DNA of 64,000 bases. Source: Cytophagales bacterium WSM2-2 (GTDB taxonomy: Bacteria > Bacteroidota > Bacteroidia > Cytophagales > Cyclobacteriaceae). The translations under genes and the position numbers were made by a program. Positions 1-64,000 of the stretch are shown here, one piece after another. The notes beneath the pieces are model-generated. The model worked only from the letters and a program-made list of their open reading frames with translations. It had not been told where the DNA came from and ran no database searches. The number at the start of each line of letters is the position of its first letter. The stretch's first letter is position 1. The stretch spans positions 2,654,001-2,718,000 of the forward strand of contig BNHL01000001.1 of the NCBI GenBank assembly GCA_015472025.1, given 5' to 3'.

Positions 1-40
1 TGGAAGCAATTTTTTCATATGTAAACTCACCAGTGTAAGG

Positions 41-247
41 TTAAGTGATCAAATAGCCCTGCGTTACGGAATCAGATTGATCGGAGTTCTTTACAATTTT
101 CGAATACTCCTGAAACGCTCTCTTAAGGGCCTCGTTTGGTTGGCTAGGATTTTGGATGAATTTTATGATAGAACCCCAACACTTATCAGACAGCGCAAGT
201 GGTATCGCCTTTAACTTCCTGAACGAATCAATTTCACTTTTATTCAT
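41..247 (-). CDS. Small hypothetical protein (68 aa)
   Basis: Short open frame with an ATG start, rich in Lys, Ser and Gln. It shows no signal peptide, membrane segment or motif that I recognise. It lies at the edge of the probable cargo region and points the same way as the two following small frames and the YwqK-like gene, so it may be part of that group. No function is proposed; the frame could be non-coding. Confidence 0.35.
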   Translation of the reverse strand: MNKSEIDSFRKLKAIPLALSDKCWGSIIKFIQNPSQPNEALKRAFQEYSKIVKNSDQSDSVTQGYLIT

Positions 248-289
248 AGCTGAAAACGATAGATTCGACTAGCTTGTTACTCCTTTGAT

Positions 290-391
290 TTAGAGTTCAT
301 CGACCATTGAATCAAAATCTCGAATTTCAAAGGGAGTCGTTCCCTTCTTCATTTCCTTCTTCACATCCTGTCGGGACTTGCTATTAGCCAT
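290..391 (-). CDS. Very small possible protein (33 aa)
   Basis: A 34-codon frame (ATG to TAA) that begins inside the 3' end of the 76-aa frame at 361-591 and reads MANSKSRQDVKKEMKKGTTP at its start. It is highly charged with a hydrophilic, probably helical N-terminus and an acidic end (SMVDEL). The short overlap with the upstream frame would suit translational coupling. Nothing else supports it and it may be chance. Confidence 0.2.
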   Translation of the reverse strand: MANSKSRQDVKKEMKKGTTPFEIRDFDSMVDEL

Positions 392-591
392 TCGCTTTGT
401 CCGCTTGCTCTTTTTTTATTTCGCAAGTGCTTCGAAAATGCTTTTCGCCCTTTTTTCTTCCAAAATTCCATCTCACGTCTTTTTTGTTCTACGTCTCTTA
501 CTATCTTTTCACTGGCCCGATTAATGTAATAAGTACCATAAAGAAGACCAACAATAAAAATGGTGCCAGCTATGATACTAATTAGACTCAT
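361..591 (-). CDS. Small single-pass membrane protein (76 aa)
   Basis: An N-terminal hydrophobic segment (about residues 3-22, ISIIAGTIFIVGLLYGTYYI) is followed by a highly basic, charged helical region (residues 25-63) rich in Lys, Arg and Glu. This looks like a membrane-anchored peptide with a cytoplasmic coiled or basic tail. It lies about 20 bp downstream of the YwqK-like lipoprotein gene on the same strand and may be co-transcribed with it. The family is not recognised. Confidence 0.45.
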   Translation of the reverse strand: MSLISIIAGTIFIVGLLYGTYYINRASEKIVRDVEQKRREMEFWKKKGRKAFSKHLRNKKRASGQSEWLIASPDRM

Positions 592-611
592 TTGTTATAT
601 GATAAGGATCG

Positions 612-1514
612 TTACAATCGAACCCCTCTGTATGTCTGGCTTTTTACTCCCGATGCAACAATAACATACTCATTCTTTGTCAGTTTTTTAATCGTGTAGC
701 GGTGAAAACTATAAGTCAGAACCCCAGCTTCAATGGAGTAAAAAACCTTCCCCTTGTTGTCCTTACTTTTTGCAAAGCCATCTTTAAAGTATTCGATTTC
801 AACTGAATTATTTATAAGCCAGCGTCCAACCAGTGTTACGTTCTTTCCGTTATCGTACTCTTCTTGCGCGAATAACTCTCCGGTTGTGTTATTGGTTATC
901 CAAGAGCCATGCTTCAAACCCGAAGCATAAGATCCCTGCCTAAAAAGTGTACCATTTTCAAAGTACTCAGTATAGGGGCCGTTATACTCTCCATTTGTGA
1001 ACTCGGCCTCGATTCTCTTTTTTCCGTTTGGGTAGAACAGTATGCTGGGACCGTCTTTCTGGTCGTCCTTTGTAGAAAATTGCTCAGAAATCTGGCCATT
1101 CTCCAGCCACACACTTACCGGACCGTTTCGATTGTTTTTCGAATAAACCGCTTCACTTTGCTTCTTGCCACTTTTGAAGAATCTCTCTACTTTTCCCTCT
1201 AGTGAGTCATTGACCAAATGCGCCAATTCCTGCAACGAGCCATCGTCATTATAAATTTTCCATTCGCCTACGCGCCGATTCCTCTCATAAGTACCATCGA
1301 TGTTCAATTGCCCGTTAGAATACCAGCGCTTATAGAAACCGTCTTTCAATTGACTGCCGTTAGAGGTTTCCGTGTATTGAAATCGTTCCACCAATTTTCC
1401 GGTCAGTGGATCCTTGAGTTCGTTTTCTTTTCGTCCGTTGCAGTTCGTGAATAAACTACCAACGATAAAGGCAAGAATTGATGATTTAGCGAATGAGGAA
1501 AAGCACATAGTGGT
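612..1514 (-). CDS. YwqK/MORN-repeat lipoprotein-like protein
   Basis: The protein contains repeated units of the type W-x-NGQ-x(n)-G-x-Y and YxNGxxxxEG (for example SNGQLNIDGTYERN and YPNGKKRIEAEFTNGEYNGP), typical of MORN repeats in proteins annotated as YwqK-family antitoxins. Family members often act as immunity or antitoxin partners, but that role is only borrowed from annotation. I prefer the ATG giving MTTMCFSS (about 300 aa) to an upstream ATG 14 codons earlier, because it places a hydrophobic export signal at the N-terminus followed by Cys in FTNCNG, a possible but non-classical lipobox. It is divergent from the XRE gene at 1606, sharing a short palindromic intergenic region. It is likely transposon cargo. 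Confidence 0.7.
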   Translation of the reverse strand, partial: TTMCFSSFAKSSILAFIVGSLFTNCNGRKENELKDPLTGKLVERFQYTETSNGSQLKDGFYKRWYSNGQLNIDGTYERNRRVGEWKIYNDDGSLQELAHLVNDSLEGKVERFFKSGKKQSEAVYSKNNRNGPVSVWLENGQISEQFSTKDDQKDGPSILFYPNGKKRIEAEFTNGEYNGPYTEYFENGTLFRQGSYASGLKHGSWITNNTTGELFAQEEYDNGKNVTLVGRWLINNSVEIEYFKDGFAKSKDNKGKVFYSIEAGVLTYSFHRYTIKKLTKNEYVIVASGVKSQTYRGVRL

Positions 1515-1554
1515 CATTTCTTTTGGCCTAAAAATAAGAATAAATAATAAAAAC

Positions 1555-1568
1555 ACACATATATGTGT
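1555..1568. promoter_or_regulatory. 14-bp palindrome between YwqK-like and XRE genes
   Basis: ACACATATATGTGT is a perfect palindrome in the 91-bp gap between two divergent genes, 38 bp before the XRE start codon. A small helix-turn-helix protein encoded next door makes an operator for autoregulation plausible. The sequence is low in complexity, so chance is possible. Confidence 0.4.
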
Positions 1569-1605
1569 TAATCAAAACCTAAGCCTTTTTTGACTTTCGA
1601 CCCTG

Positions 1606-1833
1606 ATGACTAAGATCAGGGATCCCAAGTTGCTGCAACAGTTTGGAAAGCATTTAAAAGAACTCCGTAAGCAAAAAGGCCTTTCGCAAGAAGAGTTAGC
1701 CAACGATTCCGACATACCCATAAATCAAATTGGCCGTATTGAAAGGGGTGAAATAAATCCTTCGCTGAGCACGCTAAATTCAATCGCAAAAGCCTGCCGG
1801 TTGTCGCTATCAAAATTCTTCGAAGGGCTTTAG
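1606..1833 (+). CDS. XRE-family helix-turn-helix regulator (75 aa)
   Basis: The whole protein is one HTH_3/XRE domain: KHLKELRKQKGLSQEELAND, then IPINQIGRIERGEINPSLSTL and LNSIAKACRLSLSKFF. This is the compact single-domain type common beside toxin-antitoxin, defence and mobile-element genes in Bacteroidota. It is transcribed toward the 3' end of the tniQ operon (convergent, 206 bp gap) and divergent from the YwqK-like gene. It probably represses its own divergent promoter region. Confidence 0.85.
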   Translation: MTKIRDPKLLQQFGKHLKELRKQKGLSQEELANDSDIPINQIGRIERGEINPSLSTLNSIAKACRLSLSKFFEGL

Positions 1834-2039
1834 TATTTTCATTTGAACTGAAGACAAATGGCCCGAGTAAAATTCTGTGGGTTACTTTTCAAATCGGTTC
1901 GCAGTACTCGCTTTTAATCTATCGCTAGAAATTCCACAACCTGATGTACTTCATTTCTTTGGTCTTTCGACCTTTCATAATTATTTAGTTTTTAAAATGT
2001 ATTTGCGCCCAAGAAAATTTGGTTCTTAACGGTAAACTG

Positions 2040-3689
2040 TTAGGCTGCCTTCAAAAGACTACTTCGCCTTGAATTAAACTCTTGATAACTTTCAGCAAGT
2101 GATTTGATGTATAATTTAATGGTTGCATGCATAGCAATTTGAGTTCGTTCGCGTTTAGTTAGGTGTGAGGCGATCAGCATTACCGATATTTTTCGTGGAA
2201 TCTGTAATGATACTAGATACTGTTTTATGTCACGTAGTTTGGATTTGAATTCTCTCGTATTTGGTGATGAAGTCTTGTGTCTACCCCTGAAACGTCTGCT
2301 GAACTTAGCATTTATATGGAGCATCCACTTGGAGTCTTTTTTTAATAGCCAACGGTATTCGGTTTTCATAATTTTTGCGCTTTTTTTGATGGAGAAGAAG
2401 CCTGGTGAGTTCAATTCATTTTTCCAGCGCTTTCTCCGTTCATCACGCAGCTTGATGAACTTTGCATGCTCATTTTTCTCGTTTCTCACTTTTCGATTGC
2501 ATATTTTGGCAATTGTACGCCGGCGAATCCCAAATTCCATTTCCAATTTTCTAAATGAAAATCCCTTCCTCACTTTCGCACGAATCATGTTCTGAACAAG
2601 CTGCCCGTGGTCTTTTATGACGAGCTTATGTGCTGAATTAAGTTTGAGAGAGACTAAAAAATTCATGCCGCAATTCGGACATTTCACTTTTGCGCCGGGT
2701 TCGGTTTTGTTGTTGACATAGACGCGAATCAAGTGTTTATTTTCAATGGCTTGATCGAATTTTTCGCAGAATTTATTGCAGCACACTACCGTTGATAATT
2801 CATGTTTCAACGTTATGTCTGATCTTGATTCCAAGAACCGGCCGAGGAAAGCATAGTTTTGCGGATTATATGGATGCATTTTCCCATTGAAAAGATTATT
2901 TACAATAATTGGACGGGACCGTATGACTTGAGCGAACGAGATGTTACTGCCTTCTAAAAAGTCAATGTAATCGCTTACTAATAATTTATTCAGTGAATAA
3001 GTGTTTTTCTTTATATTAAGTAACCCCTTTCTCTGGGCGAGCTCATAAAATGAGGTTAAGTCAACGGAGTGAGATTTGTCTAGAATTGCCTCTAGTTTTT
3101 TTGCTCCGTCCAGCATGATCGTCGATGGCCGTGTAACTGACTCACATTTATAACCAAATTTTTTAAGATCGCATTCATAGTAGTGACGTACATTGTAAAT
3201 TTCACGCGGTACCCTCCAATTCTCTAAAAGACATTCATGTTTTGTGCAGACCTGATGAAAGGGAATTGTGTGATTAATGTGCCAAAAACTTTCGCTGTAC
3301 TTGGAAAGTTCTTCTTCTGCGCAAGAGCGACAATACGAGAATTCTGAGACATCTACATCGATTTTCACAAATCTCATTGACGAACCTCGCCCATACATCA
3401 TAAAGGAGTATAGTGCACGAGCAGCCTTTGCGTCCATGAATGCACTGTAGAGTGAATACAATGTGTGACTTATTAAAATATTTTCAGCATTAAGTAAGGA
3501 AATCTGCGCGATTTTTTTTGCGAAGTTTTCAAGGTCAAACGGCAATCTTTGATTAACCGGATGAGCGTAACTGTTGAAGAATGTCTTAGAGATATACTGG
3601 TAGTTCGACCCTGTATGCCGGCGGTGTCGGCAAATGAGAGAATAAAAACTTTCCTGGTTAAACGGTGGACTGAGAAAAGAAACGGTCAT
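2040..3689 (-). CDS. tniQ: TniQ/TnsD-family transposon targeting protein (second copy)
   Basis: 549 aa. The N-terminal TniQ domain carries the zinc-binding pattern C120-x2-C123 ... WH137 ... C148-x2-H151 (CRSC and CTKH motifs). A second Cys cluster (CCNKFCEK and CPNCGMNF) and a C-terminal TnsD-like half with a helix-turn-helix (FSFRKLEMEFGIRRRTIAKIC) and the EYRWLLKKDSKWM motif follow. TnsD proteins bind the attachment site and recruit TnsC. The ATG overlaps the preceding tniQ stop by ATGA, so the two are translationally coupled. At this length it resembles a DNA-binding TnsD rather than the short TniQ of CRISPR-associated elements. Its own target is unknown. Confidence 0.9.
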   Translation of the reverse strand: MTVSFLSPPFNQESFYSLICRHRRHTGSNYQYISKTFFNSYAHPVNQRLPFDLENFAKKIAQISLLNAENILISHTLYSLYSAFMDAKAARALYSFMMYGRGSSMRFVKIDVDVSEFSYCRSCAEEELSKYSESFWHINHTIPFHQVCTKHECLLENWRVPREIYNVRHYYECDLKKFGYKCESVTRPSTIMLDGAKKLEAILDKSHSVDLTSFYELAQRKGLLNIKKNTYSLNKLLVSDYIDFLEGSNISFAQVIRSRPIIVNNLFNGKMHPYNPQNYAFLGRFLESRSDITLKHELSTVVCCNKFCEKFDQAIENKHLIRVYVNNKTEPGAKVKCPNCGMNFLVSLKLNSAHKLVIKDHGQLVQNMIRAKVRKGFSFRKLEMEFGIRRRTIAKICNRKVRNEKNEHAKFIKLRDERRKRWKNELNSPGFFSIKKSAKIMKTEYRWLLKKDSKWMLHINAKFSRRFRGRHKTSSPNTREFKSKLRDIKQYLVSLQIPRKISVMLIASHLTKRERTQIAMHATIKLYIKSLAESYQEFNSRRSSLLKAA

Positions 3690-5491
3690 TTCAATTTTTT
3701 GTTAATAAGTGTTTCTGCACTAAGAGTCAGCCTACGCAAATTTGACTTTGACAATATTGCCGATCGACTCAAGCGAACATTGAGCTTTTCCAGCTCATTA
3801 ATAGAGATTTTGATTTTGCGCAGCTGATATGTCTCGCTATTCTCCATAACTGATTCGATAAAGCGCATGCTTTGTAGAAGTTGACGTGTCGCCCTTTTTG
3901 TTAAACTGAATTTAGCCGTAGATATTGATCGTATCATCAGGGATTTGCTTATCCGCCTTGGGTAATTGTGAACAAGGAGTTCATAATTGTTTTTTAATTC
4001 TTGGAGAATCTCTTTGTCAACTTCGTTCCAATTTATAGATGATTGAATGGTTTTCGTTTTTCGAGCAAACAACTGGTTTGTGTTTAGCAGCCAATCTTTG
4101 TCGTTTAGGTATAACCATCGATAAACTTTAGGGTGAGAGTTTCGTACTTGCATCACCGCATCACCTAAGTTGGATTCTAAGGACTCGGTCCAACTTGTTC
4201 TTATTTTTTTTCGCTTTTGTTCAAATGAAATTGTCGATGGAAGACTCAAAGGCCTTTCTCGTAGGCTCCGTACGGTGCGGATGTCTACCCCGAGAATCTT
4301 TGAAATCTTATATGAAGTCAAATTCTCGGTTAACAGCTGATCGAATTTTTTCATCCAGATAGGCCCATAAGTCACAATCTTGGTAGTTTGTACTCGATTA
4401 CCCGGGCTTCCTGAATTGACCTTGAAATACTTCTTATAGATCATTCCACAACTGCATGTGAAGTAGGATACCTCTTGCTTTAATTTGGTGTCATATTTTA
4501 AGAAGTAGTTCGAAATCACCGGCTGTAGAAAATGACCAGAAGCTTTGTTAAGACACGGCCAAGGTCCGCTTCCATAAGTTGGACGTGGATTGATTGGCTC
4601 GAGAGTCTCAAGAGCAATTTGGAAAAAGAGATGCCTTAGAGGATTCAGGATTTTTTCTGGCTTGTGTATTAAGGGTTCAATATATTCCCGCAGAGTAATT
4701 TTACCTGCACCTTTGAAGATCAGCTCTTCGACATTTTGTTTGCCGAAACGAGAGATTATTTTTTCGATAAGCAAGTCATAGTTAATGAAGCTGCCTCGAT
4801 TGTACCCTAGTTCAAGTATTCGTGAATTGTATTTGAGATTTTCGATTGATAATTTTTTTCCGTTGAGTAAATCCGAAGCTTTTTCGCTGATAGTTTTAAT
4901 TAAGTCATTTTTATTTTCTTGAAATGATAGCTCACCGAGCTCTCTTGGTTCGCGTGGAAGAAATAATTTGTAAGGACTGTGAAATGGAAAGGGTAAGCGA
5001 AAAAACTTCAATTGATAATTATGCAAGGGACAAACATAAATTGGCAGTTGATGAACCCTGTGCCAATAAATCTGGAGGTACGTTTGGAAGTCGTCAATGG
5101 CACATTGAGGACAGTACTTTGGAAATTCGTTAACGGGCACGTCAGATCCGTTAATGCCAATAGTTGAGCAGATGTTTGCCGCTCCTTGTCCACGGAGCTT
5201 CTTTAAGACTTTTTGGTCGGTTCCGACGGCGATGAAATTTCTATAAAATGGAAATGGAGTAAGTTGTTCTATGATGTCTTCTATACTTAAAGCCAAAAGA
5301 TGATAAGTATTAAAGTTAAATTCATTTAGATGTTTTGGAAAAAGGATTGGTAGAGTGTTTATTCTAACGGTGTCTCCAAAGACATCGTCAAGCAATTGTC
5401 GGGAGCTTCTAGCCCCACTCAGCACGCCATATCTTAGTACAAGACTTTTGAAGATTTCATCAGGCAATGGCTGGGGGAAGAAGTGTACCAT
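3686..5491 (-). CDS. tnsD: TniQ/TnsD-family transposon targeting protein (first copy)
   Basis: 601 aa. The TniQ domain has C127-x2-C130, then YWHRVHQLPIYVC with C154 and H157, the classic zinc site. Another Cys pair (TCSCGMIYKK) precedes a C-terminal TnsD region with a helix-turn-helix (TSYKISKILGVDIRTVRSLR) and the diagnostic VYRWLYLNDKDWLL motif near residue 470. This is the best candidate for the protein that recognises the chromosomal attachment site and loads TnsC. Its ATG overlaps the tnsC stop (TAATG), so both are likely made in step. Length is slightly above E. coli TnsD (about 508 aa). Confidence 0.92.
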   Translation of the reverse strand: MVHFFPQPLPDEIFKSLVLRYGVLSGARSSRQLLDDVFGDTVRINTLPILFPKHLNEFNFNTYHLLALSIEDIIEQLTPFPFYRNFIAVGTDQKVLKKLRGQGAANICSTIGINGSDVPVNEFPKYCPQCAIDDFQTYLQIYWHRVHQLPIYVCPLHNYQLKFFRLPFPFHSPYKLFLPREPRELGELSFQENKNDLIKTISEKASDLLNGKKLSIENLKYNSRILELGYNRGSFINYDLLIEKIISRFGKQNVEELIFKGAGKITLREYIEPLIHKPEKILNPLRHLFFQIALETLEPINPRPTYGSGPWPCLNKASGHFLQPVISNYFLKYDTKLKQEVSYFTCSCGMIYKKYFKVNSGSPGNRVQTTKIVTYGPIWMKKFDQLLTENLTSYKISKILGVDIRTVRSLRERPLSLPSTISFEQKRKKIRTSWTESLESNLGDAVMQVRNSHPKVYRWLYLNDKDWLLNTNQLFARKTKTIQSSINWNEVDKEILQELKNNYELLVHNYPRRISKSLMIRSISTAKFSLTKRATRQLLQSMRFIESVMENSETYQLRKIKISINELEKLNVRLSRSAILSKSNLRRLTLSAETLINKKLK

Positions 5492-6837
5492 TATCGAAGC
5501 GTGAATATTTCGGAGATATCAGGAATAATTCCGTTCTCTTTAAAAATGCTGTATATTTTATTTGGTGTTTCGTAGTTTCGAGTAAGATCAAGTAGTTCTG
5601 ATTTTTGTACGGATTTTCTATTTCCATTCTTTCGCTGTGCTGGGCTTTTTTTAACTTTCGGATTGCCCTCCTGCTTCTTCGTCGAGTCATCCCTAACTCC
5701 GTCCTCAATTTTTTCAATCCTAAGGAGATCTGAGAATTTACTTAGAATTTCAACGTTGTAATTAATAATGCCGTACATGACCAAGTTGGTGGTTGAGAAC
5801 AAGTTTTTAGCAACAACCGCCAAGTCTCTTTGCTCAATTATGTCCTTTCCAGAATGGATGCAAACTTTCTGGACTTCAGAGTGCAGCATTTTCAACATTC
5901 TGGGAACCCCTGCGCAGAGATCATAGTAAGTATTTTTGATCTCATCAGTTAAGGGTTGGCCAGGATTTAAAACATTGCAATTCCACAAGTGCTCTATGAA
6001 AAAACCCCACACTTCATCTTTTTCAAAACGTTGCCACTTGTATCCCTGTGAACGTGTTGCCAGTTGGAAATTTCCACAAAGTATTTCTTCGACATCCAGA
6101 GAACCAAGAAAGACAAAAGGAACTCCAACTCGATTAGTTAGATATTTGATGAATCGCAATGTTAATTCGCTGGGGCCAGCCTTGGATTTGCGTAAGTCTT
6201 GTAGCTCGTCCACAACGATGGTACCGATCATGTGGCAGATAACTTTTTTCCGGACTTGCTCCAAAAGTTCCCATTCTGTACAATTCTGAAATTGCGTCGC
6301 GTATTTGGACCCAATTGCGAGATCCAGTTCTTCGAAAATGGCTTTACATAGTTCTTTTCTCGATCCTATGTGGGACGCTTCCACCACTATAATTGGCACT
6401 TGTTTTACACCAATTGATTGATGAACAATTTTCCGCGGAAATAATTTTAAGATCTTTTTTAGCACAGTTGTCTTTCCAGTGCCAGCAATACCCGCCAAGT
6501 ATGAGCCAAAGACTGTCTCTTGAGTCATTATATGATCAGCCATCATTCTTTCGAAGTTTTCTTCGGTGATGCCTTCGCTAAGGAGTTGCTGAATTAAATT
6601 ATCCGGTGTGCGAGTTCGCAGACTTTCCACCATCTTAGAATAAACTCTCACGAAGAAATAATAGTGGTCAGGCAAGGCTATAAAAAAATCAGTTATAATG
6701 CGTTCGGCATTTTGAATTTTAGAACCATCAGAAGAATCTGGAGAGAAAACTGGATTTTTAGAAATGAATTTAGAGAACGCCACCTTATCCAACATAGGCG
6801 GTAAACTTGAAATGAAGATATTTTCGTTAGAGTCCAT
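5491..6837 (-). CDS. tnsC: TnsC-type AAA+ transposition regulator
   Basis: About 448 aa from the ATG giving MDSNENIF; a TTG six codons earlier is possible. It carries Walker A GIAGTGKTT near residues 116-124, Walker B TIVVDELQD, and a sensor-like VFLGSLD. The family polymerises on target DNA, connects TniQ to the TnsAB transposase and provides target immunity. The C-terminal tail (about 70 residues) is basic and low complexity (KKQEGNPKVKKSPAQRKNGN), possibly the segment that contacts TnsA or DNA. The start overlaps the tnsB 3' end by 11 nt, as expected for an operon. Confidence 0.93.
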   Translation of the reverse strand: MDSNENIFISSLPPMLDKVAFSKFISKNPVFSPDSSDGSKIQNAERIITDFFIALPDHYYFFVRVYSKMVESLRTRTPDNLIQQLLSEGITEENFERMMADHIMTQETVFGSYLAGIAGTGKTTVLKKILKLFPRKIVHQSIGVKQVPIIVVEASHIGSRKELCKAIFEELDLAIGSKYATQFQNCTEWELLEQVRKKVICHMIGTIVVDELQDLRKSKAGPSELTLRFIKYLTNRVGVPFVFLGSLDVEEILCGNFQLATRSQGYKWQRFEKDEVWGFFIEHLWNCNVLNPGQPLTDEIKNTYYDLCAGVPRMLKMLHSEVQKVCIHSGKDIIEQRDLAVVAKNLFSTTNLVMYGIINYNVEILSKFSDLLRIEKIEDGVRDDSTKKQEGNPKVKKSPAQRKNGNRKSVQKSELLDLTRNYETPNKIYSIFKENGIIPDISEIFTLR

Positions 6838-8911
6838 TTTGACGCAGTTGTTCAATGAAGCTTGGCATTTTTAAGGAATCCTTTGCAGGTGCTTTCGAAA
6901 TTGCGGCCCCCTTTGGCGCATGAATTTTTTTGGCGAATGGCCCCTGTTTTTTATAGTGAGTTTTGTCAACCGCACGAGTAGAATTCGCGCTTTTAATGTC
7001 GACTGTTCTTCCGTTTGCATTTTTTCTTGCTATTGCGCGTTGAATTATGCCCTCTTGAAATTTAATTTTTTCTGCTGCCGCAGTTAGTCGATCTGGCTCG
7101 GCTAATCGTTTTTTAACACGACGTTTGTCTCGGTTAAGCATCAATTCCCAAAATGATCGCACGTGGACGTCATTTTGAATAGGTTTTAATTGATGAAATG
7201 AATTCTGATAACGGAAGTATACTTGGGAAGTGTCTGACGCGTCAAACGATAATGAGGCCTTGTGTCTTTTTCCTCCAAATCTCATTTCATTAAAAGCCGT
7301 TAAGCCATCTTCTGTGACAGGTGTCCATTTGTACCCCTGAAAGAGAATACCTCCTTTGTCAAATGAGCAATCTTTTTGTTCTAATAGTTTTATTCTGAGT
7401 TCTTCTGGATTCTCATAAAGTAGAGACTCAAGATTATTGTCGATACCGAAATTCCAGATGTTTAGTGCTGTTGGATAGAGTTCACAAGCTTCCATTTCTT
7501 TAGTTAGAGGATAACCTTCAATTGGTTCGTGTTTAATAAAATAGAGAATTTCCTTCACCATTATTGCAAGAATCTCCTCATAGTTAAGAACGGCCTCAAG
7601 TCTTGCATCCGGTGAAATACGTGGCGAATCTTTTTTATTAACAAGACCATATCCCTCGAGAGTGCCTGCAATTTTTTTCAAGAGTTTACCAATATGACGT
7701 TCAATAATGCTTTTCATATCAGGTCTGAAACTCTCCGCATTATCCACTTGAATGTGAAGGTTGTTTATGACTGATTTCGCCTTGGGACCTAAGAGCAGTC
7801 CTCGGTCTGCAAATATTCTAGCGGCCAGATGCTCTACTGGCCAATCCGCTGCGTTCATGTCGTGAATGCCTAATGACCTGCACCATTTTTCCTTATCGGT
7901 TACGCAATTTACCATCGTCAATGATGCAGTCTCGTAACTTGCAGAGTCTGGAACTAAGGAGATTCCCATCGGCATTGATGAGAATGAGTCGACCATCAGA
8001 AATAACGTGAGGCGTCCGATGTATGTATTTGGGATAACCATCGAAAGCGAGTGAGTATCATCTTTCGTGCTATCAAATTGTGCTTCGGAACCCGGTCCGA
8101 AAATCATTTTCCTCGCACTGCCGGTAAGACTTCGATAATCTTTGTTGAATCGAATTTCGCCTACTGCATCGAGCTTGGATTGTTCACTGAATTGGATTTT
8201 TAGTCCCCAATGAAGGAACTGTTTAAACGTTGGGTACTTCTCTTTGCCGAGGTAGTGCTTCGTATAGAATTTGTCATAGGCTTCTCTTTGTGCGGCATGA
8301 TTATTTTTGACCTTATGTTTCCGATAAAATTTTTGAATACGCCTTTTGTCTTCCCGTGTAAGCGACATTTCATGACCTGATTCATACTGAGGCTTTCGTC
8401 CAAGGCGTTTATTTTTTACTTGGCGCTCTTTACCAGCGCCACCTGAATTTCGGTAGTTGGGGAGAAGCCCATTATTCACTTCGCCTGAAGCCTGATATCT
8501 TAGAACAGCCGATATTACCTTATACTTTGTAATTTTTTTCTTTTGCCTTGTTTCGTCATCGACCTGACTCCTCTCTTTAATTATCTCGGCCGCTTTTAAT
8601 GCAACCCACTTCTTATCATAACACTTCGGTTTAGTATTAATGATCGTAGAAATCAAATCCAGTCTTTCGTCACGAATATTTTTATCTGAGTCGGAGATAT
8701 CATCCTCGTCAGTAAAAATTTTAAAAGGATCAGATTTTTGAAGCTTATGAGTGCTGATCATTTCTTTGAATGCCTCGTGCTCTACCCAATGCGGACCAGA
8801 AAGACGCTCGCCCTTATTGTTTAAGTTTATATAGTAAGTGTAATCGTAATCTTTGTAGAGCTCTCGCTTGTATGAATTTGTTTTTTGCTCGTTGTAGATG
8901 CGGTAGCTCAT
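6827..8911 (-). CDS. tnsB: TnsB-type DDE transposase
   Basis: 694 aa, close to E. coli TnsB (702 aa). The RNase H-like catalytic core shows D280 (AQFDSTKDD), D369 (IFADRG) and E404 (SIIERHIG), spaced almost exactly as the TnsB triad. The N-terminal third contains DNA-binding helices that should recognise the AATAAAGT sites at the transposon ends, and the basic C-terminal tail (APKGAAISKAPAKDSLKMPS) is the usual TnsC contact region. It cuts and joins the 3' ends of the element. tnsA ends 4 bp upstream. Confidence 0.95.
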   Translation of the reverse strand: MSYRIYNEQKTNSYKRELYKDYDYTYYINLNNKGERLSGPHWVEHEAFKEMISTHKLQKSDPFKIFTDEDDISDSDKNIRDERLDLISTIINTKPKCYDKKWVALKAAEIIKERSQVDDETRQKKKITKYKVISAVLRYQASGEVNNGLLPNYRNSGGAGKERQVKNKRLGRKPQYESGHEMSLTREDKRRIQKFYRKHKVKNNHAAQREAYDKFYTKHYLGKEKYPTFKQFLHWGLKIQFSEQSKLDAVGEIRFNKDYRSLTGSARKMIFGPGSEAQFDSTKDDTHSLSMVIPNTYIGRLTLFLMVDSFSSMPMGISLVPDSASYETASLTMVNCVTDKEKWCRSLGIHDMNAADWPVEHLAARIFADRGLLLGPKAKSVINNLHIQVDNAESFRPDMKSIIERHIGKLLKKIAGTLEGYGLVNKKDSPRISPDARLEAVLNYEEILAIMVKEILYFIKHEPIEGYPLTKEMEACELYPTALNIWNFGIDNNLESLLYENPEELRIKLLEQKDCSFDKGGILFQGYKWTPVTEDGLTAFNEMRFGGKRHKASLSFDASDTSQVYFRYQNSFHQLKPIQNDVHVRSFWELMLNRDKRRVKKRLAEPDRLTAAAEKIKFQEGIIQRAIARKNANGRTVDIKSANSTRAVDKTHYKKQGPFAKKIHAPKGAAISKAPAKDSLKMPSFIEQLRQNGL

Positions 8912-8915
8912 AAAT

Positions 8916-9674
8916 TTATTTCAGTATAGAAAAGCTGGACAGTGGCATTGACGGATTGAAGGGTGCATAGTAATCAAAGACGATTCGTTTTCCAGCGCAG
9001 AGCTGTTTAAAAAGGCTCAGGCCATCTCCGCGGGTAATTCTGAGTTCGTGTGATATTTCTGCATTGACCTTGGTCAGTGATTTCTTGACGTCATGAAATT
9101 GCTTTATCATTTTGAAATAGTCATTCTCCATTTCTTTTTTTATAAATATCAAATTCCTGAGCTCTCTGATATTTGCAATTAGAATGTCCGGTATGTCCTT
9201 GTTTGTTATAAGTTTCCATCTTGCACCAAAAAGTTCGGAACAAGCTTTTTCAAGTTGGAGTTTGGCAAGAATTCTTTTATTGCTCAGGGCGCTAATCTCT
9301 TTCACTGAAATTGCTAGCGGGCTTTGATTCTCGAATTCAACCCATAAGTCAATTGTCATTACTTCGCTCTTCCTGTCTGGACTAATAGGATGTTTTATCC
9401 CATACTTATTCGCAAGAAGTTTGGTGGTGTTTAAATCCAGTGGGAACTGCTCTTTCAGGTCAACAACTCCTTCCGCCATTTCTGCGATGAAAATTAGATT
9501 TGCCTCGATAGTGGACATTGCGTGAAAAGTCCTGCCTTCGAATAGTCTTGAAGGTATCTTCGCTTTCCGACCATAGCCGCCAAAGTCGTGAGTTTGGTGC
9601 CAGGGAATCCAGGTCGCCTTTGAACCCGTGCCGCGACCCTGTTTAAATCTTCCAGCGTCAGTTATTTTACCCAT
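8916..9674 (-). CDS. tnsA: TnsA-type endonuclease subunit of the transposase
   Basis: 252 aa from the ATG giving MGKITDAGRF, preceded by AAAGGATT; a longer reading would add 29 atypical residues. Catalytic residues of the restriction-endonuclease-like fold are present: E57 (MSTIEANL), D109 (VMTIDLWVE) and K125 (ISVKEI), matching TnsA E63/D114/K132. TnsA cuts the 5' strands so that the element leaves by cut-and-paste rather than by cointegrate. It is the first gene of the tns operon, divergent from the XRE gene at 9880. Confidence 0.94.
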   Translation of the reverse strand: MGKITDAGRFKQGRGTGSKATWIPWHQTHDFGGYGRKAKIPSRLFEGRTFHAMSTIEANLIFIAEMAEGVVDLKEQFPLDLNTTKLLANKYGIKHPISPDRKSEVMTIDLWVEFENQSPLAISVKEISALSNKRILAKLQLEKACSELFGARWKLITNKDIPDILIANIRELRNLIFIKKEMENDYFKMIKQFHDVKKSLTKVNAEISHELRITRGDGLSLFKQLCAGKRIVFDYYAPFNPSMPLSSFSILK

Positions 9675-9764
9675 AATCCTTTTTTTCGCTACTTCGAAAT
9701 TTTTGCTTAGTTTTGGTTTATTCCAAAACAAACAAAGACATAGCTGAGGCCTTAAAAACACACA

Positions 9765-9782
9765 ATTATAACGAATTATAAT
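9765..9782. promoter_or_regulatory. Inverted repeat in the tnsA-xre control region
   Basis: Seven-base arms ATTATAA and TTATAAT separated by CGAA. On the minus strand the right part forms TATAAT, with TTGGCA 16 nt upstream, reminiscent of a conventional -35/-10 pair pointing toward tnsA. Together with the palindrome at 9863 it frames the divergent promoter region, so it is a candidate operator or promoter for the transposition operon. Confidence 0.4.
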
Positions 9783-9812
9783 GGATTGCCAAGCATTCTA
9801 ACGGGATACTAA

Positions 9813-9820
9813 AATAAAGT
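9813..9820 (+). promoter_or_regulatory. Solitary TnsB-site-like motif upstream of tnsA
   Basis: AATAAAGTT occurs here as a single copy, the same core as the three sites at the right end (14433-14495). It lies about 140 bp upstream of the tnsA start, where TnsB binding could repress the operon, as the end-located sites do in Tn7. One 8-base match in AT-rich DNA may also be chance. Confidence 0.3.
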
Positions 9821-9862
9821 TGGATATGCGGAAGTAAAATCCTTTAATCAAATTGTGGGTTT

Positions 9863-9880
9863 TGGTCTCTTAAAAGACCA
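9863..9880. promoter_or_regulatory. 18-bp palindrome overlapping the xre start
   Basis: TGGTCTCTTAAAAGACCA has perfect 6-bp arms (TGGTCT/AGACCA) around a nearly symmetric centre and ends on the first base of the XRE start codon. Position and symmetry suit an operator bound by the XRE dimer for autoregulation. The transcript would then start very close to or at the ATG. Confidence 0.5.
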
Positions 9881-10257
9881 TGTATTCAAGAAGAATTATT
9901 GAATTGCGTTTAAAACGAAATTGGACGCAAACACAACTCGCACAAAATTCCAAAATACCGCAGCCTATGGTGGCCAGGTATGAAAATGGAACCACACCTT
10001 CAAAAAAGAATGTAAAGAAGCTTGCGGAAGCTTTCGAAATTCCTGTCGAGGAATTTCTCATTATGAAGACGCCTAAGAACCATTCAAGTTTACCACTGCA
10101 GTCATTTGATTTAAGCAAAGCGTGGAATGAGATTAAGAAACTTTCCAATGAGGATAAAATGAGAATCAAAGACTTTATCAATATTCTTTTGGAAAGAGAG
10201 GAGGACCGCGAGAAGTTGAAGACCTTTGAAAGAATACTCAATAAGAAATCACAATGA
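9880..10257 (+). CDS. XRE-family regulator, probable controller of the tns operon (125 aa)
   Basis: The N-terminal HTH_3 domain (residues 3-57: IIELRLKRNWTQTQLAQNSK, IPQPMVARYENGTTPSKKN) is followed by a C-terminal helical region rich in Lys and Glu (residues 75-125), likely for dimerisation. It is divergent from tnsA and convergent with the Gabija-type helicase gene. XRE proteins in this position in other Tn7-like elements control transposition or cargo genes, so control of tnsABC and itself is the likely role. Direct evidence is limited to the two inverted repeats in the shared upstream region. Confidence 0.85.
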   Translation: MYSRRIIELRLKRNWTQTQLAQNSKIPQPMVARYENGTTPSKKNVKKLAEAFEIPVEEFLIMKTPKNHSSLPLQSFDLSKAWNEIKKLSNEDKMRIKDFINILLEREEDREKLKTFERILNKKSQ

Positions 10258-10389
10258 GAAATACGTTTTCAGTGTCGCTGTATCGCAAGCTGATTTTTCG
10301 AGGAATTCGGTTCTCATTTTGAAAAATTAATCCACAATTGATGGAATGTGAGCAGGACAAACTTCAATAAAGAAGGAGCCGAATTTAAT

Positions 10390-12279
10390 CTATTCAATTT
10401 CGAAACCCAGATGCTTTATTTTTTCGATGTATTGATTGTTTTCAATTTTGGGAATGGCCCATATCAGCAAATGCTTTGGCCTTGAGCTTGCTACATAGGC
10501 GAATCGCACATATTCCTTTTCCTCTGCAATCTCGGTGAGCCAATGTTCAAAATAACCACCTTTACTTTTCTTATCCTTTGCCGAGACTACTAATACTGCA
10601 TCTAACGTTTCCCCTTTAACATCGTGAAATGTTGTCATTCTTATTTTTTCAGAGTAGGGATATTGACACACTCTTAGTGTGTCAATAACAAGTTTTTGTG
10701 CAGAACCACTAGGCGACATGATTTTTGTTTTAACGGAGCTCCAGTCATTAACGGGCGAACGAAACTTAGCCCAATAGCCTTTTAAAAAAACCTTGAAATT
10801 TGCTGCCCATTGAGACCAAGTTAGTCCTGTAAATGGAGGACTTACTGTAGCGTCAGCGCAAACACTTTCGATTAGATCATAAAGTTGGTTTCTCCATTCA
10901 ATTTGATTGTAACCCTTGGGAGTATATTGATGTTGGTGGTTTCCTTTTCCATTGTATGCTAACATTGAAATTGATTTGCCAATTTGTTGTAGAGCGTTTT
11001 TCATGTCTTGTCCTGTCCTTGGTGTATTTATCCAACAGTTCAGTCCATTCGCAAATATTTCCATTTTCGAACCACTAAATATAGGCTGGTTTTTGAACCC
11101 AGATAATGTTGTGTGGGCTCGCGCAAGAATGCAACTTTTGTTAATGTCGATTTTTTTATCAGTCTTTAAAGTGATGGAATTGATATGGTTTACATGGTCA
11201 ATAAGTTTTTGAGGCAATTGCGGGAGGGTTGCGCCAGTATACTCCCAAAGCAAGCAACTTTTAGATGATATTTCTTTTTCCACTCCAAGTATAGCCTGAG
11301 GAGCGTTTCCAGTATTATATTTTTCTAGCGACATTGATACGTTGACGATACTTTGGTTGCTTCTGAAATTTTGCGTCAGGGCTTTTTTAGTTAGTTTATT
11401 ATCCGAGATAAAGTCATTTATTTTTTCGATGTATACTTTTTTAAATTCATAGATGGATTGGTTGTGGTCTCCCACGAAATGAATGATTGTTCCGTTTTTT
11501 ACTAATAGTTTCAAAATCTCAAGCTGATTGTTTGATAAGTCTTGACATTCGTCAATTATGAGCATAGGAAACCGCTTAACTAAATTTTGTAAAATTCCTT
11601 GATTACCTTTTAAAAAATAAAAGCACAAAAACTCAGCATCAGCATATGTTGTGAGTCCTGATGTTAGAAAAGCTTTCTTATTCTCCCTTAGCTTATCTCT
11701 TACAGGTCCTGGTATTGTTTGGATAGCCAACGTTCGACTTTGTGATTGCAGTTCAGGAGGATCTGAACATTCAAAGTAATAATCATTCACCCAAACATCT
11801 TTATAGCTTGGCTTCTGAGAAATGATCGTTTTAAATGGATTTAAGTAATCGTATCTCTCTTCACTGTCGATAAGGCGGTAGCTTTTGTCTTCATCTGTTC
11901 CGGAAAATGCAGTTGATTTGTGAGCAAATGGATGCAAGACATACCCATGTAACCATGAGTCTATAGTACCAATAAAATGCGGATGCTGAGTTGCCTTTAC
12001 TCCTCCAAATAATTTTACCCTATCAGTGATTTCTTTAGCCGCGTTTTTTGTAAAACTTAAAATGGCGATGCCTGAAAAAGGATTTTTCCAAGTGGAGATT
12101 TCATACGCTGCCTTTATTCCCACGACTTCAGTCTTTCCGCTTCCAGGGCACGCACTCAAATAACATGGATCATTAGTAGGATGGATAATAAAGTCTAGTT
12201 GCTCGTCTGTTAGGTCACGATCTAATTTGGCGAGTCTAGACTTGACTAACAATATTTTATCCTCCGTAGTTAGCAGCAT
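10390..12279 (-). CDS. gajB: UvrD-like SF1 helicase, GajB of a Gabija-type defence system
   Basis: About 630 aa from the ATG giving MLLTTEDK, 4 bp after the gajA stop; a start 25 codons upstream would overlap gajA. Superfamily 1 motifs in order: Walker A CPGSGKTEV (residues 44-52), Ia ILSFTKNAAKEI, II LIIDECQDL (243-247 DECQD), III FVGDHNQSIYEF, IV NFRSNQSIV, V TTFHDVKGETLDAV and VI FAYVASSRPKHL. In Gabija, GajB senses DNA ends or nucleotides and works with GajA to degrade phage DNA. It is longer than the described GajB (about 494 aa), with extra sequence between motifs IV and V. A general repair helicase is the alternative, but pairing with an OLD nuclease argues for Gabija. Confidence 0.85.
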   Translation of the reverse strand: MLLTTEDKILLVKSRLAKLDRDLTDEQLDFIIHPTNDPCYLSACPGSGKTEVVGIKAAYEISTWKNPFSGIAILSFTKNAAKEITDRVKLFGGVKATQHPHFIGTIDSWLHGYVLHPFAHKSTAFSGTDEDKSYRLIDSEERYDYLNPFKTIISQKPSYKDVWVNDYYFECSDPPELQSQSRTLAIQTIPGPVRDKLRENKKAFLTSGLTTYADAEFLCFYFLKGNQGILQNLVKRFPMLIIDECQDLSNNQLEILKLLVKNGTIIHFVGDHNQSIYEFKKVYIEKINDFISDNKLTKKALTQNFRSNQSIVNVSMSLEKYNTGNAPQAILGVEKEISSKSCLLWEYTGATLPQLPQKLIDHVNHINSITLKTDKKIDINKSCILARAHTTLSGFKNQPIFSGSKMEIFANGLNCWINTPRTGQDMKNALQQIGKSISMLAYNGKGNHQHQYTPKGYNQIEWRNQLYDLIESVCADATVSPPFTGLTWSQWAANFKVFLKGYWAKFRSPVNDWSSVKTKIMSPSGSAQKLVIDTLRVCQYPYSEKIRMTTFHDVKGETLDAVLVVSAKDKKSKGGYFEHWLTEIAEEKEYVRFAYVASSRPKHLLIWAIPKIENNQYIEKIKHLGFEIE

Positions 12280-12283
12280 GGTT

Positions 12284-14161
12284 TCAATTTTTTGCTGTGA
12301 GGTTAGTAACCCACAGAATTGAATTTTCAATGTACTCGGGAATAGCAAATTCAAGATCCTTATCGTTTGTTAAACGGTAAGCTAGTTTTTGAGCAAATTC
12401 TCCCTTTGCCTTTTTTATAAGGGACAGAAAAGCTAAGCACTCTTCCGCCTTTTCAGGCACAGGCACTTTTGTCCAGTCCTTTTTGGATTTTTCATCGGCT
12501 TCCATGGCATTCGCTACCATATTATTATAACCTTCGAAAATAATGCGGTAAAAAATTTGAAGATTATTCCCTTCTAATGCTAAATCGTACTCGAACGTTT
12601 TAAGGTTTGTAAAAATTCTACAGTTATTCGAGTCATTTTTTACTAGCTCCTCAGCATAGGCTTTACTGTGCGGATTTCCACACTCACAAGGACTATCCGC
12701 CGTTGGTTTTGTTTCTTCCACTTTTTGCGGATCACAGTCCGTGATCCCGGCGCACCGAATCGGTATTGAAATTACCCCTGGTATCTGATTTCCAGCTTCG
12801 TCTAATTTGTATCCCTGAAATAATTGCATGAAATGCCTGAAATAGATGCCGTTTAAATTGATAATCGAAACTCCAAAATCTTCTAGCGACTTTGGAGAGC
12901 TTGTTTTGTCACTTGTGTGTTTCTGAATTACGCGCCGCGATAATTCTTTCAGGACTAAAGCTTCCGCAATACCTTCAACAAATAAAATTCCCTTCGCGAA
13001 GAACAAAGTTGATTTAGTTATGTCGAGCCAACGTTCGAGAAAAAACAAGCTTTCATCTTCGAGTGAACAATCAGCAATCAGACTGGCGACAGGATTTTTA
13101 CTGTCGTTCACCGTTATTACATTTAATGAATTCAGACCCGATGAAGAAGTAATGGTAGCGGAGTGAGTTGTTATGATAATTTGAATTTTGGTTGCCGTCG
13201 CTTGGCCGCGTAAATACTGTAAAAGTTTTATTTGAAGTTGAGGGTGTAAATGTGCCTCCGGCTCTTCAATCAATAGAATTTTGTGTTTCCTATTTTCGGT
13301 TTCTAGGACGTCCAGTTCCGCTAGCACGGTTGCCAAATAAAGGATGTTATTGTAACCTAAACTATTTTCTGTGATGTCTCTAAATAATTCAGCTCTCGTT
13401 GACTCATTAATTTTTGGATAAAAAAGGAGCCTCAATTTTTCTACGATCCGGTCAAAATTCACTTCCGAAAATTGAATTAGAGAGTCTTGACCTAAAACGG
13501 TCCCCAGACTTTCTTTCAAATATTTTTTTATTGATGTGTTGACTGATAAGATCGTTGGATCTTTGAGAAGCTCCGCGTTAAAGGCCTCAAAATCTGTTTC
13601 GATTTTATGTTTCGGATCTCCCTTCTTTGGCTTTTCCTTTCTAAAAAGTCGCGAAAGTCTAGAACCACGATAGGCCTCCAGTTTGCTTTCTGCATCTCGA
13701 AGGGGCGGTAAATAAATGCAGTCAATTGCATTTACGAGCTCCCATTCAAAAATTCCTGATATCGATTCGCCTCCCCAAGTGGTGTGGTCAAATCTTCCTC
13801 TGCTATTGGTTTTATTATCAATTTTTTTATTCAGATATGCTTTTGTGTTGTAGGACGCATCAAGCCAAGGAAGAAAAGCAACTTGTTCCGATTCGTTTAA
13901 TGCTGCGAATGTACCCTTTACCTCAATACTTTCTGCGCTCCCGTCTCGAACCGATTTGTCAATTGGGCGATGAAAATCAGATTCAGATATTCCAATTCGT
14001 CCAAACTCATCTTCGTTCAATAGTAGCCTGATGGAGTCAATGATCGCTGTTTTACCGCAACCATTTTCACCAATCAAAACAGTCAATCCATTATTGAATT
14101 TGATTTTGAATTCTTCATTGAAAACTTTGTAGCCTTTAATCCGGATTTCAGAGAGGAACAT
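12284..14161 (-). CDS. gajA: OLD-family ATPase/TOPRIM nuclease, GajA of a Gabija-type defence system
   Basis: 625 aa. The ABC-type ATPase half shows Walker A GENGCGKT (31-38), a signature-like SLGYNNILYLA (267-277), Walker B LLIEEPEAHLHP (296-307) and the switch histidine in TTHSATI (331-337). The C-terminal TOPRIM nuclease begins at LFVEGIAEA (E396) and continues with ITDCDP (D475, D477), the metal-binding acids. GajA is the nicking nuclease of Gabija and assembles with the helicase next door. Length is close to described GajA (about 578 aa). The pair forms one operon whose upstream region reaches to the transposon terminus, so it is cargo at the right end. Confidence 0.88.
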   Translation of the reverse strand: MFLSEIRIKGYKVFNEEFKIKFNNGLTVLIGENGCGKTAIIDSIRLLLNEDEFGRIGISESDFHRPIDKSVRDGSAESIEVKGTFAALNESEQVAFLPWLDASYNTKAYLNKKIDNKTNSRGRFDHTTWGGESISGIFEWELVNAIDCIYLPPLRDAESKLEAYRGSRLSRLFRKEKPKKGDPKHKIETDFEAFNAELLKDPTILSVNTSIKKYLKESLGTVLGQDSLIQFSEVNFDRIVEKLRLLFYPKINESTRAELFRDITENSLGYNNILYLATVLAELDVLETENRKHKILLIEEPEAHLHPQLQIKLLQYLRGQATATKIQIIITTHSATITSSSGLNSLNVITVNDSKNPVASLIADCSLEDESLFFLERWLDITKSTLFFAKGILFVEGIAEALVLKELSRRVIQKHTSDKTSSPKSLEDFGVSIINLNGIYFRHFMQLFQGYKLDEAGNQIPGVISIPIRCAGITDCDPQKVEETKPTADSPCECGNPHSKAYAEELVKNDSNNCRIFTNLKTFEYDLALEGNNLQIFYRIIFEGYNNMVANAMEADEKSKKDWTKVPVPEKAEECLAFLSLIKKAKGEFAQKLAYRLTNDKDLEFAIPEYIENSILWVTNLTAKN

Positions 14162-14432
14162 AGTCCAATAATTTTAGTCTTACGATCAATCTTCATTAAA
14201 TTTTCAGTGGCTATGAAATGTTGGGCGGGATACTGGTAATTCATAGAGTCACAGTTATAACCAAAATCCTAAGTTCGTTTTAAATACCGCCAAAATCAAC
14301 GGGGTTTTTCCCGATATGTAATGTTGAGTTATTCAAGACTCTTTCAAACTGTACTCTTAAACGCGGACTTCGTGTTATTAAATTGTGGTAATTACGATGA
14401 ACCCGTTCACTAAAATTTTTGGGAATTTGAAA

Positions 14433-14506
14433 ACTTTATTGTTTGCCTTCTTGGTAGGCTGAAGAACTTTATTGTGAAGCTGAAAAAACTTTATTAGTAA
14501 GCCACA
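14433..14506 (-). repeat. Right terminus of the Tn7-like element with three TnsB-type sites
   Basis: Reading inward from 14506 on the minus strand: TGTGGCTTACTAATAAAGT forms the terminal site (14488-14506), followed by CACAATAAAGTTCTTCAG (core 14466-14473) and ACAATAAAGTTTTCAAA (core 14433-14440). Core spacings are 22 and 33 bp. E. coli Tn7 ends begin TGTGGGCGGACAATAAAGT and repeat ACAATAAAGTCTTAAAC at 22-bp intervals, so both the terminus and the internal sites match established TnsB-site structure. The 5-bp host flank next to it is GCTGG. This is the strongest evidence for where the element ends. Confidence 0.85.
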
Positions 14507-14608
14507 GCTGGTTACAAGTTTACGGTCCGAATTTCGTAAAAATTACAGACACAAACCTATGCCGCCTTGACTTTGAAGAGACTAAGTTAATTTGATCCAA
14601 GAAGGGGA
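14507..14608. other. Host flank between transposon end and OmpA-family gene
   Basis: About 100 bp of host DNA separates the transposon terminus from the stop codon of the OmpA-family gene. I see no tRNA, hairpin terminator or open frame here. It may contain all or part of the attachment site read by a TniQ/TnsD protein, possibly together with the conserved 3' end of the OmpA gene. The first five bases (GCTGG) should be one copy of the target duplication. Confidence 0.6.
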
Positions 14609-16828
14609 TTACAGTTCTGTGAATTTAAATTCAACGCGTCTGTTGAGCGCTCTGCCTTCCGCTGTGTCGTTGGTGGATATGGGATTTGTCAATCCATAAC
14701 CTTTGACGGAGACCCTGTTTTTTGAAACTCCCTTTTTGATAAGATAGAGACCAACGGTCTGCGCTCTCATCAGTGATAATCGCTGGTTGAATTCTGCGCT
14801 GCTGACATTATCAGTATGCCCCCCGATTTCTATTTTAACCGTAGGGTTTTCGGTCAAGAATTCCACGATCCGATCCAATTCTTTATTGGACTCCCTTGTC
14901 AGCATGGTTTTTCCCAATTCGAAATGCACATTATTCAGACGGACTGACCCGCCTGTTTCAATCGGAGCGAGGTAAAGATCTTTGACGATCGCAGTTTCAC
15001 CACTTTCATTGGTGAGATCAATCCTTTCTGAGACCGGATAATATTTTGAAGCGGAGGCACCAATCACATGAACTTCTCCAAAGGGAAGGCTCAATTCATA
15101 CCGACTGGTTTGTGGATCGATATGAACGACAGGTTGTGAAGATGATCCCATCACTTTTACCTGGAGCTTTGTTCCCGCTGGAAAAGGATCACCCGTTTTT
15201 TTGTCAATGATCCGGCCGCTGATCGAGGCAAATTTTTTCTGTTTCGGCTGCGCTGTTATCTCTGCAGGTTTTACGACAGGCTTTTCAATGATGTTCTCGA
15301 CAGGTTTTTCTACTACAGTTGGCTGCTGAACAACTACAGGCTCAGATGTTTTCTCCACATCAGCAAACAAGTCCAGATCGATTTCTTTGTATCCGGCTTC
15401 TGCACTCAGATCAAGATCGGATGGAATGGGAAGCAGTTTTGTTCCGTTTACCGTCAAGCGATATTTCTTGCCATAATCAAGTTTAATCGAATACGTTTTT
15501 GCTACCGTGTCTATTTTTACAGAATCGATTGGAATGTTTTCAATCAAAACCTTTGGATTCGCAGTCGATGGAATCGCTTCATTTGTACCCTTCATTAAAA
15601 GTCGGCCCTTTACCAATACATAGGTCAAAGGCTCGACAATCAAGTTCTTCTGGATACGGGTGAATTGTTTTTTAGAGCTGACATCTACCGTTTCTGTTTT
15701 TGAATTATAGTCTTTGACAACGGCCTTGAGCGAGTAGTTCTTTCCTAACGGAAGCCTTACCTGGTAGGTCGATGAATCCACGTTGATTTTCACCGAGTCA
15801 ACTGGCTTTCCGTTAATCAGAATTTGATATCGGATACCTTGCACTAATGATTTTTTTGTTTTGCCATCAATAATTTTTCCAGCGATAAGGACCACCGGGT
15901 TCTTCTCAGGAAAATCGATTTTAAAAATATCAGAGAGGCCAAGCGAATTCTTGGTTGATGAGAAAAGAGCACTCTTCCCGTCTGCACTTATTTTGTAGTA
16001 AGATTCCCACTCACCCGAGTTGACGGTATCGCTAAGAGGTACCGGCTTGGACCATCTCTTCCAATTGGCTGATTGTGGCTCGGTACGATAGATGTCAAAA
16101 TTAGCTTTGCCTCCTTTTCGATTGCTGGCGAAATAAAGCGTCTTGTTGTCGGCCGACAAAAAAGGAGCCTCTTCATTTCGGCCGGAGTTAATCTTTCTTA
16201 GTTTCTTAGGGTTGCTCCATTTTCGTTCCCGTATTTTTTTACTGAAATACAAGTCTGTTTTTTCAGCATTGTATTTTTTAGAATAGCTCAATAACAAATA
16301 TTGGCCATCCGCACTCATGAACCCATTGCTTTTCATTCCCAGGTTTTCGCTGGAATAGCTCTTCACTTTCAACCGCACAGGTTTACTCCACTCCTCTCCA
16401 TTCTTTGTCGAGATCGAAAGGCCTCTTTTCTTCCAAAAATTTCCCCGGTTGTTGTAGATGCCATTGATGAGTAATGTTTTGCCATCGCGCGAAATGGAAA
16501 GCACCGAATTGTAGCGCCAGATGTTGAGGTTAGGTAAACGCTTTGCAGTGGACCACTGTCCGTTGGACTGCAATTCAGAATACCAAATATCCTCACTGTC
16601 GTAAGAACCGAACGTATTGTCAGGATGATTGACCCGTGTAAAAAACAATGTTTTGCCGTCAGCAGAAAGCACGGGGTTTATTTCACTGTACGTTGTGTTG
16701 ATTTCAGCTCCAAGATTTTGAGGAAGCAACTCTTGTGAACGGACCGCTTGAAGACAGAATGCAAAAATCAATGTCAGTGATATTTTCATTGCACTGAGGA
16801 ATCGGGAAGAAATTTTAGTAGTCTTCAT
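14609..16828 (-). CDS. OmpA-family outer-membrane protein with PD40 propeller repeats
   Basis: 739 aa. A signal peptide lies near residues 14-32 (MKISLTLIFAFCLQAVRSQE). Residues about 45-320 hold PD40/WD40-like repeats (SADGKTLFFTRV, ADNKTLYFASNRKGG, SADGKSALFSSTKNS). Three carboxypeptidase-regulatory-like segments follow (GKIIDGKTKKSLV, GRLLMKGTNEAI, GRIIDKKTGDPFP). The last about 105 residues are an OmpA C-terminal domain (VHFELGKTMLTRES, IGGHTDNVSSAEFNQRLSLMRA, RALNRRVEFK) that binds peptidoglycan. The layout resembles PorE-type proteins without the TPR part. It is the last gene of a three-gene operon and overlaps the previous stop by ATGA. Its 3' end faces the transposon. Confidence 0.9.
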   Translation of the reverse strand: MKTTKISSRFLSAMKISLTLIFAFCLQAVRSQELLPQNLGAEINTTYSEINPVLSADGKTLFFTRVNHPDNTFGSYDSEDIWYSELQSNGQWSTAKRLPNLNIWRYNSVLSISRDGKTLLINGIYNNRGNFWKKRGLSISTKNGEEWSKPVRLKVKSYSSENLGMKSNGFMSADGQYLLLSYSKKYNAEKTDLYFSKKIRERKWSNPKKLRKINSGRNEEAPFLSADNKTLYFASNRKGGKANFDIYRTEPQSANWKRWSKPVPLSDTVNSGEWESYYKISADGKSALFSSTKNSLGLSDIFKIDFPEKNPVVLIAGKIIDGKTKKSLVQGIRYQILINGKPVDSVKINVDSSTYQVRLPLGKNYSLKAVVKDYNSKTETVDVSSKKQFTRIQKNLIVEPLTYVLVKGRLLMKGTNEAIPSTANPKVLIENIPIDSVKIDTVAKTYSIKLDYGKKYRLTVNGTKLLPIPSDLDLSAEAGYKEIDLDLFADVEKTSEPVVVQQPTVVEKPVENIIEKPVVKPAEITAQPKQKKFASISGRIIDKKTGDPFPAGTKLQVKVMGSSSQPVVHIDPQTSRYELSLPFGEVHVIGASASKYYPVSERIDLTNESGETAIVKDLYLAPIETGGSVRLNNVHFELGKTMLTRESNKELDRIVEFLTENPTVKIEIGGHTDNVSSAEFNQRLSLMRAQTVGLYLIKKGVSKNRVSVKGYGLTNPISTNDTAEGRALNRRVEFKFTEL

Positions 16829-18267
16829 TTCTTTCCTTCGGATATGTTGGCAGTCGATTTTTTCCGCTTCTTCCTGGAGAAAGGCTGTCTCTCTTGCGGA
16901 CTATCCCATTGGGCTACGATATTCAAACCAAGTCTGAATGTGAAAAACTTTGAATTATTGAGGTAAGGATTCAGGTTACCGCTGGTCGCCAATGCCAGTG
17001 GCGCGCCCAGAAGATTATCTCCCACAATGTAAAACTGAAAATGAGCTCCATTCAAAGCCAGACCTGTACCTATGTTGTTATACGAATTATTGGTGATGGT
17101 GTAACTCAACGAGCCACTGAATCTTCTTCCAAAATGCTTATTGACAGAAGTAGTGACAGAAGGAGAAAAACGCTCACGGAAGAATTCACCAAAGAACAGC
17201 GCGCCCACAGTGAAGTTCCTCCTTATTTCATAATTGCCACTTAAATAGACCTTGCCCGGTAGAGGAGTACTGTAAGAGCCGATCTTTTTTTCTGTAAGGT
17301 TAAACCTGTTTTTTACAGTATCGACTTCCGCATCGATGTAATTATTGTCGCCCTGGAGAACCTTGTTCAGGTCTATTCCTTGAAAAGTATAGGTGGCTTT
17401 GGTTTTATCCAATGAATACCCATAGGTGTCGTTGCTCCAGGTGATACGACCGATGTCAACCAGGCTTGCACCAACCGTAAGTCGGTCGAAAAACCTGTAA
17501 GTGGCACCAATATCAAAAGCATAACCATTGTTAGTAAGATAGTCGTTCCAGCTTTTGCTGAAGTCAAATCCGGTTTGTGTGAAGTTATGCGTGCCCGAAG
17601 TTTTTGAATCCAAATCTGCAGCAGCGGTAATGGAGTAATCACTATTAAGAGAGACGTTCAATGCTGAACTTTCAGTTGTTGCATTGGCAAACCCTTTGAG
17701 TAATTTGACTCTCGCTCCAACAACTAAATCTTTATTGACTGCGTAGGATGCGCCCCAGGCTGACTCTATATAACCGACTGATTCTACTTTTGGAGATAGT
17801 GTTGCTGTGCCGTCAATGAATGGAACTGTTCCGTTGATTGCCAGGCCGGTCAAATCCTTCGGGATCATGAGCCGGTTGTAAAATTTCCCGGTGATGTTGA
17901 ATGTGAAATAAATTCGAGGATTTAATTTGAAGCTCAGCCGGAACACATCAGCCTGCACCGCGTTGGTGATATAATTTTTATTTTGAAGTCTGCTGTAAAG
18001 CTTGGGCAAATCAGCACTCACCGTTCCCGATGATTTTGAAATCACGTCATCATAATTAAAACCGGAATTGGCATAAAGAACGAAAACGGAAGAACCTGGC
18101 AGACCAAGAGAAAATTTATACTTGGGAATGAGCGCAGGATTCCCGTAGACTACCTGTGGGAGACTATTCATGAAATACATCGTTCCCTCCTGTTGTGAGA
18201 ACGCAGGAGTCGCAGCCGTTATCAAAAAAAAGACTACGGGTATTGTAAATAGGAGCCTGAACTTCAT
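16825..18267 (-). CDS. DUF5723-like outer-membrane beta-barrel protein
   Basis: 480 aa. A clear signal peptide (MKFRLLFTIPVVFFLITAATPAFSQQ) precedes a sequence full of alternating polar/aromatic strands and the start MYFMNSLPQVVYGNPALIPKYK typical of Bacteroidota DUF5723 proteins. Repeated phrases such as FDIGATYRFFDRLTVGASLVDIG and KVYLSGNYEIRRNFTVGALFFGE are beta-barrel-like. It probably lies in the outer membrane beside the OmpA-family protein. It overlaps both neighbours by ATGA. The molecular function is unknown; the C-terminal 25 residues are basic (PFSRKKRKKSTANISEGKK) rather than barrel-like. Confidence 0.75.
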   Translation of the reverse strand: MKFRLLFTIPVVFFLITAATPAFSQQEGTMYFMNSLPQVVYGNPALIPKYKFSLGLPGSSVFVLYANSGFNYDDVISKSSGTVSADLPKLYSRLQNKNYITNAVQADVFRLSFKLNPRIYFTFNITGKFYNRLMIPKDLTGLAINGTVPFIDGTATLSPKVESVGYIESAWGASYAVNKDLVVGARVKLLKGFANATTESSALNVSLNSDYSITAAADLDSKTSGTHNFTQTGFDFSKSWNDYLTNNGYAFDIGATYRFFDRLTVGASLVDIGRITWSNDTYGYSLDKTKATYTFQGIDLNKVLQGDNNYIDAEVDTVKNRFNLTEKKIGSYSTPLPGKVYLSGNYEIRRNFTVGALFFGEFFRERFSPSVTTSVNKHFGRRFSGSLSYTITNNSYNNIGTGLALNGAHFQFYIVGDNLLGAPLALATSGNLNPYLNNSKFFTFRLGLNIVAQWDSPQERQPFSRKKRKKSTANISEGKK

Positions 18268-19847
18268 AATCCGACAGCTATTTTAAGATTAGCCTTCAGC
18301 CCCAAATTCACATTCATTTTGTATTGCGACCTGAATTTGACATCGGGAAAATTTCCATTTGCGTCTTTAGAAGTGGTAACCGTTCCCCGGATGATGATTT
18401 TCTTTGCTGTAAAAACCTTGTTGACCCGTGCTGCATCAATTTCGAGGAGTTGGTCAAATACTCCGGGGGTCAGCAGGTCTCCATTGGCATCTACTTTACT
18501 GCCTGGAATGATTGCTGTTTGACTCGGAGTTAGCAAGACGTCAATAAGGTTATAGTTGGCATCAGTAAGATAAAACTGGACATTGGCATCCAATGGAATT
18601 TCATTTGAAACTTTGACTTTAAGAAATGCTTTGTCAATTTTTGATTGATCAATATCGCTAAGATCAATTTCCGCAGTGTCTGCTAAAATAATATTGGATG
18701 CATGTCCATAGAGAGGCACTTCGACACCCAAGTTGACCCTGAACTTGCTGGTGTCCGCCATAAAGTTGAGGGGATTGGCGGAACTTAGCCCGGCATTAAT
18801 TCTTGCACCAGCGGCATAGTAAAATTGTGTCGGAGCAAAATTCAAAAGCTGTGAGGCATTAGTCACTGATACGGTCGTTTGCGCGGATCCACCAAGTGTG
18901 GATGGAGTGGCAACCTGCACGGGACTAACGGGATTTATTTGAACCGGAAGGGATGCCCCGGGTTTCCTGGCTTCCAGTGTTTGAAAAATTACAGTTAACG
19001 GAACTCCGTAATCATTCGTGACCGTGAAATTAATTTTGGGTTGTGCAAAAGATATATTTGCGCCATCGAATGATGTATTGAACGTACCGATCTCAAGAGT
19101 TTCGGGGGCAACATTCACGGACTGATCGCCAAAGAATCCTTTGATATAGCTGAAGTCCATTCCGGTAAACGAAATGTTCATATTAATTGTAGAGCCAGGT
19201 ACAATGGTGACTGCGGAAGGATTTTGTTTGATGATCAGCACCAGTTTTAGATTGAATTGATTGTTATTCAATACAGCATCGTAGTTCTGCAGCGAGAATG
19301 AGCCGTTGCCGGATACTTTTTGTGAAAAGGTAGTGCTGGTTGCAGTGGACGTAAAATCCGGAAGAGCTATAGCAATCTCGTACTTGAAATTGGGATTGGC
19401 CGGAGAAAGAGAAGTAGAATAGTTGATCGTGCCGGATTTGAAAAGAATCTCGCTGAGCTTTTCCGGGGTCAACCCCAGATCTATGACTTGCACAATGCTA
19501 TCAGATCTGAAATCCTTTGGAGTAGGAGGTAGTATCCCTGCAGGCAATGCAAAAGTCCGGGTAAGACTTTGATTGGGCATAGTAACCAGGTTTCGGATGT
19601 CTGCTGACTTTAACGTTTGACTATATGACAAGAACACCAGCCCGTCCGAATAAACTTTTACATATTGAGAGTCTGCATTATTGAGGATATCCTTAATACG
19701 GAGAGAACCGAAAGCAAGAGGAACGGCAAGTTGTGGAGCCAATCGGATCGAGTCAAGGTTATACTCTTTGTCGTTAATGATATTTCCACATGAAAACAGG
19801 ATTACGCAAAAGGAGCAGACAACAGCAATAGCCAACAGTGATTTCAT
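18264..19847 (-). CDS. Exported lipoprotein of unknown function (527 aa)
   Basis: The N-terminus MKSLLAIAVVCSFCVILFSC gives a lipobox LFSC with Cys20, so it is a probable outer-membrane lipoprotein. The rest is beta-rich with Ser/Thr/Asn-rich stretches and no catalytic motif that I recognise. Repeated strand patterns (GSTINMNISFTGMDFSYIKG, VQFYLTDANYNLIDVLL) suggest several immunoglobulin- or jelly-roll-like domains. It is the first gene of the operon leading to the DUF5723 and OmpA proteins, so the three products likely form one envelope assembly. Confidence 0.7.
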   Translation of the reverse strand: MKSLLAIAVVCSFCVILFSCGNIINDKEYNLDSIRLAPQLAVPLAFGSLRIKDILNNADSQYVKVYSDGLVFLSYSQTLKSADIRNLVTMPNQSLTRTFALPAGILPPTPKDFRSDSIVQVIDLGLTPEKLSEILFKSGTINYSTSLSPANPNFKYEIAIALPDFTSTATSTTFSQKVSGNGSFSLQNYDAVLNNNQFNLKLVLIIKQNPSAVTIVPGSTINMNISFTGMDFSYIKGFFGDQSVNVAPETLEIGTFNTSFDGANISFAQPKINFTVTNDYGVPLTVIFQTLEARKPGASLPVQINPVSPVQVATPSTLGGSAQTTVSVTNASQLLNFAPTQFYYAAGARINAGLSSANPLNFMADTSKFRVNLGVEVPLYGHASNIILADTAEIDLSDIDQSKIDKAFLKVKVSNEIPLDANVQFYLTDANYNLIDVLLTPSQTAIIPGSKVDANGDLLTPGVFDQLLEIDAARVNKVFTAKKIIIRGTVTTSKDANGNFPDVKFRSQYKMNVNLGLKANLKIAVGL

Positions 19848-19910
19848 GATTTCAGATCGTTTGTGTTCAGTCGATTAATCATCGATTTTCCAATTTATGT
19901 AACCCAATAA

Positions 19911-19923
19911 ACCCGGCCCGGGT
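19911..19923. promoter_or_regulatory. GC-rich palindrome in divergent promoter region
   Basis: ACCCGGCCCGGGT is a 13-bp palindrome with 6-bp arms in the AT-rich 249-bp gap between the envelope operon (leftward) and the GNAT gene (rightward). It stands out against its surroundings and could be an operator. No regulator for it is apparent. Confidence 0.3.
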
Positions 19924-20096
19924 AATTATTAAATTTAATGTTCCTAAACCTATATTTAACAATAACGTGGGACTTTATTCCGTTAAGTGACCTTCTTTTT
20001 TAAGAAGCTATTTTAGAAAGCCCAACACAATATTGCTTATTTTGAGACAAAAGGAGGGAGAGCCTTAGGCTGGTTTCCTAACTAACTTTAATCATA

Positions 20097-20624
20097 ATGA
20101 ACGTGACGACTTCTGCACTTATTGAGAATACAACGGCAACCGATCTTGACTTTATTTACCAGTTGTTTGAAGAATCTGTCAAATACCAGGAGGCGAAAGG
20201 CTATCCTGTCTGGAGAAATTATGACAAGGGTGCTTTGATCCGTGATGTTGAAAATAAGAACCAGTACAAGATTGTGATCGAATCGAAAATTGCTATTGTA
20301 TTCAGCGTACGATATGATGACAAAGTGATATGGAGAGAAATGGATCAGGACAATGCCATTTACCTGCATCGTATTGTTGTCAATCCAGGTTTTAAAGGGC
20401 AGAAACTCTTCGGTCATATTTTAACATGGGTGACGGCACACGTGAAGCAAAAGCAATTGCGGTTCATTCGTATGGACACCTGGGCAAACAACCCCACCAT
20501 CATTGAATACTACAAAACCTTTGGGTTCCGTTTTGCGGGTAACTATACCACACCTGATAGTCCTGAATTGCCACTACACAACCGTAATCTAGCACTTGCA
20601 CTTTTGGAAATAGAAATTCAGTGA
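20097..20624 (+). CDS. GNAT-family N-acetyltransferase
   Basis: 175 aa with a GNAT core: the central strand IYLHRIVVNPGFKGQKLFGHIL matches the acetyl-CoA-binding motif A (the usual R/Q-x-x-G-x-G/A loop here reads GFKGQKLFG), and RMDTWANNPTIIEYYKTFGFRFAGNY matches motif B. It transfers an acetyl group from acetyl-CoA to an unknown small molecule or protein amine. It stands alone, divergent from the envelope operon. The substrate cannot be deduced. Confidence 0.8.
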   Translation: MNVTTSALIENTTATDLDFIYQLFEESVKYQEAKGYPVWRNYDKGALIRDVENKNQYKIVIESKIAIVFSVRYDDKVIWREMDQDNAIYLHRIVVNPGFKGQKLFGHILTWVTAHVKQKQLRFIRMDTWANNPTIIEYYKTFGFRFAGNYTTPDSPELPLHNRNLALALLEIEIQ

Positions 20625-20681
20625 ACTCTTAAAATTACGTATCAGATCGTACCTTTATGTAGAGTTTTTAATCTTGAAACT

Positions 20682-20831
20682 ATGGATGTCAGACAAATCA
20701 TCGGCCTTACGCTATTTGTGATCCTTACCATGTGCATTGCAAAGAACACAATCCTTAGCATTTACGTTCGAGCTATCTATCTCCTGGTTTCCGAATCGAT
20801 CTTGAAATTGAGCAATCGGAAAAAGAACTGA
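20682..20831 (+). CDS. Possible 49-aa membrane peptide
   Basis: ATG-to-TGA frame reading MDVRQIIGLTLFVILTMCIA, then a second hydrophobic stretch (TILSIYVRAIYLLVSESILK) and a basic tail ending SNRKKN. One transmembrane helix with a second amphipathic one is likely, with a positive-inside C-terminus. It starts 58 bp after the acetyltransferase gene on the same strand and could share its transcript. No family is recognised, and absence of other support keeps confidence low. Confidence 0.35.
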   Translation: MDVRQIIGLTLFVILTMCIAKNTILSIYVRAIYLLVSESILKLSNRKKN

Positions 20832-21172
20832 GACTTACCCGTTCACCTCTTATGTGTTGAGATTTTTTAAGTACGAGTTGTGCTTTGAAATGATTTCCTT
20901 ACCTGCGACAAAAGTATCAGCAAAGGATACATAAATGCTAAGCTTATTTGGCTCTAACCCATCAAATTTGTTGGGCACTTTGATGAGTGCGTTGTAACGA
21001 ATAATAAAGCTCTCTAAAAATATTCACTAAGACCGTCCAACTCAATTTTTGTTTGGTTTAGAGTAACCGGTTTAGGGTGATAAGTGGTAGATGTTTCTGC
21101 AAAAACAAGTTGCCCGACATTTCTGTTCGGGCAACTGTTTTACACAAAACAAAAAAACTTCTAACTCATAAT
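20832..21172. other. Intergenic region without a supported gene
   Basis: About 340 bp between the small frame and the convergent secreted-protein gene. It contains a weak stem (CATCAAA...TTTGATG near 20967-20993) and the strong terminator hairpin at 21108-21136. I see no open frame, tRNA or repeat array here. Confidence 0.5.
21108..21136 (-). terminator. Intrinsic terminator after the 21173 gene
   Basis: A 10-bp stem (AGTTGCCCGA pairing with TCGGGCAACT) with a 9-nt loop. In the minus direction it is followed by CTTGTTTTT, a T-rich tail. It starts about 37 bp beyond the stop codon of the leftward gene, as expected for a Rho-independent terminator. Confidence 0.75.
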
Positions 21173-22183
21173 TCAGGGACAACCAAATACCCAATTTTCA
21201 AGGTATGTGGCATAACTTTCTCCATACTTGCCCGCACCTGTATAATCCTGGATGATATTTACCTGGTAAAGTTTGCAGTAAGAGAAATCATCGCCTGAGT
21301 CCTTTGCCCAGATATAACCCACTTTAAATCTCTTCTGTGGAATGTCGAGGGCGTTTTTCTGAATCTCCCAGGTCTTTGACGCCAGACCGATCTGATGGAT
21401 TTTTATTTTTGAAAGGTCACCCAATTCTTTTTTCAGCATGGCTTCATCTGCTGCGTTGTGGTTGACGAAATTCTGCGGGTTTGGTTTATATGTGGGGACT
21501 ATTTTGGCTGCAACGCTTGAGAGTTCATCCAGCTTTTTCCAGAATACCTCTTTTCCTCCCACACCGGAACCGAAAAATTCTTTGGTCCACTTGTCCCGTT
21601 CTTTTTTTGAAATAGCACGCAATAACCATTTGCCTTCATCAGGAGTAACAAGGTAGGCCCGGTCTTTGGGATTATAAGTCTTAACAAGTCCAGTTACTTT
21701 CACCAATTCATCATAAGAAAATTGCAGCGCTGGGTTGCCCGCCAGAAGCTCGGACGCCTCCAGACCTTCAAGGGTCATGCCGTTCTCTGACGCAATGCCA
21801 GCGATCTCACTCCACTTTTCCTGGAGGGTTTTCTTTTCTGAAGCACTCGCACCGACTTCTTTGCAGAATGCATCTTGTAATGGTTTAGACAACGCACGCT
21901 TCACGGAAACCTTTTTCCAACCCAGGTCATAGCCTCCCTGTAAATCACTTTTTGCCAGCAAGAGATTGGTTAGCTCCGTTTGTACCTGGGCTGACACCTG
22001 CCCAATGACTGACTGTATTCCGAAGAACAGGAGGACGGTTAATGTCAAAAGAAATTTACTTTGATTTTTCATTGCATTTTCGGTTGAGTTTAAAGAGGGT
22101 GTTCTTTCCGCTGCGGTAACTTCATTGAAGCACATGGCGCAAAAGATTACTACAAAGGCGGCACATAATTTTATTTTCATCAC
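21173..22183 (-). CDS. Secreted protein of unknown function with doubled N-terminal signal
   Basis: The frame opens with MMKIKLCAAFVVIFCAMCFNEVTAAE, a signal-peptide-like segment, and 37 codons later MKNQSKFLLTLTVLLFFGIQSVIGQ, a second one. The ATG at 22072 (299 aa) would give a simple secreted protein, and I consider that start at least as likely. The mature part is helical and Lys/Glu-rich in the middle, with a C-terminal region (RFKVGYIWAKDSGDDFSYCKLYQ, YATYLENWVFGCP) that has two Cys. No domain is recognised. It follows the DUF3455 lipoprotein gene by 15 bp, so the two are probably co-transcribed. Confidence 0.65.
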   Translation of the reverse strand: MMKIKLCAAFVVIFCAMCFNEVTAAERTPSLNSTENAMKNQSKFLLTLTVLLFFGIQSVIGQVSAQVQTELTNLLLAKSDLQGGYDLGWKKVSVKRALSKPLQDAFCKEVGASASEKKTLQEKWSEIAGIASENGMTLEGLEASELLAGNPALQFSYDELVKVTGLVKTYNPKDRAYLVTPDEGKWLLRAISKKERDKWTKEFFGSGVGGKEVFWKKLDELSSVAAKIVPTYKPNPQNFVNHNAADEAMLKKELGDLSKIKIHQIGLASKTWEIQKNALDIPQKRFKVGYIWAKDSGDDFSYCKLYQVNIIQDYTGAGKYGESYATYLENWVFGCP

Positions 22184-22198
22184 GATGGATTTTACGTG

Positions 22199-22801
22199 TT
22201 ACTTCATTTTGGAGAAACGGTAGATGGCTGTATAATTCACTTCTACGGTTTCGTTCGCATTCGCAGGTTTGCCTGATGGCTTTCCCCCTGTAGTTGCAAT
22301 GCGCTGGACATAAGTAACGTTCTTGAATATTCCCGTGGGTGTCGTGTTGACTTTGGGCATTAACTGCAGCCACTCAACCGCGTTCGGATCTACTGCCTTG
22401 ATTTTCTCAGGAGAAAATTTCTGTGCTACAATAGAATCTTTTAGCGTGTTCAGTTTCCAGGTAGGTCCTGTGTAGTGCGTTCCTATTTTGTTGTTGGCGT
22501 GGTCATATAGATCCGCTTTGGGCCCGACCAATACCCATTGATAAGTGGTTGGGTTTGTTCCCGCCTCGGCCTGTGCTTTATAAATCTGAACACCCTGGGC
22601 GAAATACGTAGCCACACGTTCGTTGCCATTGGGCAGGTTGTCAGGAAGCTTCACCTCGGATGGAATCTCCAGTTTTTCACTTGCGTCAATTTTAAATGAC
22701 GGAGAGTTGGGATCCGGATCGTTGTCTTTCTTGCATGAAGCTATTGCCAACGATAAGGCCAACAGTAGAGACATTTTAGTAACAGAAAATTTCTTGTACA
22801 T
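22199..22801 (-). CDS. DUF3455-domain lipoprotein
   Basis: 200 aa from the ATG giving MYKKFSVTKMSLLLALSLAIASC; the lipobox is AIASC with Cys23. A longer reading lacks any export signal first and is unlikely. The DUF3455 signature is visible as VATYFAQGVQIYKA, WVLVGPKADLYD and GTHYTGPTW. The family is secreted or surface-attached and of unknown biochemical role. A TACTTTTG box on the minus strand (22828-22835) lies 27 bp upstream and resembles a Bacteroidota -7 element. The unknown secreted protein gene follows directly. Confidence 0.8.
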   Translation of the reverse strand: MYKKFSVTKMSLLLALSLAIASCKKDNDPDPNSPSFKIDASEKLEIPSEVKLPDNLPNGNERVATYFAQGVQIYKAQAEAGTNPTTYQWVLVGPKADLYDHANNKIGTHYTGPTWKLNTLKDSIVAQKFSPEKIKAVDPNAVEWLQLMPKVNTTPTGIFKNVTYVQRIATTGGKPSGKPANANETVEVNYTAIYRFSKMK

Positions 22802-23205
22802 ACTTAACTGAGTTTTATTTGTGAACTCAAAAGTAGACGCGTAGTCAAACGAGTGTTGGCACCTGTGATGCAATAACAGGTAATCTTCCTGATGCTTTAT
22901 TTCTGATCCTGAAATCAAGAAAATCAAAAATCACTGGTGAAGAAATTTACCTTGAATTGTTTCCTCTGTACCAAAGCTTAATATCTGAAACGAAGGATCA
23001 CATTCAAGCAAATGATCCTTAGTCGCTCATTCCAAATTTTTGAAGAATGTGAGTGAGATATTATACCTTCTATTGTTTCAGGATTACAATGAAGCCGATG
23101 GGCACTCGTGCTTCTTTGCGAAGGTAATTTTTATGGAGTAAGTTTTACTTTGAATAGCGATTTGTCCTGCGGGATCCCAAGGCCGCAGGCTTTTCGCTAA
23201 CCTGA
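22802..23205. other. Intergenic region of about 400 bp without a supported gene
   Basis: The region separates the hybrid-kinase gene from the DUF3455 gene. It contains the candidate -7 box for the latter and one 7-bp inverted repeat (AAGGATC at 22993, GATCCTT at 23014) without a T-run. No coding frame with protein-like composition was seen. Confidence 0.5.
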
Positions 23206-25968
23206 TCAGATCGGCAAAGGTTCCTGCACGTTGCCTTTCGCTTTGCTAAACTGGAGGGAATAGTCGCGCGGAGTAACTCCAAATTTTTTCTTGAAGCATT
23301 TAGTGAAATAGGATTGATCGTTGAAGCCAACAGTGTATCCGATTTGGGTAATGGTATCAGCTCTTTGCTGAATAAGATCGGCAGCACGCTTTAGCCGGAT
23401 GTCTTTGATGTATTCGTTTGGCGACATGGTGGTGAGCGCTTTCAACTTACGTAGCAACTGCGTCCGGCTCAGCGTCATTTCGTCAGCCATCTTTTCTACC
23501 GAAAACGTGAAGTCGCTCATGCACTGCTCAACCACGGTTTTGGCTCGAGTGAGGAATTTACTATCCAACGATGCCTCGGGAGTCAGCGTAGAGGTAACGA
23601 CTGTTTTTTCACCGAATCTTTCGGCCAGACGTTTCCGCTGTTCAATCAGGTTGTAAATTCTTACCAGCAACTCTTCCATTGAAAATGGTTTAGTCAGGTA
23701 ATCATCAGCTCCCGTTTTTAATCCTTCAAGCCTTGACTCCAATTCATTTTTGGCGGTGAGCAGAATTACAGGAATATGACTTGTGCGTTCATCTGCTTTT
23801 ATTTTTTGGGTAAGCTGCAATCCATCCAGTTTGGGCATGATCAGATCGGTCAGGATAAGACTGGGCACGAGACGCAATGACATCTGGCAGGCTTCTTCTC
23901 CGTTATGCGCAGTCACGATGTTGAATTTGTCATTAAGCATGGAAGACATGTATTGCAGTAAATCGTCATTGTCTTCAACAATAAGTACAAGATCCTTTTC
24001 GTGCTCAATATCTGTTTCTGGCTCTCGCTCATCACGGTCAGACTTGATGTCAGGGCCTTGCGTTGGGTAAATACTAACGTCATCAACATGACCCAAATCG
24101 ATTTGATCAACGGAAAATGATTCCTTGTCGATGGGCAACTTGATATAAAAAGTTGTGCCCGAATCTTGGTTACCCTGAACTGTGATAGTACCTCCATACA
24201 GTTTTACCATTTCTCTGACTAGAGTAAGTCCAAGCCCATTGCCCTCCATTTCAATGGTATTGGACGCCAGGTAGAACTGCGAAAAAGCAAGTTCTTCTTT
24301 ATTCAGAGGAGTCCCCTGGCCAGTGTCAGAAATAATGATTGAAAGCTCTTTTTTATTTCTGGAGTCAAAAAGATCGACAAGAAGGGAAACGGTTCCTTTT
24401 TGCGGGGTGACTTTAAATGCATTCAGCAAAAGATTGTTTACGATCTTCTCGATTTTCTCCCGGTCAAACCACACTGATTTGCCCAGGTGAATACTTTTTG
24501 TGAAATGAATTTCTTTGTATTGAGCCCAAGACTCAAACGAAGACACGATCGGTTTAAGCAATGGCTCTATGTCGCCTTCTTTTACATGAAGATCCATTTT
24601 ACCTGCTTCGAGTTTTGATAGATCGAGCAATTGATTGACAAGCTCAAGCAGACGATTGGCGTTTCGCTTGATCAGCATAAAACGCTCTCTTTTACTATCG
24701 GGAAGTTTTTCCTTTAACTCCTCTTCGGCAGGTGCGAGGATGAGCGTGAGTGAGGTCCTGAATTCGTGTGAGATAGTCGAGAAGAATTGCGATTTAAATC
24801 CGTCCAGTTCTTTGAGTTTATCATTGAGTACTTGTTGGAATGCCAGGAGCTCACGGGTTTTGCGAGAGCGGGAATGTTGCAGCCTGTATATTAGAAGCGA
24901 GAGAAGCGAAGCCAACACGACACCCGCGATCAACACGTTTCTCCAGATAGCCTGTATCTCCTGATCTTTTTTCAGGAGCTGGATCGTTTGGTCTTTTTTA
25001 TCAGTTTCGTAGTGAGTAACCAGTGCAGCTATTTGCCTGGTTTTCTCAATACTGAATAAACTATCCGTCACCTGGTTTAGCTTCACCTGGTAAGCATAAG
25101 CCTCATCCAACTTCCCTTCTTTTGTTTTTATCTCAATGATCGGCTTATACACCTCCATCAGGTATTCTTTTTGATCGAATTGTGAGGCTAGTTCTTCGCA
25201 TGCGGCAAAGTGCTCCTTTGCCCGGATGAGGTCATTTTTCATCTGGTAGAGAACACCAAGTTTCAGATGAATTTTAGTCTGTGCCGATTTATTTTTCAAC
25301 TCCCCGGCGGTTTGCAGAGCCTCGTTAAAATAGACCAGCGCTTGTTCCGTTTGCTTGCTCGTCATATAGAGACAACCGATATTTCCCAGGATGTTGGCTT
25401 TCACATATTTGTTGTCGGGCGGCAGATAACTCATTGCTTTCGAAAAAAGCGCCAGTGCTTTTGCGGCATCCTTCTGGTCTTGGGCAATGATCCCAAGTGA
25501 ATTGTAAGACCGCGCTATTTCTTCATTATCCTTCAGTTCCTGCGCGAGGTGGAGGCATCGATTAAGATAGTCTTCTGCATACTCCACTCCATTTAAATTC
25601 CGGTAGGTGACGCCCAATAACAGGTAAGTCCTCATCAGACCTTTTTTATTCTGTGTGGTCTCAAAGATTTTAAGAGCAGATAGGGCAGACTCGATACTCT
25701 TTTCATAAGCCGACTTGGATAACTGGTAGGAACCTGTAGTCACTAATGCGAAAGCTTCACCATCGCGGTAGTTCAAACCGATGGACGCTTCGTGTGCGAG
25801 CTTTGCATATTTAAGTGACACCTCACGGTCAGTCCACCGGATGTGGTAAGCAAGTTCATTCATTTCATCAATTTGTGATGCTGTTGACAGCCTGTTTTGA
25901 GCACTGTCAACGGCCTGTCCGTGTGTTGCCAGTGGCAAACAGACCAGTACAAAGAGGAGTTGTTTCAT
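23206..25968 (-). CDS. TPR hybrid histidine kinase/response regulator with AraC output domain (copy B)
   Basis: 920 aa. Order: signal peptide (1-17), TPR repeats (about 50-330), one transmembrane helix (about 342-362, VLIAGVVLASLLSLLIYRL), HisKA with SHEFRTSLTLILAP, HATPase (NNLLLNAFKVTP, ISDTGQGTP, GNGLGLTLVREMV), receiver domain (VLIVEDNDDLL, acceptor Asp in LILTDLIMPKLDG, TAKN, KPFS) and AraC-type HTH (LSRTQLLRKLKALT, QIGYTVGFNDQSYFTKCFKKKFGVTP). It therefore joins sensing, phosphorelay and DNA binding in one chain. The H-box has Ser where family members nearly always have Pro. The paralogue lies 44 bp upstream on the same strand. Confidence 0.92.
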   Translation of the reverse strand: MKQLLFVLVCLPLATHGQAVDSAQNRLSTASQIDEMNELAYHIRWTDREVSLKYAKLAHEASIGLNYRDGEAFALVTTGSYQLSKSAYEKSIESALSALKIFETTQNKKGLMRTYLLLGVTYRNLNGVEYAEDYLNRCLHLAQELKDNEEIARSYNSLGIIAQDQKDAAKALALFSKAMSYLPPDNKYVKANILGNIGCLYMTSKQTEQALVYFNEALQTAGELKNKSAQTKIHLKLGVLYQMKNDLIRAKEHFAACEELASQFDQKEYLMEVYKPIIEIKTKEGKLDEAYAYQVKLNQVTDSLFSIEKTRQIAALVTHYETDKKDQTIQLLKKDQEIQAIWRNVLIAGVVLASLLSLLIYRLQHSRSRKTRELLAFQQVLNDKLKELDGFKSQFFSTISHEFRTSLTLILAPAEEELKEKLPDSKRERFMLIKRNANRLLELVNQLLDLSKLEAGKMDLHVKEGDIEPLLKPIVSSFESWAQYKEIHFTKSIHLGKSVWFDREKIEKIVNNLLLNAFKVTPQKGTVSLLVDLFDSRNKKELSIIISDTGQGTPLNKEELAFSQFYLASNTIEMEGNGLGLTLVREMVKLYGGTITVQGNQDSGTTFYIKLPIDKESFSVDQIDLGHVDDVSIYPTQGPDIKSDRDEREPETDIEHEKDLVLIVEDNDDLLQYMSSMLNDKFNIVTAHNGEEACQMSLRLVPSLILTDLIMPKLDGLQLTQKIKADERTSHIPVILLTAKNELESRLEGLKTGADDYLTKPFSMEELLVRIYNLIEQRKRLAERFGEKTVVTSTLTPEASLDSKFLTRAKTVVEQCMSDFTFSVEKMADEMTLSRTQLLRKLKALTTMSPNEYIKDIRLKRAADLIQQRADTITQIGYTVGFNDQSYFTKCFKKKFGVTPRDYSLQFSKAKGNVQEPLPI

Positions 25969-26012
25969 GGTAATCCTTAATTAATGAAGTAAGAGTACTC
26001 GCGTCTATCTTC

Positions 26013-28793
26013 TCACCTTTCGGTGACGACCGGCTGCGACCCAAATTTCGTAGCATAGTCAGAAGGTGTAATTCCAAATTGTTTTTTAAAGCACTTTGTG
26101 AAATAGGATTGATCACTAAAGCCAACAGAATAGCCGATCTGCGATATCGAATCAGTTCGGAGCCGGATCAGCTCTTCTGCCTTCTTTAACCTGAGATCCT
26201 TTATAAATTCATTGGGCGACAAACCTGTCAATGCTTTGGTTTTGCGGAACAGTTGTGTGCGACTCAGGTTGATCTCATCCGCCATAATTTCTACAGAAAA
26301 TGAAAAGTCACTCAGGTGAGTGTCAACGATGGACCGGCATTTTTTCAGGAAGCGGTCTTCAAGTGAATTCTCCGATCCTGTTGCTGCAGAATCAAAAATT
26401 CTTTCACGGAATTTGAGCGCCAGTTTTTTGCGCTGTTCAATCAGGTTAGTAATACGGACCACAAGTTCTTCGGTTGAAAAAGGTTTTGTAATAAAATCAT
26501 CTGCACCGGACTTCAATCCGTCCAGGCGTGCTACCGGTTCATTTTTGGCGGTAATTAAAATAACAGGTATGTGACTGGTACGTTCGTCTGCTTTCAGTTT
26601 TTCAGTGAGTGCAATTCCATCAAGCTTTGGCATCATTAAGTCGCTGAGAACGAGATTAGGTACTTTCTGGAAAGCTGTTTCCATTGCCTCCAGTCCGTCA
26701 CTGGCTGTGAGAACAGAAAAATTTTCATGAATAACAGAGGCGATGAAGTTTTTTAGTTCCGCGTTATCTTCAACGATTAGGACAGTATCTTTTTCACCTG
26801 TCTGATCAATGGTGATATCAGAAAGTTCCTCGTCATAAGATTTTCCGTCCACGGATGAAACTGCGGGTACCGGGTCAGTTAATTTATTTTCACGGATTTG
26901 CTCAGGCCTGAAAGCCGATTTGTCAACCGGCAATAGAATTGAAAAGACGGTGCCTTCCCCGATTTTACTTTCCAGGTCGATGGAGCCATTATGAAGGTTC
27001 ACTAATTCTTTGACTAACGACAAACCGATTCCTGTGCCTGTATGTCGCTCAGCTACTTGTGACGATTGAAAAAATGGTGAGAACACCAGCTTTTGTTCCT
27101 CTTCACCGATTCCTATCCCTGTATCCGATATACGAACGGAGATAAATCTTTTCGCCCCTTCTGATTTTACGTCAGCAGTGATAGAAATTTTTCCGTTTGC
27201 GGGAGTGAACTTAAAAGCATTCGATAAAAGATTGGTGACAATCTTTTCAACCTTATCATGATCATACCAAAATAACTGGTCTTCAAGTTGAATACTCTTG
27301 ACGAAAGTGATTCCTTTATGTTCAGCGAGTGAATCGAAGGAAGTAGATATAATTTGCAGGAACGATTGCATTCGCGCTTCTCTTACGCGAAGCTCCATTT
27401 TACCAGCACCCAGTTTAGACAGGTCCATTAACTGGTTAATCAGTTCAAGGAGACGATTAGCATTACGTTTGATGATCAGCAGAGGCACCTTTTGATCTTC
27501 TGACATCGCTGATTTTTTAAACACTTCTTCTAGTGGAGCAAGTATCAAAGTAAGAGGAGTTCGAAACTCATGTGAGATGCTGGTAAAGAACTGCGATCTC
27601 AGGCGATCCAATTCCTGTAGTTTGCCATTGACAAGTTGTTGTACCTCCAGCAATTGCCGCGCTTTGCGCGTACGTGACCTTTGCAGCAGAAAAATGATGA
27701 AGGCAGATGCTACCGTGATAGCTACCCCGCCAACGAGCGCATATCGCCACATCGCTGCATTTTTTTTCTCCTGCTGAAGGAGGTGAATGGTCTGAACTTT
27801 TTTCTCGAGCTCGTACCGCGCTTCGAGCTCGGCAACCTGCTGCACTTTATCTGCATTAAGGATACTGTCGCGGACCTGATAATATTTAACCTGGTAGTAG
27901 TGAGACTCCGCACCATTTCCTCTTTCGGAATAATGCCCCATCAAATTAATGTAAACATCCAGAAGAGTTTTGCGATCGCCAATCTCAGTCGCCATCCGCA
28001 GGCATTCCAGCAGACTCTTCTCCGCTTTGACTGGCTGTCCGATGATTGAGTAATAGTATCCGAGATTGCGATGGACGTAAGCAAGTCCGGCTTTGTTTTT
28101 CTGATGCTCGCAAAGTTTTAATGCCTGCTTCAAAACCGGGTAGGCTTTTACTGTATCATCTGTTGTAAGGTAGAGGCCGGCAAGGTTGGTTAATAAAATT
28201 ATTTTCAAATGCGAATCATCTCTGCTTTTGAGGTAGCTCAATGACTTTAGATAATAGTCCAGCACAGTCCTGTTATCAGTGCCCAGAGGCACCAGATTTG
28301 CAAAATTATTATAGGCACGAGCGATTGCCTCTTCATAATTTATCTCAATAGCGAGTGCAAGTGATTTATTCTGATACTCTTTTGATTTTTCACGATCTTT
28401 CAGAGAATAATAAATTGTACCAAGCCACGAATTACTGTCTACTAATCCTTTTTTGTCATTAAGTTTTTCAAAAATCAGTAGCGCAGTCATCGCATTCTCC
28501 AGGCTCTTTCCATATTCAGCCCTTGCATAATGAAGATCACAAATGGTCAGGCGTGCGATCCCTTCTCCTTTTTGGTAATTTAGGTCAACAGCTTTTTGTA
28601 AAGCCTCTTCAGCAGTGGCTCTTGAATTTTTTTGGTCTGATTTTCGGGTGCGGTAGGCGAGCTCGTTAAGAACATCGATGCGTTCTCTTCCTGTAATTTT
28701 TTCATTCTTGAGTTTGCTCTTCAGGCTGTCCACACCGGGCTGGCTAAAGGCAAAATTACCAGTCAACAGGAGGAGAAAAGCTAACCATTTCAT
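26013..28793 (-). CDS. TPR hybrid histidine kinase/response regulator with AraC output domain (copy A)
   Basis: 926 aa with the same domain order as its downstream neighbour: signal peptide MKWLAFLLLLTGNFAFSQ, TPR region, transmembrane helix (YALVGGVAITVASAFIIFLL), HisKA with the canonical SHEFRTPLTLILAPLE, HATPase (TNLLSNAFKFTP, ISDTGIGIG, GTGIGLSLVKELV), receiver (VLIVEDNAELK, NLVLSDLMMPKLDG, TAKN) and AraC HTH (LSRTQLFRKTKALTGLSPNEF, ISQIGYSVGFSDQSYFTKCFKKQFG). The pair is clearly a tandem duplication, and they may share a transcript. The signal and target genes are unknown. A TAATTTTG box at 28871-28878 (minus strand) may be its promoter. Confidence 0.93.
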   Translation of the reverse strand: MKWLAFLLLLTGNFAFSQPGVDSLKSKLKNEKITGRERIDVLNELAYRTRKSDQKNSRATAEEALQKAVDLNYQKGEGIARLTICDLHYARAEYGKSLENAMTALLIFEKLNDKKGLVDSNSWLGTIYYSLKDREKSKEYQNKSLALAIEINYEEAIARAYNNFANLVPLGTDNRTVLDYYLKSLSYLKSRDDSHLKIILLTNLAGLYLTTDDTVKAYPVLKQALKLCEHQKNKAGLAYVHRNLGYYYSIIGQPVKAEKSLLECLRMATEIGDRKTLLDVYINLMGHYSERGNGAESHYYQVKYYQVRDSILNADKVQQVAELEARYELEKKVQTIHLLQQEKKNAAMWRYALVGGVAITVASAFIIFLLQRSRTRKARQLLEVQQLVNGKLQELDRLRSQFFTSISHEFRTPLTLILAPLEEVFKKSAMSEDQKVPLLIIKRNANRLLELINQLMDLSKLGAGKMELRVREARMQSFLQIISTSFDSLAEHKGITFVKSIQLEDQLFWYDHDKVEKIVTNLLSNAFKFTPANGKISITADVKSEGAKRFISVRISDTGIGIGEEEQKLVFSPFFQSSQVAERHTGTGIGLSLVKELVNLHNGSIDLESKIGEGTVFSILLPVDKSAFRPEQIRENKLTDPVPAVSSVDGKSYDEELSDITIDQTGEKDTVLIVEDNAELKNFIASVIHENFSVLTASDGLEAMETAFQKVPNLVLSDLMMPKLDGIALTEKLKADERTSHIPVILITAKNEPVARLDGLKSGADDFITKPFSTEELVVRITNLIEQRKKLALKFRERIFDSAATGSENSLEDRFLKKCRSIVDTHLSDFSFSVEIMADEINLSRTQLFRKTKALTGLSPNEFIKDLRLKKAEELIRLRTDSISQIGYSVGFSDQSYFTKCFKKQFGITPSDYATKFGSQPVVTER

Positions 28794-29050
28794 ATTTCAA
28801 AACTGCATCTAAATTATGATTAGACGAGTAGCGGTTTACCTAAATGCCCTCTTTTTCCAAGATAATGTATCAAAATTACCGCCAAGTCAGACCGAGGCCT
28901 TTGATCAAATTTTGGTATATGGTTTTTCTGTTAAAAAAATGAGGATTTGTGCAGCTTTAAAAGTACCATACATAGAAGCATAAGTACCTTCTTTTTGGAT
29001 GCAGTGTTGCCACTTTTGACATAGAGAAGTAATCCCTTCTCTGTGTCTAT

Positions 29051-30583
29051 ATGCAAGCTGCTTTTGAACAAAACCCCCACGACTCCGCTCAACCCGTAGG
29101 CGTTGATAAAAGTGCCGTCCTTGCGAATATCCTTCGAGGATGCGAAGACTTTACGTTGGATCTTTCCGGCAGGATTATCAGTAGCAATCTTGAAGCTATC
29201 AATATCACTGGCTATGAAGAGTGGGAAGTGATCGGGAGGCATTTTTCCATCTTTTACACAGAACAAGACCGGACAGCCGGAGTACCTGAACAGGATTTAA
29301 AAAAAATAAATCTTCACAGCAAAATTACTTTCTCTGCATGGCGTCTTAAGAAACGCAGCGCCAGTTTTTGGGCACAGATTACGATGTCATCACTGAAAGA
29401 TGATCGTGGTATTGTCGGGTACAAAATGATCATGAAAGATCAGACTCACCGGCTGATCTCCAATCAACGTATCCGGAAATTTAGAAATGAATATTTGAAT
29501 TTGTTCAATAACCCGTTTATAGGGATTGTCAAATTCCGGATGAGCGATTTAAGGATCATGCTGATCAATAGCAATGCAGCAAAAATTATTGACTCCAAAG
29601 AACTCTCCCGGCTCAGCGAGATTTTTGCCAAGAACGAAGACTTTGAACTCTTCTTCTCCAAGCTAAGAGAAGATGGCCAGGTGATGAACTTTGAATTTAG
29701 AGTGAACCGAAAATCTGAAAAAGAGACATGGGCCAGGGTAGACTGTCGCGTATTTGAAAGTGAAGGCTTTGCTGAAGGAATAATCACGGACGTGACCAAA
29801 AGCAAAAATCAATTGCTCGAACTTAAGAAGCTGAATGAGGAATTGGATAATTTTATTTATCACGCTTCTCACGATCTCCGTTCTCCATTGACCACGCTAC
29901 TCGGTCTGATCAATCTCGCAGAGGTAGACAGCCAGATTGACCTTGAGGACTATTGCAACATGATGCGCGATCGGGTAGTTTATCTCGATGAGTTGCTGCG
30001 CGACCTGGCGTCAATCACCTATAATAACCGCTCAGACCTAGCTATAGAGCCAATTGATTTCAAGGACCTCGTACTGAAACAAATTAGTGAACTTCAGCCC
30101 GCCAGCCGTAATGCCGACATTTCTTTTGAGTGCGATTGCAGGTCTGAAATATTCAGTGATAAATACCGACTTCGCACAGTCATTAAAAATCTGATTTCAA
30201 ATGCATTGCGACATACCAGCCCTGCACAGGTTCCGTCATTCATTAAAATAAGCGTGGTTACATCGGAAGGAAAGGCTCTGATCAAAGTACGTGACAATGG
30301 CCGGGGCATCCGCGATGAGCAGATACTTCATGTTTTTGGCATGTTTTACAAGGCTAGCAATGAAATAAAAGAAACAGGTCTCAGTTTGTATATCGTAAAA
30401 CTCATGGTAGACAAACTCGGAGGCAAAATAAAAGTTCAGTCAAAGATTGGCAGCGGTACGGAATTCGAAATCGAACTTCCCAGCTTACACAATCCTGAAT
30501 TCACAACCTTGAAAACAAGTCGTGCTGATTCAAAAGCATTGCAAATAGAAAAACCTGCAGGCAGCCAGAAGGAAGTGGTTTAG
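29051..30583 (+). CDS. Cytoplasmic PAS-domain sensor histidine kinase
   Basis: 510 aa without signal peptide or membrane segment. Two PAS modules are visible (residues about 22-140, with IIGSNLEAINITGYEEWEVIG-like text, and about 150-255), then a dimerisation/H-box LDNFIYHASHDLRSPLTTLLGLINL and an ATPase domain with N-box IKNLISNALRHTSP, VRDNGRGIRDEQ and TGLSLYIVKLMVDKLGG. It should autophosphorylate on the His of HASHD after sensing a cytoplasmic or redox cue. No response regulator is adjacent. It is divergent from hybrid-kinase copy A (257 bp gap). Confidence 0.88.
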   Translation: MQAAFEQNPHDSAQPVGVDKSAVLANILRGCEDFTLDLSGRIISSNLEAINITGYEEWEVIGRHFSIFYTEQDRTAGVPEQDLKKINLHSKITFSAWRLKKRSASFWAQITMSSLKDDRGIVGYKMIMKDQTHRLISNQRIRKFRNEYLNLFNNPFIGIVKFRMSDLRIMLINSNAAKIIDSKELSRLSEIFAKNEDFELFFSKLREDGQVMNFEFRVNRKSEKETWARVDCRVFESEGFAEGIITDVTKSKNQLLELKKLNEELDNFIYHASHDLRSPLTTLLGLINLAEVDSQIDLEDYCNMMRDRVVYLDELLRDLASITYNNRSDLAIEPIDFKDLVLKQISELQPASRNADISFECDCRSEIFSDKYRLRTVIKNLISNALRHTSPAQVPSFIKISVVTSEGKALIKVRDNGRGIRDEQILHVFGMFYKASNEIKETGLSLYIVKLMVDKLGGKIKVQSKIGSGTEFEIELPSLHNPEFTTLKTSRADSKALQIEKPAGSQKEVV

Positions 30584-30721
30584 GTAGTAGTGATGCGCAT
30601 CCATTTACCAAGGCTGTGATTTTCACTTTGGAGTACGATAGGTATTACCTTCAAATGCAGTACAGGTACAAGCCGATGTCATACGCGTGAGGCATTTTGC
30701 ATAGTCAATTCAAGACGAGGT

Positions 30722-31195
30722 ATGATAACACATTTGAACGAGGAATTCGCAAAAATCTGGGTTGATGATGATCTCCCCGGAGTGTTCTGCACGATTACCG
30801 GTCCGATGTTGTACCCGCAGTTGGAAACGGTTATCCGGGTAGAGATGGGATGTCTTCGCGAATTGCGAAAAAAGCACGACAAGGTATATTCCGTAGTCAA
30901 TTTATTTGATTGCTCTGTTCGTGTAGAGGCGATGGTGATTCACTACATCGATACGGTCATGAAAAGAAAATATACATCAAAACTGGAACACAAATTTTTT
31001 GTGAAGCCATTTGATAAAACGCTGAGCTCTTCAATAGTCCGGCTGCTTGCGTTATATCGAAACCAGAAAGTTGAAATGTTCAATTCATTTGAAGACGCCA
31101 TGAGAGCTCTGAATAATTTCAGGCAAAATGAGATCAATGAATCTGGTGCGGGAAAATCAATGCTGCAGGCAATTCGCGAACTCGTGACATTTTAG
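30722..31195 (+). CDS. Hypothetical protein, possibly SpoIIAA/STAS-like (157 aa)
   Basis: No strong motif. The pattern of short strands and helices, with FAKIWVDDDLPGVFCTITGP at the start and KVEMFNSFEDAMRALNNFR near the end, recalls SpoIIAA/STAS-like proteins that often accompany histidine kinases in this phylum. This is a weak resemblance. It lies 138 bp after a PAS kinase on the same strand, consistent with a signalling partner. No signal peptide or membrane segment. Confidence 0.6.
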   Translation: MITHLNEEFAKIWVDDDLPGVFCTITGPMLYPQLETVIRVEMGCLRELRKKHDKVYSVVNLFDCSVRVEAMVIHYIDTVMKRKYTSKLEHKFFVKPFDKTLSSSIVRLLALYRNQKVEMFNSFEDAMRALNNFRQNEINESGAGKSMLQAIRELVTF

Positions 31196-31229
31196 AGAAA
31201 ATAATAAAATATCATTAGTTGATTAAAAC

Positions 31230-33848
31230 CTACTCATAGCGCAGCGTATCCACAGGATTGGCATTCGCGGCTTTGAGAGTTTGCGAAAGTATAGTCCCCA
31301 ACCCAAGAATGAGCATCACGGCAAGGCTGATCGTGATTTCAAAAACTCCGATCGAGACGTGATAAAATTGCTGAGTTTGGAGATAGAGTTTTTCGAAAAA
31401 GAAATAAGCGGGAGGGATAGCGATGAGAACGGCAATGATCATGAGCTTCACAAAATCCTTTGAAAGAACCAAGGTAATACTCCAGGCAGAAGCACCCATC
31501 ACCTTTCTAACACCTACTTCCTTCATCCGGTTTTCTACCGTGAATACCACCATGCCTAATAATCCGAGACAGGAAATAGATATGGCAAGGAAACCCAGGA
31601 ACCCACATATCTTCACCATAGCGAAATAAAATGAGTAAGCGTCCTTAATCTCTTCATTAAAGAAACGGGCCATAAATTTTTTCTCACTGCCGGTTTTTTT
31701 CCACGCGGCTTCTATGGCCGTCAGTGTTCCCGCCATGTCTTGAGAAGATATTTTCAAGTTCAGGTATCCGAAACGGGAAGGATCAAACCTGAAGAAAAAG
31801 GCTTTGATAGGTTCGCGTAAGTCTGTGTAATGAAAATTTTTAACCACTCCAATAACAACGAACTCATTTTTGTCAAGTGTGAATGTTAATCCCAGGGCGT
31901 TGGCAGGCGCTGTCAGTTTATACGCCTTCAGGAATTCTTCGTTCACAATAATGCATTTCTTGCTGAGCGAGTCATCAGGGAAACTTTTGCCCGCAAGCAA
32001 CGATAAATTCACGTTGGGCAGGTATTGGCTATCAACAAACAGCTGGGCTACTTCAACCGAATCCGATTGAGAAACATTTTTTACCCAGACATTATCGGGG
32101 CTTGAGACTCCAATAATCCCCGATGACATCGATATCGACTGTACATCCGACAACCTCGACAGCTCGTTTTTCATCACCTGCGGACTCGCCCCTTGCAATT
32201 CAACATCAAGGATATTTTCCTTATTAAATCCAAAATCATGATTCAGCGAATACCGGTATTGATTCAGAACAACGACCACACCCATGATGAATCCAAACGA
32301 CAGCGCGAACTGAGAAACGATCAATGCTTTTCGGAGATTGAATTTGCCAAAACCTTTTCCTGTCGGTTGTGTTTTCAAAGCCTGGATCGGATTGAGTTTC
32401 GAAAAATAGACCGCAGGAACTATTCCAGTGATCAAGCCTACGATCAGAGCAAATCCGATGAAGAAGATCAGTGTGCGGAAATCGGGGTTGAGATCAAGTG
32501 TCTCCGAGCTGACGATCATCGACAGAAATTCTCCCCGTACCAGGAAGAAGATGTAGTAAGCAAAACCCAGTGCGATCATCGTGATCAAAACAGTTTCAAT
32601 GATAAACTGGCTGAAGATCTGGTGCCGTTGTCCGCCCATAGTTTTACGCAGTCCGATTTCTTTCATTCGTTTCAAAGCACGTGAAATGGAAATGTTAGCG
32701 TAATTGAAACAAGCCGGAAGCAGGATCAGCGCGGTAAGTATCATGAAAATAGCCAATGACGCATAGCCCCAGTCCGGGCCGATGTTATCATAGAGGTCCG
32801 GCCCTGGTACGATGTCTTTCAAAGGCTGGAGTGAGAAGGAAGCAGAAAGATTTTCGTCACTGGAATAATATGACTTAGGAATCTCGTTCAGGAAATTTTC
32901 TATTTTCTTAGTGTCAGGATTTTGTGGTAACAGCAAGTAGACATAAGACCTGCGATATGCCCAGATGTCTTCAGGGTTCCCGATTTTATGGTTTTGTTCT
33001 AGCTCCTGGAAAATCTCATAAGAAGCCAGCGCCTCAAATTGCATATGAGAATTTTTAGGAATGTCTTGCAGCAAACCAGTTACTTCGACAAGACCGATGC
33101 CATTGAGCTCAATAGTTTTCCCGATAGGGTCTTCCTTGTCAAATAATTTTACAGCTGCTTTTTTGGTGATCAAAATGCCTCTTTTATTGTGGAGTCCATC
33201 ACTATTCCCCTTGATTAGTGGGAACGAGAAAACCTGCAGAAAATTCGGGTCAACGAAGTAACCTCGTATTGGTATTTCACCGTTCTTGTCGATCACGTTT
33301 GCCGAGAGTTGTGAGCTTACTCTGACTACCTCGTTAATTCCCGTTGCTTGATGTTGAAGTTTGTCTGAAAGAATCGAAGGTGCTGAAGCGAAATCATAAC
33401 TCCATTGCTTGTTGTCAGCGTGTGTGATCACACGATAAATCCTATCCTTGTTGCTATGAAAGTTATCGTACGTCCATAGAAAAGAAAGCATGGCGATGAG
33501 CAGCAAGCTGATTGACATTCCCACGGCCAGGCCAAGGACGTTGATGATCGTGAAGAACTTGTGCTTCACAAGGCTTCGCGTAGCTACAACAAAATAATTT
33601 TTAATCATATCGGGTTGAATGGAAGAAGCGGAGAAAGGAGGAAAAGCAGCGCTTTGCTTTCTTTTTTTGATAGCATATGAAAAAAGGAGAGACAAAGAAT
33701 GTCTCCAGTAGTTTAACCGGGCTTTCCAGACCGGCATGCGAGTGAGATCCCGGCGGAAAGATTCTTCGGCATCGCCCAAAAGATCTTCCACAAAGGCATT
33801 GTCACAATACCATTCGAGCAGCCTGGTTGCAAGACGAGGAGGCTTCAT
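31230..33848 (-). CDS. FtsX/MacB-type permease with N-terminal prefix domain
   Basis: 872 aa from the ATG giving MKPPRLATRL, which overlaps the PadR stop by ATGA. Residues 1-80 form the permease-prefix domain (LLEWYCDNAFVEDLLGDAEESF). Then comes TM1 (FFTIINVLGLAVGMSISLLL), a periplasmic MacB-like domain, an FtsX domain with RMKEIGLRKTMGGQRHQIFS, a second periplasmic domain and a second FtsX domain with RMKEVGVRKVMGASAWSI. Duplicated FtsX permeases export lipoproteins, peptides or drugs with an ABC ATPase, none of which is present nearby. Regulation by the adjacent PadR protein is likely. Confidence 0.9.
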   Translation of the reverse strand: MKPPRLATRLLEWYCDNAFVEDLLGDAEESFRRDLTRMPVWKARLNYWRHSLSLLFSYAIKKRKQSAAFPPFSASSIQPDMIKNYFVVATRSLVKHKFFTIINVLGLAVGMSISLLLIAMLSFLWTYDNFHSNKDRIYRVITHADNKQWSYDFASAPSILSDKLQHQATGINEVVRVSSQLSANVIDKNGEIPIRGYFVDPNFLQVFSFPLIKGNSDGLHNKRGILITKKAAVKLFDKEDPIGKTIELNGIGLVEVTGLLQDIPKNSHMQFEALASYEIFQELEQNHKIGNPEDIWAYRRSYVYLLLPQNPDTKKIENFLNEIPKSYYSSDENLSASFSLQPLKDIVPGPDLYDNIGPDWGYASLAIFMILTALILLPACFNYANISISRALKRMKEIGLRKTMGGQRHQIFSQFIIETVLITMIALGFAYYIFFLVRGEFLSMIVSSETLDLNPDFRTLIFFIGFALIVGLITGIVPAVYFSKLNPIQALKTQPTGKGFGKFNLRKALIVSQFALSFGFIMGVVVVLNQYRYSLNHDFGFNKENILDVELQGASPQVMKNELSRLSDVQSISMSSGIIGVSSPDNVWVKNVSQSDSVEVAQLFVDSQYLPNVNLSLLAGKSFPDDSLSKKCIIVNEEFLKAYKLTAPANALGLTFTLDKNEFVVIGVVKNFHYTDLREPIKAFFFRFDPSRFGYLNLKISSQDMAGTLTAIEAAWKKTGSEKKFMARFFNEEIKDAYSFYFAMVKICGFLGFLAISISCLGLLGMVVFTVENRMKEVGVRKVMGASAWSITLVLSKDFVKLMIIAVLIAIPPAYFFFEKLYLQTQQFYHVSIGVFEITISLAVMLILGLGTILSQTLKAANANPVDTLRYE

Positions 33849-34174
33849 CGGGACAGGGATAAAGTTGACTTGGAGAGTTTCCACAAATCGTCACGCAGCG
33901 ATTTCACTTCATGCAGGCTAATCTTGCCCTGGTGAGTGACTTCAAAAAAACGTTTACGCCTGCCGCCTCTCTCCTGTGTTGGTTCTCCAAGCCAGGATTT
34001 TAAAAGTCCTTTTTCTTCCAACCGGGTAATAGTGGAGTGAAGCGCGCCAATACTAATATTTCGATTGGTTCGGTTTTCAATTAATTCTTTGATGGAGGCG
34101 CCATACGCCTCTTCCCCAAGACCGGCCACAGTCAGTAAGACGAGTTCTTCAAATTCGCCAAGATATCCTTTCAT
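33845..34174 (-). CDS. PadR-family transcriptional regulator
   Basis: 109 aa with the PadR winged-helix layout: MKGYLGEFEELVLLTVAGLG, EEAYGASIKELIENRTNRNI, SIGALHSTITRLEEKGLLKSW and GRRKRFFEVTHQGKISL. These residues form the recognition helix and beta wing. PadR genes paired with prefix-domain permeases are a common Bacteroidota module, and the regulator normally represses the pair. The stop codon overlaps the permease start by four bases. Confidence 0.93.
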   Translation of the reverse strand: MKGYLGEFEELVLLTVAGLGEEAYGASIKELIENRTNRNISIGALHSTITRLEEKGLLKSWLGEPTQERGGRRKRFFEVTHQGKISLHEVKSLRDDLWKLSKSTLSLSR

Positions 34175-34278
34175 AAAGCGATGTTGACTCCGTACACGAA
34201 AATCAATGCTGATATGTTTCTATTTTTAAGAAAAAATAGTCTAAAACATAAAATTTGATTCGAAACCTAGATTTTTAA

Positions 34279-34797
34279 TTACGGCTGTTGCTCAATTACT
34301 TTCTTTAGAGATTCCAGCTGGCTGCTGGCAGAACCTGACATGTATGACTTGGAAAGCAGGAGTATGGACTTCCAAGCCACATTATTACCTGTGATTTTGT
34401 AGTAACAATTAATTGTAGTGGAAGTGGAGTCGCCTTCAAATGAAAATGTGGATTCTGATTTGAGAACGTCATTGTTGAGTTCGTAAGAAACTTTTGAAGG
34501 AGCTGCCAATTCTGTAATCCGTTCATTCATCACCATCTGTTCGCTGCCATCATTAATTACGATTTCATATTGAGAGCCCAGGGTGAGAGAATCTCCTTTT
34601 TTCAGTGTAAGTGACTCGAATCCCGGCATCCATTGATTCATCAGTTTGGTATTATGAAAAGTACGCCAGCATTTTTCCGGACTAGCGCTCACTTTGATCG
34701 AAGTTTGATAATCGTAAGAAGGGAAAAATAGGCCAATTCCAAGGAATATAACCACGGCTGCAGTCAGGATGGCGAGGATGATTTTTAACACTTTCAT
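34279..34797 (-). CDS. Membrane-anchored SRPBCC/polyketide-cyclase-like protein
   Basis: 172 aa from the ATG giving MKVLKIILAI; the longer reading adds 28 residues of unlikely composition. One N-terminal membrane helix (VLKIILAILTAAVVIFLGIGLFF) precedes a START-like fold: IKVSASPEKCWRTFHNTKLMNQWMPGFESL and later KVSYELNNDVLKSESTFSF. Such domains bind hydrophobic ligands in a deep cavity; the ligand here is unknown. It stands between the PadR gene and a divergent PAS kinase. Confidence 0.75.
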   Translation of the reverse strand: MKVLKIILAILTAAVVIFLGIGLFFPSYDYQTSIKVSASPEKCWRTFHNTKLMNQWMPGFESLTLKKGDSLTLGSQYEIVINDGSEQMVMNERITELAAPSKVSYELNNDVLKSESTFSFEGDSTSTTINCYYKITGNNVAWKSILLLSKSYMSGSASSQLESLKKVIEQQP

Positions 34798-34969
34798 GAC
34801 TAAGGATTTGCCCAAATTTGAGACAAGATCACTTAAAAAGAAAATTGGCCCAAAAGGCGTTTTTTCACTATAAGATTTCAATTCCGTAAGGATAGCTTAA
34901 TATATTTTTTGTTCCGCCAGCAAACGCAATACATCAAACGGTTATATTGCATCTTTTGTACCCTTGCCT

Positions 34970-36493
34970 ATGGAGAGAAAACAGACTGCTAAGCAGGTCG
35001 ACCGCCATGCCAGCCCCCCGGCAAGCCTGACCAGGCAAAAACTGCATGAAGATATCAGTGAGAATGAGCAACGCTATCGCGACCTGGTAGAGCATTTGCC
35101 TTTGGGCATTGCGGTCTTGAGCGAAGGGAAAGTGGCATTTATCAATGTCTCCGGTGCGCGTATGATGGGGGCCGAAAAACCGGAAGATATGATCGGCCTG
35201 GACTACAAAGGATTCGTTTACCCGGAGTTTCATGAGATCGCGTCCAAGCGAATCTCGGAGGTACATAAGGGCGAGCCTGCCCCAGCCATGGAGCAGAAAT
35301 ACGTAAGGCTTGACGGGAAGGTCATTGATGTGGAAGTTTCCTCTTATCCGTTTATCTATCACCACAAGCCTGCGGTGCAAATCATAGTGAAAGACATTAC
35401 GGAACAAAAGGAAAGTCGTCAGGCGATAAAAAAAACAGAAACGCTTTTCACCCAGCTGTTCCAGGTATCGCCTATGGCAATTGTCATGCTGGATAGCGAG
35501 GGAAATGTGGCACAAGCCAATCCTGGATTCGAAAAAATGTTTGGCTACTCTATTGACGAGCTTAAAGGAAAAGGTCTCAACCAGAGCATTGTTCCCGATG
35601 TTTTAGCTTCTGAAGGGAATGACCTGAACTCGCTTATATCAACGCAGCAAGTAGTTCGTATTGAAACCAAGCGTAAGCGCAAAGATGGCGCACTCATTTC
35701 GGTGATCATTTATGGGTTGCCTGTACACTACGAAGACAAAACGATAGGCATATTTGGTGTGTACGTAGACATTACTGAACAGAAAAAAGTGGAAGAGGAG
35801 TTGAAAGTTCGTAATACCGAGCTTGACAACTTCGTATATAAAGTTTCGCATGACTTGCGGGCACCGTTATCTTCTGTGCTTGGCCTCGTGAACCTCGCCA
35901 AACTTCCGGGCAATAGTGATAACCCGGCAGAATACCTGGATGTAATCGGTCAGAAAGTAGGTCAGCTGGATCATTTTATCACGGACGTTCTCAGTCATTC
36001 TAAAAACCTGAAACTGGAAATCAAAATTGAGATGATCAATTTCAGGAGTTTGATTGATCAGACATTTACGGACCTTGGATATCTCAAAGGAGCGGAGGAA
36101 ATCATCCGGAGTGTGACAGTGGAGGGCGTGCCTTTCTTCAGTGACCGTTGGCGCATCGCAGAAATTTTCAGAAACCTGATCTCTAATGCGATTAAATACC
36201 GGAATTTCCGCAGGACGGATTCAGAAATCAATGTCCGCATCAGCATCACGGAAGATGAAGCTATTATCACTTTTGGGGATAATGGTATTGGAATAGAACC
36301 TGCCAACCTGGATAAGATATTCAACATGTTTTACCGTGCCAGTGTGCAATCCGATGGTTCGGGACTAGGCTTATATATCGTGAAGAACGCCATCGAAAAA
36401 CTGAACGGACAAATTCAGGTGACGAGCAAGTATACAGAAGGCACCACGTTTATCATTAACCTGCCCAATCGGGCACTGGCAACAGCAGAATAA
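34970..36493 (+). CDS. Soluble sensor histidine kinase with two PAS domains
   Basis: 507 aa from the ATG giving MERKQTAKQ; a TTG two codons earlier is possible. PAS-A (about residues 28-145, YRDLVEHLPLGIAVLSEGKVAFINVSG) and PAS-B (about 150-275, FQVSPMAIVMLDSEGNVAQANPGFEKMFGY with its PAC segment VYVDITEQKKVEEEL) lead into LDNFVYKVSHDLRAPLSSVLGL and an ATPase domain with FRNLISNAIKYR, FGDNGIGIEPANLDKIF and GSGLGLYIVKNAIEKLNG. No membrane segment is seen. The next gene follows by 14 bp and may be co-expressed. No response regulator is nearby. Confidence 0.9.
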   Translation: MERKQTAKQVDRHASPPASLTRQKLHEDISENEQRYRDLVEHLPLGIAVLSEGKVAFINVSGARMMGAEKPEDMIGLDYKGFVYPEFHEIASKRISEVHKGEPAPAMEQKYVRLDGKVIDVEVSSYPFIYHHKPAVQIIVKDITEQKESRQAIKKTETLFTQLFQVSPMAIVMLDSEGNVAQANPGFEKMFGYSIDELKGKGLNQSIVPDVLASEGNDLNSLISTQQVVRIETKRKRKDGALISVIIYGLPVHYEDKTIGIFGVYVDITEQKKVEEELKVRNTELDNFVYKVSHDLRAPLSSVLGLVNLAKLPGNSDNPAEYLDVIGQKVGQLDHFITDVLSHSKNLKLEIKIEMINFRSLIDQTFTDLGYLKGAEEIIRSVTVEGVPFFSDRWRIAEIFRNLISNAIKYRNFRRTDSEINVRISITEDEAIITFGDNGIGIEPANLDKIFNMFYRASVQSDGSGLGLYIVKNAIEKLNGQIQVTSKYTEGTTFIINLPNRALATAE

Positions 36494-36507
36494 CCTTTTA
36501 TTTTTTT

Positions 36508-37674
36508 ATGAAGCTTACAGAAGTCATCACTCCCGATGATCGCAAAGAGTTTTTGCAATTGCCTTTGCGGCTGTACCGAAATTATCCAAAGTGGATCAGG
36601 CCGCTTGACAAGGATGTAGAGTCGGCCTTTGATTCCGAAAAAAATAAATCCTTCCGGCATGGTGAATGCATTCGCTGGATTTTAAAAAATGATGACGGAA
36701 CTACTATTGGACGTGTAGCTGCTTTTGTCGACAATAAAATTGTAAACAAAGGAAATGACCAGCCAACCGGTGGAATGGGTTTCTTCGAATGTATAGAAGA
36801 CAAGGCGGCTGCGTTCTTGCTTTTTGATCAATGTAAGCAATGGCTGCAGAGCAAGGGAATGGAAGCCATGGACGGTCCTGTCAATTTTGGCAGTCGTGAG
36901 CGATGGTGGGGGCTCCTCGTTGAAGGATACGATAAAGAGCCTAACTATCAGTGCAACTATAATCCACCCTTCTACAAAGATTTCTTTGAGGCTTACGGAT
37001 TCCAGGTTTATTTTTATCAACTGACCTTTGGAAGAAGAGTTGTCGGCCCGCTGGACGAGCGTCTTTATGCTAAAGCAAAATTGATTGCCCAGGATAATTC
37101 TTATAGTTTTCGATTCCTGCCCAAAAAAGAGTGGAGTAAGCTTGCAGATATGATTCGTGAGGTATACAATAAAGCATGGGCTAACCGCGGTGAACTTCCA
37201 GAACTTTCTGAACAGCAAGCCAAAGTGATTGTGAAACAAATGAAACCAATCATGGACGAAAAATTGATCTGGTTCGGGTATTACAATAACGAACCCATTG
37301 CGTTCTTCTTATCATTGCCGGAAGTGAACCAGATATTCAAACACCTGGATGGCAAACTGAATTTGATCGGCAAACTGAAGTTTGTATGGCATCAATTTCG
37401 CAAGACTAATCGTAAGGCTTTCGGAGTTTTGTTTGGCGTAGTGCCGGCACACCAGGGCAAAGGTGTAGACGGTGCAATTATTGAATCCTTCCGCCATGTT
37501 CACCAATACAAGTATCACCGTTACGATGAGTACGAAATGAACTGGATAGGAGATTTTAACACCAAAATGATTCGCGTGGTGGAGCAGATCAATACGGTTG
37601 TCACAAAAAGGCACGCCACTTACCGTAAGTTGTTTGATGAGACTAAACCCTTCAAACGCTTTCCCATAAAATAG
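36508..37674 (+). CDS. Large acetyltransferase-like protein (388 aa)
   Basis: The C-terminal half resembles a GNAT fold: FGVLFGVVPAHQGKGVDGAIIESF contains the Q/R-x-x-G-x-G/A acetyl-CoA loop (HQGKGVDG). The N-terminal half (FLQLPLRLYRNYPKWIRPLDKDVESAFD, GPVNFGSRERWWGLLVEGYD) matches a conserved Bacteroidota protein of the YghO type. Substrate and pathway are unknown. It sits 14 bp downstream of a PAS histidine kinase. The acetyltransferase role is inferred from the motif only. Confidence 0.7.
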   Translation: MKLTEVITPDDRKEFLQLPLRLYRNYPKWIRPLDKDVESAFDSEKNKSFRHGECIRWILKNDDGTTIGRVAAFVDNKIVNKGNDQPTGGMGFFECIEDKAAAFLLFDQCKQWLQSKGMEAMDGPVNFGSRERWWGLLVEGYDKEPNYQCNYNPPFYKDFFEAYGFQVYFYQLTFGRRVVGPLDERLYAKAKLIAQDNSYSFRFLPKKEWSKLADMIREVYNKAWANRGELPELSEQQAKVIVKQMKPIMDEKLIWFGYYNNEPIAFFLSLPEVNQIFKHLDGKLNLIGKLKFVWHQFRKTNRKAFGVLFGVVPAHQGKGVDGAIIESFRHVHQYKYHRYDEYEMNWIGDFNTKMIRVVEQINTVVTKRHATYRKLFDETKPFKRFPIK

Positions 37675-37728
37675 AGAGTAGTCTGAAATATTTTAATATC
37701 TTAGTCGGGTAAACATTTTTGGGTTGGC

Positions 37729-38166
37729 ATGGAAAGTAAAACCTTATCTTGGTTAAAAGTGACCACTGGCTTCCAGTTTCTCACAGCAGCCGTTCACTCC
37801 GTCAGTCTCATCACCTCACCTCAAGGGAAAAATGAGATGGAGAAGCAATTGATTGATATGATGACAAACTACCGGATGGACATGGGAGCGGGTATCCACC
37901 GAAGCATGGATGAACTTGTTACAGCGCTTAGTTCGTGCTTCTCTCTTCTTTACCTTCTTGGAGCGTTAATCAATTTGTATTTGATACGCGTAAAAGCCCC
38001 GGCCGATCTGACCAAAGGACTCTTGGGGATTGAAACCCTTGTTTTCGGAATCACTTTTGTAATCGTGGCCTTCCTGACTTTTTTACCCCCAATTATCTTA
38101 ACAGGTCTTGTGTTTGCATTGCTGGCGATCTGTTATTTCAGGCTGGGTAAGGCTTCCAGATTATAA
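37729..38166 (+). CDS. Hypothetical multi-pass membrane protein (145 aa)
   Basis: Hydrophobic segments are near residues 9-27, 66-90 (LSSCFSLLYLLGALINLYLI), 100-120 (LLGIETLVFGITFVIVAFLTFL) and 122-140, giving about four transmembrane helices. There is a more polar loop with MEKQLIDMMTNYRMDMGAG. It resembles small LIC_13387-type membrane proteins but with no known activity. Its last bases overlap the end of the convergent VOC gene. Confidence 0.7.
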   Translation: MESKTLSWLKVTTGFQFLTAAVHSVSLITSPQGKNEMEKQLIDMMTNYRMDMGAGIHRSMDELVTALSSCFSLLYLLGALINLYLIRVKAPADLTKGLLGIETLVFGITFVIVAFLTFLPPIILTGLVFALLAICYFRLGKASRL

Positions 38167-38580
38167 AATCAGATTATCATTTTCATCCATTTTCCAAAGC
38201 GGATTGTGCGCTACTTCAAACAAGTGCCCGTCTAAATCCTTGAAATATCCGCTGTAGCCGCCCCAGTAAACTTTTTGAGCTGACTTGATGATGGTGGCAC
38301 CGTTCTTCTTCGCTTCCGCCAATACTTCATCAACTTCTTTCTCAGACTTCGCATTGAACGACAATGTTATCCCTGAAAAACCTGTAGGCGTATTCTTGAC
38401 AGTTGCATCATCAGCTAAATCTTGCCGTGGATGTAACGACAGCGTTATTCCACCTAGTGGAAAGAGTGCTAGCTCATCCATGCTGGCGGCTGACTTTTTC
38501 CACCCGAGCGATTCGAAGAAAGCAACTGACCTCTTGAAGTCGTTTACTCCCAACGTGATCAGATTTAATTTCTGTCGCAT
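38161..38580 (-). CDS. VOC (glyoxalase/bleomycin-resistance) family protein
   Basis: 139 aa with the paired beta-alpha-beta-beta-beta units of the fold: LNLITLGVNDFKRSVAFFESLGWKK at the start and WGGYSGYFKDLDGHLFEVAHNP at the end, which includes the usual metal-site Glu (LFEVAHN). Members are metal-dependent isomerases, dioxygenases or drug-binding proteins; which applies here cannot be told. It lies 6 bp before the 38587 gene stop and may be read in the same direction as a weak operon. Confidence 0.85.
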   Translation of the reverse strand: MRQKLNLITLGVNDFKRSVAFFESLGWKKSAASMDELALFPLGGITLSLHPRQDLADDATVKNTPTGFSGITLSFNAKSEKEVDEVLAEAKKNGATIIKSAQKVYWGGYSGYFKDLDGHLFEVAHNPLWKMDENDNLIL

Positions 38581-38586
38581 AATTCG

Positions 38587-40143
38587 TTAGTGTGCACTTA
38601 GTTTATTAATAAAGAAAACTCTTAACTCTGTATTTCCCGATTTGACGGCCTGGATGCCATACACCAGGAAGTGGTTTCCATACCAGTAGTCCACTTTACT
38701 GGTACGTGTGCTGTTCTTCACAATTTCTTCACCCTCCAATGCCTTCATCGGGTTTTGCATAGTACCTTCAATAACCTGCTCTCCTTTAATGATCTTCGTG
38801 CGAATCAGGTTTTCAAACATATAGACCAGGACTATATGGTCTTTGCCAGGAAGAATTTTTACGAACTGCTCTAATTGGAAACTCTTGATGCCATTGATTT
38901 CAAAACTATTATCCCAAATGAGCTTGGCGTCTTTGTCGAAACCTAAAGCAACTGCGTGTGTGTATTGAAAACCATCAAACACGAAGTTGTTTTGATACGG
39001 GGTACTTCCTATCCTGTTCGATATGCCGTATGTCCAGGGCGAGTACACGTTCCCGTAATTAGCTACTCCTAGCGGATTGGCCCGCGCATTAGTATAGGAA
39101 GCATAGAAAGCCTCTCCGAGCATGATGTACTGGTCCTGGTAAGGGATCAATTCATGCACCAGGAACCTGTAGTTAAATTTAACTTTCTTGCCCTTGATTC
39201 TCCTGCGTTCGATACGTTCTTTTACACGTTTCTCACGCTTGGCTTTCATGTAGTGGAAAAAGTTTCGTAGGTCAGCAAAGTTGTAGTAGTGTATCGCATA
39301 TTCGCCGAATGGATTTACATCAGCAACAAAAATCCCTCGCGCATACTGCGTATTTCTTCCGTAAACCCCGGCGATAATCTGATTATCGTTAACCATTTTA
39401 GCGGCACGCCCAAAGATCAGATTTTTCCTTTCTTCAGGTTCTACAACCACAGTCTTAATCAAATCACCCTCATTGTTGAAGCTCCGGATCCAGATACATT
39501 TTCGCCGGGAGGAATTCTTGGCACTCACGACTACATCAACATTTCCTCCTGGATAAGTTTTCATCTGGGTAATTTCTCCCTGCTCATTGAGAAAGCCAGG
39601 CAGTAGCTTCGAAAGCCCCGTCTTTAAGGAATACCAAAGAACAATGGGCCTGAAGTTGAAATAACCCCCAATCAAAAAAGTCTCATTACCGGCTACAAAT
39701 TCTGTAGCGTTGAATGAAACAACATTGTTCAGTGGCAGCGCAACATAGCTGCCGTCTTTGGGACTCAATGTATACAATAGAAACCCGAGCTGACCTTGAG
39801 GCGGCTTGAAAAAAAAGTAAATCTTCTGTTCAAGCATACTGACACTCGCCAACGAATTTCCCTTGGGGACTCCCATAAACCCTCTCCATTGAACTTGCAA
39901 TGCAGTGTCAAGCTTCATGACTTCAACCTGGTCTTTAGTTGAACCAATCGGTCCCAGATAGAAGCGGTACAATAAAATTCCGGAGGAATCGAGAGGCAGT
40001 ATCGAGAATGCTTCTCGGTCGCTCGCGACTTTAAGCTCAATTCGGTTGTTTTGCTCGATTTGCGCTTTTGCCCAACTGCTAACTAAGCATAAGGTGAAAA
40101 AAACTGCCTTATTCAGCTTTGATTTTATTGATGTAAAAAACAT
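38587..40143 (-). CDS. Secreted protein of unknown function, paralogue 2
   Basis: About 518 aa from the ATG giving MFFTSIKSKLNKAVFFTLCLVSSWAKAQ, a signal peptide; a longer reading places hydrophilic residues first. It shares order and phrases with the upstream gene: IYGRN-type GVYGRN, FFHYMKAKREKRVKERIERRRIKGK, a glycine/asparagine/tyrosine loop, and an identical style of ending (VFFINKLSAH). The fold is likely a beta-propeller or beta-rich secreted protein with a helical insert. It overlaps the upstream gene by 35 nt. No function is known. Confidence 0.7.
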   Translation of the reverse strand: MFFTSIKSKLNKAVFFTLCLVSSWAKAQIEQNNRIELKVASDREAFSILPLDSSGILLYRFYLGPIGSTKDQVEVMKLDTALQVQWRGFMGVPKGNSLASVSMLEQKIYFFFKPPQGQLGFLLYTLSPKDGSYVALPLNNVVSFNATEFVAGNETFLIGGYFNFRPIVLWYSLKTGLSKLLPGFLNEQGEITQMKTYPGGNVDVVVSAKNSSRRKCIWIRSFNNEGDLIKTVVVEPEERKNLIFGRAAKMVNDNQIIAGVYGRNTQYARGIFVADVNPFGEYAIHYYNFADLRNFFHYMKAKREKRVKERIERRRIKGKKVKFNYRFLVHELIPYQDQYIMLGEAFYASYTNARANPLGVANYGNVYSPWTYGISNRIGSTPYQNNFVFDGFQYTHAVALGFDKDAKLIWDNSFEINGIKSFQLEQFVKILPGKDHIVLVYMFENLIRTKIIKGEQVIEGTMQNPMKALEGEEIVKNSTRTSKVDYWYGNHFLVYGIQAVKSGNTELRVFFINKLSAH

Positions 40144-41728
40144 CGCGTGATTTTTTTTCTTGCTCGTTACGTACCGTATGATAGCCATACACATAGAAAA
40201 ATCTACCGTACCACGCGCGAATACTACTGTCGTCACGTGTCTCGGAACGAATAACTTCAGTCTTATTTTTTAGTTCAGGCTTAACCTTCGCTTCTTTGAT
40301 CGTGTCACTTTCGGTTATATATGCCTTAACAGTAATTTCCTTCTCATCCTTGGAAACCATCGTAATGATACCATGATGGCTCACATAGTCAGATACTTGC
40401 TCCTTCGATGCCACTTTAATATCCGGTAATTTCATAGAATAGTCACTGGTCAGTTTGCCTAGCGCATCAAAAAACAAAACAGCTGAACTGAGCATACGTG
40501 TGTCACTGACTACAGGCGGGCTATTGTAAGGCAGTGCGTACGGGTTGTAGTATCGAGAAGGGAAGTTATAGGAAGGAAATCCGTACGGATTGTAGAGAGA
40601 GTAAGGATTGCTATAACCATAGGGCGAATTTGAGCGATTATACCCCGAAGAAGGATCATACGCTTCCCCGAGAAAACTAAACCCGTTGGGAGTCTCATCG
40701 ATTTTTAAGACCGAAAGACTAGCCCGGAACTCTGGATTTTTTCCAGCTCTCCTGCGCTCTTCAGCTTTGGCCTTTATTTTCGCTACCCGTTTGGGTTTAA
40801 GGTATTCCAGGAAATGACTGAGTTGAGCAAAATCATAATAGTTTACAACCTGCTCCTTGAATGGATCGACCACCACTGAGAAAACACCAGCTGCCTGCTT
40901 TCCTGAATTGTAAGTCCAGACCCCGATGATGATCATTTCATCGTGTATGAGTGAACTGGTGATAGCTTCGATAATGGTTTTGCCTTCCTCTACAGGAATC
41001 ATATCATCGACTAACAACACACCCGTCTCATCAAATGTTTTGACTATCAGTTTTCTCTCTTTAGCCGAGTATCTTCCAGCCATCAGTAGCGCATTGAAAG
41101 TATCGTTACTGTTAACCCGAACGTCCATTAATTCTACATTCGATTCACTAATTCCCGGAACAATCTTCAGTACCTCGCTTGAGATGTCGTACAGCAACAA
41201 CGCAGGTTGCTTGCTGATATAACCACCGAAAATAGCCTTGCCTTTCATTACAGAAAAATGTGTGAAGTGAATATTCACTTCCGGCTTGATCGTATGCTGT
41301 TTGATAGTTTGATCGGCCAGTACTTCCGTAAGGTTGAGATTCTGTGCTGCATTTTCCGGCTCGTGAAAGAGTAGATAAACGTTCCCATCGCGGTAATCAT
41401 GACCAAGAATATTCATCCGCTGGTTTACCGTTATTTTGGAATTAAACTTTTCCTGCAACGCACTGTCGAGCAAAATGACCTCCCATGTTTTTTTTCCATC
41501 CTCATACTTTTCAGTGTCACGCACAAGAGCAATTCCCTTTTCGCCCATCGGGATGAGGATGAATTCGTGATCACTCCCTTTATGCTCGTGTTCATAGCGG
41601 GCGGGCTGTGACAACTGGGCAAACAGATCGATGCAGGCGAAAAGAGTGATAAAGAGTGGTAGTTTGCGAATCGCAACCCCGGAGAGATGAGTAAACATAG
41701 CTAGGTCACAGCCACAGTTTTTTTTCAT
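40109..41728 (-). CDS. Secreted protein of unknown function, paralogue 1
   Basis: 539 aa; an export signal is near residues 18-37 (AIRKLPLFITLFACIDLFAQ). The stop of the EVE gene overlaps its ATG by four bases, which supports the long start. A Tyr/Asn/Pro-rich stretch (near residues 380-420, PYGYSNPYSLYNPYGFPSYN) is much richer in these residues than in the paralogue. A basic helical segment (FLEYLKPKRVAKIKAKAEERRR) and the ending VFYINKIKAE are shared with it. The role is unknown; it may be a surface or adhesin-like protein. Confidence 0.7.
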   Translation of the reverse strand: MKKNCGCDLAMFTHLSGVAIRKLPLFITLFACIDLFAQLSQPARYEHEHKGSDHEFILIPMGEKGIALVRDTEKYEDGKKTWEVILLDSALQEKFNSKITVNQRMNILGHDYRDGNVYLLFHEPENAAQNLNLTEVLADQTIKQHTIKPEVNIHFTHFSVMKGKAIFGGYISKQPALLLYDISSEVLKIVPGISESNVELMDVRVNSNDTFNALLMAGRYSAKERKLIVKTFDETGVLLVDDMIPVEEGKTIIEAITSSLIHDEMIIIGVWTYNSGKQAAGVFSVVVDPFKEQVVNYYDFAQLSHFLEYLKPKRVAKIKAKAEERRRAGKNPEFRASLSVLKIDETPNGFSFLGEAYDPSSGYNRSNSPYGYSNPYSLYNPYGFPSYNFPSRYYNPYALPYNSPPVVSDTRMLSSAVLFFDALGKLTSDYSMKLPDIKVASKEQVSDYVSHHGIITMVSKDEKEITVKAYITESDTIKEAKVKPELKNKTEVIRSETRDDSSIRAWYGRFFYVYGYHTVRNEQEKKSRDVFYINKIKAE

Positions 41729-42126
41729 GCTTCACTCATGGTCATCACCAGGTCGAACTCCTCTTTCTTCACGGCTTGTACCGACAAGCGGGCAGCCCGA
41801 ACCAGGTACATGTTTGACAACCGTTTGTCTGCTTTGATCATACTCAGGCTAACCGGGCTTTTTAATTTTTTCTTATATCCAATCTCCACGGCAATCCACT
41901 CTTTATCTTTCGGATCTGGAAAAAATTCTTTGGTGATCTCGGCGATACCAACGATTGCTTTGTCCTCACCACTATGGTAGACAAATGCAAGGTCGCCTTT
42001 TTTCATTGCCTTCAGGTTGTTGCGTGCCTGAAAATTGCGTACCCCATCCCACGTGGTTTTCTTATCACGCATCAAATCATCGCAAGAGTAAGTTCCGGGT
42101 TCAGTTTTTACAAGCCAGTAGTTCAT
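41725..42126 (-). CDS. EVE-domain protein
   Basis: 133 aa, the usual size. The sequence MNYWLVKTEPGTYSCDDLMRDKKTTWDGVRNFQARNNLKAMKKGD is the hallmark of EVE (thymocyte nuclear protein 1-like) proteins, which share the PUA/ASCH fold and bind modified bases in DNA or RNA. EVE domains also occur in restriction-type defence proteins, but this stand-alone form is widespread and its ligand is unsettled. It is the first gene of the run ending in the two secreted paralogues. Confidence 0.92.
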   Translation of the reverse strand: MNYWLVKTEPGTYSCDDLMRDKKTTWDGVRNFQARNNLKAMKKGDLAFVYHSGEDKAIVGIAEITKEFFPDPKDKEWIAVEIGYKKKLKSPVSLSMIKADKRLSNMYLVRAARLSVQAVKKEEFDLVMTMSEA

Positions 42127-42202
42127 AGATGTGCCGGTTAGTTGTTAAAAAGAAAGTTACACAAAAAAGTAAATTGGTAATTTTAGGGATTAAGAATTTA
42201 GA

Positions 42203-43168
42203 ATGAAGGTATTGGTCATCCGTTTCTCTTCCATTGGAGACATAGTTCTTACAACGCCAGTGCCACGTTGCCTCAAGACTCAATTGGACAACGTGGAGGT
42301 GCATTACGCGACCAAAGCACAGTACAAATCGATTTTGGAAAGCAACCCTTACATCGACAAACTCTTTCTGTTGAATGATGATCTGGCGGTATTGACTGAA
42401 GAATTAAAGAAGGAGAACTATGATGTGGTGATAGACCTTCACAATAACCTGCGCACGCGTATCCTTAAATGGAAGCTGGGTGTAAAAGCATTTAGTTTCA
42501 ACAAGCTCAATATCGAGAAGTGGCTGATGGTGAATCTGAAAATCAACAAGCTTCCCGATGTTCACATAGTTGACCGCTACCTCGCTACTACGGAATCATT
42601 GGGTATTAAAAATGATGCGCTCGGGCTGGATTACTTCATTCCCGAAAAAGACGAAGTCCCGTGGGACTGGTTTCCCGAAACACATCAACGCGGATTTGTA
42701 GCGTATGCTATCGGTGCCCAGCACGAGACAAAAAAGTTACCACTGGATCGCATGATTGAATTGTGCCGGAAAATAAACAGGCCAATCACATTACTGGGGG
42801 GAAAGGAAGATTTTGAGAATGCAGAAAAGATTAAGGCAGCATTTGAAAATGAAAATCCCGGGGTCATCTTCAATGCTTGCGGGAAATTCAACCTTAACCA
42901 ATCAGCCGATGCTGTGAGAAAAGCTGAGATTGTCTTCTCTCACGATACAGGTCTCATGCATATTGCTGCTGCTCTGAAGAAAGAAGTGTACAGCATCTGG
43001 GGAAATACAATTCCTGCATTTGGGATGTACCCTTACCGGACAAAATTTCATTCAATGGAAAACAAAAACCTGGGCTGTCGTCCGTGTTCAAAGATTGGTT
43101 ATCATAAATGCCCCAAAGGTCATTTTAAGTGCATGAACGATATGCAATTTGACTTTACGCTGAAGTAA
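42203..43168 (+). CDS. Glycosyltransferase family 9 (ADP-heptose:LPS heptosyltransferase-like)
   Basis: 321 aa. The start MKVLVIRFSSIGDIVLTTPVPRCLK and the C-terminal donor-site region (FSHDTGLMHIAAALKKEVYSIWGNTIPAFGMYPY) are typical of GT9, which transfers ADP-heptose to lipid A core sugars on the inner face of the membrane. A Cys cluster near the end (LGCRPCSKIGYHKCPKGHFKC) is common in Bacteroidota members. It is divergent from the EVE gene and ends directly against the convergent DinB-like gene. Confidence 0.9.
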   Translation: MKVLVIRFSSIGDIVLTTPVPRCLKTQLDNVEVHYATKAQYKSILESNPYIDKLFLLNDDLAVLTEELKKENYDVVIDLHNNLRTRILKWKLGVKAFSFNKLNIEKWLMVNLKINKLPDVHIVDRYLATTESLGIKNDALGLDYFIPEKDEVPWDWFPETHQRGFVAYAIGAQHETKKLPLDRMIELCRKINRPITLLGGKEDFENAEKIKAAFENENPGVIFNACGKFNLNQSADAVRKAEIVFSHDTGLMHIAAALKKEVYSIWGNTIPAFGMYPYRTKFHSMENKNLGCRPCSKIGYHKCPKGHFKCMNDMQFDFTLK

Positions 43169-43756
43169 TCAGAGAACAGCCGACACCTTATTTCCTTTGC
43201 TCACATAAACCGGTAAATTCCTTTTCGCCTGACGCATATGTCTTTCATTATGTGCGATCAAGAATTGAAAAGTATCGCCAAGCTTCATTTTGATCCATCG
43301 TGAAATGGAAGTAGCAATCCGGATTTTATTCAGGTCTTTAGATCGGGCCATTCTCAGGCAATTCAAGAGTGTCTCCTGTTGATGGATAAATTCTGCAACT
43401 ACCACATGAGCATCCAGTTCGGGTTGAGGTGAGTAGTCCTTAAAAGTTGTAATCTTCTTTTTACCTGTATCCGGACTCATCATTTTAGTGAAGTACGCTC
43501 CAAGCCACGAACTCTTGAATTTTCCACTCTTGTCGGGTAAATCCAATGTCAGTGCTTTCTTGATCTCGGGCAAGTAATAATTTCCGTAGCGGTTGAGGTG
43601 CTCAAGGCACTGTGCTATGCTCCAGCCGCCATTCGCTGCCGGTCTAAGCAAGGCTTCATCATTCAGGTTTTGAAAAGAACGAATGGCCTCGCTCATGTGC
43701 GATTCGACCTGTTCTTCAAGGCGGTCAATTAATTCTTTTGTTGCGATTGCTTTCAT
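43169..43756 (-). CDS. DinB/DUF664-like four-helix metalloprotein
   Basis: 195 aa. Histidines in NGGWSIAQCLEHLNRYGNYY and FLIAHNERHMRQAKR stand where DinB-family proteins bind a metal ion in a four-helix bundle. The family includes thiol transferases (bacillithiol or mycothiol types) and uncharacterised stress proteins. Which substrate is used here is unknown. Confidence 0.85.
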   Translation of the reverse strand: MKAIATKELIDRLEEQVESHMSEAIRSFQNLNDEALLRPAANGGWSIAQCLEHLNRYGNYYLPEIKKALTLDLPDKSGKFKSSWLGAYFTKMMSPDTGKKKITTFKDYSPQPELDAHVVVAEFIHQQETLLNCLRMARSKDLNKIRIATSISRWIKMKLGDTFQFLIAHNERHMRQAKRNLPVYVSKGNKVSAVL

Positions 43757-43827
43757 AATAGTTACGTCTGATTATGTAGCAAAGGAAATGCACACCAGGA
43801 AACAAGTTCTTGGCAAATACCAACATT

Positions 43828-44415
43828 TTAGATTTTTACCGAATTGATAAGCTTGCTGAAATTGGTGGCATCAATGCCAATATAGTTCGCCAGGTACTTA
43901 TGTGGAACCAATTGTAAAATGTGGGGACTGCGTTTGAGGAGTGATCTGAATTTTTCCTCCGATGAAAAACACTGTAGTTCAGCCATACGCTCCAGCAAGC
44001 CGGATAATGCCTGCGCAGTTCCCTTCTGAACAAAAGAAGCAATAGCAGGCCTGGTTTTCATCAACTGGTGGATGTCCTGTGCCGATGCCCGGATAAAAAA
44101 GGAAGGTGTCAGCGTTTCAAAAGAATATTTCGATGGCTGCTGCAGAAGGAATGAATCCATTACCCCGCCAAAAGATGGAGGATAAATAAAAACGAGGGTA
44201 GCCTCCCTTTGTTGTTCATCAAAGTAGAAAACGCGTTGAACACCATCGATGACGAAGTAGAGGTATTTTTCAACGTCACCGGATTGCGTGAGGATTTCTT
44301 TTCGTTTGGCTTCGAATGGTTTCCAGATGGAGGCGAGCGAGTCCCAGTCCTCTTCGGGTAAAGGGTGAGATAAGTCAACCAGTTTTCGCAGCGATTGAAT
44401 TGCGTCAGGCACCAT
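43828..44415 (-). CDS. Crp/Fnr-family transcriptional regulator
   Basis: 195 aa. The N-terminal cyclic-nucleotide-binding fold contains the beta-roll segments ILTQSGDVEKYLYFVIDGVQRVFYFDEQQREATL and IYPPSFGGVMDSF. The C-terminal helix-turn-helix is YLANYIGIDATNFSKLINSVKI, short as in many Bacteroidota members. No Cys ligand set for an iron-sulfur cluster is present, so it is probably not an Fnr oxygen sensor. It begins 5 bp after the purF stop, so it is likely expressed with purF. Confidence 0.9.
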   Translation of the reverse strand: MVPDAIQSLRKLVDLSHPLPEEDWDSLASIWKPFEAKRKEILTQSGDVEKYLYFVIDGVQRVFYFDEQQREATLVFIYPPSFGGVMDSFLLQQPSKYSFETLTPSFFIRASAQDIHQLMKTRPAIASFVQKGTAQALSGLLERMAELQCFSSEEKFRSLLKRSPHILQLVPHKYLANYIGIDATNFSKLINSVKI

Positions 44416-44419
44416 GCCG

Positions 44420-46297
44420 TCAATACGCGCGCACCAATTTGCCGTCCATGTAGTTCATGTACGATTGGTTGGCCACCTTCATTCCACCGGGAGTGGGGAA
44501 ATTGCCGGTGAAATACCAGTCGCCGGTGTGATTGGGAATAGCCTTGTGGAGGTTTTCGATGGTTTGGAAAACAACCTCCAATTCTGCCTTCATTCCTTCC
44601 GGCCTTACGATGTCGGCAATTTTTTCAGAGATTTCTTCGGGCGTAAAAAGCTTGTATAATTTTTTTACAAAATTCTCAGTGCCGTCATTCACCGCCCTGC
44701 ATTGCTCGTAAATCTCCCCGAGCATGTAATCTTTTCCTTGCTCTTTGATTAACTGGATCATGGCACGGAAAGCGACAAAATCGCCCATCTTACTCATGTC
44801 GATACCATAACAATCGGGGAAACGGATTTGCGGAGCGGAAGACACCACAACTATTTTTTTCGGACCGAGACGGTCGAGCATTTTTAAAATACTTTTCTCC
44901 AGTGTAGTCCCCCGCACAATAGAATCATCAATAACTACAAGTGTGTCTTTGCCTTTGTTGACAACCTCATACGTTGTGTCGTAAACGTGTGCTACCATCT
45001 CATCGCGATGGCTGTCATCGGTGATGAACGTGCGCAGTTTTACATCCTTGATTACAATCTTTTCAACACGCGGACGGAACGACAAAATATCTTCCAGTGA
45101 ATCTACCGAGGGCTTGCCATCAATGATGATGTCCTTTTGTTTGCTGATCAGATATTCCTGGATTCCTTCCATCATGCCAAAGAAAGCAGTCTCGGCAGTG
45201 TTGGGAATATAGGAGAAGACCGTATTTTTTAAATCGAAGTTGATGGCCTTTAAAACCTGCGGTACGAGTAGATGGCCCAATTGTTTTCTTTCTCTATAAA
45301 TCTCGGGGTCATTGCCACGTGAGAAATAAATCCGTTCAAAACTGCAAGAAGTTTTTTCGAGAGGTGTTGTGATTTGCCTCTGTGCGAAGTCACCGCTCTT
45401 GTTGATAACGAGTGCATGTCCTGGGCGAATTTCTTCGATTTGGTCGTAGTTGATATTGAAAGCCGTCTTTATCGCTGGCTTTTCAGAAGCCACAACTACG
45501 ATCTCATCATTCGCATAAAAATAAGCCGGTCGGATTCCGGAAGGATCTCGTACTACGAAGGCAGAACCTGAGCCTGTCATTCCGGCCATCGTATATCCTC
45601 CATCGAAGTCTTTGCATGCTCGCCTCAGCACCCGATCCATTTCCAACTCATTTTCGATGATATCGGAAATCTCTTTATTTGAAAACTGGTCTTTATATTT
45701 TTCAAAAATATCTTGTACTTCTTCGTCCAGGAAATGACCAATTTTTTCCATGACAGTCACCGTGTCTACTTTTTCTTTCGGATGCTGACCGAGGTCTACG
45801 AGGATGTCGAATAATTCATCAACGTTTGTCATGTTGAAGTTGCCAGCCATGACCAGGTTGCGGCTGCGCCAGTTATTTTGGCGAAGAAAAGGATGCACAC
45901 TTTCAATATTGTTGATCCCGTGGGTGCCATAACGAAGGTGACCAAGCCACAGCTCACCCGAAAAAGCCACGTTCTCTTTCATCCATTGCTCATCACGGAA
46001 CTTAGATTTCCCTTCTTTCTGGGCTTTCTTATACTTTTTTGCAATTTTCTTGAAGAGGTGGGCTACAGGTTGAGCCTTAATGGAGCGATACCTGCTGAAG
46101 AAGCGAAATCCGGGTTTTTGATCAATTTTTATGTTAGCTATCCCTGCTCCGTCCTGTCCCCGGTTATGCTGCTTTTCCATGAGGATATACATCTTATTCA
46201 TGGCGTAAGTCGGGCCATATTTATCGATGTAGTAGGAGAGAGGCTTTCGCAATCGAATGAGGGCAATGCCGCATTCGTGCAGGATGGTGTCGCTCAT
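44420..46297 (-). CDS. purF: Amidophosphoribosyltransferase-like protein (PurF family)
   Basis: About 625 aa from the ATG giving MSDTILHECGIALIRL; the earlier ATG (three codons upstream) would sit at the predicted transcription start. A class II glutamine amidotransferase domain occupies the first half, with the catalytic Cys in HECGIAL (residue 9, needing propeptide removal). The phosphoribosyltransferase half carries the PRPP-binding loop LVVIDDSIVRGTTLEKSI. The enzyme makes 5-phosphoribosylamine, the first step of purine synthesis. It is longer than classical PurF (about 500 aa) and divergent, with an extra middle region. The Crp/Fnr gene follows by 5 bp. Confidence 0.88.
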   Translation of the reverse strand: MSDTILHECGIALIRLRKPLSYYIDKYGPTYAMNKMYILMEKQHNRGQDGAGIANIKIDQKPGFRFFSRYRSIKAQPVAHLFKKIAKKYKKAQKEGKSKFRDEQWMKENVAFSGELWLGHLRYGTHGINNIESVHPFLRQNNWRSRNLVMAGNFNMTNVDELFDILVDLGQHPKEKVDTVTVMEKIGHFLDEEVQDIFEKYKDQFSNKEISDIIENELEMDRVLRRACKDFDGGYTMAGMTGSGSAFVVRDPSGIRPAYFYANDEIVVVASEKPAIKTAFNINYDQIEEIRPGHALVINKSGDFAQRQITTPLEKTSCSFERIYFSRGNDPEIYRERKQLGHLLVPQVLKAINFDLKNTVFSYIPNTAETAFFGMMEGIQEYLISKQKDIIIDGKPSVDSLEDILSFRPRVEKIVIKDVKLRTFITDDSHRDEMVAHVYDTTYEVVNKGKDTLVVIDDSIVRGTTLEKSILKMLDRLGPKKIVVVSSAPQIRFPDCYGIDMSKMGDFVAFRAMIQLIKEQGKDYMLGEIYEQCRAVNDGTENFVKKLYKLFTPEEISEKIADIVRPEGMKAELEVVFQTIENLHKAIPNHTGDWYFTGNFPTPGGMKVANQSYMNYMDGKLVRAY

Positions 46298-46310
46298 AAA
46301 ATCCAAAACA

Positions 46311-46318
46311 CAAAGTTA
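46311..46318 (-). promoter_or_regulatory. Candidate -7 box for purF
   Basis: TAACTTTG on the minus strand matches the Bacteroidota -7 consensus TAnnTTTG. It lies about 14 bp upstream of the preferred purF start, implying a very short leader. No clear TTTG at -33 was found. Confidence 0.4.
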
Positions 46319-46406
46319 ATCCAAATAGTTTGAAGTCGATAGAGATCACTTCAACTATCACCGGCCTTCTATGGACTTTTATTTATTTTTGCCGACATTT
46401 TCAATT

Positions 46407-47420
46407 ATGATCGAAACAGACATTATTATCATTGGAGCCGGACCTGTGGGACTTTTCACCGTTTTTGAAGCCGGCCTTCTGAAATTACGATGCCACTTGA
46501 TTGACTCTCTTCCGGTACCGGGAGGTCAATTAATTGAGATATATCCCAAAAAACCGATTTATGATATCCCCGGATTTCCGATCGTGAATGCAGGAGAATT
46601 GGTTGACAACCTGATGAAACAAATTGAAGTGTTTAAGCCTGGATTTACTTTGGGTGAGACAGCTCAGACATTAGAGGAGGTCGACAATCATTTTATGGTT
46701 ACCACCAATAAAGGAACGAAACATAAAGCGCCAACCGTGATCATTGCCGGTGGCCTCGGGGTTTTCGAACCACGCAAGCCACCCATTGAAAACCTAGATA
46801 AATTTGAAGATAAAGGTGTAGAGTATATCGTCCGCGATCCGGAGCTGTACCGGAATAAAAGAGTTGTAGTCTCCGGTGGTGGCGACTCCGCTCTTGACTG
46901 GACCATCTACCTGATCGAAAACAAGATCGTCAAAAGTCTGGCTCTCGTTCACCGTAGAACGTCCTTCCGGGGCCACCTGGATTCGGTACAGAAAGTAATG
47001 GACATGGCCAATGCTGGGAAAATAGAATTGATCACTGAATCTGAGGTTGTTGGTATTAATCCTAACGATAAAGGACATGTGGGTTCTGTGGTAATTAAAC
47101 ACGCGAGCCTGGGCGACATTGTAAAAGAGGCTGATCACTTTGTTCCACTGTTTGGGTTGACACCGAGTCTCGGACCTATCGCAGACTGGAACCTCGAGAT
47201 TGAAAAAAATGCAGTGAAAGTGAACACGTTTGATTATTCCACGAACCGCAAAGGCGTTTTTGCTGTGGGTGACATCAACACGTATCCTGGCAAACTGAAA
47301 TTGATTTTGTGCGGATTTCATGAAGGGACGCTGGCAGTGCAATCTGCGTTTGCCAAAATTCATCCCAACAAAAAGAACGTTTTGAAATACACTACAGTGA
47401 ATGGTGTAAGCAGCTTTTAA
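46407..47420 (+). CDS. Ferredoxin-NADP reductase, thioredoxin-reductase-like type
   Basis: 337 aa from the ATG giving MIETDIIIIGAGPVG; a 12-codon longer reading adds MDFYLFLPTFSI and is unlikely. FAD-binding GAGPVGLFTVFEAG is at the start, the NADP-binding GGGDSALDWTIYLIE is in the middle, and FAVGDINTYPGKLKLILCGFHEGTLA closes the FAD fold. No CxxC redox pair is present, so it is not a thioredoxin reductase. A TATTTTTG box lies 24 bp upstream (46389-46396). The 2Fe-2S ferredoxin follows by 11 bp and is the likely electron partner. Confidence 0.92.
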   Translation: MIETDIIIIGAGPVGLFTVFEAGLLKLRCHLIDSLPVPGGQLIEIYPKKPIYDIPGFPIVNAGELVDNLMKQIEVFKPGFTLGETAQTLEEVDNHFMVTTNKGTKHKAPTVIIAGGLGVFEPRKPPIENLDKFEDKGVEYIVRDPELYRNKRVVVSGGGDSALDWTIYLIENKIVKSLALVHRRTSFRGHLDSVQKVMDMANAGKIELITESEVVGINPNDKGHVGSVVIKHASLGDIVKEADHFVPLFGLTPSLGPIADWNLEIEKNAVKVNTFDYSTNRKGVFAVGDINTYPGKLKLILCGFHEGTLAVQSAFAKIHPNKKNVLKYTTVNGVSSF

Positions 47421-47431
47421 CCTTTCGGGTG

Positions 47432-47752
47432 ATGGAAAACATGATTAAGGTAACAGTGATTGATCGCGAAGGCAAAGCTCATGTGCTCGATGCTCCTACC
47501 GATATGAACATGAACATGATGGAGATTTGCAAGGCGAATGAATTACCTGTGGAAGGAACCTGCGGAGGCATGGCCTTGTGCGCGTCATGCCAGGTGTACC
47601 TGGAATCGGATACCGTATTGCCTGAGCAGAATGATTCAGAACTTGCGATGCTTGATCAGGCTTTTCATGTGAAAGACAATAGTCGCCTGGGTTGCCAGAT
47701 TCGGATTACTGAAGAAATAGATGGAATCGTGGTGCGACTGGCACCGAATTAA
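47432..47752 (+). CDS. 2Fe-2S ferredoxin, adrenodoxin type
   Basis: 106 aa. The cluster ligands follow the pattern C44-x5-C50-x2-C53 ... C88 (GTCGGMALCASC and LGCQI), as in adrenodoxin-like ferredoxins. Acid-rich surface typical of the class is present (DSELAMLDQAFHVKD). The ATG at 47432 is used; a GTG one codon earlier and an ATG three codons later are possible. It pairs with the reductase upstream and may supply electrons to a hydroxylase or oxygenase elsewhere. Confidence 0.93.
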   Translation: MENMIKVTVIDREGKAHVLDAPTDMNMNMMEICKANELPVEGTCGGMALCASCQVYLESDTVLPEQNDSELAMLDQAFHVKDNSRLGCQIRITEEIDGIVVRLAPN

Positions 47753-47753
47753 T

Positions 47754-49781
47754 TCAGGCTTTTTTGATTGTAAAATAGAAAGTACTGCCTTTCCCCATTT
47801 CACTTTCTAACCAGATCTTTCCCCCGTTTCTTTCCACAAACTCTTTACAGAGGATTAGTCCGAGGCCTGTACCTTTTTCGTTAGCCGTTCCACGGGTTGT
47901 ATAGCCCGCTGTTTTCTCAAAAATGATTTTTTGCACTTCAGGGCTAATTCCAATGCCGGTGTCCCTTACCGATACCACGATCTCGTTGCCTTCTTCGCGG
48001 GCACCAACTTCAACTGTACCGCCGTTTTCAGTAAACTTAAACCCGTTCAGGATCAGGTTGCGCATGACCAGGTTTAACATATTCAAATCACCCAGTGCGA
48101 TTGTTCCCTGTGGCACGTTATTCTTTGTGTTGATCTCCTTCATGTGCAGGGCACCCAGGAGTTTAAGATTTTCGTCAACTAACTTCTGCAAGTCCAATTT
48201 TTCAGACTGGATCTTCAATTTATCCATTTGAAGTAGTGCCCAGTCAAGCAGGTTATTGATCAGTGTTTTGGTATGATCAAACTGTTTGCGAAGCTCCTTG
48301 TTGAGCTTTGAAAATTCTTCAGGCCTGATTTTGTCATTATCCATCAGATCAAGGATTCCCGACAAGGCATTCATGGGCGAGCGGAGATCGTGCGAAATGA
48401 TAGAGAAGAATTTGTCTTTTACTTCGTTCAGTTGCTCGAGTTCTTTACTGCGTCTCTTCACTTCATCCTGATGCTCCATCAACAATTTATTGATGCGTAT
48501 TCTGCGTTGGCCGCTCCGGTAGACATTAAACAACAAGATTACGGTAAGTGCCATCGTCACGACAAGAATATTGCGTACCAGCCCCTGCTTTTTTAATTCC
48601 TCTGCCCGCAGTTCCTCCAATTTCGTAAGTGACTTGATCTGATCTTCTTTGGAGGCGGTTTCAAAACGGATTTGATCTTGCAAGAGCTTAGCCTGCATGC
48701 CCTGACTGAAGAGACTGTCTTCTAATTGTTTGAACTGTTTGTAGTAATTGAGGGAGCTCTTGTAGTCACCTCGCTGTTCATGAAGTGCCGCAAGGCTTTC
48801 AAAGCAGGAAATTTCCAAAGTCCATGAATTGGTTTGATGGGCAACGGAGGCACTGCCTTCCATTAATTTCAAGGCTTCATTGTATTGTTTTTCGGCCATT
48901 AAGACTTTTGCTCTTCCAAGATTTACTTGTGCCAGCCCGTATTCATTTTCAGTTTTTTGAAAAAGTTGGTAGGTCGAGTCATAGTAAGCAAGAGATTTGG
49001 CGTTGTCTTTTTTGTCGTAATAGGTTTTAGCAATGTTGATCAGAATTTCAGGCTCGAGATCATTAATTCTTAGTTTTAATTTTCTCGTTGCCGCCAGGGA
49101 ATATTTCAACGCGTTTAACGCTGAATCATACAAGCCACGCCTGCGATAAATGTCACCGATCTCATTGTAGTTATAAGGTCTGCCTTCATAGTCACTAATG
49201 GCGTCACTTATTTTTTGAGTCAATTTTAAATAGTCAAGCGCTCGCTCATATTGCCCAAGTTCCTTGAAGACAGTAGAAATGTTGTGCAAGGCAACGGCCA
49301 GGCCCGCAGAATCTTTTTTAAGACTAAACAATTGATAGCTCTGCGTAAAATAAAAATAGGCTTCATCGTATTTTCCAAACGAAGAATAATTCAGCCCCAG
49401 GTTGTTATAAGCACTTGACATCCGGCTGGTGTCTTTCAATTGAAAACTGAGGTTGAGCGCCAGGTCATTGTATTTGGCAGAAGAACTAAAGTCGCCACTG
49501 ATGCTCGTAAATGTGGCAAGGTTGAGATAAGCAGCTACCTTTCCGCGCAATGAATTTTTGTCTTCCGCCAGCCTGGCAGCTTTCTCCGCATAGTCATACG
49601 ATTTTTTCAAATCGGTATACTGATATTCTTTCGAAAGTTTTATTAATACACGGATACGGACAGAATCATTTTTTTCGGAGTGCAGGCGACCCTCAAGACT
49701 GTCAATGACATTTTTCTGAGCCACGGTTACATACGCCCCGCCGACCAGCAGAAAGAATAGTATGAGTGATTTATACGGCAT
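47754..49781 (-). CDS. TPR-type sensor histidine kinase
   Basis: 675 aa. A signal peptide (MPYKSLILFFLLVGGAYVTVAQ) and TPR repeats (about 40-370) form the periplasmic sensor. One membrane helix (about 405-423, NILVVTMALTVILLFNVY) and a cytoplasmic kinase follow with H-box FFSIISHDLRSPMNALSGIL, then NLILNGFKFTENG, VRDTGIGISPEV and KGTGLGLILCKEF. No output domain is fused. It is convergent with the ferredoxin gene (1 bp between stops). Confidence 0.93.
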   Translation of the reverse strand: MPYKSLILFFLLVGGAYVTVAQKNVIDSLEGRLHSEKNDSVRIRVLIKLSKEYQYTDLKKSYDYAEKAARLAEDKNSLRGKVAAYLNLATFTSISGDFSSSAKYNDLALNLSFQLKDTSRMSSAYNNLGLNYSSFGKYDEAYFYFTQSYQLFSLKKDSAGLAVALHNISTVFKELGQYERALDYLKLTQKISDAISDYEGRPYNYNEIGDIYRRRGLYDSALNALKYSLAATRKLKLRINDLEPEILINIAKTYYDKKDNAKSLAYYDSTYQLFQKTENEYGLAQVNLGRAKVLMAEKQYNEALKLMEGSASVAHQTNSWTLEISCFESLAALHEQRGDYKSSLNYYKQFKQLEDSLFSQGMQAKLLQDQIRFETASKEDQIKSLTKLEELRAEELKKQGLVRNILVVTMALTVILLFNVYRSGQRRIRINKLLMEHQDEVKRRSKELEQLNEVKDKFFSIISHDLRSPMNALSGILDLMDNDKIRPEEFSKLNKELRKQFDHTKTLINNLLDWALLQMDKLKIQSEKLDLQKLVDENLKLLGALHMKEINTKNNVPQGTIALGDLNMLNLVMRNLILNGFKFTENGGTVEVGAREEGNEIVVSVRDTGIGISPEVQKIIFEKTAGYTTRGTANEKGTGLGLILCKEFVERNGGKIWLESEMGKGSTFYFTIKKA

Positions 49782-50023
49782 TCAATTAAAACCATTTTCG
49801 AGTCGATGCAAAATGCTAACACGACATACATGCAATCGAACCAACTATTTTAGCTTGTACCTGAGTAAAAATACAATTTATCAGATTACATCCTAATATA
49901 AGGATGACAAATACCATACATGCAACTTATTTTTTGGTCATCCGATTTTTACGCCCGGCGGTTACCAAGGCAAAAATTCAAACTCCAAATTTCGGATCCA
50001 AGGGATGGAATCTATATAAAATA

Positions 50024-50051
50024 AAAAATCCCGAACGGAGCCGGGATTTTT
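50024..50051. terminator. Bidirectional intrinsic terminator
   Basis: Stem AAAAATCCCG pairing with CGGGATTTTT across an 8-nt loop (AACGGAGC), with T-runs on both strands. It lies 19 bp past the end of the leftward 50070 gene. A 60-aa frame crossing it (49904-50086) is not considered real. Confidence 0.85.
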
Positions 50052-50069
50052 ATGAAATGTTTAATGGAC

Positions 50070-50810
50070 TTATGCCACGTTGTTGACTAGCGCTGACAGC
50101 TTGGTTTCACGAGCCTCGCGATGGTTGCAATAATCGCACTGATAGTGTTTGAGCAGAAGCCCGCCTTCCGTTTGAGTAGGCTTTACTTCGACTTCTTCCT
50201 TCTTGATCTTGAAGGTAAAGAATCCACATTCAGGGCACTGTTCTGCATGCAGGTAGCTCTCGTATTTCTCAATTTTTTTATGACCAGTCTTTTCATCTAT
50301 CCACACGTCATAATCTACGGAATGAACAGCACTGGCTTCCTCCGCAATCTGGCTTGCATCAAGGTGAGCATCTTCTTCTTCTTCAGAGAGCTTTCTCATC
50401 TGATTTCCGGCTGGGGACACACGGGGCTTGTTGCGCAACTTAACGAGTCTTTTTTCTACATAGCGGGGATAGTAAATGCGCACCATACTGTAGAAGACAA
50501 AATAGCCTATAACGATAAAGCTAATAGTGATGAATAGCCTCACATAAAACCACAGGATACCATGGGTCAATATCTTCTCGGTGGCCAGGGAATTAGCATA
50601 AAAACCAAGGGCAACCACAACGGCCAATACGGCATACCAGAAGAAGCGCACTTCGTTCAGATTTACATAATCGTATTTTTCCTTGTAGTCCTTGATCTGC
50701 ATTACCCTGAATTCATGGTAAAGGAGAATGATTATCCCGATACTTACACAGGTTACAGCACCCAGTTGCATGTAGCGGTCCCATTCATTGACAAAAGCGG
50801 TTTCTTCCAT
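50070..50810 (-). CDS. Membrane protein with C-terminal zinc ribbon (246 aa)
   Basis: Three likely membrane segments (about 16-32, 56-75, 88-110: GAVTCVSIGIIILLYHEF, FFWYAVLAVVVALGFYANSL, LFITISFIVIGYFVFYSMV). A soluble acidic stretch (KLSEEEEDAHLDASQIAEEAS) follows, and then a zinc ribbon with CPECGFF and CDYCNHRE. The family is unknown; zinc-ribbon membrane proteins of this shape recur in Cytophagales. The transcript probably ends at the hairpin at 50024-50051. Confidence 0.75.
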   Translation of the reverse strand: MEETAFVNEWDRYMQLGAVTCVSIGIIILLYHEFRVMQIKDYKEKYDYVNLNEVRFFWYAVLAVVVALGFYANSLATEKILTHGILWFYVRLFITISFIVIGYFVFYSMVRIYYPRYVEKRLVKLRNKPRVSPAGNQMRKLSEEEEDAHLDASQIAEEASAVHSVDYDVWIDEKTGHKKIEKYESYLHAEQCPECGFFTFKIKKEEVEVKPTQTEGGLLLKHYQCDYCNHREARETKLSALVNNVA

Positions 50811-50959
50811 AAGGTTTGATTTTTGGATGGTCTAAAATTAACAAATCTTTTGAATCGATGAAAAACACGCACGATAAATTCTGATAAATGAGACATTTTC
50901 ACCTTATTTCCATTCCAAAATTGTCAACGGTAAAAATTGTTTGCCCTATACAGAACCGG

Positions 50960-53095
50960 ATGAGAGTTGAACTATTTGTCATACTGCTGACCTGTGGTGC
51001 AGCTGGCATTTCAGCGGCTCAAACGCTGACCCCAGCGGATAGCCTTGTGAGTGTCATCTCATCGGCTCCGGCAGGAGCATTTGAAAGTGAACGAGCAGCG
51101 CTGGCAAAAATCTTGGGTGCCGAGACCCATCGATCACTTGAAACCCGTGCCTCTGATTTGATCGCTGCTTTCACCGGTACCCCCACGGGTGCCAAGACAT
51201 TAGCATTGCTTGATCTAGGCAAGATATATGAGAACGACACCCTCACTGCCTGGGCTATACGGTTCTACAGGGAGGCCAATAAGCAAGCGCTCTTACTAAA
51301 AAACAAGCACCTGGAAGGCCTCACCCTAAAAAGTCTCTCATTTATTTATTACAACAGTGATTTGCTTACGGAAGCCCAAAAATGCACCTATGATGCCCTC
51401 CGGATTTTTGAAGATGAAAAGAGTTATACGCTCACCACACCACTGCTTTACCAGGCGACACAGATCAACTACAAAGCAGGCAACTATGTGAACTGCATTG
51501 TTGATTTTGAATCGTGCCTGAAAAGTTATGAGAAAATCTCAGTGGACTCCATTTCGTATGACATCCGGTTTTCGATAATGAGTGGGTGGAACACTGTTGG
51601 CCTTGCCTACCGGCGGCTCAGCAAGTTCGATAAATCGCTGGAGGCATTTCAGATGGCACTCATTCTCTCCAGGGAAATGAAGAACAATTTTTGGGTAGCG
51701 CTGGTCAATGGAAACAAAGGCTATGTTTTGACGCAAATGGGAAAATTAAATGAGGCGATCCCTTTCATTCACGAAGACTTAAGGATAAGCAAATCCTACA
51801 ACCAGTTCTCAAGTGCTTGCAATGCCTGCATTTCCCTTGCAGAGATTTACATAAAATTGAATAATGGCTTGCGTGCAAAAGAGTATTTGGACTCGGCCCG
51901 TTATTTTATGAAAAGGACTCCCGAGTCCAAGCTTCAGTTTAAATTCTCCTTTACTAAAATCGAGGCAAAGTATTACGAGTTGATCAGGGATTTCCCGCGT
52001 GCCCACCAGGCGCTGAAGCTGCAAATCCAGTTGAACGATTCTGTCAACAATGAGGAGCGAGCCATTCAGTTGGCGCAGGTACAGGCGCGCTACAACCTGG
52101 AAAGAAAGGAGAATGAAATTCAACTGCTGGCACAAAGTAACCAGTTGCAAAGAAAAGAGATTGAGACACAGCAAGACCTTATCTATGGGGCAGTACTATT
52201 GGGTATAGTAATGATCATTTTCCTGATTTATTTTCTTAACAGTTACCGGAAAGTGAAAAAGCAAAACGATATCATCGCGATGCAGCGCGAGGACATTGAA
52301 GAGAAAAACTCTGAATTGGAAGCGCAAAGTCTTACCCTGTTGCGTCAAAACGAAGTGATTCGCTACAGCAACCAGGAGCTCGAAAGCAAGGTGGCCGAAA
52401 GAACAGTACAATTGCAAAACACGATCCATGAACTCGATACTTTTCTGTATCACGCCTCGCATGACATACGCAGACCGATCTCGACCCTGATGGGCCTGGA
52501 GAACATTTCGCGCCTGGACCAAAACGACCTAGCGCACCTCTTCACCCATGTCGCTCACACAGCCCGTGATATGGATAGCATGCTGTTCAAATTGCAAATG
52601 GCGTACTTGCTCAATCAACCTGTCTCCGATATAATACGGGTTAGCTTGCGGAATGTCGTACAAGAAGCTGAAGAGAAATTTGATTTGCAGATTCAGCACT
52701 TCAACATCGCATTCACCTACGAAGAACAGGTACCCGTTTATTTGTATGCAAGCCCGTCTTTGCTCAAGGTTGTTTTTCAGAATCTGATCGAAAATGCCAT
52801 TCACTTCAGAAAGCCTGACAATGAGGGCAAACCTGTTATACGTGTCACCTCGGAATGGAAGAAACGAACATTGAACATATCGGTGGAGGATAATGGGATA
52901 GGAATTGAGGAGAAGTTTCATTCCCGGATTTTTGATCTGTACTTCCGCGGAACAGAGCGGTCTAAAGGCAATGGTGTTGGCCTGTACCTGACAAAAAAAG
53001 CGGTTGAAAAAATGAAAGGAGAAATTGCCGTGAAGAGCGTCTATGGCAAAGGTTCAGTTTTTACCATTTCAGTTCCGGGTGACAACAACACTTGA
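50960..53095 (+). CDS. TPR-type sensor histidine kinase
   Basis: 711 aa from the ATG giving MRVELFVILLTCGAAGISAAQ, a signal peptide; the longer reading puts 24 mixed residues first. TPR repeats span about 80-380, a transmembrane helix follows (LIYGAVLLGIVMIIFLIYFL), then a coiled coil (EDIEEKNSELEAQSLTLLRQ) and a kinase domain with LDTFLYHASHDIRRPISTLMGL, FQNLIENAIHFRKP, VEDNGIGIEEKF and GNGVGLYLTKKAVEKMKG. It stands alone, with fabI 43 bp downstream. Confidence 0.92.
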   Translation: MRVELFVILLTCGAAGISAAQTLTPADSLVSVISSAPAGAFESERAALAKILGAETHRSLETRASDLIAAFTGTPTGAKTLALLDLGKIYENDTLTAWAIRFYREANKQALLLKNKHLEGLTLKSLSFIYYNSDLLTEAQKCTYDALRIFEDEKSYTLTTPLLYQATQINYKAGNYVNCIVDFESCLKSYEKISVDSISYDIRFSIMSGWNTVGLAYRRLSKFDKSLEAFQMALILSREMKNNFWVALVNGNKGYVLTQMGKLNEAIPFIHEDLRISKSYNQFSSACNACISLAEIYIKLNNGLRAKEYLDSARYFMKRTPESKLQFKFSFTKIEAKYYELIRDFPRAHQALKLQIQLNDSVNNEERAIQLAQVQARYNLERKENEIQLLAQSNQLQRKEIETQQDLIYGAVLLGIVMIIFLIYFLNSYRKVKKQNDIIAMQREDIEEKNSELEAQSLTLLRQNEVIRYSNQELESKVAERTVQLQNTIHELDTFLYHASHDIRRPISTLMGLENISRLDQNDLAHLFTHVAHTARDMDSMLFKLQMAYLLNQPVSDIIRVSLRNVVQEAEEKFDLQIQHFNIAFTYEEQVPVYLYASPSLLKVVFQNLIENAIHFRKPDNEGKPVIRVTSEWKKRTLNISVEDNGIGIEEKFHSRIFDLYFRGTERSKGNGVGLYLTKKAVEKMKGEIAVKSVYGKGSVFTISVPGDNNT

Positions 53096-53138
53096 CAGGA
53101 TTTTGTAATATTGCAGCGCATTCAAAAACCCGAAAATC

Positions 53139-53951
53139 ATGTCGTATAATTTATTGAAAGGAAAAAGAGGAGTCATCTTTGGAGCTCTCGATGAAAATTC
53201 AATCGCCTGGAAAACCGCTTTGAAAGTGCATGCCGAAGGAGGAAAATTCACGTTGACAAATGCACCGATTGCCATGCGCATGGGTAAGATCAATGACTTG
53301 GCAAAGACCTGCGGTGCTGAAGTGATCCCGGCTGACGCTACATCTGAGCAAGACCTGAATAACCTTTTTGTCAAGTCACAGGAAATACTAGGTGGCAAAC
53401 TTGATTTTGTACTTCATTCGATTGGTATGAGTCCTAACATCCGTAAGGGCAAGGAGTATGGCGACATGAATTACGAATGGTACCTGAAGACACTGGATAT
53501 TTCCGCACTTTCGTTCCATAAGATTTTGCAATGCTGTGAGAAACTCGATGCACTCAATGAGTACGCATCGGTGCTTGGACTTAGCTACATCGCGGCTCAG
53601 CGTGCATATCCCGATTATACTGATATGGCACAGGCAAAAGCCATGCTCGAATCCATTGCACGCAGTTATGGACAGCGTTACGGCACTAAGAAAAAAGTGC
53701 GCGTGAATACTATTTCACAATCACCGACGAAGACAACTGCTGGCGCTGGAATTTCCGGCTTTGACGTCTTCTTTGATTATGCCGAAATGATGTCTCCTTT
53801 AGGAAATGCTACGGCAGAAGATTGCGCGAATTACATCGTGGTTATGTTCTCCGATCTTACACGAATGGTGACCATGCAGAACCTGATGCACGATGGCGGA
53901 TTTTCATCATCAGGGATCACTCAAAACCTGATTGAACGATTGACGAAATAA
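53139..53951 (+). CDS. fabI: Enoyl-[acyl-carrier-protein] reductase
   Basis: 270 aa. NAD(P)-binding start KGKRGVIFGALDENSIAWKTA and the catalytic Tyr-x6-Lys pair in YTDMAQAKAML are both visible; LDFVLHSIGMSP is the usual FabI phrase. It reduces the enoyl-ACP double bond in the last step of each fatty-acid elongation cycle and is the triclosan target in many bacteria. Start codon ATG follows a short AT-rich leader. The sequence is slightly diverged from Proteobacterial FabI. Confidence 0.93.
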   Translation: MSYNLLKGKRGVIFGALDENSIAWKTALKVHAEGGKFTLTNAPIAMRMGKINDLAKTCGAEVIPADATSEQDLNNLFVKSQEILGGKLDFVLHSIGMSPNIRKGKEYGDMNYEWYLKTLDISALSFHKILQCCEKLDALNEYASVLGLSYIAAQRAYPDYTDMAQAKAMLESIARSYGQRYGTKKKVRVNTISQSPTKTTAGAGISGFDVFFDYAEMMSPLGNATAEDCANYIVVMFSDLTRMVTMQNLMHDGGFSSSGITQNLIERLTK

Positions 53952-53961
53952 TTTCAAATCA

Positions 53962-54000
53962 CAGATTTCAAATTTCAGACTACCTGGAATTTGAAATCTG
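53962..54000. repeat. Perfect 13-bp inverted repeat between fabI and ispE
   Basis: Arms CAGATTTCAAATT and AATTTGAAATCTG are perfect complements around a 13-nt centre that itself pairs CAG/CTG. Outer copies of AATTTCAAA and TTTGAAATT flank it, so the whole 65-bp gap is close to symmetrical. It could act as a terminator or RNA-processing hairpin, or be a member of a dispersed intergenic repeat family. On this window alone it is single-copy. Confidence 0.75.
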
Positions 54001-54019
54001 AATTTTTGAAATTTAAAGT

Positions 54020-54829
54020 ATGGTAACTTTCCCTCATTGTAAAATCAACCTGGGACTTGAAGTAGTGTCCCGGAGAAATGACGGATACCATAACATCGAA
54101 ACTTGCTTTTATCCGGTTCCACGCACAGACATTCTTGAGGTGATTCCATCACCGCAGTTTTCATTCTCCCAGTCGGGAATTGCTGTGCCGGGCAATGAAA
54201 AGGACAACTTGTGTGTCAAAGCCTTCGAACTTCTTCAGCGCGATCTCAAAATTGGCAACGCAAAGATTCATTTGCATAAACTGATTCCGATGGGAGCAGG
54301 TCTGGGCGGTGGTTCGGCAGATGGAGCATTTACATTGTCTTCATTGAATCATGTTTTTGGCCTGAATATTTCACAAGAAAAGTTAAAGGACTATGCTTCC
54401 CAACTCGGAAGTGATTGCGCTTTTTTTATTGAGGATCGTCCGATGTTTGGAACTGGTCGTGGTGAGGTCTTGTCACCATCATCGCTAAGCCTGAAGAATA
54501 AATTTCTTGTTTTGATAAAGCCCGAAGTACACGTCTCTACAGCGGATGCCTACGCAGGCATTCAGCCGCAGCAAATTGAAACTTCTTTGAGCGAAATACT
54601 CGGCCTCCCAGTGAGCGAATGGAAAGGTAAGCTCATCAATCGTTTTGAAGATTCTATTTTCAAAAAACACCCGGTAATTGCCAAAGTAAAAGACAAGTTG
54701 TATTCAGCGGGAGCAATGTATGCATCGATGAGCGGCTCGGGAGCGAGTGTTTACGGGATTTTTGAAAAATCCATAGACCTCAGAAAAGAGTTTTCGGAGA
54801 TGGACTACTGGAGTGGCGTATTGAAATGA
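54020..54829 (+). CDS. ispE: 4-diphosphocytidyl-2-C-methyl-D-erythritol kinase
   Basis: 269 aa. GHMP-kinase motif 2 (PMGAGLGGGSADGAFTL) binds ATP phosphates, the N-terminus (FPHCKINLGLEVVSRRNDGYHNIETCFYPV) is the substrate strand and catalytic Lys region, and MYASMSGSGASVYGIFE is motif 3. It phosphorylates CDP-ME in the MEP route to isoprenoids. Its last 25 bp overlap the end of the convergent EamA gene. Confidence 0.95.
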   Translation: MVTFPHCKINLGLEVVSRRNDGYHNIETCFYPVPRTDILEVIPSPQFSFSQSGIAVPGNEKDNLCVKAFELLQRDLKIGNAKIHLHKLIPMGAGLGGGSADGAFTLSSLNHVFGLNISQEKLKDYASQLGSDCAFFIEDRPMFGTGRGEVLSPSSLSLKNKFLVLIKPEVHVSTADAYAGIQPQQIETSLSEILGLPVSEWKGKLINRFEDSIFKKHPVIAKVKDKLYSAGAMYASMSGSGASVYGIFEKSIDLRKEFSEMDYWSGVLK

Positions 54830-55713
54830 TGTTCGAACCTTCGTTTTAGGGCCGGGTACAATGCCACTGCGGTAAGGATGATCAACGTGCCTAAATAAAA
54901 ACTCCAACCCATCACTTCCTGCTGACCGAAAATAAGGATGGCAAACCCAATGCCATATACCGGCTCAAGATTGAGCGCCAATTGGATAAAAAAGACAGAA
55001 AGCTTTTTCGACAAATCGATCATTTGTGAGTAAGCGTAAACAGAACAAACCCACCCGAGAATAGCCAGGTAAATCCAGTCGGTAGCGGAGGGCAGTAAAT
55101 TCAACTCACCATTCGAAATATATTTTTGATAGAATGGAAAGAAGATCACAATTCCCAGGCATGCCGATACCATTTCATAAAAAGTGATTGTATAAGAAGA
55201 AATCCGGCCTACCATTTTTGAATTAATCACGCTGAAGATAGCTGCCGTTAACCCTGAAGTAATACCAAGTAACAGTCCTAATGGATAGTTGAAGTCAAAC
55301 GAAAAAATGATGTACAAGCCGATGAGCACCGCGATACCCAGCCCAACTTCCATTGGCCTGATTTTTTGTTTTTTGGCAATAGGCTCAATTAAGGCTGCCC
55401 AGAAAGAACAGGTGGCGAAGCCCACCAAACTTACCGATGGATTAGCTACTCTTCCCGAACCGAAAAACGTAAGCCAGTGTATGGCAACAATCAACCCGGT
55501 GAGCATGAGCTTCCAGAAGTCCTTTGGTGAAGGAACCACAAACGATCCTTTCGTAAACAAGATCAAAGCCGCCATACCTAGAGCAGCCAACAGCGTCCTG
55601 TAAAAAACCATTTCAACGCTGGGGATGGAAACCAGTTTTCCGAGTATGGCCGTGAAGCCAAACAGGAAAACGATGAGATGAAGCTTGATATAATCGCCAA
55701 CGGTTGCTTTCAC
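54805..55713 (-). CDS. EamA/DMT-family transporter
   Basis: 302 aa with about ten hydrophobic segments arranged as two EamA repeats, each ending near a small-residue turn (ALIEPIAKKQKIRPMEVGLGIAVLIGLYIIF and LALNLEPVYGIGFAILIFGQQEVMGWSF). DMT proteins export metabolites or amino acids; the substrate is unknown. The ATG overlaps the LptF/LptG-like stop by four bases, so it belongs to the tgt operon. Confidence 0.92.
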   Translation of the reverse strand: MKATVGDYIKLHLIVFLFGFTAILGKLVSIPSVEMVFYRTLLAALGMAALILFTKGSFVVPSPKDFWKLMLTGLIVAIHWLTFFGSGRVANPSVSLVGFATCSFWAALIEPIAKKQKIRPMEVGLGIAVLIGLYIIFSFDFNYPLGLLLGITSGLTAAIFSVINSKMVGRISSYTITFYEMVSACLGIVIFFPFYQKYISNGELNLLPSATDWIYLAILGWVCSVYAYSQMIDLSKKLSVFFIQLALNLEPVYGIGFAILIFGQQEVMGWSFYLGTLIILTAVALYPALKRRFEHHFNTPLQ

Positions 55714-56915
55714 CGTGGGACGTATTTATACATGAACATCGACAGTGCTCCGAAAATGAGATTGGGAAGCCATGCAGCTAACACCGGAGCAAGTGATCCG
55801 GTTTCAGCAAAAGTGCGTGTCATCGTGAAAAACAAAATGAAAACAAACGCCAGCAAGAAACCAAGTGCAATTTGAAAACCGGTTCCTCCACGACTTTTCC
55901 GGGCGGATACAATCACGCCCATGAAAACCAGAACAAAGGTGGTGAAAGGAGCAGCAAAGCGAATGTGACGCTCAACTTCATATGCCTCAACACCTGTAGT
56001 ACCGCGAAAATGGAGTTTGTCAATTTCGTGCGTCAATTCAGGAATGGTCATGCCGCTGTATTCCTGTGCGTTGTTTTCAAAATCCTTCGGAGTGATAACC
56101 AGCGTGGTGTCGATGGCGTCACCTTGCTCGGTAATGTTTGACTGCAAACGGATTGACGGCTTGTCGTTAACCGGAGTCCCGGAAAGGGTGGAGGACTGTG
56201 AATTGCTGGCTTCGCTGATCTGCGCTTTTGTTTTCACGGCATTCAGTGAATCCACATTCGACTTGACGTCAAAAATCTGATCTATTTTTTTTCTCTTCCA
56301 GTAATGAAGAGTCCATTTATGTTTAACGGTGTCCCATTGAATGTTGTCGGCTGTAAGTTTCTCGACAAGTTTGTTGTCTTTGAAACGCTCCAGGCTGAAT
56401 TGATAGCCATTGTTAGATTGGTTGTTGTAATTCTGGATGTACAGGTAAACGTTGGGAGCCGTTTGCATGTGCACATTTCGACTCTCGAAGTAATACTTGT
56501 TTTGAAAATATTGCATTTCAAAACCAAGCCGATCGCGATTGGAGTGTGGGATCACCCATCCGTTGAAAACAAAACTGATGGCCGCAATGATAGCGGACGC
56601 GATGAAGTAAGGAACTAGCAATCTTCCAAAGCTGGTGCCGCTGCTTAAAATAGCTACAATCTCAGTATGAGCGGCTAATCGCGAAGTGACATATACTATC
56701 GCGATGAAGCAGATAATAGGTGTAAGCAGCCCTGAAATCCATGGGATAAAATCCATGTAGTAAGTCAGGATCACCGGCATGGGAACATGTTTGTCGTTGA
56801 ACTTATCTACTTTCTCGGTGATGTCGATGACCACAATAATGGCGACCAGGATCATCATCACGAAAAAAAACGTGGATAGAACTTGCTTGATGATATAGCG
56901 GTCGATGAGCTTCAT
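55710..56915 (-). CDS. LptF/LptG-family (YjgP/YjgQ) permease
   Basis: 401 aa. The start MKLIDRYIIKQVLSTFFFVM is the family hallmark, three helices follow, then a large periplasmic jelly-roll-like domain (about 130-300) and three C-terminal helices. LptF and LptG form the membrane part of the ABC machine that lifts lipopolysaccharide to the outer membrane. Whether this copy is LptF or LptG cannot be decided here; the partner is not in the window. tgt lies 34 bp upstream. Confidence 0.9.
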   Translation of the reverse strand: MKLIDRYIIKQVLSTFFFVMMILVAIIVVIDITEKVDKFNDKHVPMPVILTYYMDFIPWISGLLTPIICFIAIVYVTSRLAAHTEIVAILSSGTSFGRLLVPYFIASAIIAAISFVFNGWVIPHSNRDRLGFEMQYFQNKYYFESRNVHMQTAPNVYLYIQNYNNQSNNGYQFSLERFKDNKLVEKLTADNIQWDTVKHKWTLHYWKRKKIDQIFDVKSNVDSLNAVKTKAQISEASNSQSSTLSGTPVNDKPSIRLQSNITEQGDAIDTTLVITPKDFENNAQEYSGMTIPELTHEIDKLHFRGTTGVEAYEVERHIRFAAPFTTFVLVFMGVIVSARKSRGGTGFQIALGFLLAFVFILFFTMTRTFAETGSLAPVLAAWLPNLIFGALSMFMYKYVPR

Positions 56916-56949
56916 TACTTAGTCTATAGTCTTCGGTTGACAGTCTGTG

Positions 56950-58080
56950 TCATAGCCGTGTTGATACTTGTTTCACCATTCGGTTTTTCCATTCCATAAA
57001 AACTCCTTCTTCTATTTTCTGGCGTGCCTGCTTCACCAGCCAAAGATAGAAGGTCAGGTTGTGGACAGAAGCAATTTGCGCGCCTAATATTTCTTTGGCT
57101 ATGATTAAGTGTCGTAAGTAGGCTTTCGAATAATTACTGCTCACGTAACCACCCAGCGCTTCATCGATGGGACTAAGATCGTCTTTCCATTTTTCATTCC
57201 GGATATTGATGATTCCCTGGGTCGTAAACAACATTCCGTTGCGTGCATTCCGGGTAGGCATCACACAATCGAACATATCGATACCAAGGGCAATTCCTTC
57301 CAAAATGTTCTCCGGGGTTCCTACGCCCATCAGGTACCTGGGCTTGTTCTTTGGTAAAATTCCGCAGACCAGTTCAGTCATTTCATACATCATCTCGTGC
57401 GGCTCTCCCACCGAAAGGCCACCGATCGCATTTCCCGGCTGATCTTGTGAAGCGATAAATTCAGCTGATTGGATTCTCAAATCTTTATAGACACTTCCCT
57501 GCACGATAGGAAACAGCGCCTGGCTGTATCCATACTTTGGCTCAGTCGTTGCAACCCGGTCGACACACCTCTTCAGCCACCGGTGTGTCATCTCCATCGA
57601 TTTTTTGGCATAAGAATATTCGCAGGGGTAGGGTGTACACTCATCAAAGGCCATGATGATATCGGCTCCAATGGTTCGCTCAATGTCCATCACGCCTTCT
57701 GGTGTGAAAACATGCTTTGAGCCATCGATATGCGATTTAAAAACTACACCTTCTTCCGTGATCTTACGATTTTCACCAAGTGAATAGACCTGGTAGCCTC
57801 CGCTGTCAGTCAAAATTGTGCGATCCCACGTGTTGAATCGGTGCAATCCCCCGGCTTTTTCCAGCACATCCAATCCAGGCCTCAGGTACAAATGATAGGT
57901 ATTACCGAGGATGATCTTGGCATCGATGTCGTTTTTCAGTTCGCGTTGATGCACTGCTTTTACTGATCCGGCCGTCCCTACAGGCATGAAGATGGGAGTT
58001 GGGATTTCGCCATGGTCGGTGACCACAATTCCAGCACGGGCGCTTGAGTTGGGGTCGGTGGCGGTAAGTTTGAATTCCAT
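56950..58080 (-). CDS. tgt: Queuine/preQ1 tRNA-ribosyltransferase
   Basis: 376 aa. Catalytic acids stand in TILTDSGGYQVYSL and MFDCVMPTRNARNG, and substrate-binding MAFDECTPYP and GGLSVGEPHEMMYEM are conserved. The enzyme exchanges G34 of GUN-anticodon tRNAs for preQ1. The usual zinc ligands (CxCxxC before NYSRAYL) are absent; the equivalent stretch reads EALGGYVSSNYSKAYLRHL. The length is normal, so the site was probably lost in the lineage rather than by damage. A TAACTTTG box lies 9 bp before the ATG, implying an almost leaderless mRNA. Confidence 0.95.
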   Translation of the reverse strand: MEFKLTATDPNSSARAGIVVTDHGEIPTPIFMPVGTAGSVKAVHQRELKNDIDAKIILGNTYHLYLRPGLDVLEKAGGLHRFNTWDRTILTDSGGYQVYSLGENRKITEEGVVFKSHIDGSKHVFTPEGVMDIERTIGADIIMAFDECTPYPCEYSYAKKSMEMTHRWLKRCVDRVATTEPKYGYSQALFPIVQGSVYKDLRIQSAEFIASQDQPGNAIGGLSVGEPHEMMYEMTELVCGILPKNKPRYLMGVGTPENILEGIALGIDMFDCVMPTRNARNGMLFTTQGIINIRNEKWKDDLSPIDEALGGYVSSNYSKAYLRHLIIAKEILGAQIASVHNLTFYLWLVKQARQKIEEGVFMEWKNRMVKQVSTRL

Positions 58081-58088
58081 TGAATCGG

Positions 58089-58096
58089 CAAAGTTA
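58089..58096 (-). promoter_or_regulatory. Candidate -7 box for tgt
   Basis: TAACTTTG (minus strand) fits TAnnTTTG and sits 8 bp upstream of the tgt ATG, so transcription would begin almost at the start codon. No clear -33 box. Confidence 0.45.
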
Positions 58097-58129
58097 TGGA
58101 TTTCATCTTTTCTGTCTTGGATAACCCTT

Positions 58130-58137
58130 TATCTTTG
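58130..58137 (+). promoter_or_regulatory. Candidate -7 box for the GT2-sigma operon
   Basis: TATCTTTG fits TAnnTTTG, with a T-rich TTTTC element 17 bp upstream as a possible -33 box. The expected transcript would start near 58144, 20-25 nt before the TTG start of the glycosyltransferase gene. Confidence 0.45.
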
Positions 58138-58166
58138 TCGTTTTTAAATTTCAAATCCCAAACGTC

Positions 58167-59267
58167 TTGACGTTCACGATCATTGGTCTGGCCGCCCTCG
58201 GAGTTCAAATCATTTACTTAGCGATGCTTGCGCTGGCTTTCCACAAGGCAAATTACGGCAGGTCAACCGAAACCCTGCCGGGTGTTTCAGTCATCGTATG
58301 TGCTCATGATGAAGAACAAAACTTGCGCGAGCTTGTCCCTGCTTTACTTACACAGGAATGTTCTGAATTTGAAGTGATCATTGTGGAAGATCGTTGCAAT
58401 GATGGCACCTACGATTACCTGCTGCAAGCCACCAAAGAAGATGAACGACTGAAGATGGTTCGTGTGACACAAAAACCCGAACATATCAATGGTAAAAAAT
58501 TTGCATTAACGCTGGGAATCAAGGCTGCCCGATACGACTGGGTTTTGCTTACAGATGCCGATTGCCGTCCGGCTGGTAACCAATGGATTACTTCCATGAT
58601 GGGAGACATTCAACCTCAAACCAAAATTGTGCTCGGCTTTTCGCCCTATTTCAAGACTGGCGGTTTGCTGAACTCCTTTGTCCGCTTTGAATCTTTCCTC
58701 ACAGGTATACAGTTCATTGGCTTTGCACTGATGGGCAAACCTTACATGGGAGTTGGGAGAAACCTGGCTTACCGGAAAGAATTGTTTCTAGAGAATAAGG
58801 GCTTCAACTCACACCTGGGAGTTACCGGTGGTGATGATGACCTCTTCGTAAACCAACATGCTACCCGGGAAAATACACAGGTACGGATTGGATCAGAGGC
58901 TGTTATGCGCTCGATAGCAAAGACGAAGTGGTCGGACTATCTGCACCAGAAATTTCGCCATCTCTCTGTAGGCAAGCGCTATAAATTTGTGGATAAGCTC
59001 TTGTTGACTTTGTTCTCACTTTCACTATTCCTCACCTGGTTTTTGGTGGTACCCGCAATTTTTCTTTCACCTTGGGCCAACTCAATACTGATTGTGTTCG
59101 TTGTACGGATTATCCTCATGATGATCTTATTTCATTCCTTACCGCGAAAATTGGGTGACTCTTTCGAGACGTGGAAAACCCCGTTTTTAGATTTTATGTA
59201 CGTCTTTTACTACCTTGGTACCGGTGCGAAGGCACTTTTCGCTAAAAAAGTAAAATGGAAGAATTAG
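58167..59267 (+). CDS. Membrane glycosyltransferase family 2
   Basis: 366 aa with a TTG start (MTFTIIGLAALGVQIIYLAM). One N-terminal helix, then the GT-A domain: VSVIVCAHDEEQNLRELVPALL, EDRCNDGTYDYL, WVLLTDADCRP (the metal-binding DxD-type motif is DAD), LGVTGGDDDLFVNQHA and the basic QKFRHLSVGKRY. Two or three C-terminal helices (LLLTLFSLSLFLTWFLVVPAIFL) close the protein. The sugar donor is unknown. Its last 13 nt overlap the sigma-factor gene. Confidence 0.9.
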   Translation: MTFTIIGLAALGVQIIYLAMLALAFHKANYGRSTETLPGVSVIVCAHDEEQNLRELVPALLTQECSEFEVIIVEDRCNDGTYDYLLQATKEDERLKMVRVTQKPEHINGKKFALTLGIKAARYDWVLLTDADCRPAGNQWITSMMGDIQPQTKIVLGFSPYFKTGGLLNSFVRFESFLTGIQFIGFALMGKPYMGVGRNLAYRKELFLENKGFNSHLGVTGGDDDLFVNQHATRENTQVRIGSEAVMRSIAKTKWSDYLHQKFRHLSVGKRYKFVDKLLLTLFSLSLFLTWFLVVPAIFLSPWANSILIVFVVRIILMMILFHSLPRKLGDSFETWKTPFLDFMYVFYYLGTGAKALFAKKVKWKN

Positions 59268-59869
59268 AAGAAGGCCGGTTCTCTTCCAAAGCGCTGGAGG
59301 ACTTCAAATTGATAGATATGGCTGTGGGCGGGGACGACAAGGCCTACGGCAAACTGTTGCAGCGCTACAAGCGGCCCGTGTACCATATGATCCTCAAAAT
59401 GGTGCGCAATGTTGACGATGCCGAAGACCTCACTATGGAGTCATTCAGCAAAGCCTTTCGTAGCCTGCACCGCTTCAAAAAAGATTTTACTTTCAGTACC
59501 TGGCTCTTTCGCATTGCCACGAACAATACGATTGACCACATCCGTAAGAAAAAACTCAATACGCTGAGCATCGAAAACACCTACACCGATGATGACGGAC
59601 AACCTGTGGGCATTGATGTTCAGGATATGAATAATCCCGATCCGCAGGAGGAGGCTATCCGTGCACAGAAGGAAGAGCTGATCCAGGTGTTTGTTAATAT
59701 GCTGCCCGGCAAATACCAGAAACTGGTGAGGCTACGCTACTTTCATGAATTGAGCTACGAAGAAATAGCGGTAGAACTGGATGCCCCATTGGGAACAGTG
59801 AAAGCTCAGCTTCACCGTGCACGCGAGCTCATGTATGACCTGGTGAAGAATAAGAAGGAGCATTTGTGA
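59255..59869 (+). CDS. ECF-type sigma factor (RNA polymerase sigma-70 family)
   Basis: 204 aa. Region 2 reads KLLQRYKRPVYHMILKMVRNVDDAEDLTMESFSKAFRSLHRF with the DNA-melting segment FSTWLFRIATNNTIDHIRKKK. Region 4 is LPGKYQKLVRLRYFHELSYEEIAVELDAPLGTVKAQLHRARELM. No anti-sigma gene is adjacent, and it overlaps a glycosyltransferase gene by 13 nt, so the two are translated from one mRNA. Its regulon is unknown but may concern the envelope. Confidence 0.95.
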   Translation: MEELEEGRFSSKALEDFKLIDMAVGGDDKAYGKLLQRYKRPVYHMILKMVRNVDDAEDLTMESFSKAFRSLHRFKKDFTFSTWLFRIATNNTIDHIRKKKLNTLSIENTYTDDDGQPVGIDVQDMNNPDPQEEAIRAQKEELIQVFVNMLPGKYQKLVRLRYFHELSYEEIAVELDAPLGTVKAQLHRARELMYDLVKNKKEHL

Positions 59870-61168
59870 TCAGGAAAGGGTCAATAAAATTTGCCCTTCA
59901 GATTCACTAGACTTGTACTTCTCACTAATTCGATATCCCACCACCCACACAATTTCATTTCCAGACTCCAGAACAGTAACTGTCTCTTTTTCTGCAACTG
60001 AGATTTTCTGATCAATTAAAAAATCACTGAGTTTTTTTTTGTGATTCATTCCCAACGGATAAAAGAAATCACCGGCTTTCCATTTGCGCCATCGTAATGG
60101 GAATTGGAGTTTGGAGATGTTGAGCAAGACGGTCGTGGCTTTAATTGGAATGGAAGAATTTTTCGTTTCGCTTAGTCGAAGTGTATGTTTACCCATGTGC
60201 GCCTCGATCTGACCTTCTTCAATATAAACATCCTGAAGATCCGTTATCATTTTTGAAATAATGAGATCATCTCGATCAATGATCAATTCAAAGTCGGACG
60301 ATGAGAATTTTTTCCCGGATTGCCCATGCAGTGATTTTATAATTTGCCGGCACTGATCCAGGTTGAAACCATCAGATTTGATTAGATTCCAAAGTATGCC
60401 TTCAGATTCAATTCCTTTTTTATCCAGGTGAATTTGATCTCCTTTCGAAATCACAAACTTCTCTTTCCAATATGCGATACCCATAGCCATCAACTCTGCC
60501 GCTCCTGAAATTTTTTCCATCGATTCTGAAAAAGAATTTTCAAGGGAAGGATTCAATTCTTTCAACAATGGTACCACCTTATGCCTGATCAAATTGCGCT
60601 GGTAGTCATCAGATGCGTTGCTGCTATCTTCGCGCCACGCGATGTTGTTTTCTTTCGCGTAAGCCTCAATTCGTTCCCGGGTTGCAAAAAGAAGAGGACG
60701 GATGATATTTCCATTTTTGGATGAGATACCGTCTAATCCCTCCAGTCCGGAGCCGCGGACAAGATTGAGGAGGGCAGTTTCAATCGAATCGTTCAGATGA
60801 TGCGCTGTAGCAAGCCGGTTAAAGCTGTGTTCTTGAATGAGCTTATCAAACCACTGATAGCGCAATTCACGTGCAGCCATTTGAGTTGAAAGTGATTTTT
60901 CCGCAGCGTAAGCAAGAGTGTCAAAATGATTAGCAAAAAAAGAAATTGAATTTTCAACACAGAATTCTTTAACGAACAATTCGTCTCCATCTGACTCTTT
61001 TCCTCGCAATTGAAAATTAACGTGGGCCACACTTATCTTAAAACTACACTCACGAAACAAATGGAGCATCACCATGGAGTCTAAACCCCCACTGACTGCC
61101 AACAGGATTTTATCTTTGGTCGAGCAGAGTCTTTTTTCGGAGATGTAGTTTAAGAATTCTGTTTTCAT
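59870..61168 (-). CDS. tilS: tRNA(Ile)-lysidine synthetase
   Basis: 432 aa from the ATG giving MKTEFLNYISEKR, the usual length. The PP-loop ATP-binding motif is LLAVSGGLDSMVMLHLF, followed by the TilS phrases ATAHHLNDSIETALLNLVRGSGLEGLDGI and RPLL. It turns C34 of the AUA-reading tRNA into lysidine, an essential reaction. The start overlaps the FMN-reductase stop (TAATG), so the two are coupled. The C-terminal part (WRKWKAGDFFYPLGMNHKKKLSDFLIDQKI) is the standard TilS_C domain. Confidence 0.94.
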   Translation of the reverse strand: MKTEFLNYISEKRLCSTKDKILLAVSGGLDSMVMLHLFRECSFKISVAHVNFQLRGKESDGDELFVKEFCVENSISFFANHFDTLAYAAEKSLSTQMAARELRYQWFDKLIQEHSFNRLATAHHLNDSIETALLNLVRGSGLEGLDGISSKNGNIIRPLLFATRERIEAYAKENNIAWREDSSNASDDYQRNLIRHKVVPLLKELNPSLENSFSESMEKISGAAELMAMGIAYWKEKFVISKGDQIHLDKKGIESEGILWNLIKSDGFNLDQCRQIIKSLHGQSGKKFSSSDFELIIDRDDLIISKMITDLQDVYIEEGQIEAHMGKHTLRLSETKNSSIPIKATTVLLNISKLQFPLRWRKWKAGDFFYPLGMNHKKKLSDFLIDQKISVAEKETVTVLESGNEIVWVVGYRISEKYKSSESEGQILLTLS

Positions 61169-61728
61169 TACCCGGCCATTCGCTTCTTGGCTTCTACACA
61201 CCAGAGCAATTCGTTCACAAATGTAGCGGCACGCTTGTCGGTGCGCGCTTTGTCGGTGGCGTTTCCACTTTCATCAAACGACTCGCCCACTTTGGGTACA
61301 GGAAACATCGCTGGGACAGTCCATGCACGGATTTTCCAGAGTGAAAATTGAATCGAGGTGATTACCTGTGTTCCACCAAAGGAACCATCGGAGACGGTTG
61401 AAATCGCCACAGGCTTCTTGAACCATTCATCGTAAAGCAGATCGACCACATTTTTTAGTGCCGCAGGATAACCACCATTATATTCAGGTGTTACGATAAT
61501 CACGCCATCCGCAGATTTTATCTTATCCGCAAACTTCAAAACAAGTGGTGTTGGATTGGGTTGAAATTTTAGCCTTTCGTTGAAGACAGGGAACTGGTAT
61601 TCGTTCAGGTCAAGTATTTCGGCAGTCCCCAGGTTATTTTCTTCAACAAATTTTTTGAAATAAAGGGCAACGCGATGACTATGACGGCCTGTGCGAACGC
61701 TGCAGGAAAGAATGGCTATGTGAGGCAT
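61168..61728 (-). CDS. NADPH-dependent FMN reductase-family protein
   Basis: 186 aa flavodoxin-like fold. Flavin-phosphate loop SCSVRTGRHSHRVA, and PEYNGGYPAALKNVVDLLYDEWFKKPVAIST, the hallmark of the ArsH/YieF/ChrR-type group, plus VSDGSFGGTQ. Members reduce quinones, azo dyes or chromate with NADPH. The link to tilS next door seems positional only. Confidence 0.92.
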   Translation of the reverse strand: MPHIAILSCSVRTGRHSHRVALYFKKFVEENNLGTAEILDLNEYQFPVFNERLKFQPNPTPLVLKFADKIKSADGVIIVTPEYNGGYPAALKNVVDLLYDEWFKKPVAISTVSDGSFGGTQVITSIQFSLWKIRAWTVPAMFPVPKVGESFDESGNATDKARTDKRAATFVNELLWCVEAKKRMAG

Positions 61729-61782
61729 ACTGTTTTTTTAGGTCTACAAAAATAGCTGTTTCTCTCATAGCCATTGGATAAT

Positions 61783-62970
61783 CTATCTGGTCACAGCGTA
61801 TTCTGACTTCGGTTCACCTGATGCCTTTTTCATCTTTAAGCCGAAGAGAAGGCGTGTGACATTGTTGGTACGAATAACAAAGTACAGTAGCACGCAGCTG
61901 GCGAATGTTAGCAAACTGATAGACCAGAATTTCGCACCGATACTCCAATTCCATTGACAGATATAATACCCGATCGCAATGATTACGGTCTGATGCAAAA
62001 TGTAAAATGGATACAACCCTTCGTTGAAATATTTGAGCCATGGATGAGGGCGGTTAAGGTAACGTTGCCCGAAACCGATGATCGTGATTAGTGAGAACCA
62101 TCCCACAAAAATGGCGATCACATCGAAGATGGTCTCAACAGTGTCATCATTCCATGGAAATTGAATGACATGCCTAAAGTGCAGGTAAACGCCATAAAAT
62201 AGAACCAGGGAAAACAATGTGGCGATGAGTAAAGATTTTCGTTGCTGACCGATGAGTTGCCATAACTGTGGCGATGAATAAAAGATCATTCCAAAAAAGA
62301 AAAAACAGAAATAATAAACGACATAAGACAAATCGCGGAGGTTATGCTTTTCATCGGGAAAATAAGGACGGAGTAGAATTTGTGTGACCAGGATAAAAAT
62401 GGCGGGAATGAAAAGCATGCCCGCCGGGCTGGAAAAAATCTTTGTTGCAAAATTTCTAAACCCTGCCGACTTCGGAGATCTCAGGTATGTCAGGAACGGT
62501 AGCGCCACCAACGAATACACAAACAGGTATGCAACAAACCAGAGGTGATGCCAACTGAAACTTCCTTTTGGGTAAGGAACGAAATTGAAAACAGTTTTGT
62601 AGAAATCGCCATAGCCTGAATATTGCTTGATATGTTCGTAGTAGATCTGTGGGGGTACGATAACGAACATTCCAAATACAAGCGGGATAAAGAGTTTCTT
62701 AAACCGCTCCCCGGCGAATTGCCCCGAAGTCCTTTTTCCGAGGGCCATGTAAGTCCCGGCTCCGGAGATGAAAAGTAGCATGGGCATCCGCCAGAAATGT
62801 AGCCACACCATCCAGTAGTTGAATGAGGTAGAGGTCTCGTTGTTTTTGACGTGCCAGTCCCAGGAATTGAACCACATTCCTGTATGGAAAAAAAGAAGGA
62901 TCAGGATGGCAATCAGTCGCAGCCAATCCAAGTCGTACCGGCGGCCAGGGGTTTCAAGTGTTTGTTGCAT
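61783..62970 (-). CDS. Acyltransferase family 3 membrane protein (OpgC-like)
   Basis: 395 aa from the ATG giving MQQTLETPGRRYDLDWLRL, about ten transmembrane helices. The family motif RYDLDWLRLIAILILLFFHTG includes the Arg and active-site His of acyltransferase-3 proteins. They move acyl or succinyl groups onto exported sugars, or modify membrane lipids or antibiotics. The target cannot be read from the sequence. It seems to be a single-gene unit. Confidence 0.88.
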   Translation of the reverse strand: MQQTLETPGRRYDLDWLRLIAILILLFFHTGMWFNSWDWHVKNNETSTSFNYWMVWLHFWRMPMLLFISGAGTYMALGKRTSGQFAGERFKKLFIPLVFGMFVIVPPQIYYEHIKQYSGYGDFYKTVFNFVPYPKGSFSWHHLWFVAYLFVYSLVALPFLTYLRSPKSAGFRNFATKIFSSPAGMLFIPAIFILVTQILLRPYFPDEKHNLRDLSYVVYYFCFFFFGMIFYSSPQLWQLIGQQRKSLLIATLFSLVLFYGVYLHFRHVIQFPWNDDTVETIFDVIAIFVGWFSLITIIGFGQRYLNRPHPWLKYFNEGLYPFYILHQTVIIAIGYYICQWNWSIGAKFWSISLLTFASCVLLYFVIRTNNVTRLLFGLKMKKASGEPKSEYAVTR

Positions 62971-63141
62971 AGAAATAGTCGTTTTGAATTTTAAGCAAAT
63001 CAACGGTGGCCAATGGCCACTGTAAGACGGTTTTTATAGGTTAGTAGGCCGATTTTATAAAGTCGAACGCCTGCCGTCAGTCAATTTTGGCAGGTTTCGA
63101 AAAGGAAAAAGAGTTTAATTGCATAAAAACCTTAATCAATT

Positions 63142-64000
63142 ATGAAGGCACTAATCACCGTATTTATCGTATTCACCTTTTCGGTCATTGGGTTCGCCCA
63201 GGAATCTGACCTGCCCAGTGATTTTTTGTCAAAAGCTTTTTATAAAGACCGCAGAGATAAGCTGCGCGAGAAGCTGCCGGCAAATTCCGTTGCCGTCTTC
63301 TTTGCTAACCCGGTTAGGAACAGGGCCAACGATGTGGATTTCGTTTACCACCAGGATCCCAATTTCTTTTATTTCTCAGGATATAAGGAGCCGGATGCCG
63401 TTTTGATGGTTTTCAAAGACATGCAAACATCAAGTAACGGTCAGCAGTATAATGAGATCATTTTTGTACAACCGCGCAGCGAACAAGCTGAGATGTGGAC
63501 AGGCCGTAGGCTAGGCACTGTGGGTGCCACTGAAAAACTGGGCCTTGACTTCGCGTTCAACAACAAAGAATTCAAAAAATACAATGTTGACTTCAGCAAG
63601 TTTGCTTCGATTCTTTTCACCGATTTCAAAAACGATGTCCGCAACAACCCACGTGATTCTTCAGATTTGTATGACCTGATCGCACAGTTCAAGGCAAAAG
63701 TGAAGTATCCGGAAGCAAGCGGAACCACACTGGCGGTAGAGCCACAAAAAAATAATCTGGACATGAGAGGCCTCAACCCGATCATGAACAGCCTGCGCGG
63801 AATCAAGACCAAAGAAGAACTTGAAATGATTCGCAAAGCCGTTAGAATATCATGTGCGGGCCAGGTTGAAGTAATGAAAGCATTGAAACCCGGAATGAGC
63901 GAACGTGAAATCCAGGGAATTCATGAATACGTTTTCAAAAAATACCAGGCGGAAGATTTGGGGTACCCGTCTATCGTTGGAGCGGGACACAATGGTTGTA
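63142..64000 (+). CDS. Aminopeptidase P family protein, N-terminal part (runs off the window)
   Basis: The frame is open from the ATG at 63142 to the window edge (286 full codons). A signal peptide (MKALITVFIVFTFSVIGFAQ) is followed by the Xaa-Pro aminopeptidase N-domain (VAVFFANPVRNRANDVDFVYHQDPNFFYFSGY) and the beginning of the pita-bread catalytic domain (EELEMIRKAVRISCAGQVEV, GYPSIVGAGHNGC). The metal ligands (two Asp, His, two Glu) lie beyond the window. The enzyme removes an N-terminal residue before proline, here in the periplasm. Complete family members are about 430-470 aa. Confidence 0.9.
   Translation, partial: MKALITVFIVFTFSVIGFAQESDLPSDFLSKAFYKDRRDKLREKLPANSVAVFFANPVRNRANDVDFVYHQDPNFFYFSGYKEPDAVLMVFKDMQTSSNGQQYNEIIFVQPRSEQAEMWTGRRLGTVGATEKLGLDFAFNNKEFKKYNVDFSKFASILFTDFKNDVRNNPRDSSDLYDLIAQFKAKVKYPEASGTTLAVEPQKNNLDMRGLNPIMNSLRGIKTKEELEMIRKAVRISCAGQVEVMKALKPGMSEREIQGIHEYVFKKYQAEDLGYPSIVGAGHNGC

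Follow-up and report, generated by a model that had tools for sequence, protein, structure and literature searches.

A Tn7-like operon ending in two tniQ genes

The window, the whole 64,000-nucleotide stretch analyzed from Cytophagales bacterium WSM2-2 (genome G000), carries an operon in the order tnsA-tnsB-tnsC-tniQA-tniQB, with the tniQ pair last (Table 1). TnsA, TnsB and TnsC are encoded in one operon with a TniQ-domain protein, as in Tn7-like elements (TnsB being assigned by homology), and two tniQ/tnsD genes lying with tnsC are the arrangement of a dual TniQ-TnsD locus. D280, D369 and E404 of TnsB are invariant among six aligned TnsBs, and we assign these residues as the probable DDE triad. 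The operon is flanked by two XRE/HTH_3 genes; locus L044 likewise has a similar XRE gene next to its operon (6008-6370).

Table 1. Features of the tns operon and its surroundings (positions in the window)
Feature	Position	Strand	Remarks
Second small XRE/HTH_3 protein	1609..1833	+	74 aa; beyond tniQB
TniQB	2040..3689	-	549 aa; full-length TniQ/TnsD, the second of the pair; TnsD match weaker than in TniQA, zinc motif present
TniQA	3686..5491	-	601 aa; TnsD-like, proposed homing selector
TnsC	5491..6855	-	AAA+ ATPase; AAA_22 and TniB matches
TnsB transposase	6827..8911	-	Homology (42% identical to the TnsB of the G064 element); no Pfam match
TnsA endonuclease	8916..9761	-	PF08722 and PF08721
XRE/HTH_3 protein	9880..10257	+	Pfam; divergent from tnsA; possible operon regulator
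Cargo GajB helicase (Gabija)	10390..12354	-	PADLOC GajB E 6.5e-174
Cargo GajA OLD-family nuclease (Gabija)	12284..14161	-	PADLOC GajA E 6.2e-220
tnsA-side element end	14432..14506	.	Three TnsB-type repeats AACTTTATT at 14432, 14465 and 14487; terminal CCACA
5-bp target site duplication GCTGG	14507..14511	.	Twin at G000:C1:2602668-2602672, outside the window

The element is 65,834 bp long and runs from G000:C1:2602673, 51 kb to the left of the window, to window position 14506. Its ends read TGTGGAGAACTAATAAAG and TGTGGCTTACTAATAAAG, with GCTGG beside each, and both ends have three predicted TnsB-type repeats. When 124 kb of its own genome was searched, AATAAAGTT repeats were found in threes at two places only, one at 14432-14495 in the window and one 51 kb beyond its left edge. 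Putative TnsB-type site arrays at the ends and a 5-bp target duplication are again features of Tn7-like elements, and all five elements that we read end to end have matching ends and 5-bp duplications on both sides. An initial placement of the ends at TGTTTG... and TGTAAC... gave no clean duplication and was superseded by the TGTGG ends with the duplication GCTGG.

A Gabija pair (GajA and GajB; window 10390-14161) is located between tnsA and the right end; a passage in Benler et al., 2021 names Gabija among frequent Tn7 cargo. The cargo to the left includes transporters, two TonB-dependent receptor-like proteins and, in large number, two-component proteins, among others. A repetitive 2226-aa protein with a Por secretion tail (L003 12922-19602) is also part of the element's cargo. 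The left part has 56 ORFs of at least 100 aa (six frames, many overlapping), and 36 left-cargo ORFs were scanned with Pfam. The sequence-only reading of the window had seen no Cas gene in view, and Pfam likewise matched no Cas family in the window ORFs or in the 36 left-cargo ORFs outside the window; a crude scan of the whole element revealed no array-like repeat. Within these scans, the element lacks the Cas effectors and array that define a CRISPR-associated transposon. TnsE, which Tn7 carries, was not found in the G000 element either: a TnsE profile built from six proteins that follow TnsD in single-TnsD relatives recovered its two positive controls, both among those six, but matched nothing in any dual element, five of them complete and one partial; for G000 the search took in all ORFs of at least 60 aa across the 65.8 kb.

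Both TniQ proteins are full length and distantly related

The two proteins pass the Pfam cut-offs for the TniQ domain (TniQB 52.7 bits, TniQA 58.7 bits; cut-off 27) and for the TnsD domain PF15978 (TniQB 52 bits, TniQA 188.3 bits; cut-off 32.4). Compared with solved chains, TniQA has a sole match, the TnsD of Tn7 (8glu, E 1.2e-18). The reading frames overlap by 4 nt, and the proteins are 19% identical, which excludes a recent duplication. They account for all TniQ matches in the 5.55 Mb genome. Two full-length genes, neither of them short (601 and 549 aa) and both encoding the zinc motif, had been proposed from the sequence alone; we found both ORFs intact and open across 2040-5491, and the motif C-x2-C...C-x2-H is invariant in an alignment of 19 TniQ/TnsD proteins. 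A C-terminal YRWL motif had also been proposed and is present, but its spacing had to be corrected from x(2) to x(3), giving YRWL-x(3)-D-x(2)-W[LM], and L and W alone are invariant across the 19 proteins. AlphaFold models of the two proteins made from two-sequence alignments were not usable (mean pLDDT 37 and 43).

Related elements occupy two home sites

Searches with TnsB gave matches in 15 of 390 genomes across the family, in 4 of 62 in the genus (two of them only weak), in 4 of 17 in the genus of G604, in 4 of 390 in the order and in 2 of 395 in the class. A scan of named genomes returned one locus, the G064 contig, and no TnsB relatives were found in viral contigs. With a TniQB profile, 3 of 345 at the phylum level were matched, the third (G1240) through the N region only. 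The plasmid records matching TniQB numbered 41, all below 60% identity, with 15 at 21-30% among the matches listed.

Six elements have two TniQ proteins: 000 (the element in the window), 064, 604, 594a, 594b and 588, the last two being near-copies. The elements 000 and 064 are inserted at an hmgA-like gene, and the other four at attTn7 beside glmS. Elements 604 and 594b end 24 bp past the glmS stop with the duplications TGAAT and AAACC, respectively, and 588, read across two contigs, also lies 24 bp after the glmS stop with a matching duplication. The elements 594a and 594b are in tandem in a single glmS site, where AAACC is present three times (G594:C1:591867-694360; L115/L114/L045/L112/L113/L039). 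An MFS gene considered as a third attachment site turned out to be the far flank of attTn7. Since relatives are found at two sites (two elements at hmgA, four dual elements at glmS), the outcome that would have counted against the sequence-only reading, all relatives at one site, did not occur. The insertion-site mapping that this reading had called for bears it out in part: relatives use two sites, but each dual lineage has one home site and carries both proteins.

The relatives 310, 539 and 556, which have a single TnsD and no TniQB, adjoin glmS, and TnsE_C was matched in the protein after TnsD in all three single-TnsD relatives scanned (310, 369 and 539). TnsE of related elements is a plasmid-seeking protein. 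TniQB follows TniQA in four of the six duals and precedes tnsA in two; in four of the six it occupies the operon slot that is held by TnsE in the single-TnsD relatives. For 369 and 536, the glmS genes are followed by TnsB-type repeats.

We also noted other arrangements. Just inside the glmS-side end of 594b is a stretch resembling the right end of the 604 element, and 604 itself has a second TnsB-type repeat array ~250 bp inside its glmS-side end (L111, G604:C5:441812-441870), perhaps the end of an older element. G490 (L124, L038) has an element with a TnsE-like protein, a free glmS site and its own site off the contig end. G612 (L046, L122) has a single TniQA and a short 161-aa TnsA, ~82 kb from glmS. 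In G1240 (L131), which belongs to a different family, TnsABC has a TnsD-domain protein on either side, one of 606 aa and a second of, as read so far, 551 aa; this second frame is still open where the contig stops, and the assembly has thus probably cut off its TniQ domain. G685 (L132 6132-14871) has two divergent sets back to back, which we label Tn7/Tn5053-like, one with a short 342-aa TniQ.

The home site of two dual elements is the 5´ side of an hmgA-like gene

The tniQ-side end of the G000 element is 27 bp (22 plus the 5 duplicated) before the ATG of the gene for a 397-aa HgmA_N protein, which we call hmgA-like because the protein falls far below the NCBIfam hmgA cut-off. In G064, of the same genus (contig JAFDYV010000006.1 of the MAG Bacteroidetes SZAS-64), an element of 29,782 bp with the same five-gene operon and the duplication GTTAG lies 29 bp (24 + 5) before the start of the orthologue. 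Both ends of the G064 element read TGGGG, not TGT (L011 10629 and the far end). The hmgA-like gene is present in 39 of the 40 genus genomes searched. In the 28 of 30 loci that were readable, the first codons are conserved and the DNA 5´ of the ATG, compared by eye, varies, and the sequence recognized is thus most likely in the coding start. Insertion just before the start codon would separate the gene from a promoter located more distally.

The far flank differs between the two elements, with an OmpA/PD40 gene in G000 and an S41 peptidase gene in G064. Among 16 genus regions read, which are part of the 39 genomes with the hmgA-like gene, that S41 gene is near hmgA in 11 and within 300 bp in 7; in one of the 11, L094, its frame is broken in two. 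The G000 right flank was not found beside hmgA in a DNA search of 30 loci, including that of G000 itself, over at most 1.5 kb to either side, so no empty site for the G000 element was seen. Reading 420 bp past the glmS stop showed this site to be unoccupied in G000 and G064 alike, and the G000 element is at hmgA, not downstream of glmS as for Tn7. Literature searches pairing Tn7 with hmgA or homogentisate brought up no such attachment site in the search listings.

The denser TnsB-site array faces the target

In all five complete elements, the more closely spaced TnsB-type array, located with site patterns hand-chosen for each element, faces the target. At glmS this array is on the tnsA side (spacings 21/21/21, 21/21 and 22/22), and at hmgA it is on the tniQ side (19/20 in G000 and 20/21 in G064). 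The spacings at the opposite end are 70, 44 and 25/44/24 for the glmS elements, 22/33 for G000 and 22/22 for G064, such that the contrast is slight in G064. Where the Peters review (PMC11406308) treats element ends, the att side is described as variable among Tn7-like elements and the end with overlapping sites as appearing nearest att, the dense array beside the attachment site being a tendency and not a strict rule. G000 conforms to the tendency (19/20 on the hmgA side, 22/33 on the other), and its dense array facing hmgA agrees, on that description, with hmgA as the recognized flank. Because the att side varies in the same account, the reversed orientation is variation of a kind already described.

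TniQA tends to track the insertion site

The TniQB proteins of the six elements form one clade apart from TniQA and the single TnsD proteins (100/99; long branches flagged), so the phylogeny proposed earlier as a check does separate the two copies by descent. Element 604, located at glmS, groups with the hmgA elements in the TnsB tree (100/99) and the TnsC tree (100/98). A clade of the four glmS duals is rejected by TnsB (AU p 5.7e-8); with G612 added, AU p is 0.00097 for TnsB and 0.025 for TnsC. In the TniQA tree, 604 is found with the glmS duals (80/85); the alternative of 604A with the hmgA proteins is not rejected (AU p 0.17), and the swap therefore depends on a single, modestly supported event.

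One member of the tree group termed glmS, 490, comes from a genome with a free glmS site and was left out of the seven glmS-type TniQA/TnsD proteins; these seven include 369 and 536. When each of the seven was left out in turn, 88-100% of the glmS-type invariant columns were kept in the C region, compared to 61% in 000A and 50% in 064A, and G612A keeps 68%. For the N region the values are 80-95% in the glmS-type proteins, 69% in 000A and 65% in 064A. Given that the N region is also lower, part of the loss is general divergence; 000A and 064A have drifted throughout, more in the C half. In the C region the two share only 30%. For the TniQB C region, 000B gives 33% identity with 604B (from glmS) and 22% with 064B (from hmgA), with a 95% interval for the difference of 3-20 points, and no difference between these comparisons was seen in the N and middle regions. 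The TniQB tree rejects none of three groupings (AU p 0.16, 0.36 for 000B + 064B and 0.39 for the glmS-site TniQBs). As judged from these sequence comparisons, TniQA tends to follow the insertion site and TniQB is not visibly linked to it. No insertions attributable to TniQB were found.

These comparisons bear on the suggestion of the sequence-only reading that one element has two fixed sites, one for each copy, which was not borne out: glmS is free in G000 and G064, and only TniQA shows a link to the site. In one form of this idea, hmgA would be read by TniQB, and TniQA would have read glmS formerly or be kept in reserve for it. In its favor, the TnsD profile matches both copies, much of the glmS-type signature is gone from TniQA in the hmgA elements, as relaxed constraint would also give, and a grouping of 000B with 064B is not rejected. 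We nevertheless consider it unlikely, since 000B is nearer in the C region to the TniQB of a glmS element, the four duals at glmS also carry TniQB, and glmS stands unoccupied in both hmgA-site genomes.

The other suggestion of that reading, a pair acting together, here as a hetero-oligomer of TniQA and TniQB that selects the home site, is in our estimate also unlikely. The genes are co-operonic, overlapping here, and the two proteins occur together in all six duals, yet the position of tniQB in the operon is variable, 310, 539 and 556 occupy glmS without TniQB (though with a TnsE-like protein), and TniQB shows no link to the site. Very little speaks for TniQB as a decaying, functionless duplicate. 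It is true that 604B lacks the second zinc ribbon region and the TnsD match, and that 064B and 000B are the longest branches of the TniQ tree; against this, TniQB is an open ORF of 477-610 aa in all six duals, though pairwise identity among the five distinct copies is low even in the N region, at 26-36%. With the ORF open in every dual, a copy degenerate across the family, the other outcome that would have undermined the sequence-only reading, was not encountered.

Discussion

With moderate confidence, we favor the interpretation that this is a complete Tn7-like transposon in which TniQA homes to hmgA and derives from glmS readers, while TniQB is an older, separate selector serving a second pathway. 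TniQA would bind the conserved 5´ coding sequence of the hmgA-like gene and, via TnsC, would place the end with the dense TnsB sites 22-24 bp (plus the 5-bp duplication) before the start codon. It would derive from TnsD-type selectors reading the glmS 3´ end, with glmS the presumed ancestral site and hmgA the derived one. TniQB would represent an older lineage kept in the slot where sister elements carry TnsE. From this slot, its retention and the absent link to the site, we infer that it most likely directs a second pathway, to mobile or other DNA, independent of the home site. Only tentatively do we extend this to a class of full-length, protein-only second selectors, founded by TniQB, that would do the job of TnsE or reach other targets without TnsE or CRISPR, and in one branch of which the first selector would have switched from reading the glmS 3´ end to reading the hmgA 5´ end and the operon would have turned round relative to the target-proximal end.

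The hmgA-site and glmS-site elements with their related transposases are natural pairs for finding which portion of a TnsD-type protein determines its DNA target, and TniQB is a protein-only candidate for a second Tn7 pathway. Dual TnsD loci have already been published, and the element is ordinary in kind; what is unusual is that its two selectors, both full length, descend separately, that no TnsE was found and that its home site precedes a start codon. In type I-B1, I-B2, I-D and parE-site I-F3 CASTs, as outlined in the Peters review (PMC11406308), one TnsD homes to the chromosome and a second TniQ serves the other pathway. The element proposed here would likewise have a homing TnsD plus a second TniQ; unlike those CASTs, it showed no Cas gene or CRISPR-like array in our scans and has a second TniQ of full length. 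Faure et al., 2023 (PMC10293859) counted 998 dual tniQ-tnsD loci, "two tnsD genes" included, and in their description one copy is usually substantially smaller, with apparent in situ duplication and few distantly related pairs. Like the loci so described, this one has two TniQ/TnsD genes beside tnsC, but both proteins are at least 549 aa, they are 19% identical and the second copy is one lineage over six elements. With Tn7 and the glmS-site TnsD+TnsE elements of the same family, the element shares TnsABC, a TnsD-like selector, TnsB-type arrays and a 5-bp duplication. It differs from them in that no TnsE was found, the target is the 5´ side of hmgA, and it is the end downstream of the tns operon that adjoins the att gene.
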